From Chondrosia reniformis (Eukaryota; Porifera; Demospongiae; Chondrillida; Chondrillidae): DNA of 64,000 bases. The stretch's first letter is position 1; the number at the start of each line of letters is the position of its first letter. The stretch covers positions 6,958,501-7,022,500 of the forward strand of contig OX359189.1 in assembly GCA_947172415.1 (NCBI GenBank). The letters are read 5' to 3'. Positions 1 through 64,000 of the stretch are shown piece by piece. The position numbers were made by a program, and so were the translations under genes. Below the pieces are notes generated by a model. That model was not told the origin of the DNA and searched no databases. It saw nothing but the letters and a program-made list of their open reading frames with translations.

Positions 1-1130
1 ATGTCCTGAAATGACCTGAAATGACCTATTCACTAAATTTGTGAAACCATTACATATATATATATACTAAAGTTAGGTTTTACATAACACAAACTACTTT
101 TTTACTTTTACAAGCTATAACAGTATAAATAAGCATATTATGACTTTACTGATGGATATACACTGTAAAATAAAAATGGTCTTAAAAGCAATCATGACAG
201 AGAGTGAAAAACAGTGTATTACTTGCTGGCTAGTATACGTATGTCTGATGATTTACCCACCAACAAATTAAACACATTCAGTGAATTTCCAAGGTAATTA
301 TTAAGTTAGTAGAGCTATTTAATGGCTGACAAACTATAACCCAAGGATAGAATATACGTACAATGAAGCACAACACACTGACTGATGATACTGAGAATAT
401 ATGTAAGTTACTGTACAGGAATGATATTGAGACTTGTACTTAATATAAATGAAATAGCTGATAAACAAGGGATCCGAAGCTAACAAAAATAAAAATAGGA
501 AAGTTTAAATTCAAAATCAATGTCAGTAGTCAAGTCAGTCACTGCATATGTCTAAAACTTGGTGTTCCAGTTCAGCTGCATCCATGCAGCAGTGTTTTAG
601 TCTTTTCATCATATACAATCTGCAGAATAATCAATGCATTAACACAATTATACAAAGCATGCAAGCTAAATACAGGTCTAATGACTGAGCTTTCAAAAGG
701 CCTTGAATATGGCTAGCTCAAAATTGCTTCAAGCCTACAGGCCTAGGGACAGCTATATGTATAGTTGAAATGACTGTCAAGGCGTCAGAACTATGATATA
801 TATAGGTCATATAGGCATGTAGATTTGGATACAGCTAATATGTAGTTAAATTAAACTTGACACTATAATATACCAAGTAAAAATAATATTGGGAAAGCTG
901 GCTCAAAATTGACAAGTCAAACAACAATAGCAAATCTATATATATATAGACCAGGGACAGCTATATATAGCTCAAGTCAAGCGGCTACAGTCAGTATCTA
1001 TTTGATCATTCATGCATGATTGTTTCAAAGACAGACAAAAACCGCTATGAGTTCGAGGGCTCAAAGAGGATTTTAAATGCCCCTAATTGGTATGGCTAAC
1101 AAATAGTCTATATAAACGACATGAAGACTG

Positions 1131-1254
1131 CCACATATGCGTAACTGATTAAATATAGGCCTGTAAGATATCCACATATGCGTAACTGATTAAATATAGG
1201 CCTGTAAGATATCCACATATGCGTAACTGATTAAATATAGGCCTGTAAGATATC
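1131..1254. repeat. 41-bp tandem repeat, three copies
   Basis: Three almost identical consecutive copies begin at 1131, 1172 and 1213; each starts CCACATATGCGTAACTGATT and ends in GCCTGTAAGATAT. The near-identity suggests recent amplification. No coding function. Confidence 0.9.
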
Positions 1255-1530
1255 CTATTTGCAGATTCTTTGCCAACTTACAACTTACTTATATAAAAAG
1301 AGACTGTCATCTCTCCACTTATAGAGTTACTTTCCTTGAGATATGGATCCACATGGCCTTAATGTATGAAGAACTTTCCATGAACTGCAGTAAGAGATAA
1401 TAAAACTTGCGTAAATGCTTATAAAAATGCGAAGATATGACAAATCTGGTTCTAAACTCACTTAAATAGTTCCTCTTGATAGTGTATTACTGTGTACTCC
1501 TCTTTGTTTCAACTTTACCATGGAAAAGTT

Positions 1531-1830
1531 GAATCCGGGGCACACCACGCGGAGGTGGGAGTACATCGTGCCCCCCACTCCACCCAGTGATGCTCCACGT
1601 TCCCAGCTAGGAGGGGAGGAAGATGCGCGGGAACGGCTCGGCGTACCTAGCCGCCCTGTGACCAGTTACTAGATCAAGGTACAAATGCTACGTGTACAAT
1701 GACCCGACCCTGGCGGACCTCAAACCTTCTTCATTGAGAATCATGACACACCGGCGTAGCACCGGAGAACAGTGCGTCACTTTACCTCAAATCAGACCTG
1801 CCTTCGTGTGAGGTAGGGACCACTATAGGA
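1531..1830. other. GC-rich, CpG-containing patch
   Basis: About 300 bp much richer in G, C and CpG than the flanking AT-rich DNA, starting near GAATCCGGGGCACACC. No long ORF, tRNA cloverleaf or protein homology could be recognised. It may be a regulatory island or an inserted sequence of different origin. A similar island lies at about 5140-5480. Confidence 0.4.
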
Positions 1831-2526
1831 ATGAAAAGGAGATCATACTAAACAATGGTAGAAGTACATACATTGCAAGTAAAATAAATATATATATGAC
1901 TAACACAAATATATCAAATATATACAAAACTTACCACAGGTTGCTATACAAAACTTAGCACAGGTAGCATGTACACAGATATATGCAATAGAAATGCTAC
2001 AATTAGGTCAAGGACAGTGGCTAGTTCAAAACTGATACTGAACTAGCCTTAGTCACAAATCCAATTACCATTCAGTTATAGGGGAGACTCAACTTGAACG
2101 AGAATTAAGTCAAAGCAGGCAGGACTGCTAGCTCTATATAGGCAGGACTGCTAGCTCTAGAAGATAAGTATACAATTAGGTCTGGAACAGCTAATAGCTA
2201 GCTTATATATACCATGGCCAGGGACAGTCAGATTGAAAATGACACGTCAATATAGACGAGTCATGCAATATAGACCATGCAAAGATGGCTCTAATGACAA
2301 TCACAAATGGACCAAGGACAATCAGCTCGAAAAGCCAAAGTCAAATTAGACCTTGGATGCAATGGCTGCTAAAGAGCACTAAAACAAAATAGACCTGGGA
2401 CAGCCAAGGAAGCAATTGCAAGCATAATACAGGCCATGGCCAAACGGCAGGTCAAAATATATAGGACACAGCCGGCTCAATTGACATGCAAAATATAGGA
2501 CAAAATAGACCAGAACATAATATTAT

Positions 2527-3205
2527 AGACCAGGGACACCAGCACAAAGTGACCAGGGACTGCCATTCTCAGTTGTAATCAAAACACAGACCAGGGACAC
2601 CAGCACAAAGTGACCAGGTACCGCCATTCTCAGTTGTAATCTGAACACAGACCAGTGACACCAGCACAAAGTGACCAGGGACTGCCATTCTCAGTTGTAA
2701 TCAAAACACAGACCAGGGACACCAGCACAAAGTGACCAGGGACTGCCATTCTCAGTTGTAATCAAAACACAGACCAGGGACACCAGCACAAAGTGACCAG
2801 GTACCGCCATTCTCAGTTGTAATCAAAACACAGACCAGGGACACCAGCACAAAGTGACCAGGTACCGCCATTCTCAGTTGTAATCAAAACACAGACCAGG
2901 GACACCAGCACAAAGTGACCAGGTACCGCCATTCTCAGTTGTAATCCAAACACAGACCAGGGACACCAGCACAAAGTGACCAGGGACCGCCATTCTCAGT
3001 TGTAATCCAAACACAGACCAGGGACACCAGCACAAAGTGACCAGGGACCGCCATTCTCAGTTGTAATCTGAACAGACCAGGGACCGCCATTCTCAGTTGT
3101 AATCTGAACAGACCAGGGACCGCCATTCTCAGTTGTAATCTGAACAGACCAGGGACCGCCATTCTCAGTTGTAATCCAAACATAGACCAGGGACACCAGC
3201 TCAAA
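2527..3205. repeat. 61-bp minisatellite array with shortened variants
   Basis: About nine 61-bp units begin at 2527, 2588, 2649, 2710, 2771, 2832, 2893, 2954 and 3015, each beginning AGACCAGGGACACCAGC and containing CCATTCTCAGTTGTAATC. They are followed by several units of about 36 bp lacking the CACCAGCACAAAGTGACC part, then one more 5' half unit near 3184. Long minus-strand ORFs crossing it merely translate the repeat. Confidence 0.95.
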
Positions 3206-3640
3206 GTGACAAGTCAAAGTAGATATGATAAACCTATATGGAATGTAAGAAAATATTGCAATATACAACTGAATAATGTGCACATGAACATGTCCAACCT
3301 TCAAAAGACAAGAGTCTGGTTGCTTGGTGTATCTGTATAAAGATTGCCATGCCAAATGTACAGCTTTCTGAACCTGTAGAATGTAGAAAATATTTAATAC
3401 AACTGAATTACATGTATATAACATTTCAAACCTTCAAAATACGAGATCCATTGCTTGCTGTAATCTTTCTGTCTGAATTATATATTTCAGTTCTGAATTT
3501 AAGCTCTGAATTTGCATTTATTTACTCCATTTTATCAGTGGCTTGCAGACTATCTGATTAAGATATTTCCAGTGGCATGTAGACTATCTTTACAGTTAAG
3601 ATATTTTCAGTTAACTGTTCTTGCTACTGGCATTAAGTTG

Positions 3641-3995
3641 AAGTAGTTATTTTAAATTCAGAAGATGAAATTAGCATTCAAATTCCTCCATGTTTTCTTC
3701 CTAAAGCAAAATTATTCCTTGCTGAATATGCTGAATGTCTTAGGACATTGATGCAAATGTCAATCTTGCTGAATTGATAAATGCAAACCTTGCTAAATTG
3801 ATAAATGCAACCAAATTTAGAAGTAGTTATTTTAAATTCAGAAGATGAAATTAGCATTCAAATTCCTCCATGTTTTCTTCCTAAAGCAAAATTATTCCTT
3901 GCTGAATACGCTGAATGTCTTAGGACATGCAAATGTCAATTTTGCTGAATTGATAAATGCAAACCTTGCTAAATTGATAAATGCAACCAAATTTA
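3641..3995. repeat. 180-bp tandem duplication
   Basis: Two near-identical consecutive copies start at 3641 and 3821, both with AAGTAGTTATTTTAAATTCA and CCTCCATGTTTTCTTCC. They differ by a small deletion after CTTAGGACAT and a few substitutions. Non-coding. Confidence 0.9.
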
Positions 3996-4528
3996 AAAGT
4001 ACCAATCTTGCAGAATTATAATGCCAATCTGCTGATCCATTACTAATGCCAAATACCAAATTGCAATGCAAAAGGCCATTCTTGAACGTATTTAGTTAAC
4101 TATACAAATAATCAACAGCCAGCTCAAAGTGGCAAGTCAAAACCAAGCAGCGTCAAGTCATTTCAAAGTGACAAGATACGTACGTACGTATACGTAGTAC
4201 GTACGTATACGTAGATCAAAAAACAGAACATATGGACAATCAGCTAAAAGTGGTAAAGTAAAAAACAGACCAGGGACTGCCAGCTCAAGTGGCAAGTCAA
4301 AATGAATCCGGGTAGCCAGTTCAAAGTTGTAAATCCACAGAAAACATTGCTATAGTTAAAGAGGATGAAGGAGAGTCCAGAACTGAAGAAGTCCATACAG
4401 TAAAAGAATTCTATATGCCAATTGAACCTGTAGAATGTAGAGAAATAATATAATACAAACTGATTTTTTTATAATGAAACATGTCTTAACCTTTAAAAGA
4501 TGAAAATCCATGGCCAGTTGATTTCTCT

Positions 4529-4865
4529 TTCTGAAGTTAAAATTTTGCTCTGAAGTTAAAATTTTGCTCTGAAGTTAAAATTTTGCTCTGAAGTTAAAAT
4601 TTTGCTCTGAAGTTAAAATTTTGCTCTGAAGTTAAAATTTTGCTCTGAAGTTAAAATTTTGCTCTGAAGTTAAAATTTTGCTCTGAAGTTAAAATTTTGC
4701 TCTGAAGTTAAAATTTTGCTCTGAAGTTAAAATTTTGCTCTGAAGTTAAAATTTTGCTCTGAAGTTAAAATTTTGCTCTGAAGTTAAAATTTTGCTCTGA
4801 AGTTAAAATTTTGCTCTGAAGTTAAAATTTTGCTCTGAAGTTAAAATTTTGCTCTGAAGTTAAAA
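4529..4865. repeat. 19-bp satellite, about 17 copies
   Basis: Near-perfect head-to-tail repeats of CTCTGAAGTTAAAATTTTG. Homogeneity implies recent expansion and probable length polymorphism. It runs directly into a different 17-bp array. Confidence 0.97.
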
Positions 4866-4980
4866 AATGCCAAATCTTGAAAAATGCCAAATCTTGAAAA
4901 ATGCCAAATCTTGAAAAATGCCAAATCTTGAAAAATGCCAAATCTTGAAAAATGCCAAATCTTGAAAAATGCCAAATATC
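4866..4980. repeat. 17-bp satellite, about 6-7 copies
   Basis: Head-to-tail repeats of AAAAATGCCAAATCTTG abutting the preceding 19-bp array without a spacer. The sequence AATGCC with CAAATCTTG also appears singly nearby (about 4000-4060), so the array probably arose from local sequence. Confidence 0.95.
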
Positions 4981-5139
4981 TTTAAAATACAATCATATAC
5001 ACAAAACTTACCTTAAAAGATAACAATTACACACAACCAATTTCCAATAAATTCCAGTGCAAACCAATGCAAACATATGTAGCTAAAATGCCCAAATGAT
5101 AAACCAAATTCCAAGTGTATGCAATGCAATTACCTTAAA

Positions 5140-5480
5140 ACGGGCTGCCTAAAACAGGGACTCCGGTCAGAGCTTCTCTTCGCCGAGTCGGTGGGTATTG
5201 GTCCCACGCACTGCTTCCAGACCATCAGCCTCGATCTTCGGGAGAACAAACGCACAAAGGCGAGTTGCTGGGGAGGAACAACCCCGGATCCCAGGCCGTA
5301 CTGGAGAAGACCACCCCCCTCAGAGAAACCTCAGGTCCTTCAGCAGTACATGGTCCCATGACCGTACTCCAAGCCATGGTAGTCGCACCTAAATTCCCGG
5401 AGGCTGGCGAACCGTATACTCCGGTGCTGGATGGAGCGGGGCCCGAAGGCCAAAGAATGAAATTTGCTAGGGTCTATTTA
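5140..5480. other. GC-rich patch of unknown nature
   Basis: A sharply bounded GC-rich, CpG-containing block (starting near CGGGCTGCCTAAAACAGGG, ending near GGGGCCCGAAGGCC) in AT-rich DNA. Three overlapping short ORFs cross it in all three forward frames, which indicates base composition rather than coding. It is not recognisable to me as an RNA gene or transposon protein. Confidence 0.4.
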
Positions 5481-5489
5481 TATTAAACG

Positions 5490-6535
5490 TATTTTTTTCG
5501 AACGATTTTCTGGTGGCAAGTTCGAGAACAATGAGTACGTGTAGTACATCTATTCAGCTTTTCAGCAAAGAATAGTCAAAACAGCTCAGCAAAACCTTCC
5601 TCAATAGAAAGAACATCTTCAGGCGAAAGTCACAACAGCTCAGCCACGACCTTCTCTATAGACTCATACAGCTATTGTACAGTTAAAATGATTACCAGTA
5701 TTTTTGTAAATTAGGCCTATATACTGTACAGCTACAGCGCATGCAATGCAAGTTACACATGGATAAGCTATGTTTATTGCAGGCACCATTAAAGATTATA
5801 CGTACGGAAGTATATATGCATGCTAAGTTCAGTGTACATTCCAATCGTTGAATATACCTTTGTACAAAGATTATATAGGATTTAGGATTGTTATAACATC
5901 AACTTGGCATTTGTATAGACATTGAGCATACACATGATCATATATAAAGACAAATGCCCAATCGGATAGACTTGCACACTTGTTTACGTTAGGTGCATGG
6001 ATTCATGCAAAGTTGTTAATTGCACTTATATATAGTACAATCTATACATGCACGTGGTAACTAAACGACGTATACTTGTTGTAAACCTAATTTGACATTG
6101 AATTCGATATTTATGCAGTGGTTAACTACATGTGAATTTAAAAGATTTCTGTCAATTGACACCGCAACTTATGCATGGGGTATATACGTATGCGACATAC
6201 GCATCGAAATGGCAGCCATATAAAGTAAAGTATTAAAATTAAAGGCGAAGCTTATGTTTATATTACGACGGTAAGTTGAATTTCCTTCTCTGTTAGACTT
6301 GTACCACATTCCTCGGCATGCATACTGCGCTTTTTGTATTTGACAAAGCTGGTTGTTATTCCTTTTTTGGCGTAGAGAAATTGATTCTATACGTGGACGA
6401 CGTGATGGTCATGGTAACCGCTACATGGCACAGCTCTGTGAGATTGAAATTAAACTTGTAAGTTTTAGACGTTTGACTTCTATGGTATATAGTTGTATGG
6501 CATGTATACGGATAATTAATAAAGTTTAAACATTG
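5490..6535. other. No recognisable feature
   Basis: AT-rich sequence with TATA-type runs and scattered GCATGC and TACGTA palindromes. I see no exon with plausible splice sites and no repeat family. Confidence 0.5.
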
Positions 6536-6539
6536 TCTA

Positions 6540-8610
6540 AAATAGACAATAATTTAAGAATATCATTTGAATTTCCAAGTGCCTATATGTTAACTATTAT
6601 GTGTATGACATGTCCAGATTAATTATGCACTAATAATTGTGGTCTAATTGGTGAATTTTACCCAAGATGGCAGCAGGTTGTTTAGGTGTTGCCATGGTAG
6701 TTTATACTTCTTAGGCAAGATGAACTTGTTCTTAAATGGTTTGACAATTGCTTTCTATATACATAATCAGACTAGCAGACTAGAACCATTTGAATTGCTC
6801 CTGGAGTTGTCTATATCACTCAGTGCATGCCTATACTTACTTCTATATACGTATATGGTTTACTTTATGTTTGTCCCAAAATCCTAAAAGTGTTTCATAA
6901 AGTTTGACAGTATGTATATGGTATGTGGTTATTTCTGTTCAGAGTAGCTAGCTGTATGCCATGCTGAATTGGGCTGAAATAATATACAGTATGTATGAAG
7001 AATTTGAATTCAGCTAGATAGACAATTAGACATGCATGATATAGGGTATGTCTGTTTGTATTGTTTTATGATATGCATGAATTAATGACCCTTTCAGCTT
7101 TATAATTGTGTGCTTGCCTACACTGTTAAAATTGAGAGATGTTCACACCTATATAAGATGTATATAACTTAGCTATTTTGGCAAAAGTGAAATATTGCCA
7201 AAATATATAAGGACATCTAGACGAGAAAGTCCCACTTTATTTTTAACAATGATAGTGATTACAGGACTTGGCTAGAATATTCTAGTTGAGATTGTTATTA
7301 CTGTTACAGGCAATAACAAGAGAGCTGTATAGCAGGGTCATGTACGTTAAGCTCAAAACAACTCGTGCAATAGCAATCCAATTACAGCTCATTTATTGCC
7401 ATATATGGCAATAGTTCACTTCCATTCATGCCGAGGAATTCATTATTATTGTTTCAAATGCCTTACGTTGTGCTACTTATCATGCAACTCAAAGAAGAAT
7501 AAATTTTAGAACTTTATTTTAGCATTCTATGGCTTGCACACAATTATATTGAGTGAATTTAAAGTTATTAACTTGTGCATATCTTAGTATAAGCTGTTGG
7601 AATACCTACGTATATATACATACACAATTTGACATTGGATCTGTCAATTTAATTGCTATTTATTCAACTAAATTGATGCCGCAATCTTTGCAAAAAGAAA
7701 GATGCAATGAATTAATGCCTGCATTATCAGAAGCTTGTTTTGTATTGCCTATATGTTGATAAATTTGATTTCTATTATTCCTTTATTCCATAGCATGCAC
7801 ACTAATTTTAATTTGGAAAGCACTATTTATAGTCAGTTGAAATGTAAAACAGAAAATGGCCAGATACATGGACAAGATGATGAGAGTCGCTACATGTATA
7901 GCTGTAGATCTTTTAGACTGTAACATTTCAGTTTTGGGACACAGAAAGGCCATTTAATATCTTCAAGTTAATTCAGTTTTAATACAGTTAATCCACACAG
8001 TATACAACTTTGTAAATTCAATAAAACATTTTACTAAAATAGACATACACAGTTTTAGTCTAATGTTTCCAAGTACCTAGATCAGCTATATTGTATGTGT
8101 ATGACAAATCCAGAGCAGCTAGTGCATGGAATACACATACTTGTACACTCTCAGACTTAATTAACCAGCTAATATTTTCTTTTTCTGCATGTATAATTTG
8201 AATTTTAGCCTAGAGATGGTTGATATGTTGTTGCTATGGTAATTTGTACTTGTTAGGCAGTATATTATATACTCATTGTAATCGAATCCCAAACTAGTGT
8301 CTAATTATTGAGTTTGGCAGTATGTAACTTCAACTGTATTGTGTCAACTGTTTAATGCCTTTTCATTTGCAATGGCATCTAAATGAGAATGTCTATATAT
8401 TTTTAACAGTATATAGTAATTAGAGAACTTGGCTATATAGAATGTTCTAGATGTGATTGTTATATTAGTACGTACTGTAACAGGCAATAACAAGAGAGCT
8501 GTATAGCAGGGTCATGTACGTTAAGCTCAAAACAACTCGAGCGTGCAATAGCAATCCTATACAGCTTATGTATTGCCATATATGGCAACAGTTCATTTCC
8601 ATTCATAAGA
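6540..8610. repeat. Diverged tandem segmental duplication
   Basis: Non-coding blocks recur in the same order. About 6540-6720 matches about 8035-8265 (CCAAGTGCCTA / CCAAGTACCTA, GCCATGGTAGTTTATACTT / GCTATGGTAATTTGTACTT). About 7290-7430 matches 8455-8607 (CAGGCAATAACAAGAGAGCT, then GGTCATGTACGTTAAGCTC in both). The offset changes from about 1.5 kb to about 1.17 kb, so one copy has an internal deletion or the other an insertion. Small ORFs here are not conserved between copies. Confidence 0.8.
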
Positions 8611-9646
8611 ATAACAGCTAGCCATGCAAGAAATTGAAATTGCCATGAAAACACTATACTTTATGCTTAGTTTCTGAGTCATTGTACATGTCTTGCTATT
8701 CCAATGTTAGTGACAATGATGAAAAAGGGAAAAAATCTTATAGAAATCTACAAATTGACATATAAGTTGCTGTATCGTCAAGCTGTCCCACTTCCACTGC
8801 TTCTGTTGGAAATATACTCATTGGATAAGTGTGGGAGTCTCTATCGCTTTCACCAGTGGCAGACATTTTTTGGGAAGTCAGTCTATATTTGATTGCTATG
8901 GTCACATTTCAACTCCCAGCAAGATGGTGTGCAGAGTTGTATCAGCTAAACTCAGCAGCGTTTGCTGGCTGTGATCTGGAGACATTATTGGCAATTATGT
9001 GTGTATGTGTGTCCACTTTCAACAAGCCATCCTGGGTACAGGCACTATAAACTGGAAAGAAACTACCCCACCTGACAAATTCAAGGTCTGTGCATAGAAC
9101 TATGCATACACATACTGCCTGTTCAAGTGATAAGGATTTCAAATCGCATAATATATATATTAAACTAAATTGACCACTTGAGCATGGAGAGGAGAATATC
9201 ACTGCCAAAAAGATACCTCTTCAATGAAAATGTGATCATATAGGTCTTCTCTTAGATTTAGATAAACACACTCTAGAGTACTTTCTGAATGTCATATCAC
9301 TTGGCAACCCAGCCTTCACTGATGTCAAGCAAAGGGCCAGTTTACCCGGCTGCGTTATTTTGTCCCCACAAAAAACTATATACATATATATGGAAGGTAT
9401 GAAGTCTTATATATTATATACAGTAAGAAATAAATTGAAGTACGTACAAATGCTGGAGTTTCAATATTATGTAATATTAGAGATGGAATACAAGGTGTAT
9501 GTATATAAAATACAGTAATATAATACATAACATATATGTTAATTGATATCCATAGTTTCATAATATTCAGTTGTTTCGTCATTTTCCTGTATGCTGACTA
9601 TGTACTTGTTTTACATATATACATCTTTCTATTTTTATCCCATTAG

Positions 9647-10076
9647 ATAATAACTGCAATGCTGCATCAAATCCCATTTCAGCAGTTCCTTGTAAGTAAT
9701 TAGCTCTGGATTTGAATATACAGTGTGTGTGTGCTCATGTTATACTGCTTGAATTCTGAAAGCATTCTTGTAAATTGTAAGCTATCCTTAACTTATAATG
9801 ACCATCTGTGCCGGTATAAGTTGTATAATGATTTTTTTTAAATATATAGTTAAAATATCTGCAGCTCCTGACTGCTCCATCCCAGTAGCAGCTGGTGTAA
9901 GTGCTGCAGTAGTAGTGATAGTGTCTGTTGTGAGTTCACTAATCACTTTCTGTATAACCTACCTCATTATGAGAAAGAAGGGACAAACATCACAGGCGTA
10001 TAAAGTACTTGACAATGTAGAATGAAAGGATGTTTAAATGGACAACAATCCAGCTTATTATGGAGTTGTCAAGTGA
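9647..10076 (+). pseudogene. 3' remnant of an Ig/FnIII-type receptor (TM exon plus broken tail)
   Basis: Two exons remain. 9647-9691 encodes a short linker (NNCNAASNPISAVP); 9850-10025 encodes a transmembrane segment (AAGVSAAVVVIVSVVSSL) and a basic stop-transfer. They join in frame through a phase-1 intron. They are close paralogues of the last exons of the intact receptor at 31284-33319 (AAGVSAAVV, then SLIS/SLIT and CITYLI in both). In this copy the frame hits TGA at 10023 and TAA at 10035. It then continues in the same frame through an NPAYYGVVK tail to a stop at 10074, matching the other copy's SPAYGILK ending. No signal-peptide, Ig or FnIII exon was found upstream, so this is probably a truncated relic; a shortened protein cannot be excluded. 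Confidence 0.7.
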
Positions 10077-10410
10077 ACAACTATGATAGATTTAACTTTA
10101 TTTTTGTTTTAGGTATATACTACATATGTATAGTTTTAATTGCTTCATAGAGTATTCAACAGATATAACTCATGCATCATTAGTATTTACATATGTCACT
10201 TTTCTGAGTATAGCTTATTTCTATTCCTATTTTAATATTGGATGGTATACAAATGATTTGGAACAACCAGAAAGTTTTACTTTATCCAGAATATTCTTTT
10301 AAGGGCCCACTGTATGTCTACAATTTTCTTTGGAAGGTTCACCAAGGAATGTAAATAGATCACCGATATATATACATGTATAACCTGTATAACCTGCATG
10401 ATGTTTCAAC

Positions 10411-10640
10411 TCAATCCAGGGTTTTCATGGCCATGAGCGGTAGGTGATCTAATGTCTTATATACATGCATAGGCAGGACAGGGTGAGATGAAATATGGGT
10501 CAGAAAAATGAGTGAGTGGTTAATAGTGTGTGTGTGAGGTGAAACTTGACCCACATACACCTTAGGACATTCGCTGTAGTGGATCCTGTAGACCACACCT
10601 GCTACATCGCCAATGGAACCAGAATCTGACAGATTGATTT
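10411..10640 (-). mobile_element. Penelope-like element fragment (GIY-YIG endonuclease start)
   Basis: On the minus strand, reading from about 10640 downwards, the frame gives VAGVVYRIHYSECPKVYVGQ. This matches the opening of the GIY-YIG endonuclease domain carried at the C-terminus of Penelope-like retroelements (pattern V-Y-x-I, short Cys-containing spacer, V-Y-V/I-G). The frame continues only briefly into low-quality sequence before a stop, and no reverse transcriptase is seen. It is therefore a short decayed fragment. Family knowledge supports the PLE label; a free-standing GIY-YIG gene is less likely. Confidence 0.55.
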
Positions 10641-11093
10641 TGATGGGATGACTACGTTGGCTCCGATTGGATCTGGTTTAGAGGCTTGGGACATTAAAAT
10701 GCATCATACGTGCCCTTTAAACACAGTTTTTACCTTTCCCCATCTCATATTCCATATAGCTTTGACACTACTTGGATAAAGAAATTGAATGTTTTGATTC
10801 ACGTACATGATTGATGATGAAGACCTGTCGGTCTATGTTATCATATATATAGGCACTGTAAGCCAGTGTCTAATGTATACATTTCAACTCTCACAGTACA
10901 CTGGCAACCCTATACTATATAGCATAGAGAAAAGTGCTTGGTTGGTTGATTGATTGATTGACACTAACTATATTCTTTACTTATATGCCATTGGGATGTT
11001 AAACAAGACTTATTATGTTCTACAATAGCTATATATTAATATTATATTAATTTTCAAACGGAAACAATATTGGAAATCCCCAGATACTTCAAG
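10641..11093. other. Intergenic sequence with degraded repeat motif
   Basis: No exon seen. Near 10811-10835 lies TGATGATGAAGACC, a 4-base gap, then GGTC, resembling the hairpin-bearing motif found at 55831-55860 and 61747-61775 but without the following GAAACG. The stretch ends at the signal-peptide exon of the next gene. Confidence 0.4.
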
Positions 11094-13325
11094 ATGGCCG
11101 ACATCAGATTGTTCTTGCTGCAGTTGTACTTTCTTTCGTTAAACGGGATTATTCAAAGTAAAGGTAAGTTATATGTGGAGTAGAAATTTTAAATTTATAT
11201 ATATATTTGCATTAAATTACTTGAGATTGCTTATTTCTTAACAGTGTAATTGCTTTTTTTCTCGTATTCACGCTCTTAGAACAGCGCTTTAGTGATCTAT
11301 ACTTCTTTTACTCGTTACTTATGCGTTTCTATACTATATATGCTTGCTTATTTCTTAAAACATGATCTTTTCCGACTGTCTATAACAGACCTTGTAAGAG
11401 GGGCGTAGATAAGTTTCGAGAAATGGCGGTCACGCCCACTTTTGCACGTGGATTGCATATGTACGCTAAGATACTTGCATCATTAAGATTAATTCTTGTA
11501 ATGCCTGTTACCAATGCCCTTGGCTACAGACAACTACTGATCAAATTCGCCTCAACAGTTACATGACTCTTCATGTCCACAAGTCAAAAACTGACTCACT
11601 TCCTTTGCATGTTACAAATTGAATTTATTCAACGAAACAGTCAAATACACATATTTAGACGATATATATCAACGTTAAAATTTAGCTATGTTTGTTACTC
11701 ATGTAGTAATTACTCTGATAAATGTTTTATGTCTATTATTGTGATGTAGCTACATGTTCTCAAGGAAAATTTAGCCCCCACATTATCTACACCCTTGAGT
11801 AACTCGTACCATTTTGGAAACTGGCAACTTAACATGCAGCTAATACTATTTTAATAGCAAATTTTATCAATTGCAGCAAGTATTTTCATTACATATTTAC
11901 AATTTCCATTTATAACGTCCATCACGTTCGGTCTAATCAGCAAACTATTATAATCACAATTAATGTACATTAGTGTCTGTGTTAGCTTGTATATATTTGT
12001 ATAATGTACTATATTTTTTCATAATATTTATACGTATGTATGTAGTTACTCTAACTCCCACCTCAAACACTAATGTCTGTGTTGGAGATGATGTCATATT
12101 TTCCTGTATTGCATTTTTACCATTCTTCTTTAGGTCCTCCAATATGTACCTTCACTCCAAATATATCAGACCTTTCTACTAATACTACACATGGATTTAA
12201 TGTCTCTTGGACTAAACCTTCATGGATGGTTGACTGCTGATGTACAAATGGCATATAATGTAGTTGTGGAACCAGTTGGTGAACCTTCTGGTAGTTCTGT
12301 GGGTAAAGTGATTAGAATGAGTACAAGCCAATTTGAAGTTACTGGATTATCTCCAGACACAAGTTTTAACATAATGGTGACTTTGAAGGACCCTAAAAAA
12401 CCGGTGTGGAGAAGGATCTAGTGTGACTGTTTTTGGAACAACAAGTTAGTTTAATGGAATACTTGTGTTACAGTATATACTGTATATCATTTCTGATCAG
12501 TCAATATATAATGTAAGCTCTCACCTTTGCCTTTCAATGTGCAGCTACAGTGACTGATTTTACAGTAATCTCTCTAGGTGAGGAGTTAAGGCATAGAGTT
12601 GGTAGTAGACATAAAGTGAAAATTGTATGCTTTAACAGTTGTGTCTTTATACGTAACTTGAAGAATAAAAATTGACACTTTATATTTTTTTATGATTTGT
12701 GGTCCATGCATTCCTCTTGTCAACTGGTGCAATTGTTAATGGTAAATCAATTAGTAAAAATTGCCTACAAGTTAATTTTATACTTGTCAGTGTTACAGCA
12801 GAATATATCTCAACTATACGTAGGTCCACCAACATGCTCATTCTCCCCAGTGCCATCTTCCCCTCCACCTGATGGTGATGTGACAGTGTTTTGGAGCACC
12901 CCATCATGCAGTAGAGGAGTACCTAGTAGTTTCACAGTGACAGGACTACCTAATGGTGTTATCGTTAGTAACAGAATGAGTAGATCATTCACTGCACCTC
13001 CTACTGAAGAGGATTATGTCATCACTGTCACTTTAACTAATGATTGTGGAGCAGGAAGTAGCGGAGATGTTACAATTAGTAACTTTTACACTGCAAAAAG
13101 TATATGCCTTTTTAACCTGAATAATTGATATTCATTTTTTATTTTTGTTATCCCGTACCTCCTCTAGGGCCTGTAGCTGCAAGCTCCTTGCCAACTGGTG
13201 CCATTGTTGGCATTGTCATTGCAGGCATGCTAACATTAATTATTGGTGTTGCGGTCATTGTAATACTGATGCTGGTTATGAGGAAAAGGTGTCATGGAAA
13301 TGAGGTGACTACAGGAGTTAATTGA
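11094..13325 (+). pseudogene. Ig-FnIII-FnIII single-pass receptor, partly broken
   Basis: Exon 1 (11094-11163) encodes a signal peptide (MADIRLFLLQLYFLSLNG). An Ig-like exon starts at 12046 (VTLTPTSNTNVCVGDD). After the first core Cys it runs straight into a polypyrimidine tract and the next acceptor, so the rest of the Ig exon and its donor are missing. The first FnIII exon (12134 to about 12450) has two frameshifts, near 12225 and near 12400. A small 33-bp exon (12545-12577), a second FnIII exon (12824-13099; starts PPTCSFSP) and a transmembrane exon (13168-13325; AIVGIVIAGMLTLIIGVAVI, then RKR and a short tail) are intact. All junctions are phase 1, so splicing exon 1 directly to 12824 would give an in-frame signal peptide-FnIII-TM protein. 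Either pseudogene or a gene rescued by exon skipping. Paralogue of the receptor at 31284-33319. Confidence 0.65.
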
Positions 13326-14961
13326 CATTCTTATAGGTTATCCCATATATATCAATGTTTTAATATCAGTCATACAAACTTGTTTTACTTAAATTTGTAC
13401 AATTATGTAATCTTTCAATAGAATCACAATACTGATTTACACCAGTGAGTATCAGTCAAAAATCCAATATCAGAACTAACAACACCTGAAACAGAACATA
13501 CAGAGTACACAGGGATCAAAACTTGCTAAGTAAGATGAGTTATACATATATTAATAGTTCTGGTTAGTACTTCAAATTTAACATATATACTCCTCCCTTT
13601 ACGTAAGGCTAAGTATGTACACATTACTAGAACTTTCACCTGTTGGACTGTAGCTGGTACCGGTGGTGATCATGGGCACCCTCCATGGGGTGAGCCTCTT
13701 CATGGGGACCTCATGTGGTATAGTCTGAGAGAGCAATTAAGTCTGACTGGATAATACTAAAATTTAATATTACTTTAATGATATAATAGACGATATGCAA
13801 AGTTACGCCCACTCTGTGGTTAAGGGGTCAACGGTGAATAGTTAATCTGGTTCTGTATGTTAACATAGGAAAAAGGGCTGTAAAAGGATCATCGTTATAG
13901 AAGAAAGAAACTTTCGGTAACTAGAAAGTAAAGCGATTTGGATTTGAAGAGTGACCAAAAAACTTATCGACAACGAATTAGAATGATGGGACAATTATTT
14001 GGATATAAAAGATATGTACTTAACAAGATCGATTATTATCCAATAAAAGCTACTTTTCTTCTTAATTTTCAACATATTTAGTAGAAGATAAAGCCATTAT
14101 AACTCTTGAAAAGGGAAAGGGCGATTGTTTTTGCACGCAAAAGGCAGGAGGAACACGTTCAGGAAGAATCCCATTTTAGCCAAAATTTCGATCTTGTAAT
14201 GTTCTTAAAGATAGCTTTATTTAGTTTGTAAGGTTTGTAGGATTTAGAATGATTCCAGCAGCTTGTAAAACAGCTTTTTGTTGCTTTTCCGTATACCTGC
14301 TAATACATTGATTCACCTTCGACCTTTTTATTGCGCAACCGATGCATATCCTCTATTGATTTAAGCTACGTATGTATATACACTCAATACTGTTATATGG
14401 TGTAGTTTACTCTTCTACTTGAGCCGTTGTTCACAAACATTAAATTCAATAAGTGGACTTTTTAGTCAAACTTCTTCAGCAGTAATGGGTAGAAGAGGGA
14501 AAACTATAGTTAAATTAGGAAACATACCATTACAACAATCATTACAACAATCATTACTTTCAGAGGATGTTAGGAGGAAATTGTATATTCTTTCTGTACC
14601 TGCAGATTCAATGTTGTGAAAATTCTTTTCTGAAAGCCCCTCCCCTTTCTATAAAAACTATGAACCTAGATGTATACATTTACCTATATAATAAAGTTAT
14701 ACGTATGTGCAATTTTATGGCTTTACCTTTCTGAATTGTTACTGTAAATTGTCTTAGTCAATATCTGTACATTGCAATTGATCTGAAATAAACGTGTATA
14801 TACGTAACATTTTATGGTGCCTATAATGAAAATTTTCGCAGGAAACACAGGTTTACATGTTGAAATTGACTGTTCTTATGACATATATTTATACCCGCAC
14901 ATGCACAGTTTTAACAGTTACAGGAACTTGATTCTAAACTCATATATACAGAAATCAAGGC
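13326..14961. other. Intergenic region, no confident gene
   Basis: Near 13457-13527 an AG is followed by a short frame reading KNPISELTTPETEHTEYTGI then a stop. This could be an alternative tail exon of the preceding receptor, but I could not find a donor in matching phase. A 66-codon frame at 14419-14619 has no recognisable homology. The rest is AT-rich without features. Confidence 0.4.
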
Positions 14962-17900
14962 CTAAGGGTTATTTCTTTTCTTCAGCCAATCCGAGAGTTC
15001 CAACCAACCATCCTTGCCACTGACTACCAAGGCCTCATTTAGACCATTAGGCTGCAGGTTTTTATAAGTTAGTATTTTCTTAAAAGCCTCCATAGAAGCT
15101 TCCCGTGTAGTCTTGCAAGGCCAATATTGGAATATCCAATCTTCTGCTTGAGGTGATCTGTACTTCAGCTCTACTTCTAATGGAGTAAGTTCTGTATTGC
15201 TCTTTTCATAAAGGTTAAAGAACAGATCATAAAGGAACTTGGAAAGGTTGTGGGACGATGCATAATATCTAACATTGGTACCCTTCCTGGGTCGTTTTTG
15301 CATAAACATCAAAACTCCAATACGCATATCACCAACAGATACTTGACTGGCAGCAAGCTTAGTGTTTAAAACCTACAATAAGTATAATTGCACACAATAA
15401 AGAATAATATACATGTATATGTATGTACGTATATATGTCTATACATTCTAAGAATATACAGTATAGCTTAGCTTGTGAGTTTTAACAAACTCACCATGGC
15501 AATTAGAAGCATAGTGATATTTATATACTGACTATTATACTTTCTAGAATGAAGCCTGTAATGCTTTCACTCAAGAAGTTTATACTGTTAATTAAGTACT
15601 ATGAATACATACATGTACGTAGGTATTACTTTAATTGAAAGATCTATAGCTAGCGAAAGAAGGGTAACATTGTGCTACAGGAACTCAAGGCTAAAGATTG
15701 ATCTTGAAACTGTCAATTTCTATGCAGTTGTGAGGAATCCTACAAGATCTGGTGCATGAGAAACTTGTAGAGTAGCTACCCTAGGCCTGAAGGACCTTAA
15801 TGTTGGTATTCAGTAGTGATCTAACTGTTAACTATATAACCTAATATAACCTATTATATATAACTATATAGTGCTATGGCTAAACTACCAAACTGTGTAA
15901 TGTAATTTGTAGGACATTGTTAGCAGAGTCTACGTCTCCCATAGCCTCATATGCCTCTTCCACCCATCACCTCTATTGTAATTTTTCCTTTTTTTCCTTT
16001 CAGACTGTATTTTAATTTTTCAGATTATTTTCTTTTTTTCACTCCCATTAACCCATACATTGTATATTTTTGTAATGAGATAGTTAATATTGAAGGCATG
16101 TGCAGGTGAGAAAAGAACAAGATTAACATATGAACAACATGCATCCATAATTGAAATAAATACTTTCCAACGTACTGTGGATAGGTTTGGATCATACCAT
16201 CCACTCATTTCCTGGAAGGTATCTCTGTCAGAATACACTGGAGTTTCCTAATATATGAAATTTATAATAATATGTATACCTATGTACATTAGATTATACC
16301 ATTAAGTTATACAATGTATATCTATACTAGTGCTCCAAACTGATGTGATTAATCTATAATATCCGAAAAGCATTTTAAAACTCAAGCTCTGTTTGTACTT
16401 TGTTTTTGTTATACGTATTAAAATCATAAGGTTACTATTTATCCATTCAGCCTTAAAATGTGTCAAACTACCATAACCTTTTTAATATTAATCACATATA
16501 CTCAATAATAGCAAATCTGTAATAAGTCGTAAAAAGCTATGCAATAAGTAAAAGACGGGCATGATTTTCCACAAGCACATATAACTTACTGGAATATCTT
16601 CAAAATTATTGTGCAATGGCTTATTTTCCTTACAATTCCACTCTTGAATGAGCTGATCTTTGCTGTAGACATTAAGATTTAGCAGAAACATGTAACATAT
16701 GGTCACTTGTTAGATTTATATTTATTTCAACTATTAGTCTTTTCAGTGATGGTATCTAACCTATTAAGTGTTGCATAAGCCACATTAGTTTCTATATATA
16801 CATCATCTGATTGTTCTTTAACAGCTGTTTTTGTAGGCGTTTTGGTAGCTCTCATTTTTCTAAAATAACAAAACAGACAATGGTATTAGAATTATTTTAT
16901 TACACTAAGTATATTTTTAAATTTCCATATACGTATATGCATGTTTTCAGTTTCAGTATCTAAGCAATTTCTAAACCTACTTTGTACAGGTAACACCCAG
17001 TGCTGCTACAATCATAATACCTACAAGTAGGCACCCAGCTAAGCCACCTGTAGTACCTGCTAAGGTTCCTACAATATTAAAGTGAAATATATATATTACA
17101 ATGTATAAAACATCAGCTTTGACAGATCTATATATATTAGACCCTACAGGACACTGTACATGTGATATTGAAGAAGATCCTCACTGTCAAAATTTCTGAC
17201 AATTGAAGATATTAATATAACCAAACTGCATCTAGATGTTCCAAAAGTTCAAAGGGATAGAGGGTATTTTGTCTATCTAATGAATATTAAACAGTTTATA
17301 ATACATTTCCTTACCAATGAGTGGCTCAGTTGTTACTGTTATTGTAGTCATGTCAACTTTAGCTGGTGGTCCCCTCCCTCCCAGATTCCAGGGTGTTATT
17401 TGTACTGAATATTCAGTGTTGGGTGACAAACCACAAAAACAAAACCTAAACTGAGTAGTGTTAGTGTGATTAGATGCTGTTAAGTTGTATCCTTCAACTT
17501 GCATATTAGAATCCAAGAGCAATACCTACGTACGTATAATAATTATGGAAACATTATGAACAAAGACTAAGATCAGTGGAACTTTCCTCTGATCACCTAA
17601 CTTATCTGCATGGCTGTATTAGATAAGTGCCTATCTTCTCAGGTTTTAAAATAACAATTTGAACTTTAGGACTCAAATGAAGTGGCCTTACACTATAAGC
17701 CAGTAACAGTACTAGAGAGGACCAGTTATACAATTTCCATAGAATATACATACATACAATGCGTATGTACATGTATATACGTAATATATAATACCTTCTA
17801 CAGAAATCTAATATAATACATATATATGTATATACACACACAGATACCTCGTATGCCTGTACAATATCAAATACTGCTCTTTCCCACAAAAGTGTAGAAG

Positions 17901-19670
17901 TAGTAGTTGTAACATCTAAAGTTACATTTACTGTTTCTTGTGGCTCTATATAATTAGATGGTAAGTATTATGAAGAGAACAGGTTTTACAGGTATATATA
18001 TAAAGAGAAGTATGTAAGTATAAAGATTGCATTGTATTTGTATGTAGATAGATGATACGTATTGAAGAGCAGAAGAGCAGTGAGTGGAGCAACTGTCTTT
18101 CACAACTGCGCATGCTCATTTCATGTTTTTTTTCTTCACAATGTTTTACTTTGTGACTAAGTTATACATATTGTGCATGCAAAATGCTTTAGCACATTAA
18201 CAGAATGCATACATGGATTGATTCGTATCCTAGGTAACTCTTACTGAAAGTGTGTACATACGTATATACCTACCATAGGGCAGTGTGGTAGCTGTAATGG
18301 GAGCACCCCAAGATGTAACATCGTCATTTGTAATCACAGCTCTAATTTGAAATATGTACTGAGTATTCGGAATCAAATTTGACAGAGGGGAGAATGCTGA
18401 AGTTATTTCATTCCCAGGCTGAACTAGAACTTCATATCTTAGGGAGTTTCTTTCTGCCTGGGTGAAATTTATAAATGCTGTAGTTTGTGTTGCTTTCACA
18501 GACAATAACTTTGGACGATATCCTGTGTGTAATACAAATTAAAAGGCTTCGGTGAAACTTTCACATTTCATTTAAATGTCTATAGGTTTTCCTAATGTGT
18601 AAAACCCAGGGAAACAATCTATTATATAGCTGGAACATTAGCATTAGGAAAATGCATTCATACAAAATAGTATATCAACAGCCTGCATACATACATGCAT
18701 ATTCAATCAACACTTACTGTTTTCAGGTAGGGTAGAGCTTGTCAACTCATCAAGATTAGAATTACCAGCTGAGTTGGAACAACGTGCTCCAAAAATATAC
18801 ACTGTGTCTGGCTGAAGAGATGTGATTGTTATCACTGTGCCACTTGAGGGAATTTCCAAATGTTGTGAGAGACCATGTCTCCTGTACCGAAAGAAACGTG
18901 ACACAGATACAGGTGAATCACATCCACTGTTGATCCGAAGAGTTGCAGTCTGTGTTGTAGTTGCAGTCAAAAGTAAATCAGGTCGAGTTGGCACTGCATG
19001 TAGAGAAGTGTTTAGACTATATACCTATATAAATATCTACAATCACTATTATAGTGAAAATGCATTCAATATGATTGAAAGGTGAATAGAATACAGCGAA
19101 AATATTATACATGCAAAACTTACAGCAAGATAAAATATATAATAATATTCCTCTTCAACACAGTCAAGTAACATAATAATGATGCATACATACCATCCGG
19201 AGAGGTAGCGAAGATTCGCTCAGTAGTTGTCGAAATCGGATACCTGTATGTACTTGTACCTGATCCAGTATTGAGCCTTTCAAGAGGACCCCGCAGTGTG
19301 ACCCCAACTCGATAAGTAGTGTAAGCTGCCAGGCCTTGAAACGAGTGATGAGCGTTTTCAGTTTGGTCGCAACGGTTAACACCAGATCCTGATATGTTTA
19401 CAAAGTACCGATCCACCTCCGCACCTGCTGGCCTATTCCAAATTATAGTTACAGAGTTTTTGGTTTTACTGATCACAGTCAACGAAGATACAGTCTGAGA
19501 TGAGATCGAGCCGGCTACAGACACATAGATAAAAAGATGCAATCGTTAAGCATGCATTAGACAATATTAAGAATATAATTAGCTGTGCCGACTTAAGATA
19601 TACTTGGGACGAGGCTGCAGCAAGATGCGAGGCTAAAAGTTGTCACAATTAAAACAGAGACTCTGATCAT
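14962..19670 (-). CDS. Multi-FnIII single-pass receptor with ITIM-like cytoplasmic motif
   Basis: I reconstruct eleven exons on the minus strand, all joining in frame: 19604-19670, 19194-19514, 18718-18993, 18274-18522, 17848-17945, 17315-17525, 16981-17068, 16761-16859, 16590-16662, 16176-16247, 14962-15372. They give about 654 residues. Exon 1 is a signal peptide (MIRVSVLIVTTFSLASCC). Exons 2, 3 and 4, and exons 5+6 together, each encode an FnIII-like domain (for example LQPDTVYIF, LIPNTQYIFQI, LSPNTEYSVQI). Exon 7 is the membrane helix (GGLAGCLLVGIMIVAALGV). The cytoplasmic part has VYIET, then VAYATL, which fits the ITIM pattern (V/I/L)xYxx(L/V/I), then PVYSDRD. A C-terminal exon of about 136 codons (ends WLELSDWLKKRNNP) has no domain I recognise. 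Extracellular introns are mainly phase 1. Likely a cell-surface recognition receptor; ligand unknown. Confidence 0.85.
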
Positions 19671-20744
19671 AATCTTCAATTCACAGATAACTTGATCGCT
19701 TTTCATGTGCGAAACCAAATTCTGTACGTAATATTAACCCAAAAATTGCAGAAAATGTGAGGTAGCTATCGATTTTGGAAACCAAAATAATATCGAACAT
19801 GATATAAGCTCGCCTCATCTATATCGATATCATTACTGTTTCTTTTCTGTAATAGCTCCTCCTTTACTTTACTATCTCTCGCTTTTTAGCCAAATAGGAA
19901 TTGTCAGTTTTCTATCGTAATTTAAAAGTACATATATATTAAGGTGATTGATAGTATATATAAGTATAGGCACGCTTCCACTTGCACCTTATACATTAAT
20001 GATAATTGGAATGCCTGATTGAGCATCAGGGAAATATTATGTGGGTACTGGCTAATGTTATTATTCGGCCGCCAACTATATTCATACCATATAGGACATT
20101 TTATTAAATTGTGTATTCAAATAAGGGACCGGAATCCCAAAAGGTTCCTTGCCCAGCGGTGACCCCCCTACGTGATCTGTGACTCATTACTTTGCTCATT
20201 GGTACCGGTGTAATTAATTTGATCAGTTCGGTCTCAATTTATAATTATGAAAATGTTAATAGCATGTTACATGTTATATATATGACTAATTGTACACACA
20301 AACTATCATTTTACGTATTTGTACTGTACTTGCAGGACTCCCTGGTAGATCAGCCCATTTGAGCTGAAGGGACTATCCTGATTACAAATTAAAGTTGATG
20401 ATGATGATGATGTTATGTACAGTTACATTCACATGAAAACATTGACAATACATAATTTAAATTCACACATTCGTATTAATATACACAAGCAATGAACTCT
20501 CCTCCAGTTTAGATGACAACCAGCATTGTTGTTATTGAAACATGCAGCTGCAGGCAATGTGAAACTGTACAACTGTATTTATATAGGCTGTATATATAGG
20601 CTGTGTATATATATATATATGTATATAGGCTTTCACTATATAAGAATACAAAACAATTCATTTGCATTTTTTAATTTCCTAAGCCTTGTGTGTACATGAA
20701 TAATCTAACACTCCATTTTTATTATACATGCTATATACATCTAC
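19671..20744. other. Intergenic, upstream of the minus-strand receptor
   Basis: Probably contains the promoter of the receptor starting at 19670, but no clear TATA box at a sensible distance was identified. No exon or repeat family recognised. Confidence 0.4.
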
Positions 20745-20925
20745 TTTAGATTTAAGGCCTATAGGGAACTAAACCTTTAGATGAGGATACATAAGTTTTC
20801 TCCTTCTAGTTTTCTTCTTCTCCACTGGGACAGACAGCTGTTTCTGGGAATTTCACTCTTCATCAGTGACCCTGGGAATCTAATCTTTGTCTTCTTCTTG
20901 TTGATCTTTGGTGAGTCCTTGACTC
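20745..20925 (-). repeat. R1 dispersed repeat, minus orientation
   Basis: Reads on the minus strand as the R1 family. Its 5' part concerns a site near GGATTCAC / AAGACAAAG, followed by TCACTGATGAAG, a stretch with AGAAACAGCTGTCTG, GTGGAGAAGAAG, and a 3' part with TTTAGTTCCCTATAGGCC. It is homologous to copies at 30652, 39115, 52560, 59260, 60368 and 63215. No protein is encoded consistently among copies. Confidence 0.75.
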
Positions 20926-21739
20926 TCTGTGCATGTCAGCCATAAATGTATGGCCAGAGCTTAATAGCAGAATATACTGAGTGTTCATAGATATTAATAC
21001 TATCCTATATATATACCTAAAAATAGTATGTAGCCTAAATGTATTGATGTGGGGCTGTGCTATCGGCTGTAGAATATTATCTTATTATGATACTATGTAT
21101 ATAGTGAATATTCTTGTTTTTAAGCACATGCAACACTAACAAAAGTTTTAAAATATATGGCTATAAACCTGTCTAAAATCAGTGGTATACAGATGAAGGA
21201 TAAGGAGAATAAGTACACAAGAACAGGCAAGAATAAAAGGTCTTAACCACTCAGGTCTATACTAGTACTGATCATGATCAGTAGAGTACGTGCTATGTAT
21301 GTACAGCATTATCTACATAATTATTTATAAAGAAATTATAAGAATATTCGGTAAACTTGTTACTTCCTTTCATATATAGCTGAATGTTCAGAAAGTTGTA
21401 ACCTAATTTCTTAACATTCATATATACTTAGAAGAGTTAAAAGAAATAGATAATAGTTTTGACATTAAAATGCATGAAGAGAAATTATTAGTAGTATTAA
21501 GAGAGGCCTGTAAAAGTAAAAGAATTGGTTCGTTACTGTTGACAATGTGGAAAAAACGTACCTACCCTGGCAATTAACCCCCATGGCTCCCTCATCTGCA
21601 TATCACTCTTGTTTTTATACATATGTATACGTTTAAATTATTATTATTCACATGTATATTCACCCACCTTATTTGTGTATACAACCACACCCACATACAC
21701 CACACCAAACATTCATTATCACTTATTATGATGCACCAC

Positions 21740-21978
21740 CTCCGAACTCGGTGCTTGCATGTGGCTGTCTGGGAAGTGCGGCCTGGTAGCCTTAAGTGGC
21801 GATGGCTTAATGCGCCCAGGCAGCCGGGCTATGTACCTGGGCGGACGGCCTGGTAGCCTTAAGTGGCGATGGTTTATACGTGTCCAGGTATAGCCCTGTG
21901 CCCCTTAACCACTTTGGTTTGCTTTTTATACATTCATTGTAAGCATGGGCACTCTAATAATAATAATAATAATAATAA
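21740..21978 (+). mobile_element. SINE-like element with (TAA)n tail
   Basis: A GC-richer body contains a direct repeat of CGGCCTGGTAGCCTTAAGTG (first near 21779, again near 21847). The 3' part runs CTGTGCCCCTTAACCACTTT ... GCATGGGCACTC and ends in about six TAA units. The same 3' part and tail recur in opposite orientation at about 47975-48115. A shared 3' end plus a short microsatellite tail is typical of SINEs or LINE 3' ends. No clear pol III A/B boxes were recognised, so the class is inferred. Confidence 0.55.
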
Positions 21979-22107
21979 AATATACTCAACTTTATTAAAA
22001 GATCTGCAAGCAGTGAGTGCACATATAGTATGCAGTTTTGTTTAGTCAGTGCTCAGTGTAAGTAGATTAAGGTCACATAAATAGTACACCATTTTCTTTC
22101 CATGCTA

Positions 22108-22245
22108 CATCTACTTTAGAGTAAAGGCCTATATGAAACTAAATATAGTAAGAGCTTTGGATGAAGATACAAGAATCTTCTCCATCTACTTCACTTCATC
22201 TCCACACTGGGGTACCATGGACCAGACAGCTTCATCAGTGACATA
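22108..22245 (-). repeat. R1 dispersed repeat, minus orientation (variant subfamily)
   Basis: Minus-strand reading gives GTCTGG, GGAGATGAAGTGAAG, TCTTCATCCAAAGCTC and TAGGCCTTTACTC, then TAAAGTAGATGTAGCATG. The last segment is shared only with the fragment at 49884-49945, so there are at least two R1 subfamilies. Confidence 0.65.
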
Positions 22246-23151
22246 CATATGTCTATAATGATACACATACATGAATTTCACTGGGTCAGATAGCTGTACA
22301 CAATGGCCTGTCTAGGCTTCATTTCTCAAGAACTACATAAACTTCCTTTAGTGTTTCTTTGATGGTGGTGCGGTGTCATGCTGCTGTAAAGCATCAGAAG
22401 TGAAACATTTTCATTCAATGGGTCAGCACCATTTAGCACGTAACTGTCACATCTGAAAGTTGTTACAATACAAACCTTTAACCACGTAACCATGGTAGTT
22501 GTTTTGCTATAAGTGGTAGCACACTCACTCAAGCCTACACCATTCAAAGGATACTGTCATGCTCTACAAATAAGGAAATCACGCTGTCTTGGTGCGCATA
22601 GTTGCTTCACTAGAGAGCAAAATAATAAAACGTATTTTATATTGATAGAGACGCCTACAAATTATATTATTTTCCGTTTTTACCGTAGTATTAAAGTGAA
22701 TGACTTTATAAAATCTATCATACTCTATCGGGTACTAAAAAGAGCATTGTTCATCCGAGATCCTTTGTTGTCTTTATTTAGTTCTTACAGTTGGAACAAT
22801 GGCAATAGGTACGTTAGTCTCAAATTGAAGCTATTCGCGTGTACGTGTAGAACTGAAGGTAATAGCCAAACGTTCATCATATTAACTAAGCCTTTTTGTG
22901 GACAAGAATTGGAATACGATGAATTATTAGTTTATTATATATTCCCTTTGTCACAGTTCTTCGAATATTCAACATTACTTACCTTCTATGTATAGGCTAT
23001 AGCTCTGCCTTATATGTTGGAATATCTGTACATATTAATTCCCTCAACCCCTAATATTTGGAAAAAAATAGGGGAACTTTAAGATCTAAAGCCGATCTTA
23101 AAGCATCGATGTCATCATCATTACACCTAATATTTTACCTAATATTTCCAG
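22246..23151. other. Gap before the TM exon; no confident exon
   Basis: A 160-codon frame at 22513-22995 reads through, but its composition (KIRKSRCL, IIFRFYRSI) shows no domain and no convincing signal peptide or splice structure. It could contain unrecognised upstream exons of the gene ending at 23531, but I cannot support any. Confidence 0.35.
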
Positions 23152-23531
23152 GTTTTGCCACCACTTTCGATACTATTGGACTAGTAGCGGATGTGCTCGT
23201 GCTTCTGGGTATCCTCATAGTGCTGGTGGTCGTGGTACTGTATGTAATCTACAACAGGGGATCTAGCAAGAAGACTGACAACCAACTTAAAGAATCTGAC
23301 AAGACAGTTGGTATATACGAGAAGGACACCTTTGAAATGCACCATAATCCTGGCTATGATTCTCTAACCTTTGGTGGTGGTAAAAATGAAAGTACTAGCA
23401 CCACTCCTGATAATTGCAACATATATGATTCTCTTGATGAGAAAACCTCTGATATCGCAAAAGATTCTGCTGATGAATCCAAAGATAGTGGTTCTGGCTA
23501 TGCTAATGATGATGAAGAATTCACAAAGTAA
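23152..23531 (+). CDS. Terminal exon of a single-pass membrane protein with NPGY tail (partial)
   Basis: An acceptor ends at 23151 (TATTTCCAG). The exon begins in phase 1, as the membrane exons of nearby receptors do. It encodes a strong hydrophobic helix (LVADVLVLLGILIVLVVVVL), then NRGSSKK as stop-transfer, then about 85 acidic, Ser/Asp-rich residues ending DDEEFTK and a stop. The tail contains HNPGYDSL (an NPxY motif with a following YxxL) and NIYDSLDE, both plausible phosphotyrosine or PTB/SH2 docking sites. Upstream extracellular exons were not identified, so start and ectodomain are unknown. The in-frame codons before the acceptor are probably intron. Confidence 0.6.
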
Positions 23532-23808
23532 CTTGTATTGTATTTACTGGAAGAAACGTTCAATTAACATATCATAATCACTTTCTGAGCATTTCCTATA
23601 CATTAAATAAGTGTTATTGTACCAAAAACAGTTTAGATGCTTGATTTATCATGCATACATGTAATATTTATATTTCAAAGTTTGAATTTTTGCGTGTATC
23701 TTTCTTAATGGTTAATCATATAAGTAGGAACGCTATAAAGCCATTGATTTTATGGACCCAAATACCATTTTTCCATAAAAACTATGTGTGATGACATCAT
23801 TCAATATA

Positions 23809-23981
23809 CAGTAGAATCTCATTATAACGAAATCGCTTATAGTGAATGTCTCAGTATAGTGAAGTACTTTGCTAGCTCCAGCAAAAGTTGTATACTAATA
23901 TGTACATGCAATATAGTGAATATTCAATATAAGGAACTAATTTTGGTCCACTTTGAGCTTCACTATAATGAGATTCCACTG
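23809..23981. mobile_element. MITE with pogo/Tigger-type ends, TA target site
   Basis: 173 bp bounded by TA on both sides. The left end is CAGTAGAATCTCATTATAAC. The right end, read in reverse, is CAGTGGAATCTCATTATAGT. The CAGT..AATCTC..TTATA form and TA duplication match pogo/Tigger members of the Tc1/mariner superfamily. The interior also has partial symmetry (TATAGTGAA motifs). Non-autonomous: no transposase. Confidence 0.85.
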
Positions 23982-24299
23982 TAATTGTTTAGCTGTATAT
24001 ACTAACTAATTTGGTTTTATGTATAATTCTGTGAAGAGATGTGTTTCCATGGTAACCTCTGGTCACGTGACTATTGTTTTCACTTTTTCCCACTCATGAT
24101 CCACCTACCTCATATCTAGGAAGTTCTAGCTTGAGTAACATAAAAATCATTTGGGCATGGCACATTTTTAGGCTTCGGAAACTGTGTATAGGTAAAGAAT
24201 ATGTCATAAAATAGTTAATTGTACAATCCCTGTACAAAGGCGCTAGGGAAAATCACTTGAGTATATTATGTCAAACCAGCCAAGGTATAATCATACATA

Positions 24300-24524
24300 T
24301 ATAGGACCAAATCTCAGGTTTCAGAGGGCATGAATCCTACTCGAAACTCCTTGAATTGCCAGGTTTCAGAAGTTATAAAAGCATTTATAAACTCGGTAAG
24401 GGGGCTGTGAAAAATTTGAAACCCATGCATTAAATTAATCTAGTAGTGCATACTTTGAAACCTGGCTGTTCAAGAAGTTTCAAATAGATTTCATGCCATA
24501 TGAAACCTGAGATTTGATCATGTG
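24300..24524. mobile_element. Harbinger-like MITE (copy 1)
   Basis: About 225 bp with terminal inverted repeats. Left: AGGACCAAATCTCAGGTTTC. Right, reversed: CATGATCAAATCTCAGGTTTC without its first base. Flanked by ATA on both sides. The interior (GGCATGAA, TGCCAGGTTTCA, GGGGGCTGT, CCTGGCTGTTCAAGAA) matches the element at 39212-39443 throughout. No coding capacity. Confidence 0.8.
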
Positions 24525-24616
24525 ATATATGTATGGAAACATGTGTTACAGTAGTACTGCTCTTGTTATATATAGAAGAAATAATAATAGTTATTTATGT
24601 TTAAATACACATATAG

Positions 24617-24732
24617 AAGATGAAGACTTCATAGGAGTTGAGCCACATGTAACATTTGAGCCTCAGGGATCTCAGTCAGTGCATATTTCAGCTATAGTCC
24701 TCACCTCTGGTCTATGTAACTATTACATGTAA
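24617..24732 (+). other. Possible isolated extracellular exon, Calx-beta-like (weak)
   Basis: After an AG at 24615-24616 the frame reads EDEDFIGVEPHVTFEPQGSQ then SVHISAIV. The spacing of hydrophobics and the DF..V.VTF.P....S..I pattern resemble the second half of a Calx-beta motif. There is no neighbouring exon or matching donor, so this may be an exon relic or chance. Confidence 0.2.
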
Positions 24733-25043
24733 TATATAATATATACCATATAATATTTTGTTTATAGAGTGATTGAATACTTTGAATACTTTGTCTGACT
24801 GTCTCCAAAGCCAACCTTGGTTCTGCACATATGCTTTCTGGCTTTCTCAGTGAGTTGTAATTGACTATACTATATGAAATAGAGAGCTTTTGTTATGATT
24901 GCAATGAGTTAGTAAAGTTATTGAGCAAGAGGTTAGAATGTTTCCATTGGTAGGTCTTCACAAGTAATTTTGAATGATGTAAGGATAATTTTAATGCCCA
25001 CGCCCCCTTTAACTAGACATCATTTACAACGATCTGCTATAGG

Positions 25044-25190
25044 AAGCACGAGCATGAGTTAGAGATGAGAAGAGCATATGAGAGGAGAATTATCAACATT
25101 GATCATGGCAGTTTATCTCTACCAGCAGGGAATGGGATCCACCAGCCAGTGTTGTTTATTGGAAACACTTGCATGCCAACATTAGTGTAC
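25044..25190 (+). mobile_element. Decayed transposon protein fragment
   Basis: The frame reads HELEMRRAYERRIINIDHGS, then degenerates (SLPAGNGIHQP), with a better match continuing in another frame (GMGSTSQ). This resembles the segment R-x-Y-x-x-R-I-L-x-V/I-x-H-G-S/A-F-T-P-L, followed by a GG/GM motif, found in many retroelement polyproteins. Short, frameshifted, no full element visible. Confidence 0.35.
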
Positions 25191-25318
25191 ATATATTATG
25201 GTCAGCTGCAAGCTTATATGATTAGCCAATCATTTTTACTGGAACTGGGAGAAAAACAGTGAGTGGGAGTCCCTATATGAAAGTGAATCCCGGTATGAAA
25301 ATTGAATCACATATACAC

Positions 25319-25368
25319 CAAGGGGGATTCCCTGTAGAGCACCACCCACTCTTGCGTAATAATTCAAG
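25319..25368 (+). promoter_or_regulatory. Conserved 5' flank shared by the pseudokinase pair
   Basis: AAGGGGGATTCCCTGTAGAG followed by CACC and CCAC lies immediately before the start ATG. The same block occurs before the ATG of the paralogue (33529-33590). It is conserved more than flanking sequence, so it probably holds 5'UTR or core-promoter elements copied with the gene. No TATA box is evident. Confidence 0.5.
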
Positions 25369-27490
25369 ATGGAATTGCAGGGAGTGTTGGAGAAGGACAA
25401 TGTTCTCTTTGAGGGTAGCTTTGGAGTTCTGTTGGAAGGTTACTGGTTAGACTCTCCGTGCTTAGTACGTATCCCAACGATACAAGAAAATTTCAAAATT
25501 AGCGATAGCATCAGAAAGTGGAGTGCGATACGGCATCCTCACATTGTTCAATTCCTCGGGACTACCAAAGACAAAGAAGATATCAGATTCATAGTGACGG
25601 AATATCTTCCTTTTAACCTAACGAGTCTTCTTGGGGTGAGAAAGAGAGAACGTTTTCCCTTGTTCGTTAAGGCTCGGCTTCTTCTTGGTGTGGCTAGAGC
25701 CCTTAATTTCCTTCACTCCAAGGACCCCGTTATTATTCACAAGAACGTGACGGCCTCTTGCGTGTTTGTATCTCCGGATATGTCAGCCAAGCTGGACCTC
25801 GGATCTGTGTTTAACACTCACGACGGCGCAGATATAGAACGCCACCACCTTCCTCCAGAAGTAACTCTTCAAGACTCGGTGGATGTGTATCTAGATAGCT
25901 ATACTAAAGCGGGTGATATGTTTTCACTCGGAGTACTGTGTCTTCACGTACTCATTCAGGAACTACCGACACCGAAACCGTCATTCCGTGTGATCGACGA
26001 GGACCAGGCATTCTTTTACAGCGAGATTGAGCGAAGGGATATTTACTTGGAGAAATTAACGGGACAGGAGCGACTATTTCTACCACTCATAACTCGATGC
26101 ATAAAGGGTTCCATGGATGAGCGTCCCCCAGCAGATGAATTCATGGCGAGCCTATCACAATTGCTCGTTCAGTTATGCCGGCAATGCGAAGATGTCCTTG
26201 ACGAAACTGTTGCAAATATCCACAGTAAAATTTCTGAAGTTTCGTTACAGAATGAAGTAATTAGCTCTGAAACAAAACATATTCGCAGCCAACTTAGTAA
26301 TTTCCTGGAAATGCCTTCGAATGAGACCTATGTGCCTAATTCTCCTCCTCTGGATAAATCACGAAGCTTAAGGTTTAACCTGTCGATAAATGCGGCCAAT
26401 CGTTCTGTTAGGACACTACCTAGTAAGAGTGTCGAGGGGATGAGGAGCAGTTACAGGCTTACGGAGCAACATTCACTTACCTCCTCACTGGATTCCGTTT
26501 TCCAAAGTGAACTTGACGACTCCCTCAGAGTAAGTTTGTGTACGCATTCATTGTTAATGAAACTCTTAAATGTATAGTACTGTAATACCCAAATCATGCA
26601 GTATGTACAATCTGTACCCATGGTTTCATGGGATAAAAATGCTTTGTGGTCAGCACTTAGTATAAGGAAACCACCAGTTTTTAGTTGTGGGAGTACTTTA
26701 GTATTTTTCATGCATGACAACGTTGTTGTAGTAATTAAATATGATAACTAAACCTCTCTCAAATGCAATCAATTTTCAATATCTAAAACAAGGAAACTCC
26801 ATTATAAAATCAAGTCCCTTTATTATACTAAACTCATCTCTCAGCTTTCTAAATGATGCCATTACTTTGTAGGTTGCCAATTTTGGCAGGACTCCCAACT
26901 CCCAACACGACAATCATATATATAGCAGCCATTTTTTGCCCAAAGATTGCATTTTAAATCAAACAATTCCCAAAAACAAAATAATATTTTGTCAATCTTA
27001 TTTTTTTGCACTTAAAATTGAAAGTTAGGTTTTAATTTCCATTTTCTATTTTCAATAGAGTACCACCTCAAGTGAATTTGTTCCAACAGCAAGAAATCTT
27101 GCATCTGATCCTTCTGCATATCCAGATCACTTCAAACTTGATGAAGTTAATGAAATTGTAAGAGAAGTCACCGGTTCCGTGAATTCTTCAAGAAAGTATT
27201 TTGGTAGTCCTTTGCTATCCTCTTGCAGTTCACGTGAACCCTCTTTAGAGGAGGACAATGAAGTGGTTGAGATGCAAAAGAACCCAGCCTATTTTACATG
27301 TCAAAGAGAGAGATTTACTCAAGGTGGTCAGGAGAGTGAAGCTCCAGTTGTTATGCAAAGAAATCCAGCATATCTTACTTGCCGAAAGTTGAGACAAGTT
27401 GATGAAAATGAATATGAGACAGTTGAGATTCAATCAAATCCAGCACATCACCAAAATATAATGTCAAGGAGCAAAGACAGAAAAAATTAA
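25369..27490 (+). CDS. TKL-like pseudokinase with triple NPAY-type tail (copy 1)
   Basis: Two exons, 25369-26529 and 27059-27490 (phase-0 intron), give 530 residues. The kinase-like domain spans about residues 8-275. The loop GSFG is present. The VAxK lysine position is Arg34 (CLVRI). HRD is HKN (124-126), so the catalytic base is lost, and DFG is DLG (143-145) with its Asp kept. These changes predict little or no phosphotransfer and a scaffold role. A helical, probably coiled-coil segment follows (about 275-320). The C-terminal exon carries three spaced repeats of the form V-E-M-Q-x-NPAY: NPAY at 462-465, NPAY at 489-492 and NPAH at 514-517 (Tyr lost). NPxY motifs bind PTB domains. No signal peptide or membrane helix, so cytosolic. 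The start ATG follows a flank conserved with the paralogue. Related to the N-terminal domain of the genes at 42053 and 48718. Confidence 0.88.
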
Positions 27491-27525
27491 TATGTATATA
27501 ACTGTTACATTGTTTTTTGGTAACT

Positions 27526-27531
27526 AATAAA
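27526..27531 (+). terminator. Poly(A) signal AATAAA
   Basis: AATAAA lies 36 bases after the stop codon of the upstream pseudokinase gene, a normal position for 3'-end processing. Confidence 0.6.
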
Positions 27532-28615
27532 CTTATACTTAAGTCTCATTAGAACCTTGCAATTGTGTTATTTGCTGTACCAGTTACTGTAATAACTATA
27601 TTTGCTGATGTACATTATGTCCTCCTGTATACACATGCATATGAATTATGATGTATACATCCATGCAATAAAGCTCCGGGACCCAATGAATTAGTTTCTT
27701 ATCTACTGTTACAATATGAAACATGCACATGTAAGAAAGCACAAGGCCATGCATGTTGGGGCCCATGAGTCACAATACGTACATGAACAACTATATATAC
27801 AATCAGCTATACACAGTGTAAGTTATAAATTTATAGAGATATGTAAATGAATCCTTGGATGATCACAGTACAAGTCTTTATATAGTTTCACTGCTGCATG
27901 CGAAGGCTTGAAAAATCATTGAAATCTTCAACTTATATTTCATATCAACAACAGTTCCAGTCTCAGCCAATAATCACAGCAGATTTGATTTGCGGCTTGA
28001 GAGTGAACTAGGAATACCGATTTTTGGTTCCATGCACATTATCAACTGAGTTATAGAGACCATTTGGTACCATGCACACAAGGACATAAAGGTCGAGGCC
28101 ATTATATATGTTAAACAATGTCCCTTGGTCTGCAGTTCCTTCTTCTAATTATACAAATAATAATTGTAAATGAAGAGTGAGATATATAATCATGAAAATA
28201 TATGATCATAGATATACACGTATATATATACACTGTATTCACACCATAAGTCACTAAGTTTTGTATTATGTATGTAAAAACATCCATTTTTATAAAGCAC
28301 ACACAAACACCCCCCACTCACCCCACTCAAGATGCAGCAGTACTATATATGTATGATGATCTATACTTTATATATATGTGACTTGTAAACCAAACATGGT
28401 TGGGCCATCTTTTTCTGATTTCAGTTATTTGTTTGGCATGTCACAATAATAAACAATTATTATTATTATTATAAACTCAGACAAATGCATACACCCAATT
28501 GCAAATTGCAAATTACTCCAAATTTAGAAAACAACTCGCAAAATTTTTGTATGGCTTGGAAATATTTTTTATTTGAATTCGAAATGGACTGGTCGGTTTA
28601 CTTTGAATTCTTCAC
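27532..28615. other. Intergenic, no gene seen
   Basis: AT-rich, with a short (ATT)n run near 28455. No exon or known repeat family recognised. Confidence 0.5.
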
Positions 28616-29858
28616 ATGATGTCGGGGCAAATCAGGATCAAAAACCAGGAGCAAGGGATGCACGAGTTATCGCTCAACTTCACACAAATTGGTCAATTTA
28701 TTAAAAGTATCTTTCCTGATGAATCAGTTGACGTTTTCTTTGTAAATTCTGTAAAGGGAAGCGATGAAGAATCACCTCCGCCATCAAAACGACAAAAGGA
28801 ATCACCTGAAGATGAAGAGTTTATCCAACCATTTCGTATTGGCGTACATCGCGCTGTACTATCAGTGTTTTCTAACCATTTCAAAGCTATGTTTACAGGG
28901 AAATAGAAAGAAAAGGCGATGGAAGAAATTCCAATCAAAAGAGGACTATATACAAGGGAGTGTCTTTCGAAAGATGATCGATTTTCTCTATGCCAATAAG
29001 ATAAGAGTAACAGAAGATGAAGCCAGTGGTCTATATGGAGCGGCCGATTACTATGATATTCCTAGTCTAAAGGATTTTATAGCGGATACCATACCCAATT
29101 GGAGAGATCAAAACATGATTGTGAAATTATGTTCAAAGATTGCCAAATTGGAACCTAATGATATTGAAACCCATAGAAATTTCCAATTGTGTCAAGGACC
29201 AATACTTGAGAAGTTTGGAAAACTAGACTTGTCGTCGTTACCATGTGAGGCTATGGAATACTTTCTTAAATCGGATGGCATTGTTGCAACTGAAGTAGAG
29301 ATATTTGAAGTACTACAGAAATGGATAGAGTTCCAGTCTAATGACATATCAAAGGAGAAACTGAAATCCTATGCCTACCATATTCGTTATGGAACTCTCT
29401 CCCAAAGAGAATTGACAATGGTGGTATCAACATCACAGTACTATCCCAGGGATGAATTTAGCCTGGCTCTGCAGCAGCATGAGAGCTTCTCCATTGATGT
29501 TTTAATGGCTAACAAAAGACTCTTCCAACCAAGAAGTACACAGAAGAGGATTGTTAATTACGGACATCCTGAATCATCTACTTTTGCTATTGTAATTCAT
29601 GAGAATGCAATAAGAGATTCCTCAGAGCAAGCACTTCAAATACCAACTCAGAAATTGCCAGTCAAAGTATTCCTCCAAAATGCACTCGTTGTGAAGAAAG
29701 ACAATCAGTTACTAGTAGATAATTCTCAATTGTTTATTGGAGAGAAAGGTGGAAAATTCATCTTGAAGTTGTTTAATGGCCATAGCATGTATCGGAAATT
29801 TAATTATTCTATTGAGATTGAAGCTAAATATCCAATTATAATATTTTTTGCTAAATAA
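28616..29858 (+). pseudogene. BTB-BACK domain gene, intronless, two lesions
   Basis: The first frame (28616-28906) encodes the N-terminal half of a BTB/POZ domain (VDVFFV, then IGVHRAVLSVFSNHFKAMF). It ends in TAG at 28904. The same frame would continue KEKAMEEIPIK. The rest is then in another frame from AAAA at 28937-28940 onward (EDYIQGSVFRKMIDFLYANK). It completes the BTB fold, followed by a BACK region (MIVKLCSKIAKLEPND, WIEFQSNDISKEKL) and an unassigned C-terminal part ending FFAK at 29858. No Kelch repeats. One stop and one single-base frameshift in an otherwise continuous sequence suggest a young pseudogene, possibly a retrocopy, or assembly errors. The family usually serves as Cullin-3 substrate adaptors. 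AATAAA overlaps the stop codon. Confidence 0.75.
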
Positions 29859-29859
29859 A

Positions 29860-31283
29860 CAACCTGGCTATATGTTCACAATTGCATAATCACAGCAACT
29901 TCAGCACTTTGACAAAATTTATATTATGTAGTTGATAAGGAATATAATGCTATAGTACCCTTCCCATTCCCTATCCATGTACTGAAATGACTACATGACA
30001 TACTTTGTATATGGGTGTTTAACAGGTCATGCACTAAACCTATAAAATAGCTATAAGCTTATAACAAAGCCATATGTCATGTTTCTGTGAAGATGCATTT
30101 ATGGATTCCCATGGAATGAGAAAATGCAAATGGAAAATGTGGTACGAATCTGAAGCTTTGGAGGAGACGATATAGTACCTGATCTATAACAATGCCCTGG
30201 ACACATTTAGAAATTAAGTCATGCATTGCTTCTAGCTAGTTTGGTAATAAAACCTGGTCATTCACTGCCATTCATCAGTAATTTCATACACACATACAGT
30301 ATGTATGCAATATAACTATTTATATTAATTTGTCCTGATGGGCATCAAATTAATAACATAAGATACCAATGCCATATTATAATACACAGTTCTTCAATCT
30401 CCCTATAGCTCTCCACCATGCTTGCATGACTCCATGGCCACTCAATTGAATGGCCAGTTTTTAGTGGATGGCTAGGCCATTGTTCACATTCCCATCTTGA
30501 TGGCAATTGTGCTCTGCCATTCTGACTTTTAAAATTAATATAGTCAGAATTATTATTATTTAAAGACAAATTGGAACACTTACATTTAATTTAAATGTGA
30601 AGTATAAATTCAATAACACATCTACAGCTTATTAAGTAGGTGTTACATCAGGTGACTGAGTGGAGAAGCAGATGAAAGAGAGGAAAAGAAGAAAGACTTC
30701 AGGACCTGTTAAAGCTCTCCAGGTTTAATTCACCTATAAGATTTTTTATTGAATAGGCAAAACATGTAGGAAAATGGTGTTATTAGATTTTCATCAATAC
30801 ATCAATATGAATATGAATGTGGTCTTTGGATATGCTAATGAATTAATGAATATATAAAAAGAACTTCGAATTCCTATAAAGGTGAATATATATATATAAA
30901 TAGATTAATAGTGTCTCGTGCGCATGTAAATCATGCAAATTGATATGTTATGAGTTTCATTTAATATATAACATTTGAAGAGAATTATTTTAGTGAAATT
31001 TCCCAAAAACAAATTTATAACCTAAATAGGCTTGTAAGAATTATACTGAAAATGACCTAACCATTATCATTGTAATTGTAATAATTGAGAAAACTGCACG
31101 TGGTTTCGTATCACAAATTTATGCATGCAATAATTCAACCAATTAATAGTTAATTGTTCTCTGAAAGTATATTATAGTACATAGTCAGGAAATGAAATTG
31201 AAATCAAAATGAACAACTATATAGTAAATTGTAATATAAACTCCCTGCTAAAGTAATGAATGTCACCAGTAGACTTCAAAATC
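29860..31283. other. Intergenic with one R1 copy
   Basis: AT-rich. Contains the R1 copy listed separately (30652-30797); otherwise no exon or repeat recognised. The downstream end is the 5' flank of the receptor starting at 31284. Confidence 0.5.
30652..30797 (+). repeat. R1 dispersed repeat
   Basis: Contains TGACTGAGTGGAGAAG, GATGAAAGAGAGGAAAAGAA, AAAGCTCTCCAGGTTTA, CCTATAA, then GAATAGGCAAAACATGTAGG and AAAATGGT. A diverged copy lacking the 5' part. Confidence 0.7.
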
Positions 31284-33319
31284 ATGTGTATGTTCGAGAG
31301 CCATGGTGCACTGGGTCTCTGGAGAGGAGTTGGTCTAGTACTTTCCATCTTCTTTGCTTGTGCTGTGCAGGTAGAAGGTTAGATAAAAAACATCTTTGCA
31401 TGTGTTCACTATATATACAGTGAATTAAAGAGGATTTTCAATCTTTTTCAAACTTCTCTATAGGCGCGATCCCGCCATGGCCAGCTTTATGAAATCGCCG
31501 ATTTTTATCTGCCTAATTAACTCAATGTAGAATCACAAAGCATAGTATATATAGACCTATACTAAAATGTGGCAATTTTATTCAGAGTCTCGACTATTAA
31601 TTATAAATTTCCCAATAATTTGTAGATTTCGCCACCACATGAACACTGCATATATATAGATACAGGTGATCCACTCTACTTTATTTCTTCAATTACAGCT
31701 CGGTTCACAATTACTCTAACCTCAAATACTGATATCTGTGACGGAGATGATATCTCACTTTCTTGTGCTGGGGGGTTTGGCTCATTGCTATGGTCGGTAA
31801 CTGGACTAGGGGGAGAAGCTGATGTTGTAAAATTAACTACTGAACGGCTAAATTCACATCACTCAGGTAGATACAATGGAACATCTACTCATGTTACTAC
31901 ATGCCCTTGTAGTTCATCTCGAATTACTATATTGGGAATCACCGCTAATGAATCAAAAGCTACTGTCACCTGTCAGGATAATCCAAGTCGTGACAGATTT
32001 GGGAACTTACCGCCGATCTCGAGTGCACGACTCACACTAGCAAATAATGTTTCTATTGGTATGTCTATATTGTTTAAAGTTCAAAGTGATTTTTGTGGGT
32101 TATCAATAATTACAAAGCTTATATATATATAAATAACAAATCATGATATGCAGATTCTGAAGCCTTTCCCAAATTTATTACATTCTATAGTGGCAGTGAT
32201 TTACTAAGGATTATGATGATAAGCATGTGTGGGTTCCAGCTAATTTTAAAATTACCTGGTATATATGAAAGACAATGTACAGCCATACAGATACATGATA
32301 ATGTATAGCTGAAATGAAAGGGTTAAATTGTTTGTAGCCAATTGTGTTGTTGAGTCTTATTATTCAATATACATATATATTATAATAATATAATATATAG
32401 GGGGAAATGTTTTTCTGAATCATGATCAGATAAAATACATAACCGCTACTTCATGTTATATACGTAGGCCCTCCAAATTGTACATTCACTCCTTTGCTTG
32501 GTCTCTTTCCTAATAACATCACATGTGGATTAAATGTGACGTGGACAGCTCCTACTTGTGTATCTGGATGGCTTTCCAGCAACACAGCAATGGCATACAG
32601 TGTAACTGTTGATCCTCTTCAGGGAGGGAATGTTGGCGCAGTGTTGAAGATAACTACAACTTCATTTCTCATAGTTGGATTATCTCCAAACACAAACTAC
32701 AGCATACATACAGCTTTAACAAATGGTTGTGGCATAGGAACAAATAGAACAGTCACCGGAATAACTGGTAATTATAATTATATATATGGATGTAATTGAT
32801 AACAGAAATGGACTTTTTAATTAGGTGCTTGTGGACAAGACATTGTGGCTAATACTCCACCAAAATGGAGCTCATCAAGTAATTTTGATCTACAATTATC
32901 ACATGTGTATTTATATATGAAAATGATTCAATAATTATAACACAAAGATTTATCACAAAATATCCTACAATTTGATCATATTGAATCCATGCATGATAAT
33001 TTGTATGTGTCTTTCTATATAAGCTTATACAACTTCTGATTTTTATGTACATGTATATATGGTTACTAGCTATATAGGAGGTGTAGATTTTGAATAAATT
33101 TTGTATAAATATATAGATAACTGCTCCATCGCAATAGCTGCTGGTGTAAGTGCTGCAGTAGTTGTGAGTTCACTAATCAGTATCTGTATAACCTACCTCA
33201 TTATTAGAAAGAGGGGACAACAAAATGGAGGACAACCAGATAAAATGTATTATTCTGCCAATAGGGTAATAAAAGATGTTAAAATGATTACAAGTCCAGC
33301 TTATGGGATTTTGAAATGA
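31284..33319 (+). CDS. Ig-FnIII single-pass receptor with SPAY tail
   Basis: Five exons, all phase 1 and in frame: 31284-31377, 31699-32058, 32468-32767, 32825-32878, 33117-33319, giving 336 residues. Exon 1 is a signal peptide (LVLSIFFACAVQVE). Exon 2 is an Ig-like domain with core cysteines (DGDDISLSC ... ATVTC) plus an extra CPC pair. Exon 3 is an FnIII domain (FTPLLGLFPNN, LNVTWTAP, LSPNTNYSIHTAL). Exon 4 is a short linker. Exon 5 is a membrane helix (AIAAGVSAAVVVSSLISI), RKRG stop-transfer and a tail of about 40 residues ending SPAYGILK. Symmetrical 1-1 exons are typical of shuffled extracellular modules. Paralogous to the broken genes at 9647 and 11094; this is the only intact copy of the type here. 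It lies just upstream of a pseudokinase gene on the same strand. Likely a surface recognition receptor, ligand unknown. Confidence 0.88.
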
Positions 33320-33528
33320 ACACATGCACTTTACAACCATTGTTCCATAGTTTTTTTATATATATGTCAGACAAGGAGCTATATTGCTTGCAATTGGTTA
33401 TAATTTGCATTATGAAGCATCCTTTCTTGTAACTGCACGGTTAAATATTTTCATACTGCAATGCGTGTTTATAAGTAGGTTGTCTCCTGTATGAAAGTAT
33501 AGTAAGTGATTAGGCTAGAGAGCCTACT

Positions 33529-33590
33529 CAAGGGGGATTCCCTGTAGAGCACCTCCCACATGCACGTGCAACTGGCATAATTATTTGAAG
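33529..33590 (+). promoter_or_regulatory. Conserved 5' flank of pseudokinase copy 2
   Basis: Carries the same AAGGGGGATTCCCTGTAGAG, then CACC and CCAC block as copy 1, directly before the ATG at 33591. A likely duplicated core promoter or 5'UTR. Confidence 0.5.
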
Positions 33591-36161
33591 ATGGAATCCT
33601 TGCAGGGAGTGTTGGAAAAGGACAATGTTCTCTTTGAGGGTAGCTTTGGAGTTCTGTTGGAAGGTTACTGGTTAGACTCTCCGTGCTTAGTACGTATCCT
33701 AACGATACAAGAAAATTTCAAAATTGGCGAAAACATCAGACAGTGGAGTGCGATACGGCATCCTCACATTGTTCAATTCCTCGGGACTACCAAAGACAAA
33801 GAAGATATCAGATTCATAGTGACGGAATATCTTCCTTTCAACCTAACAAGTCTTCTTGAGGTGAGAGAGAGAGAACGTTTTCCCTTGTTCGTTAAGGCTC
33901 GGCTTCTTCTTGGTGTGGCTAGAGCCCTAAATTTCCTTCACTCCAAGGACCCCGTTATTATTCACAAGAGCGTGACGGCCTCTTGCGTGTTTGTATCTCC
34001 AGATATGTCAGCCAAGCTGGACCTCGGATCAGTGTTTAACACTCACGACGGCGCAGATATAGAATGCCACCATCTCCCTCCAGAAGTAATTCTCCAAGAC
34101 TCGGTGGATGTGTATCTAGATAGCTTTACTAAAGCGGGTGATATGTTTTCAATCGGAGTACTGTGTCTTCACGTACTCATTCAGGAACTACCGATGCCTA
34201 GCCGCTTAGTTCGGATGATCGATGAAGTTCAAGCGGTCTTTTTCAACGAGATTGAGCGCAGAGATGTTTATTTTAAGAAGCTTGTAGGGCAAGAAAAACT
34301 CTTTCGTCCTCTTATAATACAATGTTTGGAAAACTTCATGGATGACCGTCCCCCAGCAGAAGAATTCATGGCGAGCCTATCACAGTTGCTCGTTCAGTTA
34401 TGCCGGCAATACGAAGATGTCCTTGACGAAACTGTTGCAAATATCCACAGTAAAATTTCTGAAGTTTCGTTACAGAATGAAGCAATTAGCTCTGAAACAA
34501 AACATATTCGCGGCCAACTCAGTAATTTCCTGGAAATGCCTTCAAATGAGACCTTTGTACCTAATTCTCCTCCTCTGGATAAGTCATGGATACCACAGCA
34601 TGCACCTATCTCACGCTCTATGACATCTCCCCTTGGGAGTGGAGAGGGGAAGATTAAGCATACAAAAGTAAGGAAACAAGATTCACTTCATCCCTCAAAG
34701 AGTGAGACCTTCTACCCCAGTGACCTTGAATTGACAGGTTCTATTAAAGTGAGTTACATGATAATTTTGCAAGGAAATGTAAACGTAGAATTAATACATT
34801 GAATTAATAGTCTTAAAGTCATCGATCCTCAAACCTTTTTTCTATTTGTGCATTATTTTATTAACTTGAGAGTATAATACTTACATGATGAGGGAATTGG
34901 GGATATATGTACATATATGTACAATGCATAAACCAATTTACTTAGCTCAATATAATGCAGGCTAATTGGTTTGGAAGTTAGTATATAACGGATAAGACTA
35001 ATGGAAGTATTAGGAATCACCCCACTGAATATAGATCACTATTAAATATATACAGCTCAGTGGCCAAGTATATATATTGATTTATAATCCAGCCGCATGT
35101 TGTTTACTCATATGATATGATGTCCATGAGAATTACCATTTGCTTTGCTGTATATTGCTATATACTGTAAAACCATGCATTAATATTGGAGTACCATTAA
35201 TGTTTCAGTACTTTTTGGTGGTCCAGACTGGACGTTGCAATCGGTACTATATTACCATAACAAACTTTCATTAGAATGACGTCACCATGCATGCATGCAT
35301 GTACCTTTTATGATTACCGATTGCAATGTCTGGTCTGGACAACCGATCCAAAAAGTACTGTAGCGAAATTAGCAATGCGATATCATTCGCTAACATTTAT
35401 GGGCACTAAAAATGTTTATTATTTCGCTTGCGCAGTAGTGTGCCACGTTGTGAGTTATATAAGTGCAAAATAGAATCCTTCCTGTACAACAGGTTGCAGA
35501 AAAGAAAATAGTTGTACTCTTTGCTGCCAAGTTGTGATGACCCATATACTAGTACTTCTGCAGCAAATCAGAGTGTGGAGCAAGTACTTACAACATAACG
35601 CTAAATCTAATGGATGTTAATATTAATGGCCGTGTGGTTAAACAGTATATATATATATAACAGTACCTGCATGGGTAACACTATGCACTCTTATTAATAT
35701 ATATATATCTTGTGCTGTATGTCAACTCATGTCTCCTAAAGTATATAATTCCAGTACCTGATGATACTTAGATCATCAATATAATAATAATAATTCTTCA
35801 ATTCAAATGCTATTATATATTCCCACAGTGTATGACATCAGATTGTGCACATGACAATGGTAATAAGCAACCTGAACCTAAATCTTCAAGAAAATCCTTG
35901 GACCTCTTCAGCATTGATGAATTAGATATTAAAAAATTCTCCGAAGCTGTTAATTTTACTAGGTCCTGGAGTAATTCTACTACTGGTTGTCCTTCGATGT
36001 CCCACACGCATGGCAGTTCACATGAACCCTCTTTAGAGGAGGACGATGAAGTGGTTGAGATGCAAAAGAACCCAGCCTATTCTCCGTGTCAAAGGGAGAG
36101 TCTCAGGTTTACTCAAAGATGGTATGACATTGAAGCAGTTCATGATGATCATTGCTCATAA
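33591..36161 (+). CDS. TKL-like pseudokinase with NPAY tail (copy 2)
   Basis: Two exons, 33591-34748 and 35829-36161 (phase 0), give 496 residues. Most of the kinase-like domain is nearly identical to copy 1 at 25369, including Arg instead of the VAxK Lys (residue 35) and DLG (144-146). The HRD position is HKS (125-127). A block at 34194-34336 diverges sharply from copy 1 while both flanks stay near-identical. The helical region after the kinase domain is conserved (LSQLLVQLCRQ ... ISEVSLQNE), then the two proteins diverge. The tail exon keeps EPSLEED(D/N)EVVEMQ and one NPAY (467-470) instead of three repeats. A MITE sits in the intron. Predicted catalytically dead cytosolic scaffold; the in-frame codons before ATG 33591 are not needed. 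Confidence 0.88.
35206..35360. mobile_element. MITE in the intron of pseudokinase copy 2
   Basis: Ends form long inverted repeats. Left: CAGTACTTTTTGGTGGTCCA, continuing to TTGCAATCGGTA. Right, reversed: CAGTACTTTTTGGATCGGTT, continuing to TTGCAATCGGTA. Short (about 155 bp), non-coding; superfamily not certain. A TA follows the right end, but the left flank is not a clean match. Confidence 0.75.
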
Positions 36162-37014
36162 ATAGAGGAATCCACAGTATAGTTAACCAGTTTAACAGTA
36201 GAAAAAAGAGAAGATATTATAATTATGTACACGTAAAAATTTACAAGCAACCATTATCATCATATATACAAATTATTATATATTCTTCAATTATTGCAAG
36301 TTATGACATCATATAGTTGTTTGAAAGAGACCACAGGTAATAACTCTTTCAACATCAATTGACCATAATTATGTAATTGTATGTGTAATCAAATTTTAGT
36401 GAAAGTTACTCTTCAAATGGTGTAGGTAATTTTATTCATTTAATTTAATAAAAAAAAATTCATGCTAACAATACTTTATATAGGAAGGGAGTCAAAGTAT
36501 ATAGAAATATGAATATATACGTATATAATATAACATTCTTGAATATGAATATATTATAACAGATGTGCATATGCGTATGCATAATATTTCGCGGTCTTCA
36601 CTTTACATTGCTACTATGTATATTACTCAATTTGCATGTCAATATATATTAACATGGATAATGCATTTATATATGTTATATTGTTGCTGGTTTTGGAATT
36701 AATTATTGCTATAATAGCTATATATAGAACATTCAACTGTATACTCATGACAATAATTGTGTATAAAATTATCTACCTTGATTTGTTGTTAACATGTTGC
36801 ACTTCATTGTAATAATTACGTAACCAACCGCAGTTGGCCCAGAACACGAAAATATTCCGGAAGAAAATTTCCCGATAAATAATATATGTGTACAGAAATG
36901 AATATACATTGTGTGAAAGTAAATGCAAGTATATAAACATACCGTTTTTCAATTTCTATATGTGCACTCAAATATAAGGTATGTAGCTTTTAATGTGCTT
37001 GTTTACATGAAGAG
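36162..37014. other. Intergenic, no gene seen
   Basis: Very AT-rich with many ATATAT runs. AATAAA at 36447-36452 could serve the upstream pseudokinase gene. This is the convergent interval between that gene and the minus-strand receptor ending at 37015. Confidence 0.5.
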
Positions 37015-38025
37015 CTAATTCGTAGCATTTGCACTTGAAGATAAATGTTTGGTTCCAGTGGAGCCTGTGGTAGTATTGAAATTCACTGACAGTTTCTTTT
37101 CCAGTTTAGTAATGCAAAGCATTTTCTTAATCTGACGACGTATTGGCTTCAGGTAAATGAGAATAAGGATCACAGGTGGTATCAGTGAAACAGTTAATAT
37201 TGCACTTTCGGTAAAAAGGATGGCCTTTTCAGCCGTGTTGTTGTCACCTTTTGAAAGAAAAGTAGCAAATACGATTGGAAGAGCTTGACCGATTAGTGAG
37301 AGTGAATTTCCAAGGATTAAAAACAGGGCAAACTTGGCCAAGCCCTTCTTAGCATCTGCATTTTCTGTTATAGTGTTCTTTTTGATAAAATAGAGGGTTA
37401 TAATTGGAAAGAGAATGGTTAGCACGTAAGGAATGACTCCATACATCAGCAGGTAGATTGAAATAATTCCAGTTGTAATTGGACCTGCTCTGTGCGCTCC
37501 GCAAGAAACTCCGCCAATGAAGGTGATGGCTAACACATTTTCGGAAAAAAATGAACAATTGTATGATATTGTAATTATCCATAGAATAATGGCCACCAGA
37601 AGAATTACCAATGTCTTCTTCTGTGAGGGACCACGTTTTACTACCAGGTAAACTGTCACAGCATAAATAGCCATGAAAGAAAGTCTAATTGCTCCTCCTG
37701 CCGTCAAAAATACGATCATGACTCTACAAGCTGGGTCAGAGGGTGGTAGATCTTCTCTGGCTGTAAGAATAATGTTGTATAGGTGTATCATTATGAGTCC
37801 TACAGCAGTTACCAATGATCCAAGAGAGATATTACTCAGTACAAGAAGGATAGCTCTGTTTATAGTTCTTTCAAAGATGGTGGCCAGAAAGATTAAGGCA
37901 TGAAAGACTGTAATTGGAGCAAGGAGAAATACGAGGAAAACAACATGATATATACTCAATTCCCTTTTTGTGTATTCTTCAAGTTCTTTCCCAAGATCTG
38001 TTGTATAATTGGTTGTATTATTCAT
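37015..38025 (-). CDS. Orphan seven-transmembrane receptor, rhodopsin-like fold
   Basis: A single-exon 336-residue protein. The N-terminus has glycosylation sequons (NNTTNYTT). Seven hydrophobic segments start at about residues 27, 58, 100, 138, 185, 232 and 270. A Cys before TM3 (DPACRV) and one in the second extracellular loop (GVSCGAHR) could form the usual disulfide. TM4 has the Trp (ILWIITIS). A basic juxtamembrane helix (LKPIRRQIKKML) follows TM7. The DRY motif (here AVTVYLVVKR) and the NPxxY motif (here PPVILILIY) are absent, so this is a diverged orphan, as is common in sponge-specific GPCR expansions. Ligand and G-protein coupling cannot be predicted. Confidence 0.8.
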   Translation of the reverse strand: MNNTTNYTTDLGKELEEYTKRELSIYHVVFLVFLLAPITVFHALIFLATIFERTINRAILLVLSNISLGSLVTAVGLIMIHLYNIILTAREDLPPSDPACRVMIVFLTAGGAIRLSFMAIYAVTVYLVVKRGPSQKKTLVILLVAIILWIITISYNCSFFSENVLAITFIGGVSCGAHRAGPITTGIISIYLLMYGVIPYVLTILFPIITLYFIKKNTITENADAKKGLAKFALFLILGNSLSLIGQALPIVFATFLSKGDNNTAEKAILFTESAILTVSLIPPVILILIYLKPIRRQIKKMLCITKLEKKLSVNFNTTTGSTGTKHLSSSANATN

Positions 38026-39114
38026 CGTATGTACTTTGAACTCGAATGATCTTGAATTGACTCTTATGACTCACTTTTGAAACTCCTGAAAGAATGCGGT
38101 ATTCAAAATATATTCTATAATAAAAGTGCATGAAACATAATACTCCTAGCCTATATACATACCTATATTATAGTCTTGAATGCTTTGATTTTCTCTTGAA
38201 CTTTTAGTCTGAGAGCTGCAGTATGCGCAGTATTATATATATACCCGAATTATATACTTACTCTATATAACGTAATTGTTATGACCTCATCTCACTGTGT
38301 GCCAAAGGTGCTTAGATATACAGTATATTTCATTGTACATATGATTTCGTAGGATCTTATCTCACCCAAAGTTGCAATTTTATGACTTCTGTTAGAAGTT
38401 CAAATTTTTAAGAAAACCAATCATTAATGAATGCACAGTGACAGGCATAGTAAGATTCACTTCATTGGTAACCGCAATGTAGATCATCACTGCTGGTCAT
38501 GTTTTTGACTTTTGACTAGTCTTTCCGACTGTAACTGCGAATCTTTAGACATTAACAATATTTTGACATTTCTATGATGAATAGTATAATAGAATTTCTG
38601 CAAAACACTCATGATCAATTACCCCACAAGTACGGTACCTTTCAAAATAAACTACCCGTAATACGTATACGCCCGTACCCGTACCCGTTTTTCCCACTAC
38701 CCAATAAGAGCCGTTCCTACCAGTGCTAATTCCATACATCTGTTATTATAGGGAATACCACAACGTTTACACTGTTGGGTTAGGAATTTTAATGGTTACA
38801 GCAAATTGGGTAGCGCTACTGGGTCAGTTAAACTTACCACCTTTTTTGAACGAACTTGAAGACGATTTACTAACGAGATGGTTTACTCACTTGATATTAA
38901 ACAGAGAATTCCTTTTTTATCGGGAAAGAGTAGCAGGCAAATCAACGCCTGTTCATTAGTTCTCTTATTAGATAGTCATAATAACTGTCGAATATTTCGC
39001 CTCCTACGTACAACATCTCAAAGTACGGGTTAAAGGGCGACCGTACTAAACCCGTAGCAAATCCGTACTAGTAAACTCCAGAGAAATGGATTATTGTAAT
39101 CTTACAATGGTGCA
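38026..39114. other. Intergenic, upstream of the 7TM gene
   Basis: A 78-codon frame at 38723-38959 has no recognisable domain, and its surrounding splice sites are weak. Otherwise no feature. Confidence 0.45.
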
Positions 39115-39515
39115 TTGCAACGGCTGTCTGACCCAGTGGAGAAGAAGATGAAAGAAGGGAAAAGAAGGAAGAAAAGACTCCTGTATCTTCATCTAAAGCT
39201 CTCTAGGTTTACACAGGATCAAATATCAGGTTTCAGAAGGCATGAAACCTATTTGAAACTCTTTTGAACTGCCAGGTTTCAAAAGGTATGAAAGTATGTA
39301 TAAAACTCAGAAAGGGGGCTGTTAAAACTTGAAACCCTTGAAATTAATCTGTTAGCACATTCTTGAGCACCCTTTGAAACCTGGCTGTTCAAGAAATTTC
39401 AAATAGATTTCACACCATATGAAACCTGTAATTTGATCCTGTGTTAGTTCTCCTATAGGCTCTTTTTACAGAATAGGCATATAGCATGTAGGAAAATGGT
39501 ATCTTAGATTTTTCA
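39115..39515 (+). repeat. R1 dispersed repeat interrupted by a MITE
   Basis: The left part (39115-39211) has CGGCTGTCTGACCCAGTGGA, AAAAGACTCCTGTATCTTC and AAAGCTCTCTAGGTTTA. The right part (39447-39515) resumes with GTTCTCCTATAGGCTC, ACAGAATAGGCATATAGCAT and TTAGATTTTTCATGTA. The interruption is the 232-bp element at 39212-39443. Comparison with uninterrupted R1 copies gives the exact insertion point. Confidence 0.88.
39212..39443. mobile_element. Harbinger-like MITE (copy 2), nested, TTA duplication
   Basis: Starts CACAGGATCAAATATCAGGT and ends, reversed, CACAGGATCAAATTACAGGT: clean terminal inverted repeats. Flanked by TTA at 39209-39211 and 39444-39446, where intact R1 copies have a single TTTAGTT. 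A 3-bp TWA-type duplication is characteristic of PIF/Harbinger elements. Interior homologous to 24300-24524. Confidence 0.9.
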
Positions 39516-39769
39516 TGTACATGACTTAATTTATTAAATATCATTAATTGTTCAAAACTATTAAATCTCTGAAATTTATTGAAATTAGCACATTTGGGTC
39601 ACATATATGACATTACAAAACTCATTTAAAACCTTTCATGTATGTCTGTAAATGCTGACATAAAGTTGCAGCTGGGGTGATGGCACATATAAGAAATATT
39701 CAAATTGCATGAGTTATTAATGAATGGTTACACAAGAGTAGTTCCAATAGTAATGGTTATTGATGTAAG

Positions 39770-39960
39770 AGTATCTTCATCTCTTGCATAACTCTGCATT
39801 CCTTCATCTCCTACATCTTTTACATCTCTTCATCTCCTGCATCTCTTCATCTCTTATACATCTTCTTCATCTCTTCATTTCCTGCATCTCCTTCATCTCC
39901 TGCATCTCCTTCATCTCTTCATCTCCAGCATGTCTTCATCTCCTTCATCTCTTCATCTCC
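39770..39960. repeat. Low-complexity CATCTC/TTCATC tract
   Basis: Imperfect repeats of CTTCATCTCCTGCATCTC. The ORF across it is a serine/histidine/leucine artefact. Confidence 0.85.
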
Positions 39961-40559
39961 AAATGATGACACATTTTCATCCACATTTAATATGGAATGA
40001 CATTCTCCGAAATTTATAAAGACCCATAATAGTTACATATTACTATCAGCATCACTCTAGATATTATCCCACCTATAGCTACTCACCACCATTATCAATG
40101 CAACAAATAATCATGAAAATAGATTTCTATTTTCATGCAATATATGCAATAATGAATAAGCAATTATAATGAATATGCAATAATGAATAAGCAATATAAT
40201 ATACATCGTTACTGTGTAATTGCATAATTCAACAAATATTTAGTATATATAATACTATTGGTTATGCATTGCAAAGTTAGCAGTTAGTAATGTAAAATAT
40301 TAATTCTACTACATTGAGTGTTTGTGATAGTTCTTCTCTCCTTTGAGCCATCCTGGCTAGCTGCCTTGATAACTTTATCCTTATAATTAGATCGTTGGTG
40401 GATAGGAAGTTGGAGGTTACAGGCAGAGGAAGATACAATACATGTTGTAAAGAAATTGAAGAGCACATCTTCATCAGAAGGGCCTATACTTAAAAGAGTT
40501 CTTTAGTTATATCTGTGATGAGGATGAACTCAAAGTCTATAACAGGGCCAAGGTTTATC

Positions 40560-40850
40560 ACTGAATCAGCCAATCCTTCCATAAATTGTATTCCAAAGGA
40601 TGCTTTTGTTGCGGATGTGGTGCCCGTTTTCTTACTTTTTCCTTCTCTTCTTTAATTTTTCCACAAAGATTTTGACATCCTTTGCAAATGCAATTTGGAT
40701 TGTGAAACATGGACACTTTGAAGCATAGCTACTGTAATCATTAGAAAAGGATGCCTTATATTCTTCATTTTTCCTTTCCTCCCACAGGAACACCCTTTCA
40801 CAGATTTGCTGCTCTTAACTTCCTCATCATCAGACTCTGAATCTGTTTGA
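40560..40850 (-). pseudogene. Cys-rich CXC-type domain fragment, frameshifted
   Basis: On the minus strand three frames together give a coherent cysteine pattern: VKGCSCGRK, then SSYASKCPCF, then HNPNCICKGCQNLCGK followed by a basic region (EKVRKRAPHP) and KHPLEYNLWKDW. C-x-C-G-R-K and C-x-C ... N-P-x-C-x-C-x-x-C-x-N match the CXC (tesmin/TSO1-like) cysteine layout, which also occurs in transposon-associated proteins. Two frameshifts are needed, so this is a broken copy. Upstream is an acidic Ser-rich frame (TDSESDDEEVKSSK) up to about 40873, which is probably its N-terminal side. Confidence 0.5.
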
Positions 40851-40899
40851 TGTGTACTATCCTGTTTTGTCATTACATCATAATGTCCTGAACCAAGCT

Positions 40900-42000
40900 A
40901 CAGGAGTCCCATGTAGACATGCACAGGGGATGGAGCTATGCTATCTGGGAGTCTTTGTCTTGATCTTCTGTGAATCCTTGCAATTGGCTCTCTCTGCATA
41001 GATGCATGTATAGATTCTGCAGTTTGTACTTCTTCATATATATAGCATGCATGTGAAAGTCAAGGGTCAATCTCCTATACATTATATATATGCTGCCTTT
41101 ACAAAGACCTCATACATCATAATTATATAGTCAATGACAGCAGTCTTCTGAATCTTCAAAGAAGGAGACAAGCTTTGATCTAGTGGAGGGACCAAAATCC
41201 TCATTCTTACATAGAAATTAAGGGCTCAATAACCACAATTACGAAATTTACCGAAATGTACATGTACCATCAGCTGATGTAAGACCTCCCATTTGCTCCA
41301 CATGCAATCTTAATTGTTGCACTGTAGGTGGCCATAGATCATCCAGTTTACACTTTCCAAAGTAATTTTTGCTTTAGGACAGCAAACAATATATGCCAAG
41401 ATATATAGCAAATTTGGATAGATTAGGAGTCTTAAAGTCATTTTCATCCTTCATTAATATTTCTGCATCAAAATCATACATTCATTTGGTTACTGAAGTA
41501 CTTATACATAAAAGCCTAAAGTGTGTCTATAAAACAAGGAATTCAAACACTTGCTATAATTTCTTATGCCTATATACAAATAACAGATTCTGAAGTTGCA
41601 TGCTGCATACAAATTAAAGAGCTAGGTGTGGTTTGATTTCTATACGTATATTCGGAATTTTGAATATATTTTTGGCCTGCAGATATAGCTGGCATCTCTA
41701 CGAATACTTTTTATTGATCATGAGCTTTATTATGATTATTGGTAACAGAACTCTTATATAGCTTATGATTATTGCAGAAATATGGTGTATCTAAGCTGTT
41801 AATCAATCTTTCAAATGAAGACGATAGGAGAGAAAGAGATTACTTTCTTTATGAGGCGACCAATCACAAATCAACTTTCCTTTAGCTGCTGTTTACATCT
41901 CCATAGATATGCCTAGTATTTTTGCGATAAATCAGGCGATAGTGACCACGCCCAACCTAACCACAAATACATGGCTTCCACCGTGTACATAAACATTGAC
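40900..42000. other. Intergenic, 5' of the first dual-kinase gene
   Basis: Contains a minus-oriented fragment of the R1 5' region (about 40955-41005: GGGAGTCTTTGTCTTGATCT, then TCTGTGAATCCTTGCA). No exon recognised. Confidence 0.5.
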
Positions 42001-42008
42001 TATATAAA
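42001..42008 (+). promoter_or_regulatory. TATA box candidate
   Basis: TATATAAA lies 45 bases before the start ATG at 42053, leaving room for a short 5'UTR. It is the best TATA-like match of any gene start in the cluster. Preceded by CACGCCC about 50 bases upstream. Confidence 0.5.
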
Positions 42009-42052
42009 CCCTTAGTCGTGTACTTTAGTTATCCTTGTTTTGACCGTCAGCT

Positions 42053-45000
42053 ATGGCAGAAAAGTCGAAATTTGTACTAAATGCTCTGAGTCATCTCACC
42101 CTAACTGGCGTCGAGCTAACCAATAACCCAGTTGATGTTGGGCTCTTCGGTACTATAGTCGAAGCGGAATGGTTTGGTACACCTTGCGCCGCTAAGATGC
42201 TTCCTGAAGGAGATGCTAAGGATAGCTACCTATCAGATAAGTTTCTGTGCGAACTGACGCTATGGAATGAACTGAAGCATCCAAATATTTTACAGTTTCT
42301 TGGAGTTTATTTCCCCAAAACGATGAGTTATCCCGTAATTGTGACAGAATTACAGCAGCACAACCTTGCCAAACTACTGAAGAAGACAAAGCAGGAATAT
42401 TTCCCCATTCAAACCAAGGCCTCGATTCTTTTAGATATAGCTTTGGCTGTACGATACCTACATTCGCTGGATCCCCCTATTCTCCTTCGTGGCCTTAATG
42501 CCAACAGTATCTACCTTACACAGTCAATGAAGGCCAAGTTGGGAGATTTTGGTGCTGCTGTCAGGGCGACTGACAAGTCTCATACCTCGAGAAGGACTCC
42601 GAAGAACACCAACCCTATTGTGTGTCCCGACTACAGCTGGCCAGAACCGTATACCTCCACAGCTTCCGATGTCTTCTCGTTTGGAGATCTGATCCTGCAC
42701 GTCCTGTTGAACGAGCCGCCCACGCCACAAGCCAAGGTGGTAAACAATGGCAAAGATCACAGCAAGGTAGTTGCAGAGTACCAGAGGAGACAGCACCACA
42801 TTACATCGCTATGGAGCGAGGCACAGCTCTTTAAGCCACTTATTGTCAGTTGTCTACAAAACAGTCCAGAGAATAGACCAACCTTTCAATCTCTAGCAGA
42901 AAGCATTGAAACTATCAAATCGTGTCTAGCTGAAAAGCTTAACTATGAATGCGACTTTCTGAGCCTCCTAGACCTTCAAGTCAAGCTGCAGGAGAAACGA
43001 GAGGTTCTCCATTCCAACAAAGTCAATCTCAGCAAGTTCAAAATGAACCTGACACAGTTTCTCCATAGCAACAAGTATGCTTTTCCGGAAGGACAGAGGT
43101 CTGGGTCTCCGCAGCTAAGGAATACCCCCAGGAGAGGAAATGTTGATTCCAGTGAAAGCCTCAAAGATAGAGGATATGAATCAATGGAGCGAGCTCCAAG
43201 TGTACCACCGAGATGCAAATCAAATGAATATTACGAAAAAGTGGTTAGTAATACACATCATGCAGAACAGTTCAATATACTGTAAATGGTCCAAACACCT
43301 TTTAAGACTAGGGAAAACCTTTAATAACATAATTAAATAAGACTTTGTTCTTCCCACAGAACACGCCAACTGTTGCCATAGTTACAAAAGGATGTGACAA
43401 ATCAGGTGTAGTCCGTGGAGACAAGGTGACAGTTTTGTCCAAAGGGAGGGAGTGTTGGCAGGTACAAACCTCGCAGACTGGGCAGGTTGAACATCTGCAT
43501 CCACAGTATTTGGAAGTTGTAAAGCCAATTGAGGATGAAGTGTAAGTGTCAAATAAAATCAATCTAAAGCTACGAAAGAGGCTCATTTTCAACTAAATAT
43601 TATTCCAGGACCTATAGCTCTAATGTATTATGTAATGGTATTGAAATGAGATATAATTATTTGGAATAAATACTTTTATGATCAGATAACAAGTTAATTG
43701 ATTAATTGTATAATCTTTTATAGAATAACACTAGCATACCTTTATGTACTAATATGTAAGTCAAGTTAAACAGAATTTCTATGTGACAAATTCTGTAAAT
43801 TCCTTTTATGTATACACATGGTTATAACTCATATACGTAGATAGTATTATAGTTTCTATTTATGTGGTGATGAACTCAACGTTAACGTATGCAACTTATT
43901 GGAATAGTCTAATTGTGTTATAAAAGGCTTGTGAACTTGCTGATATTTGTCTACCTATTTCCTTCGGGTGTGTCCATAAGAGGTAATTAAATACCTTATC
44001 TATAAACTTATAGATTGGCTGTTTAAATCATTCAGTCTGTCCAACCAATCATCTGTCCTGACTGATTATGAGTCTGGGAGCCACATCAGACAGTCAATCA
44101 TGAATCTAGTCTATGACCTTGGTTAGCGTGGCCATAGTATAATTCTATATATGGGATGCCTGAAATTGTATCTTTTTAAAAAATGTTGAAGCTGTACTGA
44201 AACGTAAACACTGAATCTAAAAATTATTTATCCAATACTCTGATACATAATTTGTCACAGTTGCTTGCTAACGAAACATTAACTCAAGGAAAACGGCTAC
44301 AGTATTACAACACTGTATGGTGATAGGTGAATAATCACCAGGAGATATTACACCTGACCAACCAAGTGACCAATGTCTTATCTTGGCTGAGGGATAAAAT
44401 TCTCATAGCAACAGTGATTGCCAAAATGGAAAAATTATCAAAGAACAACAGACAGCTGTTTCACCCCAGCCAGGAACAGACTTAATCACTTGGTGGGTCA
44501 CACTCCAGTTATTCACTTATCATCATAGCCTTTGCACAGGCTCAGCACAATTAACATTATTCTGTACTTGTGTAAGTATCAAGTCATCATGTGTATTATC
44601 ACACATACGATAGTTTGTAGCGAGGGTTTTGCACAGCACAGATAAAGAGTTCAACAAACTGCATTTTGTCTTCTATTATATATGATTGTTGCATTTTATG
44701 TATATATTCATTTAAGCCATTACTCAGTGCATTTTGGTGCACCATTTATATTATGCCCCAAATACAGCCAATCAGAATATTGGAACAGATTCTGTAATTT
44801 TATACAAGTCAAATCTCTTTATAAGACGAATAACTTTTGTAGCAGTCGATCACTGAGACGTATATACTGTATTATGTTACAAATTGATCACTTTCCTACA
44901 ATGTTGACACATAAATGGTTACCTCATTTCCACTAAATAACTTCAATCAGTTGCCTTTTCTACATGTATATGCAACTATATAGGGTTGTATAATTCACCC

Positions 45001-47854
45001 TAACAAGTAAACAATATACTGATCATTATTTATGACTTAGTTAATATTGGTGTGGAGTTCTAATTACATCTCTCCTACTTAGAATTGATTATCAATTAGT
45101 TCAGTTACATCTTAGTGCTTCATTCCCAGTGCCTTTGCAAACTAACTTAACTTGCTTCAAAGTTAGTATATCATCTGATAATGACCATATTGTTCCCAGG
45201 TTGTTGTTTTATTTGTTTTTATTTGTATGTGTATACAGTTTATATAAACTGGAAGGTATATGCACATTCTCCACTTAGGGGGACTGTATATACTGCTAGA
45301 AAAGGAACACAAAACTAATTCTTTCTATATAATCGTGGAAATTATAACAATTTTGTATGGTCAATCTAAGAGACATGATTAAGAAGATGAATTAATTTTA
45401 ATATTAACATTATTAGTCCACTTTGCGTGTGTATGAATAAAAGAGCTGGAAAATTGAGCTTCAACTTAAATTTTCTACTTTTTATGGTGTCCAAATGCAA
45501 GTATCGTTTCTCTTAATTATTGGATTGACATCTGTTCAAGTAACGTTAACTTATATAATACCTGTCAACCTTTTAATTCTCAAGTGAAAATAGTATATAA
45601 GGTAATTGCCAGAAACAGTAAATTGACCACTAACTAGCAACCAGCTAGAACAAGTTATTAAGTCACTTCCTAGCAACCAGCACTTCCTAGCAATCAGCAC
45701 TTCCTAGCAACCAGCTAGAACAAGTTATTAAGTCACTTCCTAGCAACCAGCACTTCCTAGCAACCAGCTAGAACAAGTTATTAAATGTCACTTCCTATAT
45801 AGCAACCAGCAATATATGGTTACACACAATTATGCATGGAATATAGAGTGTCACTGCCTGCCTTAAACAGGTCAGATGGGACATACATCTCTTAGACAAT
45901 GATCCTCTGCTTAAGTGGCTTAATGCAATGTATTGATTACTCTTTGTGAAACATACATAAGTATAAAGTAGTAGCTATATATAGGCATAACATTTAGGAA
46001 AATGATTGTTCATAAGATAAGTACGTACGTAGGTGTTAAATGCCCAATCTAGCGAGTTCCTTTTGTTCTTACTTTGAGTTTGATTGCCTGTAGTACCGGT
46101 ATGTGGCCTTATAACCAGATTTAGGGAGAGGTGGGGAGGGTTCTTGATGCATCCCATTCTCTCAGTATTAGTCATAGTCTTAATGGGGACTAATATTAAC
46201 CTTTCTGTTACACGCCTTTGCCTAACTTTGCCCCTCCCCCTTTTCTAGATAAGCCCTTGTAAACCTCAGAATGCCAATATTACAATGTGTTCAAAAGGAT
46301 TGTGTAAATATTGTCTGTGAATATTTGCAATGCTGCATTTTGTGGTGTACGGTAACCATGGAAACATAAATATAATTAGGCAATGAATAATATTATGGAT
46401 TCATTTAGAATGTGATATAATATTATTTATAAATTATGCGCTTAAAACTTTCTTTTGCTGTTTCAGTATGTTCAGGGTACCTACCTAATCTTTCCAATAA
46501 AATAAATTGAAAATGCATACTGTCTGATATTTACAAAACTCATAACAAGAAAATTAGAAATATGAGTGTTACTAGGTAGTGAACATGTGAAAGGGATATA
46601 TAGATATATCATATATTCACAGTATCACCTCATATATATGCATAATACAGTCTACAGTATTAAAACTGCTCTTTTGTGTAATGTAAGTGAATAGTGAATG
46701 TCTCTTTTCTGAAATGCAGATGGTTCTCCAGAATGTGCAGGGAAGATATGGATGCTCATTTGCGCAAACAGTATATCCCAAATAGTTGCTTTGCAGTTCG
46801 AAAAGGTGGCATTGATGGACACGTGCTTGCAGTCAAATCTGGTGGAAAGGTACACTATTACCAGATATTCAAAAAAGGCGAGCACAACTACTCTTTGAAC
46901 GAGGCAGGGGACAGCAGTTATGTGACAATCAGCGAGCTCATTCACACTCATTTGAGGAGAAAACTTGGTCTCCCCTGCCTACTGACCTTCCCGTACATAA
47001 GTGCTAGAAAAGAAATTCCTAGGGAAACTTTCACAATGGATCAGGAGCTTCACAAGGGTGAAGTGTATGACATCTGGCAAGGCCGATTTGCCAAAGATAA
47101 AGGAGTGGAGATCAGTGTGGCTGTAAAGAGTGTTCTGATGGAGGAACAGGAGTCAAAAGATGTTCTCAAATCCTTCTACAACAATGCGGTGGTGCTGTCT
47201 TATATCCAAAGGCTTGGTAGCCATAGTAATATTATCAATCTGTACGGCATTTGTTGGTGGAGCAAGCAAGCTCTTCTAGTTGAAGAACTTTGTGCAGAAG
47301 GAAACTTATCTGAGTACCTCCACAACAAAGGGTCTTCCCTCACTAACGAGCACTGCACTAGCATATGCCATCAAGTTGCTTCTGCACTTGCTTTCTTGGA
47401 AGAACACAAGATTGTCCATCGCGAGGTTGCAGCTGACAGCGTCCTTGTTACCCACACAGGGGAATGCAAATTGGCAAGCTTTCACAAAGCTACCACATTG
47501 GCCAAAGCCAGAGATGAAATTCAAAAGAGGCTGTTGTCAGTGGTTACCAAATTTTCAAGATGGATGGCACCGGAAGTGTTCTTATCGAGTGACCTTCCCT
47601 ACACTATCAAATCAGATGTGTGGTCCTTTGGTATGCTAATGGTACAGGTTTTCTCTCTGGGACAGGTACCTTATTACGGGGTGGCGGACAGTGATGTAAC
47701 AGTCTACATTCAGGATGGAAAGCTGCCCCAATTTCCTCCTTGTTGTACACATGACATTGGAAGGGTTATCAGAGACTGTCTGGAGTTCACCCCTCAAAAT
47801 AGGCCACCATTTTATCAATTAGAGAAAGAACTCAAATCATTAACTTGTATTTAA
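42053..47854 (+). CDS. TKL-like kinase + SH3-like + SH2 + tyrosine-kinase-like protein (copy 1)
   Basis: Three exons joining in frame: 42053-43243, 43360-43541, 46720-47854; about 835 residues. Residues about 15-295 form a TKL-like kinase domain with GLFG loop, Lys48 (CAAKML) and DFG (165-167), but LRG instead of HRD (145-147), so the catalytic Asp is missing. Exon 2 is an SH3-like module (VVRGDKVTVLSK ... CWQVQ ... YLEVVKP). Exon 3 opens with SH2 (WFSRM ... CFAVRKGG, the FLVR arginine; HYYQIF), ending GLPCLLTFPY. A tyrosine-kinase-like domain follows: VAVK Lys present, HRD changed to HRE, its Asn to Ser, DFG changed to SFH, while MAPEVF and DVWSFG remain. Both kinase domains therefore look catalytically impaired. 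The order is SH3-SH2-kinase as in Src/Csk relatives, with an additional kinase domain in front; two kinase-like domains recall JAK, but FERM is absent. Cytosolic. The second intron (about 3.2 kb) holds tandem repeats. Confidence 0.9.
45615..45810. repeat. Tandem repeat in intron 2 of dual-kinase copy 1
   Basis: Repeats built from CACTTCCTAGCAACCAGC and CTAGAACAAGTTATTAAGTC; about three larger units with shorter internal duplications. Non-coding. Confidence 0.85.
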
Positions 47855-47861
47855 CGGTCTG

Positions 47862-47867
47862 AATAAA
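47862..47867 (+). terminator. Poly(A) signal AATAAA
   Basis: AATAAA begins 8 bases after the stop codon of dual-kinase copy 1; a T-rich stretch follows. This implies a very short 3'UTR. Confidence 0.55.
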
Positions 47868-47974
47868 CATATTATTTTCACTTTTTGTGTTGTTTTTGAG
47901 TAAGAATGTGACTTGCAATTGTATATCAAATTGAATATTGATCTATAAATGGAATAATATTTCATTTATATATA

Positions 47975-48115
47975 TTATTATTATTATTATTATTATTATT
48001 AGAGTGCCCATGCATACAACAAATGTATAAAATGCAAACCAAAGCTGGTTAAGGGGCACAGGGCTATAACACAAGAATGTACTTCACAGGACAGATCAAG
48101 GAAATAAATATAATG
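47975..48115 (-). mobile_element. SINE-like element with (TAA)n tail, second copy
   Basis: The plus strand shows (ATT)n then AGAGTGCCCATGC ... AAAGCTGGTTAAGGGGCACA. On the minus strand this is the same 3' end and TAA tail as the element at 21740-21978. The 5' GC-rich body seen there is missing or diverged here, so the copy is 5'-truncated, as retroposed copies often are. Confidence 0.6.
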
Positions 48116-48717
48116 ATCACTGCATTGACTGATCATGAATTCACATTTTATCTTAAAAACTTTGCAATTACCTCCTGGCCTTTTTATACAGTATAAAATA
48201 CATTAAATATATACTTCAGAATCTGGTTTAAAATTGGAAATGAATTTTATTGATTGAATTAAGTTTCAATTTAGGTATAGAATTTAAAGTTTTGATGATG
48301 TCAAACGATTTCTGATCAATAATATATATAATATGTTCATGCTATGTAAACAGTTATAGCTAGTCTTATTGCGTGGGACACATATCCCATTTTTATACTG
48401 TTATCAACGTAGAACAACTGTCAGTCTTTAATTACATTTGTAATGTCTACAATTATGTTTCAAGTGTAGGCGTTTCCCAAATCCCAAATCGATGACCTTG
48501 CTGGCCGAGAGCGCTTATTTTGGGCAATTAGCTATAATACATTGCACGTGTCCACGTAACGTATATTCGGACTGGCCTAGGAAGGAATTCTTTAAACAAA
48601 TGGCTACTCATGGCTCCTCAAAGGCTTCCAGTAGCAGATAAAAGACGAAAACAATAAGTCATATTTAAGGTTACATCATCCTCCACGCCCTGATTGTAAT
48701 CTATACAAGTTTGAGAT
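48116..48717. other. Intergenic between the two dual-kinase genes
   Basis: Should contain the promoter of copy 2. No canonical TATA box; GCAGATAAAAG lies near 48633. CCACGCCC occurs near 48685, as CACGCCC does before copy 1. No exon seen. Confidence 0.4.
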
Positions 48718-51700
48718 ATGGCAGTATTTCAGGCAAGACCATTTTCGCAACACGATCTTGTCCAGCTTAAGAGAATGACAATCATGGACGTAGTTCTAAG
48801 TAATCGTCCGGTAGATGTAGGTCTATTCGGTACTATCGTAGAAGCCGAATGGCATGGAACACACTGCGCTGCAAAGATGCTTTCGGAAGAAGATGCAAAG
48901 AAGTCGTATCTCTCAGAGAGTTTTATCAACGAGCTGACTTTGTGGAACGAACTGAAGCACCCCAACATTCTGCAGTTCTTTGGAATTTTCTTTCCCAAGA
49001 CGCTATCTCATCCTGTGATCGTTACCGAGCTTCAGCATCACAACCTGGCTAAGGTCATCAAAGAAAGGGGTGCTGCCATTCCCATCCAAATCAAGGCTTC
49101 CATCCTGGTTGATGTTGCTCTGGCATTGCGGTACCTGCACTCCTTGCCCAAGCCCATCATACTGAGAGATCTTAGCGCGAGCTGCGTCTATCTCACAAAG
49201 GAATTTACAGCAAAATTGGGGGATTTTGGAAATGCGATTCAGCTGAATCACTCCGTTACCACGCGTCCTGGCTCAATGGGAAATCTACCCAAATCACTAC
49301 CAGAAAATCCCTGGCCGGAGCGGTATTCATCCGTCTATTCAGACGCTTTTTGCTATGGTGATTTGATATTGCACGTTCTTTTGAATGATTTTCCGATGCC
49401 AGATTCTAAGCTGTCCTCTACAGGACGAGACAAGTTTGAAATCAAAACAGAATACCAGCGTCGCAGAAGATACTTACAAAGTTTGCAGAATCAGGAAAAG
49501 CAATACCTTCCTGTGATAGAGCGTTGCCTAGACAACCATCCTGACAACAGACCCAAGTTCAAAGACCTAACGGCCAGTCTTGGAATTATAAAGGCACAGA
49601 TAGAGTCTGTACAACTACCAAATGAGACCAAGATTTCCAAGCGACCACCCACTATAACTCCAAGGACTGGTACGCACTCGAGTTCAAGGATGCTACAATC
49701 AACAAATTCAAACCCGCCAGTTGCAAAAGAAAGACCCTCTAAACAGCAGAGTGATATCAATGACAGAAGCTATGAGATAATGTTTGGTGCAGAGCGATCC
49801 GACAAGTTGACAGCTTCAGAAGAAAATGGATATGTAACAGCGCCCAAGCTAAATGCAGTTAGTCTATCTGCATACCAAAGCTCTCACTAGGTTTAGTTCC
49901 CTATAGGCCCCTTTTACTCTAAAGTAGATGTAGCATGTTGAAAATTGTGTGTTAAGTTATTTATACACATAAAGTTTATGCCAAACTAACCTTCAGTCGT
50001 CTCTTGAGAACATATAAATTACCTTATTAGTGTAATGTACGTATCTTGGGTATATATAAACATCAATATACAATGGCAGTGACATACAGTTATAGGGATC
50101 CTCAAACTGGTTTATATGTAAGAGTGGTTGGTTTCTGAATTAGAACATGAAGCAACCATAACAACGTACATGAGGATTATCAGTGACACTTAGACCTCAA
50201 TAGTGTGAATTCTAATCTAAACAGGGTCAACTATGGCTATGTCTGGACCGCCCAATAATTTGTTTTTGGCACCAAATCTGAATATAATTTATATAAAAAT
50301 ACATACCAGTAAAGTATACATTCATTCATTTTCAACTTCCTACATTCACAAACCTTAAATGTTCAAAATACACAAATGCATGTGTACGTATACAAAAGTG
50401 CACTTGAAATTAGCACAAGTAGTATCTGTTGGTATACTGGCTGGGAGGCCATACAGTGTGAATCAAAACTAAGAGAGTATTATTGAAAGGCTTCTAAAAG
50501 CTTTCAGTCATACTACACACACTTACAATTATATCTCCTCTATTGTTTAGAAACTGCCCTCCTTCATTAAAACAGCAATCCTATTGAAAGACTATAACAG
50601 CCTTGTTCGAGGAGACAAAGTGACTGTCCTCGATAAGTCATCTGACAAGTGTCGTGTGCAAGCTTTCCGTGATGGGCAAGTTGAGATAGTACCTCAGGAC
50701 ATTCTTCAAATGTTGAAGCCGATTGAAGATGAACCGTAAGCATTAAGATTCCTTCAGTGTTATAATCTTTCATGGCAGCATTAAGATTCCTATTAGTAGA
50801 ACTAGCAACTTTCATAATAAGCAGGGAGTATAAGATTGACAAGACGTACTTTGGCCTCATACACATAAGGTCTTTCAAGAACATTTTACGTTTAGAGAAT
50901 GTAATTATGGTGTATGGAATCCTTGACTGACTTATACTATGTTTTTTTGTTCCATTGTACACAGGTGGTTTTCCAAGATGCAAAAGAATGCTCTAGATGA
51001 ACATTTAAGGAAAGAGTACATCCCCAACGAAACCTTTGCGGTCCGTGAAGGAGGGAATAACGGCTATGTCCTCGTACTGAAGCACCAGAACACACTTATA
51101 TACTACCAAATCTTTAAGAAGAACAGTCGATACCACATCAGTCAAACAGGCCAACCAAACTTCCTGACAGTAAAAGAGCTGGTTGGAGCTTACTCAAAGA
51201 GAAAACTGGGACTTCCCTGTTTGCTGACATTCCCCTACATCAGTGCTAGGAGGGAAATCCCCCAGGTATCTGTGCTTCGGGAGAAGGACATGTACGAAGG
51301 TAAACACTTTAACATTTGGGAGGGAAGGTTTGCAAAGGAGAAAGACCTCACTGTGACTGTAGCAGTGAAGTGCATATCTCGGGACTACAAGAGAGCAAGA
51401 GACAACAAGAATGCCTTGTATAATGAGGGTTGTGTTCTATCCTACCTTCAGAGATTGGGAGGGCACATCCATATCCTATCAATGCACGGGATTTGGTGGT
51501 GGAGCGAACACTGTTTTCTGATACAGGAGTTCTGCAGGGAAGGGAATCTGCTTCAGTACATAGGAGCCCACAAAGCAGATATAACTAGTTCCCACTGCGT
51601 CAATTATTGTACTCAAATAGCCTCAGCAATGGCCTTTCTAGAGAAACACCAAATTGTTCACAGGAACCTCAGAGGGAGCAATGTCCTGGTGGACCATTCT

Positions 51701-52087
51701 GGCCAGTGCAAACTTAGTGGCTTTCATTGTGCCACCACGCAAGCAAAAGCTGAGGATAGCTATGAAGGCAAACTGTACTCTGTATTGGCTGCACCGAGAT
51801 GGACAGCCCCTGAGGTCTTCAAACCGCAACCAATATACACCATCAAGTCAGATGTGTGGTCCTTTGGCTTGTTAACAGTACAGATCTACTCTCTCGGGGA
51901 GGAACCTTTTGCGAGCATATCAGATGCTAATGTACAGCAGCATATACAGGAGGGCCATCTACCAGACATACCCATAACCTGCCAATGCTGCACATCTACC
52001 ATCATAGGCTATTGCCTGAACATCAGACCGGAGAAAAGACCGTCATTTTTTGCTCTTGAGGAACAATTTCGGAAAATATTTTACTGA
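48718..52087 (+). CDS. TKL-like kinase + SH3-like + SH2 + tyrosine-kinase-like protein (copy 2)
   Basis: Three exons in frame: 48718-49857, 50551-50735, 50965-52087; 815 residues. Intron phases (0, then 2) match copy 1, and the first donor is GTTAGT in both, so this is a tandem duplicate. The TKL-like domain keeps GLFG, Lys53, LRD (149-151, catalytic Asp present) and DFG (169-171), but the catalytic-loop Asn is Cys156. It is the best candidate for an active kinase in the cluster. The SH3-like exon reads LVRGDKVTVLDK ... KCRVQAF. SH2 has WFSKM and TFAVREGG (binding Arg kept), with IYYQIF where copy 1 has HYYQIF. The C-terminal domain has VAVK, HRN instead of HRD and GFH instead of DFG, with TAPEVF and DVWSFG retained: a pseudokinase. 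Intron 1 contains an R1 fragment. Confidence 0.9.
49884..49945 (+). repeat. R1 fragment in intron 1 of dual-kinase copy 2
   Basis: CTAGGTTTAGTTCCCTATAG followed by GCCCCTTTTACTCTAAAGTA and GATGTAGCATG: the 3' part of R1, same subfamily as 22108-22245. It lies just beyond the exon 1 donor and is readable in frame from it, so an intron-retained transcript would translate into it only briefly. Confidence 0.65.
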
Positions 52088-53576
52088 AAAAGTACCCACT
52101 TCCACCTCCTTTTTCTTTTTGTGTTGTATCATATAACATTTTTGACTGATTCTCACATTTATTCATTGATTTAAGTTGCTGTGCAATTAATCCCCCCACC
52201 CCCCATACCTGAGTGTGCTTATCCCACTATTTTGAACACTGGTATACTTATATTTCAAAACTCCATAAATGTTCCTATTGAAAATGAAACTGAATTATCT
52301 ATGGAGTAGATATGCCTAAGAAGAGATATTTATGTTAAAACAAATTTCTGATAACTGAAATGCTCTAAGTACTTGTTGGTATGGAGTTATGTAATGAAAT
52401 TAGTAACCTAACAACAGTAGTACCACCTCACTTGATATTCGATCTGTTTGATGAGGTGAACTTAAAAGGCACATAGGCAGTGAGATATATTTATGGAAAG
52501 ACACATCTTCCTACTAATGCATACAAGATTATGGAGACCTTATGTTCAAAGGGAATCAAGGAACTTCCAGAGTCACTGATGAAGGGTGGAATTCCCAGAA
52601 ACACCTGTCTGGCCCAGTGAGCAGGAGGAGAAGACTCTTGTATCCTCATCCAAAGCTCTCGCTACATTTATTTGTTCCTCTATAAGCCTGTTACTAGAAT
52701 AGACACAACATGTAGAAAGATGCCATTTTAGGTATTTCATGTATATCGCAATTAAGATACTTAACTATCATATGTGCACAGTACACTTCACTGCATAAAT
52801 AAAACCCCATCATTTACACAAAAATCACCATATTTAAAGGACATACATTAACAAAATGTAGTTATTGTAAGTATACCACAAGTAGTGAATATAAATTCAA
52901 TATATGGTAATGGTTGCCCACTTTATCCTCAAATAACTGAGAGGAGTAACAATACATCCTTTGGACTGAAGCGTTAGGAATGAACAACTTTCCTTAACCA
53001 GAAGACACAGCCCAACATCACCAACCTACCTACCTATCTCACAAGCCAGTTTAATAACCTTTATCACAAAGGGTCACTTTAAAGATTTTCTTATCACAAA
53101 GGGTCACTTTAAAGACTTTCATCTCTCAAGGGTCAGATTACAGACAAATGTTTTGTCTGAGGGTTCACTTTAGCTACACCATAGATTATATAGACTGCAT
53201 AGTCTATATAATCTACCCCTATTTATTTGTTACAAAGGTCAACACATATGTAACAGGAAAGATATTTAGACAATTTTGCTCTATATGTACATAAAATGCA
53301 CTATACATACTTGTTCCATACTGAAGAGCAACAGGCTAAAGTAAAGGCCTCAAGGCACCTTATAAAACTACTGCTTTCAATTCTAAAAACCTCTGCTTAC
53401 TCTGTAAACTTAGGATCACCATAGAAATAAATATCTAACTTTATCAGTCCCAGAAATAGTTTCAATTGCAATGTTACAGTGTATGCACATACAGCATTAT
53501 ATTACGTACATACATATAAAGTACAGTGAATTTGGGGACAATGCCCAAACACTAAAATTGTACAGTTTTAAAGAAT
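52088..53576. other. Intergenic between the kinase cluster and ATP5PF
   Basis: Contains an R1 copy (separate entry), a two-copy duplication of TTATCACAAAGGGTCACTTT around 53060-53110, and a short inverted repeat around TATAGACTGCATAGTCTATA (near 53190). No exon seen. Confidence 0.5.
52560..52745 (+). repeat. R1 dispersed repeat
   Basis: Has CACTGATGAAGGGTGGAATT, CCCAGAAACACCTGTCTG, AGACTCTTGTATCCTCATCC, AAAGCTCTCGC and ATAGACACAACATGTAG. A moderately diverged copy with a deletion in the GAAGAAGATGAAAG stretch. Confidence 0.8.
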
Positions 53577-53775
53577 TGGCTGGGGTAGGCGTGTACTGTT
53601 GAGGTAGGCGTGTACTGTTGAGGTAGGCGTGTACTGTTGAGGTAGGCGTGTACTGTTGAGGTAGGCGTGTACTGTTGAGGTAGGTGTGTACTGTTGAGGT
53701 AGGCGTGTACTGTTGAGGTAGGCGTGTACTGTTGAGGTAGGCGTGTACTGTTGAGGTAGGCGTGTACTGTTGAGG
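53577..53775. repeat. 19-bp minisatellite, about 10 copies
   Basis: Near-perfect head-to-tail units of GAGGTAGGCGTGTACTGTT (one with GTGTG in place of GCGTG). It lies about 140 bp beyond the stop codon of the minus-strand ATP5PF gene, so may be within or close to its 3'UTR. The minus-strand ORF crossing it is a repeat artefact. Confidence 0.95.
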
Positions 53776-53913
53776 AGGAAGAACTAATGGGGGAGCATTG
53801 CATAGTAAAGCTTAATAAACACGCCAATTCACAACTTACATTCAGTAGACATAGCAGGTACAACTTAAATACAGATAGTTATGAGGTCAGGAATACTACA
53901 TCTAATGCAAGTT

Positions 53914-54228
53914 TTAGTCCTTAAAGTTAAATTCTGGAAACTTCTCTAAATCTCCACCGCCATACTGCTTCTTGACTCGCTCTAGTTCATTAGCGTGTCT
54001 GACTTTGAATTCAGGAGTCAAGTCGGGTAGCTGTCCGCCCTTTGACTTGACCTGGTATTCACTCAGCTTGTCCAAAAAGATTTGCTTCACTGGGTCGTCC
54101 ATTTTCTTTTGTCCAGCAAGCAAAGCGCTCGTTGTAAGTGTTCTTAAGGAGTTAACTGGGAGGTTGAGTCGTAGACAAGCGGTTCTCCATGATGCAACCT
54201 TAGATACCTGAAGCAGAGCTGACGCCAT
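53914..54228 (-). CDS. ATP5PF: Mitochondrial ATP synthase coupling factor 6 (subunit F6)
   Basis: A complete 104-residue protein, close to the usual 105-110. Residues 1-37 form a basic, Ser/Leu-rich mitochondrial presequence (MASALLQVSKVASWR, TLTTSALLAGQ). The mature part has the family hallmarks: DPVKQIFLDKLSEY, then KGGQLPDLTPEF, a helix ELERVKKQYGG and the C-terminal FPEFNFKD (the family's FPxFxFEDP-type end, here ending at D). F6 is part of the peripheral stalk linking F1 to Fo in the inner membrane. The coding region has no intron. It is head to head with COPA, so the two may share a promoter. Confidence 0.95.
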   Translation of the reverse strand: MASALLQVSKVASWRTACLRLNLPVNSLRTLTTSALLAGQKKMDDPVKQIFLDKLSEYQVKSKGGQLPDLTPEFKVRHANELERVKKQYGGGDLEKFPEFNFKD

Positions 54229-54941
54229 TTTTGCAGTTCACGGATTAGATACATAAACAATTTATACAGAAATATAGGAATTATTTCATATACTTTTTGA
54301 TAACGGATAGCGTAAAATTCCGTATACTGGTGAAACACACGTTGGTATGATCCTTTGTGTCCATGAATGAATGAAAGGACGACATGCTAACCAAATTTGA
54401 AACGCAGTCCCACAGAGTAAAGGGTAAGCAGAGGTGTATAGGCTTTCTGTTTGCGTGTGAACAGATGGAGCCATTAGTGTTAATCAGTTAATATACGCAT
54501 TGTTTGGCAAGGTCTGGGAGAAGCTCCCTTTATAATATTTAAAATTTTATTGTACCTTTAAATAATTGTTTAGCGATTAAAACTTGCAATGCGATCTGTT
54601 CTTAAAACAATTATAAAGCCAGCGTATGTGTATTCTAAATAATGCCCACTACTTCCAGAATCCATTGAAGACAGTTACCTTATGAACCATTGTTTAATCA
54701 TATATGGATATTATACGTGAAGAAACCAGTTAAATCTCTCTTGTAGAAATGGCTTAATTGAAGACCTTGTAGTATTCAGGGTTGTTTTAGAGGTGTACTT
54801 ATTAGTTCATGATTTTTATATTTTGGTTTACCAAAAAGTTACCATTATTATAGTTTTTCAACATTTCCAGGTGTAAAGTTTAATTCTTAAAATTGTAAAA
54901 ATACAAAACAATATTCATCTCCTCCTGATGCCTTCCTGTAG
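54229..54941. promoter_or_regulatory. Divergent ATP5PF/COPA intergenic region
   Basis: About 700 bp separate the ATP5PF start from the first COPA exon I can recognise. It should hold both promoters and the missing 5' COPA exon encoding the initiating Met (family N-terminus before the first WD repeat). I searched by eye and found no convincing start exon. No TATA box is clear, as expected for housekeeping genes. Confidence 0.45.
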
Positions 54942-57900
54942 CGTTGGCCTTTCATCCCAAAAGATCATGGGTGATGGCCGGTCTGCACACCGGAGTAATT
55001 CAGCTCTGGGATTGGCTGATGGGAACGCTCATAGACAGATATGACGAACATGATGGTACGTATGTCTCTATAGTCTATTATGTATATCCATATAGTGTAT
55101 GTACATACGTATATCCCTATAGTGTATATGTACATAATTAATATGTTTATCCATATAGTGTATATGTATGTATGTCACTATAGTCTATCTGTTTGTCCTT
55201 ACAGTGAATGTACATATCCTATACCCTACATACAAACATACCCTATTTTGTGAAGCGTATCTGATGATGCAATAGTAATGATTGGCTATACTCCGCCCAA
55301 TCATTCTATCATAGAATATTAATGAGATGATGAGGTTGAAGTCATTTAATGGGAACCAAAATCTCAACTTCCCATGTTTAATTAATAGGTCAGCTAGCCT
55401 GTATGGTATAAGTGGTTTGGTCCTAATTGGGATCATTACTATGGGATTACATTGTGAGAACCTTGTAAGGAGATATGTTAGAGTATTTACTTTAAGTGGA
55501 TCACAGCTACAAGGAATGTTTGAGGACTAAAAGACTTCTTACTAGCTATCTCATTGCTAATGTCACTGTGTAATGTGTGACTATGGTGTGACTGCTTATC
55601 TGAATGTACCTGAGAATGGTGTATTCAGACACGGTGGGACGTACTTAGAACTACATATATACCTTGCTCCACAATTACATGTACATACATACAATGAAGT
55701 GATAGGGCTTATTTGTCGCGATCATGATGAGATATGAAGTTTCTTGATAGAATATTATTTTATTTTATTTTAATTTTATTTTTTATAATTATTTGTCGCG
55801 ATCATAATGAGATATGAAGTTTATTGGAATAGAACGTTTCAACCCGTAGGTCTTCATCAGCAATATCGTACGTATGTATTCATACCTTTGCATTTTATGT
55901 GTTCTTACATGTGCACAGGAACGCATACAAACAACACCAATATCTGTTTACTGATGTAGGCTCCAATTGTTGTTCTATTTGTTGTTAGTCCATGATTAAA
56001 AGGTGATTCAAATATGGTCTAATTAAAATAAAATAAAATAATATTCTATCAAGTTCCATTTCTTAGATTGGACTCAGTTAGCTTTAGATGAGGATAATTT
56101 TTACATAAAAATGTAGTCATTCTTGTACAATATGAGATGGTAATCCTTTTATATTGAGATTGTAATGTTTGGACGTTTAAAAGTGTGATTGCTCAAATCA
56201 TTTCTACCAGTTTAAAGATTTGGTTCTGCACTAGACAGATTTCTTGTGAAACCTTATTGTACAAGCCACTTAGTCTTAGACCACTAACCAATTTAAGATA
56301 TAGCATCCTTTATAGAAAGACTAAACATATTTTATATCTGGCCGCTCCTGTGATTAACATGATCCCTCTCCTGTAGGTCCTGTTAGAGGAGTGGACTTTC
56401 ATTCCAATCAGCCTTTATTTGTGTCAGGAGGAGATGATTACAAAATAAAGGTAAAATCTCACTGCATCCCTCGGTTAATCTCCTTGTATGAGATCAATGT
56501 AAAAACTAACTGCAGCAAACGCTTACTACGTACACACTAGCAAAGGAGGCCTTGAAATGCTAGTATTGCGCAACCACACACATTGGCGGTGTAAGCCTGT
56601 ATAAAAGTGACAATTAAATGAATCAATTATATCTTTATAGGACGAAGCTCTTCTAAGAGAACTGCAATTGAATATAAATTTAATATACATTAGTATTATA
56701 TGTATTTGTTAGCCTTGTTTTCTTGTATGCTTTTCATATGGCAAATTTGACACTTGTATGAAATGGGTGTGGTTTGCATTTGATTACTTATCAGATTATG
56801 GTGCTGTTCTGTTGCTTCTTCCTCTTCCTCCTCCTTCTCGTAAGAATCACATCTCGGGGAAGAGGGGCACCACTGTGATGCTACAGCCCAGCCTTATACA
56901 GTCGTAGATACACCTAGGGTTGCTAAGGGAAATAACATACCACAACTGTTATCCCAGAGATAATAACATCAGGTGTTCTGTAAAAGTCCTTTTTTGGACA
57001 AGATGAATGTTCTTGTTGACTGTTGGCAGAGTGTGACAAATTTAATTTTCTCCATTACTGGTTTAATGAGTACTATTGTTCCTAAAGGAGCCTTAATTTT
57101 TGACAAATTGAAATTTTAATTTTTTAATTTGAAATGGCAAATTTGACACTTGTATGAAATAGGTGTGGTTTGCATTTGATTACTTATGATGATGATGATG
57201 AATATCAGATTATGGTGCTGTTCTGTTGCTTCTTCCTCCTCCTCCTCCTCGTAAGAATCACATCTCGGGGAAGAGGGGCACCACTGTGATGCTACAGCCC
57301 AGCCTTATACAGTCGTAGATACACCTAGGGTTGCTAAGGGAAATAACATGTACTTATACCACAACTGTTATCCCAGAGATAATAACATCAGGTGTTCTGT
57401 AAAAGTCCTTTTTTGGACAAGATGTTCTTGTTGACTGTTGGCAGAGTGTGACAAATTTAATTTTCTCCATTACTGGTTTAATGAGTACTATTGTTCCTAA
57501 AGGAGCCTTAAGATGTGACCATCATCCGGTTAGCACCAATCAAGCATTCATGCATACTGTAGATTTAATATAATAATGATTTATTGAAATGAATGTGGTT
57601 ATCACTAAAGCACTTATGGAATTGTATTTGAAAAGGATATACAATCCTTTTTGGACAAATGGTAGTTGTGAGTGTGCTAACCGATTACCGATTATAATTT
57701 CCAGTCTAGTAATGGAATGGTTTCAACTCTTGGAGGTCAAAAGCATCCAACTTACGTACGTATGTGTTGCTGACATCCATTATTTCAATTACCAGTATGA
57801 ACACAGCAATTCCCTAACACATGTTTTCACTGCATTTTAAACTACTTAAATAATTTAAAACACTATTTTCCTATAGATATTAATATGAGAACTATATAAT

Positions 57901-60900
57901 AATAATAAACTATTTCTTTTGTATTATTGTTGTCCTATTTCCTTCTTACCTACTTCATGATAGTAATTTATGCATTTTCCTTACATTTTTACCTCTATAT
58001 TTAGTGTTTACAGTTGTAGTGCCATTTGGCTAGTGGTCCCTCTAGCCAGTGGCCCCACTGGCTAGAGGGACCACTAGCTAGTAGCCCCACTGGCTAGTAG
58101 CCCCTCTAGCTAGTAGCCCCTCTAGCTAGTGGCCCCACTGGCCAGTGGCCCCTCTGGCTAGTGATTTTCTTCAGTATATAGGAACTCATACTCACATAAT
58201 GACACCACACTGAATCAAAGTGAAATCAAATTTTAACTGTTTCAAACGAGTCTCTTTTTAATGATACACAAACCTTTTGAAAATGTAGAGAGTACATTAA
58301 GTTCTTCATAGTTGATGCATTCAGTCATAAAGAGGAAACAGACCGATTATTTAGACCCTGTTAATTATCAGATGTGTCTTTCAATAATATTTTAGTTTAT
58401 TAATCTCAGAAAAATGAATAATGTCCATTTATGTGTTGCCTAATGTGCATTCAGCTCTTTGTCTTGTTTACCTCTGTTTACTCAAACCTTTCCAGAGAAC
58501 AGCAGAAATAACTTGAAAAGTAGAATTATTACAATATTATGTGTGTTTTGATTGTTTATGCATTCACTTAAAAATGGTATCTACAAAATAGTTGTATTTT
58601 CACATGTTTCCAACTGATTAAATCACCCAAATATCTGTGTTTATCTCCATGCACATTTCCTTGAAGTGATTCTTAACTGCAAAACTGTTAAGACAAATCA
58701 ACTACTTGCACGTTTTCAAGAGCAAATCACCTTTGAGAAAGTGTAAATATGCCACTCCTTGAGATTAGAATTCCTTTGGCCTCCCTTCGCCTGCCACTGG
58801 TCAGACAGAGGTTAGGAAACAACAGGTTTTTTTATCATTTTCTTGGCCAGTTACATAAACACATTCTTTTATGGTTAATCTTATCCAAAAACCCTAAAAA
58901 TGGACAAGAGTTATGTGAGAAGAAGCCTGAATGATGTGAGAGAGACTGGAATGGCTTACTTTGGTAAACCATGTGTATAATTGCTCTTAATGACCTTTTC
59001 TTGCTGAAGATTACTTTCAGATGTACTAACTCTTTTTAATCTTTAAAAGCTAAGTGTAACTAAAGAATGACCATTTCGTTGGCACGGCAACCTCTAACTT
59101 TTTCTGTAAACAAGGTAATGGAAGTGAAAGTAACTTTTGTTTATTAGTTTAAAGGCTTTTCAATAAATATAAGAAGTATTAATTCTAAGGACAAACAGTG
59201 CTACAGATTTAGACACAATGCATGAAAAATCTAAGATACCATTTTCCTACATGCTATATGCCTATTCTGTAAAAGAGCCTATAGGGGAACTAAACCTGAA
59301 GAGAGCTTTGGATGAAGATACAGGAGTCTTTTTTTCCTTCTTTTCCCTTCTTTCATCTTCTTCTCCACTGGGTCAGACAGCCGTTTCTGGGAATTCCACC
59401 CTTCATCAGTGATCATGCATGCATTTTGATCAGTATGCGAAAGGGAAAATGTAAAAGAGAGAGCCTTTGTGTTCAAATTTCAACCTTTTTAGGGCTCTGA
59501 TGATTGTTGTTTTGCTAATGGCGATAACTGTACAATTAATATTTATGTTGCTTGGCTGGTATGGAATATTGTTATTATCCAATTTGTGTTGCCACATAGC
59601 CTTTATACGGCCATTATGCAATTACTTCCCTTTCATCTGTGTGTACTTTATGCGTCTTCTTTGTCTGTTGTACTTTATGTGTCTTCTTTGTCTGTTTTCA
59701 GGTTTGGAACTACAAGCAGAAGAGATGCCTGTTCACACTGCTTGGCCACCTGGATTACATCAGAACCTGTTTCTTTCACAGAGTGAGTAATTTGACAAGT
59801 CTAGCTATGTACAACCGAACACTTCTACACATAACTATATGTATGTATGTACTGCATGTCTTATGTAGAAAGTGCAAAATGGTCATTATATATTTTTGTT
59901 ATAGTAGAGGTGTACATGTATATTGCGTTGTCTTAATCGATCTTTCCACCATCATAGAGAATTTAATATTACTTAAACTTTCTACACATTATACGTACAT
60001 ACCTTTAATAGTACAAAGCTATTTTCAATAAGTGTACCATTTTCTACTAGCAGTAATACTGCACATGTATGTAATGGGTGATTATTAAAATGGAGGATGA
60101 AGATATATAGATATAATGTTATCATCATCTCACTTTACTCCATTTAACTGTAGTTATTCTGTTGCTGCTAATCTTGCTCTTCCTACTGCACAGACATCTT
60201 CTAGTGTACTCATAAACTGATTATCTCTTTTTTCATTTGCTGTGTATAGTACTGCATTGGACCACATTGAGTCCTACAGTGCTACAATGTGGCTGGTATT
60301 GAATAGAATAAGATTATAGAGCCTACACTTTATCCATAAGATATTTACATGCCTATTTCTGATATGTGACCCAGTGGAGAAGAAGATGAAAGAAGAGAAA
60401 AGAAGGAAGAAAAGACTCCTGTATCCTCATCCAAAGCTCTCTTCAGGTTTAGTTCCCCTATAGGCTCTTTTACAGAATAGGCATATAGCATGTAGGAAAA
60501 TGGTATCTTAGATTTTTCGTATGTGCTGTGTGTAGGAATACCCTTGGATTGTAAGTGCCTCTGACGACCAGACCATCCGAATCTGGAACTGGCAGAGCAG
60601 GACCTGTATCAGTGTGCTCACTGGACACAACCACTATGTCATGTGCGCTCAGTTCCATCCAACTGAGGATCTTGTGGCTTCCGCCTCATTAGACCAAACT
60701 ATCCGAGTCTGGGACATCTCAGGTATGTACGTTCGTATGTAAACAAGTAATTTGAGTTAAATACTAGTGAGGCTGCCATCCTTGTCTCCAATTACTTGGC
60801 CCACTTTGTTGGCCTTACAGGAATGTAGTTGTAATCTTAATAATTCTGAATGCTCAGAATTATAAAGAATTATAGAAAAGCTTAGTTAACCTTTTAACAC

Positions 60901-63730
60901 CCATGTTTTTCCATAATTGATACCGTCTTAACGCCCAAAAGCCACTTTATTGGCTCAGGTGAACTTAAGCGACTTTAATAGAACAAAAACCTTTTTTAAA
61001 ATAGAAATAAACAATGTATTATATTTAAAAAATCTACTATTTCGTTTTTACCAAAAACATATATACGAAGAATTTCAATAACAATTTTTATGAATAAGCC
61101 ATTTTAAATCGTATTTCCTTGCCTTTTCTCTTAAAATGCAATTTTAGAGGAAGATTATGCAAATAATACATTTCTTATTTTGCATACGTATGTACTGTAC
61201 GTATATGTACACGTGTACGTATAATGAACAATATTCTTTGGTTTGTTGTACGCTAAAGTTAAAGGAGATGTCGCTTGACATGTTTGTAGGTTTGAGGAAG
61301 AAGTCCATAGTTCCTGGAACCACCACTTTAGAGCAGAAGCTTAGACAAGCTGGTGCACCTGAAATCTTTGGTCAATCTGATGTCGTTCCAAAGCATCTTC
61401 TTGAAGTACGTACGTAATGTGATTAATGATATAACAGTTACCTATATATGTGATTACATCCATTTTTTATTAGAGAAAATGGCTTCCTAATACTTAATAC
61501 ATGGGTATATGTTAAATGTGTGGTTAGCCCTTTAGATTTAGAAATTAATTACTTTATTATTACTTTAATCCATCGATTTTTTTGGACTTAAGTTTTTCTG
61601 AAAATGTTACTGTTAAGTGAGCTATTTCCTAAAAGTTGAGTCATTACCATTCATTTATGTAATAGAAAAGGGATTTCTTCTAACTGCATTAAACTTATCT
61701 TTTGAAAGGATCATCTTTTGACTTTTAGAGCATCTTTAAGACATCACTAAAGAAGACCCTCGGGGTCGAAACGTCTGACAACCAAGAAGAGACAACAAAA
61801 CTGTGTCTTTAGATGCTCCAAAAATCGAAAGATGATCCTTTGTCATAATATTGTGTGTCACCTTGCTCTAAAAGATGTACTCATATGCACATGTAGGGTC
61901 ACGACAGAGGAGTTAATTGGGTAGCCTTCCATCCCACGTTGCCCCTCCTTGCTTCTGCTTCAGATGACAGACAAGTCAAGCTGTGGAGAATGAACGGTTT
62001 GTGGTACCCACTTTGCACTCTAATCTCAACATTATCAGCTTCTGTACTATATGTACATCCAATATTTGAAATTTCTATTAACTCTAGCTAAAAAGGGAGG
62101 ATTAAGTAAGGTTGTCATGGTAACATACTTTATTTATTTCTACCATTAATAAATAATACCATGTCATGTATGCTCTCTCAATATTTGAAAGTGTTTATAA
62201 AATCCCACATACTCCTCCGTACGGACCTGCCTATTGTATTCATACGAATATTAGTCAATTTACGTATCTATTATTGGATTGGAGTAGAATCCTTTAGATT
62301 GAAAAGAAAATAACGAGTATTCTGCAATTGTAAAGTCTATTTAAGGAATTTCATTTTTTGTATACAATAATTGAAAATGAACAAATGAATTTTGCTGCTT
62401 TTTGTAAACAATAAACTTCTTACTTACCTCCCACAGATGCCAAGGCTTGGGAAGTTGATACTTGTAGAGGACACTTCAATAACGTCTCCTGTGTTCTCTT
62501 CCATCCTCGACAGGAACTGATCATTAGTAAGTATGCCACTTGTGGTTAACCTTATCATTCATAAGTAGAGTGATTAAGTATGCCACTTGTGGTTAGCCTT
62601 ATCATTCGTAAGTAGATTGGTTAAGTATGCCACTTGTGGTTAGCCTTATCACATATGATCATTAGTAAGTAGAGTGGTTATGTATGCCACTTGTGGTTAG
62701 CCTTATCACATATGATCATTAGTAAGTAGAGTGGTTATGTATGCCACTTGTGGTTAGCCTTATCACATATGATCATTAGTAAGTAGAGTGGTTATGTATG
62801 CCACTTGTGGTTAGCCTTATCATTCGTGAGTAGAGTGGTTATGTATGCCACTTGTGGTTAGCCTTATCACTGTCTTGGTTTGCAGATATTTACATATGTG
62901 ATCCTTATTTCTAAATTCTGAAATGTTGTTTTTTACTTGTTTACTGTTAAGTGATGCACATGAGCTTTATTAAGTGTTTTTATTTAAACGGAGAAATCTT
63001 ATTCATGTTTAGGATGAGTTAAAAACCTTTGCATTTGTAGATATTAACATGTAAATAATATTTGTAGTTGAAATTATGAGCATTTTAATAATTGTTGTTC
63101 TTGTGTAACTTGTTGTTTGTAACTGTACGTTGATCATCGAAAGTACAAACAGTTAACTGCTAAAGTTAATTGTGTCCTGGTGGACCTATGTATGTATACT
63201 TACATAAGTATGTATGCCAAGGATTCACAGAAGATCAAGATAAAGAAAAAGACAAAGACTCCCAGGATCACTGATGAAGGGTGGAATTCCCAGAAACGGC
63301 TGTCTGACCCAGTGGAGAAGAAGATGAAAGAAGGGAAAAGAAGGAAGAAAAGACTACTGTATCTTCATCTAAAGCTCTCTTTAGGTTTAGTTCCCCTATA
63401 GGCTCTTTTTACAGAATAGGCATATAGCATGTAGGAAAATGGTATCTTAGATTTTTCATGTATGTATTATATACTATATATTATCTGGGTATAATATACC
63501 ATATATAGGTGGGTAGGTATATATAAAATATACCAGATTTGGGTAGGTATACGCGTATATACGTACGTATGTATAATACGTATATATCAGATATACGTAC
63601 ATAGGCGACACCTACGTATACATACTGATGACTGATGACCTACTTTGTTATGATTTTGAATGAGTGAACTTGTCCTATTCCTAGGCAACGGAGAAGATAA
63701 GACCATTAGAGTATGGGACATGGCAAAACG
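54942..63730 (+). CDS. COPA: Coatomer subunit alpha, N-terminal WD40 exons (partial at both ends)
   Basis: Eight exons join in frame: 54942-55055, 56377-56450, 59702-59782, 60536-60722, 61290-61405, 61897-61996, 62437-62526, 63685-63730; the gene continues past the window. They encode the alpha-COP WD40 propeller: [126 protein letters not shown], a spacer ([20 protein letters not shown]), then RGHFNNVSC and [16 protein letters not shown]. This is the most conserved protein in the window. Alpha-COP is part of the COPI coat for Golgi-to-ER retrieval; its first propeller binds dilysine cargo. The initiator exon was not found. Introns carry R1 copies, MITEs and tandem repeats. Confidence 0.97.
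55744..56052. mobile_element. Inverted-repeat element in COPA intron 1
   Basis: The left end, TTGATAGAATATTATTTTAT continuing into TTTATTTTAATT, is repeated inverted at the right end (AATTAAAATAAAATAAAATA, then ATATTCTATCAA). The interior includes a second copy of the left flank TTTGTCGCGATCAT (55711 and 55791) and, at 55831-55860 on the minus strand, a CTGATGAAGACC ... GAAACG motif. The low complexity of the TIRs lowers confidence in a transposon origin. Confidence 0.5.
56738..57512. repeat. Tandem duplication (about 390 bp x 2) in COPA intron 2
   Basis: The block beginning ATGGCAAATTTGACACTTGT at about 56738 is repeated from about 57133. Both contain ACATCTCGGGGAAGAGGGGC, TACAGTCGTAGATACACCTA and TTTACTGG-type ends to GGAGCCTTAA. 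They differ by small indels, including a (GAT)n insertion in the second copy. Non-coding and recent. Confidence 0.9.
58029..58078. repeat. Perfect 24-bp hairpin within a GGCC/CTAG-rich repeat
   Basis: The left arm 58029-58052 (GCTAGTGGTCCCTCTAGCCA then GTGG) is followed by CC and its exact reverse complement at 58055-58078. The sequence continues to about 58170 with further variants of GCTAGTAGCCCCTCTAGCTA. Situated in COPA intron 2. Its origin may be replication slippage or a foldback. Confidence 0.9.
59260..59420 (-). repeat. R1 dispersed repeat, minus orientation
   Basis: The minus strand reads CACTGATGAAGGGTGGAATT, CCCAGAAACGGCTGTCTGAC, CCAGTGGAGAAGAAGATGAA, then GTTTAGTTCCCCTATAGGCT. 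Close to the family consensus. In COPA intron 2. Confidence 0.88.
60368..60520 (+). repeat. R1 dispersed repeat abutting a COPA splice acceptor
   Basis: Reads GACCCAGTGGAGAAGAAGAT ... CCTATAGGCTCTTTTACAGA, ATAGGCATATAGCATGTAGG, ATCTTAGATTTTTCGTATGT. The COPA exon at 60536 begins about 15 bases after the repeat end, so the polypyrimidine and branch-point region of that intron lies partly in R1. Confidence 0.88.
61705..61841. mobile_element. Short inverted-repeat element in COPA intron
   Basis: The left end AAAGGATCATCTTTTGACTT continues to GAGCATCTTTAAGAC. The right end, reversed, is AAAGGATCATCTTTCGATTT, continuing to GGAGCATCTAAAGAC. TIRs are about 36 bp, total about 137 bp. The core contains AGAAGACCCTCGGGGTCGAA then ACG, sharing the GAAGACC...GGTC-GAAACG hairpin motif with 55831-55860. 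Confidence 0.75.
62532..62880. repeat. 47/57-bp tandem repeat directly after a COPA splice donor
   Basis: Seven units begin TATGCCACTTGTGGTTA at 62532, 62579, 62626, 62683, 62740, 62797 and 62844 (spacing 47 or 57). The 57-bp units contain TGATCATTAGTAAGTA, identical to the true exon-intron boundary at 62526/62527. Confidence 0.93.
63215..63465 (+). repeat. R1 dispersed repeat, longest copy
   Basis: Extends from CCAAGGATTCACAGAAGATC and AAAGACAAAGACTCCCAGGA through CACTGATGAAGGGTGGAATT, GACCCAGTGGAGAAGAAGAT, GTTTAGTTCCCCTATAGGCT to TTAGATTTTTCATGTA. It can serve as the reference for the family. A 73-codon frame through it is not conserved among copies. In the last COPA intron of the window. 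Confidence 0.88.
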
Positions 63731-64000
63731 GTAAGGTCAGACCCTCTGCTAATCAGCAATTGATCAAGAAAACTGGAGATATTTAATTATATGATTGCTA
63801 GGCCAATATAATAGTATTATTATATCCATTACTGCCTATTTGTGTTTGCTACGTAGGTTAGACCCCTGTAGATTTTACACATTTACATTATTTAAAGTTT
63901 GTTCTCAATTAACATGGAAGCAAAGACCTTACTTATTTGAAAATATGCTTAATTTAAAGTGAAACTTCTTATAATTAGTTGTCATTTAAGGAGTTGTCTT

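Follow-up and report, generated by a model that had tools for sequence, protein, structure and literature searches.

A sponge tandem gene pair predicted to join TKL-type and Src-type pseudokinase folds through SH3-like and SH2 domains

The window analyzed here, a stretch of 64,000 nucleotides from the sponge Chondrosia reniformis (C1:6958501-7022500), contains a tandem pair of genes with three exons each, termed genes A and B (Table 1). It belongs to a genome of 117,379,552 bases in 15 contigs that was searched as a whole; the assembly odChoReni1 is described as comprising 117.37 Mb in 14 chromosomes and a mitochondrial genome (PMC12181767). The joined exons encode 835 amino acids in gene A and 815 in gene B, with a single, terminal stop in each frame. 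The initial annotation had claimed two adjacent genes with matching intron phases, joined at 43243/43360, 43541/46720, 49857/50551 and 50735/50965, and all four junctions proved exact in the DNA: the exons are in frame, the four introns are all GT-AG, and the phases are 0 and then 2 in both genes. Intron 2 of gene A is long (3.2 kb). Judged by the DNA, the gene pair with the claimed exon structure can be regarded as confirmed.

Table 1. Positions of the two genes, their domains and motifs, and two related open frames within the window.
Feature	Position	Strand	Remarks
Upstream TKL-type pseudokinase open frame	25363..26577	+	HKN, C for Asn, DLG, VAIK Lys->Arg
Second upstream TKL-type pseudokinase open frame	33519..34802	+	HKS, DLG, VAIK Lys->Arg
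Gene A exon 1	42053..43243	+	TKL-like pseudokinase domain K1 (about residues 15-290) and linker
Gene A K1 catalytic-loop equivalent	42485..42508	+	LRGLNANS; against HRDxxxxN: H->L, D->G, N->S
Gene A linker motifs	43172..43213	+	GYESM (YxxM) and PSVPPR (PxxPx[KR])
Gene A exon 2	43360..43541	+	degenerate SH3
Gene A exon 3	46720..47854	+	SH2 and Src-type pseudokinase K2, stop included
Gene A SH2	about 46721-46999	+	FAVR motif 46787-46804
Gene A K2	about 47033-47833	+	Src-type pseudokinase
Gene A K2 motifs	47417..47485	+	HREVAADS for HRDxxxxN, SFH for DFG
Gene B exon 1	48718..49857	+	TKL-like pseudokinase K1 (about residues 19-295) and linker
Gene B K1 catalytic-loop equivalent	49162..49185	+	LRDLSASC; H->L, Asn->C
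Gene B K1 DFG	49219-49230	+	kept, GDFG
Gene B linker motif	49768-49782	+	SYEIM (YxxM)
Gene B exon 2	50551..50735	+	degenerate SH3
Gene B exon 3	50965..52087	+	SH2 and Src-type pseudokinase K2, stop included
Gene B SH2	about 50966-51244	+	FAVR motif 51032-51049
Gene B K2	about 51284-52066	+	Src-type pseudokinase
Gene B K2 motifs	51659..51727	+	HRNLRGSN for HRDxxxxN, GFH for DFG

The two proteins share 45% identity over their whole length, with values of 56% for K1, 22% for the linker, 41% for SH3, 54% for SH2 and 44% for K2. Across 802 codons the differences amount to 342, 243 and 518 at positions 1, 2 and 3, respectively, and in each of the five segments position 2 differs least and position 3 most. 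Because of this excess at third positions, and because relatives with 39-51% identity to gene B are present in other assemblies, the frames are beyond chance. For the comparisons below, the K1 set comprised eight sequences: genes A and B plus P0001 and P0130-P0134, whose E values reach at most 9e-69 before a gap to 7e-10. The nine sequences of the K2 set are genes A and B with P0056-P0062, found at 6e-86 or better and followed by a match at 2e-27. The close database relatives are unannotated ena/jgi entries and none comes from an annotated proteome; one of these searches scored the 7,998 candidates that had the most words in common with the query. A scan of genome_contigs with alignment A1 returned 41 pattern matches and a scan of viral_contigs with P0001 returned seven, none of which was confirmed. 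When the sponge genome was searched with the SH2-K2 exon of gene B, only gene B itself (100%) and gene A (47%) stood high among the 110 matches listed, followed by five matches on contig 9 with 25-30% identity. An exon-by-exon search found no further copy of the whole architecture in the genome among the matches listed, and when the window was searched with profiles in all six frames, no third SH3 or SH2 emerged.

According to our analysis, each gene encodes a TKL-like kinase domain, a linker, an SH3-like segment, an SH2 domain and a tyrosine-kinase-like domain, in the order that the initial annotation had read from the DNA. This order was borne out by profile searches and by the product of gene B exons 2+3, which aligns end to end, over residues 17-427, with the SH3-SH2-kinase unit of Hck (E 8e-36), so that the C-terminal half displays the domain order of the Src family. 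Hck is outscored in total by a chain in which the EGFR kinase occurs twice, since that chain is matched two times. The HMM searches of the translated proteins that had been suggested recovered two kinase stretches per protein by Pfam, and no SH2, SH3 or FERM match at E<=0.001 in the proteins of genes A and B. With the Pfam SH2 cut-off at 21 bits, P0056 (30.6 bits) and P0059 (34.1 bits) lie above it, and P0061 (20.3 bits), gene B (18.6 bits) and gene A (16.3 bits) below. Among 60 listed PDB matches, the SH2 segment of P0056 found the SH2 chains of Syk and Fyn and also a few unrelated chains. The FLVR-type arginine reported for the SH2 domain is present as FAVR in genes A and B; it is conserved in 7/9 sequences and missing from P0061 and P0062. 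For SH3, the best Pfam score is a chance-level 11.7 bits in gene B, with no match in gene A or P0001. A three-segment SH3 profile searched against PDB matched mainly SH3 chains among the best 60 of 115 matches (best E 4.5e-4), with non-SH3 chains entering this list from E 0.07. The canonical ALYDY and the Trp pair are lost, which makes ligand binding by the SH3 doubtful. Exon 1 of gene B found plant CTR1 as its nearest PDB match, a reconstructed Src-Abl ancestor third, and then RAF and TNNI3K. The nearest relatives of K1 in the genome are of TKL type, judged by their CTR1/RAF/TNNI3K-like PDB matches, and K1 is accordingly closest to TKL.

The initial annotation had proposed that a Src/Csk-type gene acquired an upstream kinase domain. 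The Src part of this proposal gained support from an intron and from a tree. On contig 9, five SH2-kinase exons (L006, L031, L032, L033 and L035) start a single base ahead of the codon for the SH2 Trp, and since exon 3 of genes A and B has the same start, the phase-2 intron is common to all of them. HRD, Asn and DFG are kept in all five contig 9 exons. Clear Src-type SH3 exons are present in two stretches of the contig 9 cluster, one of these exons being likewise followed by a phase-2 donor. A tree of 34 kinase domains was rooted at the midpoint and contained no Abl, Csk, Syk or JAK as reference. In it, the K2 domains formed a single clade (100/100) on a stem of 1.68, inside a Src-type group of 22 rows (95/94); a Leptobrachium kinase stands as their sister, a placement that the length of the stem makes uncertain. 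The Csk part is not favored, as Csk chains scored below Hck, Abl and Src in the PDB search. Kinship with JAK gained no support either, there being no FERM at E<=0.001 and no complete catalytic set in either kinase domain. The linker between SH2 and kinase measures 5 aa in the K2 proteins (by pattern match in 6/9; by gap-free alignment for genes A and B and P0057) vs 17-23 aa in the five contig 9 genes, and a Src-type tyrosine tail, present in 4/5 of the latter, is absent from the K2 proteins. The terminal residue of gene B is a tyrosine, yet it forms no Src-type tail. The elements by which Src inhibits itself are lost at the sequence level. The proteins start with MAEK and MAVF, without a Met-Gly myristoyl start, and open with a kinase fold.

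The K1 half was placed in a tree restricted to TKL genes of this genome and database relatives. The two upstream open frames of the window, which share 86% identity over 255 columns, fall on the K1 side of this tree (100/99) on a long branch (1.85), and no SH3 or SH2 was found alongside them when the window was searched with profiles in six frames. We posit that a TKL exon was fitted onto a Src-type SH3-SH2-kinase gene and that catalysis was subsequently lost in both kinase domains.

The picture of two working kinases that the initial annotation had left standing is not supported by the catalytic residues. In K2, the DFG Asp is absent from all nine sequences (GFH in eight, SFH in gene A), the HRD Asp is present only in the near-identical P0056 and P0058 and replaced by E, Q or N in the others, and the catalytic-loop Asn is present in 8/9; the full set of an active tyrosine kinase (HRD, Asn and DFG), as expected of the Src family, is thus missing from K2. 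By eye, the glycine loop of K2 looks degenerate. All eight K1 sequences have lost the HRD His, the Mg-binding catalytic-loop Asn (replaced by S, C, F or Y) and the first glycine of the loop, while the HRD Asp is kept in 7/8 and the DFG position reads DFG in four and EFG in four. The beta3 Lys is kept throughout (K2 9/9, K1 8/8). The Asp, Asn and DFG are kept in 18/18 of the best-scoring TKL relatives from the same genome outside the window, these being the best of 106 further matches, among which are the two upstream frames. A pseudokinase is defined as a domain without the VAIK Lys, the HRD Asp or the DFG Asp (PMC4718504). By this three-residue rule, K2 is a pseudokinase in 9/9 sequences and K1 in 5/8 (HRD Asp to Gly in gene A, DFG to EFG in P0130-P0133); the K1 domains of gene B, P0001 and P0134 keep all three residues and are without the Asn and the HRD His only. 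Both kinase domains look catalytically dead. Missing catalytic residues are no proof of inactivity, since CASK is described as transferring phosphate yet having no DFG Asp (PMC4718504).

The linker between K1 and SH3 carries two kinds of short motifs. YxxM is present in 7/8 sequences, vs 2-14% of shuffles, and PxxPx[KR] in 6/8, vs 0.4-31% of shuffles, where 2000 shuffles per linker kept only the composition and the relatives are not independent. Gene B has no PxxPx[KR] and P0133 neither of the two motifs, and the YxxM tyrosine of P0001 and P0134 differs from that of genes A and B and P0130-P0132. This motif evidence is weak. YxxM is described as the binding site for p85 in HER3 and IRS proteins (PMC3248195). 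In the sponge genome, an inter-SH2 match of p85 was found on contig 6 (26.2 bits vs a cut-off of 31.5), 1.2 kb downstream of an SH2 match. The same search gave a sub-cut-off match in 1/14 control genomes, the archaeon Methanocaldococcus jannaschii. Because the inter-SH2 match is below the cut-off and an archaeal control matched too, the p85 gene can only be called a candidate.

We consider it fairly probable, on the strength of these residues and domains, that the two genes encode non-catalytic pseudokinase adaptors of tyrosine-kinase signaling, assembled from a TKL exon and a Src-type gene. Each gene would give rise to one cytosolic protein with the order TKL pseudokinase K1, linker, SH3-like segment, SH2 and Src-type pseudokinase K2, itself without catalysis. 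An active tyrosine kinase, for example one of the genome's own Src-type enzymes, may phosphorylate the YxxM tyrosine of the linker, and the linker PxxPx[KR] might be presented to SH3 partners. The SH2 domain would dock the protein on a phosphotyrosine of an activated receptor, both pseudokinase folds may serve as binding or allosteric surfaces, and phospho-YxxM might bring in PI3K p85, as it does in HER3 and IRS proteins. The HRD and Asn of K2 in P0056 and P0058, the K1 HRD Asp in 7/8, and the loss of the FLVR Arg in P0061 and P0062 count against this reading. More tentatively, with the case for and against it nearly balanced, we propose a family in which TKL and TK folds were joined with SH3 and SH2 and both kinase folds became non-catalytic binding domains, yielding a phosphotyrosine relay to PI3K, and that local duplication produced four TKL pseudokinase genes within 27 kb.

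Alternatively, the proteins could act as negative regulators, competing for the receptor phosphotyrosines and SH3 ligands that active Src-type kinases use, with K1 and K2 possibly pairing with live paralogues and restraining them. The conserved FLVR Arg (7/9) and an SH2-kinase module resembling that of the active Src-type genes of the genome, in degenerate form, would suit such competitors, but the recurring YxxM points to positive recruitment, and we consider this possible yet rather unlikely. Slightly less probable still is an enzyme comparable to JAK or CASK, in which K1, or K2 in some members, would still transfer phosphate, weakly or in an unconventional way, under cis regulation by the other kinase domain. 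The Lys conserved in both domains, the HRD Asp (7/8) and the DFG or EFG (8/8) of K1, the HRD and Asn that P0056 and P0058 retain in K2, and the CASK precedent (PMC4718504) are consistent with an enzyme. Against it stand the K1 Asn lost in 8/8 and the K2 DFG Asp lost in 9/9, the first glycine lost in all K1 loops next to the degenerate look of that of K2, and catalytic residues that differ among relatives, as expected without selection on catalysis.

Each unit might also consist of two genes, one for a TKL pseudokinase and, downstream of it, a separate one for an SH3-SH2-pseudokinase, with the fusion an artefact of the gene model. The length of intron 2 in gene A and the two upstream TKL pseudokinase frames without a detected SH3-SH2 would fit this, but several observations make it highly improbable. 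P0001, a JGI entry of 528 aa, holds K1, linker and SH3 in a single reading frame and ends in PIENEM, where genes A and B read PIEDEV and PIEDEP at the phase-2 donor. Genes A and B agree in their junctions and phases, and they group as sister sequences in the trees of K1 (99/99) and K2 (96/93) alike. P0132 (K1) and P0059 (SH2-K2) are both given with the same largest contig (3,565,953). Furthermore, the residues VS are present near the frame end in 6/8 K1 proteins (A, B, P0130, P0131, P0132 and P0134). This ending probably reflects read-through of a phase-0 GTnAGn donor; a GTTAGT donor is seen in the DNA of genes A and B, and for the relatives the reading follows from the protein ends only. Four protein-database entries of the C. 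reniformis genome give a largest contig of 10,369,955 vs 10,409,357 for C1 and may stem from another version or haplotype. Finally, decaying pseudogenes of an active fusion kinase are the least credible origin, for although both catalytic sites are degenerate and the SH3 and SH2 of genes A and B have diverged, the frames are fully open over 835 and 815 codons, the codon differences are concentrated at third positions, and the same losses recur in the open-frame relatives.

The non-catalytic adaptor is the preferred reading. The claim that the architecture is unlike any described family agrees with our literature search, in which the listed titles and abstract openings of open-access publications contained no description of the K1-SH3-SH2-K2 order (subscription journals and the 2010 Amphimedon kinome work lay outside this scope). 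New domain combinations as such are not unheard of, since the tyrosine kinases of choanoflagellates are described as having many combinations unknown in animals (PMC3082566). Our verdict is that the domain architecture is real and belongs, in kind, to the already known pseudokinase adaptors. If this is true, an early-branching animal lineage reused entire Src-type kinase genes to make adaptors without catalysis, and one protein can hold two kinase folds of different groups, neither of them enzymatic. Since Src-type genes and TKL genes with complete catalytic residues occur in the same genome as the doubly degenerate fusion, it can be tested in which order catalysis was lost.

Among known systems, the Src family shares with the C-terminal half the SH3-SH2-kinase order, the end-to-end alignment to Hck and, in the Src-type genes of this genome, the phase-2 intron before the SH2 Trp. 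The sponge-specific Src kinases Src-Aque1 (PMC8662651), compared here by their description only, have the same order. The gene A and B proteins differ from Src in the TKL domain that replaces the Src N-terminus, in the degenerate kinase and SH3, in the SH2-kinase linker of 5 aa instead of 17-23, and in the lack of a Src-type tyrosine tail. JAKs have the layout FERM-SH2-pseudokinase-kinase, and the likeness to them is limited to a cytosolic protein that combines an SH2 with two kinase folds; here no FERM was found, an SH3 is present, the TKL fold is N-terminal and neither fold has a full catalytic set. Wheat Pm24, one of the plant tandem kinase proteins and likened here by description, combines two kinase-type domains in one chain as a putative kinase-pseudokinase. 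To our knowledge, plant tandem kinase proteins have no SH3 or SH2. HER3 is a receptor with a single kinase fold, and its catalytic loop reads HRN, as in K2 of gene B. The gene A and B proteins differ from it in having an SH3, an SH2 and a TKL fold, and resemble it in combining a pseudokinase of tyrosine-kinase fold with YxxM sites, which in HER3/ErbB3 are described as serving p85 (PMC3248195). PEAK1/2/3 likewise are described as joining a pseudokinase to an unstructured part with SH2/SH3-binding motifs (PMC10279700). They differ in that this unstructured part is N-terminal, the pseudokinase fold is single, and no SH2 or SH3 of their own is part of the protein as described. By analogy, the best reading is that the proteins of genes A and B may work like HER3 or PEAK while being members of neither family.

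Two upstream frames of the window encode TKL-type pseudokinases that share 86% identity, and in a tree both group, on a long branch, with K1, the N-terminal TKL-like pseudokinase domain of the tandem genes A and B. Their catalytic motifs read HKN/HKS and DLG, with a Lys-to-Arg replacement, and inspection by eye places a GTAAGT donor at 26530 in frame 1. A profile search of all six frames of the window found no SH3 or SH2 domain accompanying either frame.

Features in the window
Feature	Position	Strand
Transmembrane-like segment with tail	23055-23531	+
TKL-type pseudokinase frame 1	25363-26577	+
BTB-BACK (Kelch-like) frame	28755-29858	+
TKL-type pseudokinase frame 2	33519-34802	+
Multi-pass membrane protein, 351 aa	37015-38070	-
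STVHAYLNSTRLPQQYTPT-like repeat	about 53497-53878	
Mitochondrial ATP synthase coupling factor 6 frame	53914-54237	-

The BTB-BACK frame lies between the two pseudokinase frames. Adjoining the pseudokinase cluster, by eye, a transmembrane-like segment is followed by a tail with the tyrosine motifs YDSL, YDSL and GYAN; it had no Pfam match over the cut-off and is possibly a receptor end. The single-exon 351-aa protein appears GPCR-like by eye, and a Pfam search at 0.1 gave no match for it. Downstream of gene B, the repeated unit, which makes up open frames, looks like a minisatellite.

Outside the window, the frame of the database protein P0133, a K1 relative, is closed by the hydrophobic stretch AALLWSLAGVGLLLILGN, which may be a membrane anchor or intron read-through. 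On contig 9 of the Chondrosia reniformis genome, two open frames of 395 and 355 aa (1355380-1356363 and 1359696-1360658) each apparently contain three SH2 matches, and would thus seem to be triple-SH2 exons in a tandem pair.
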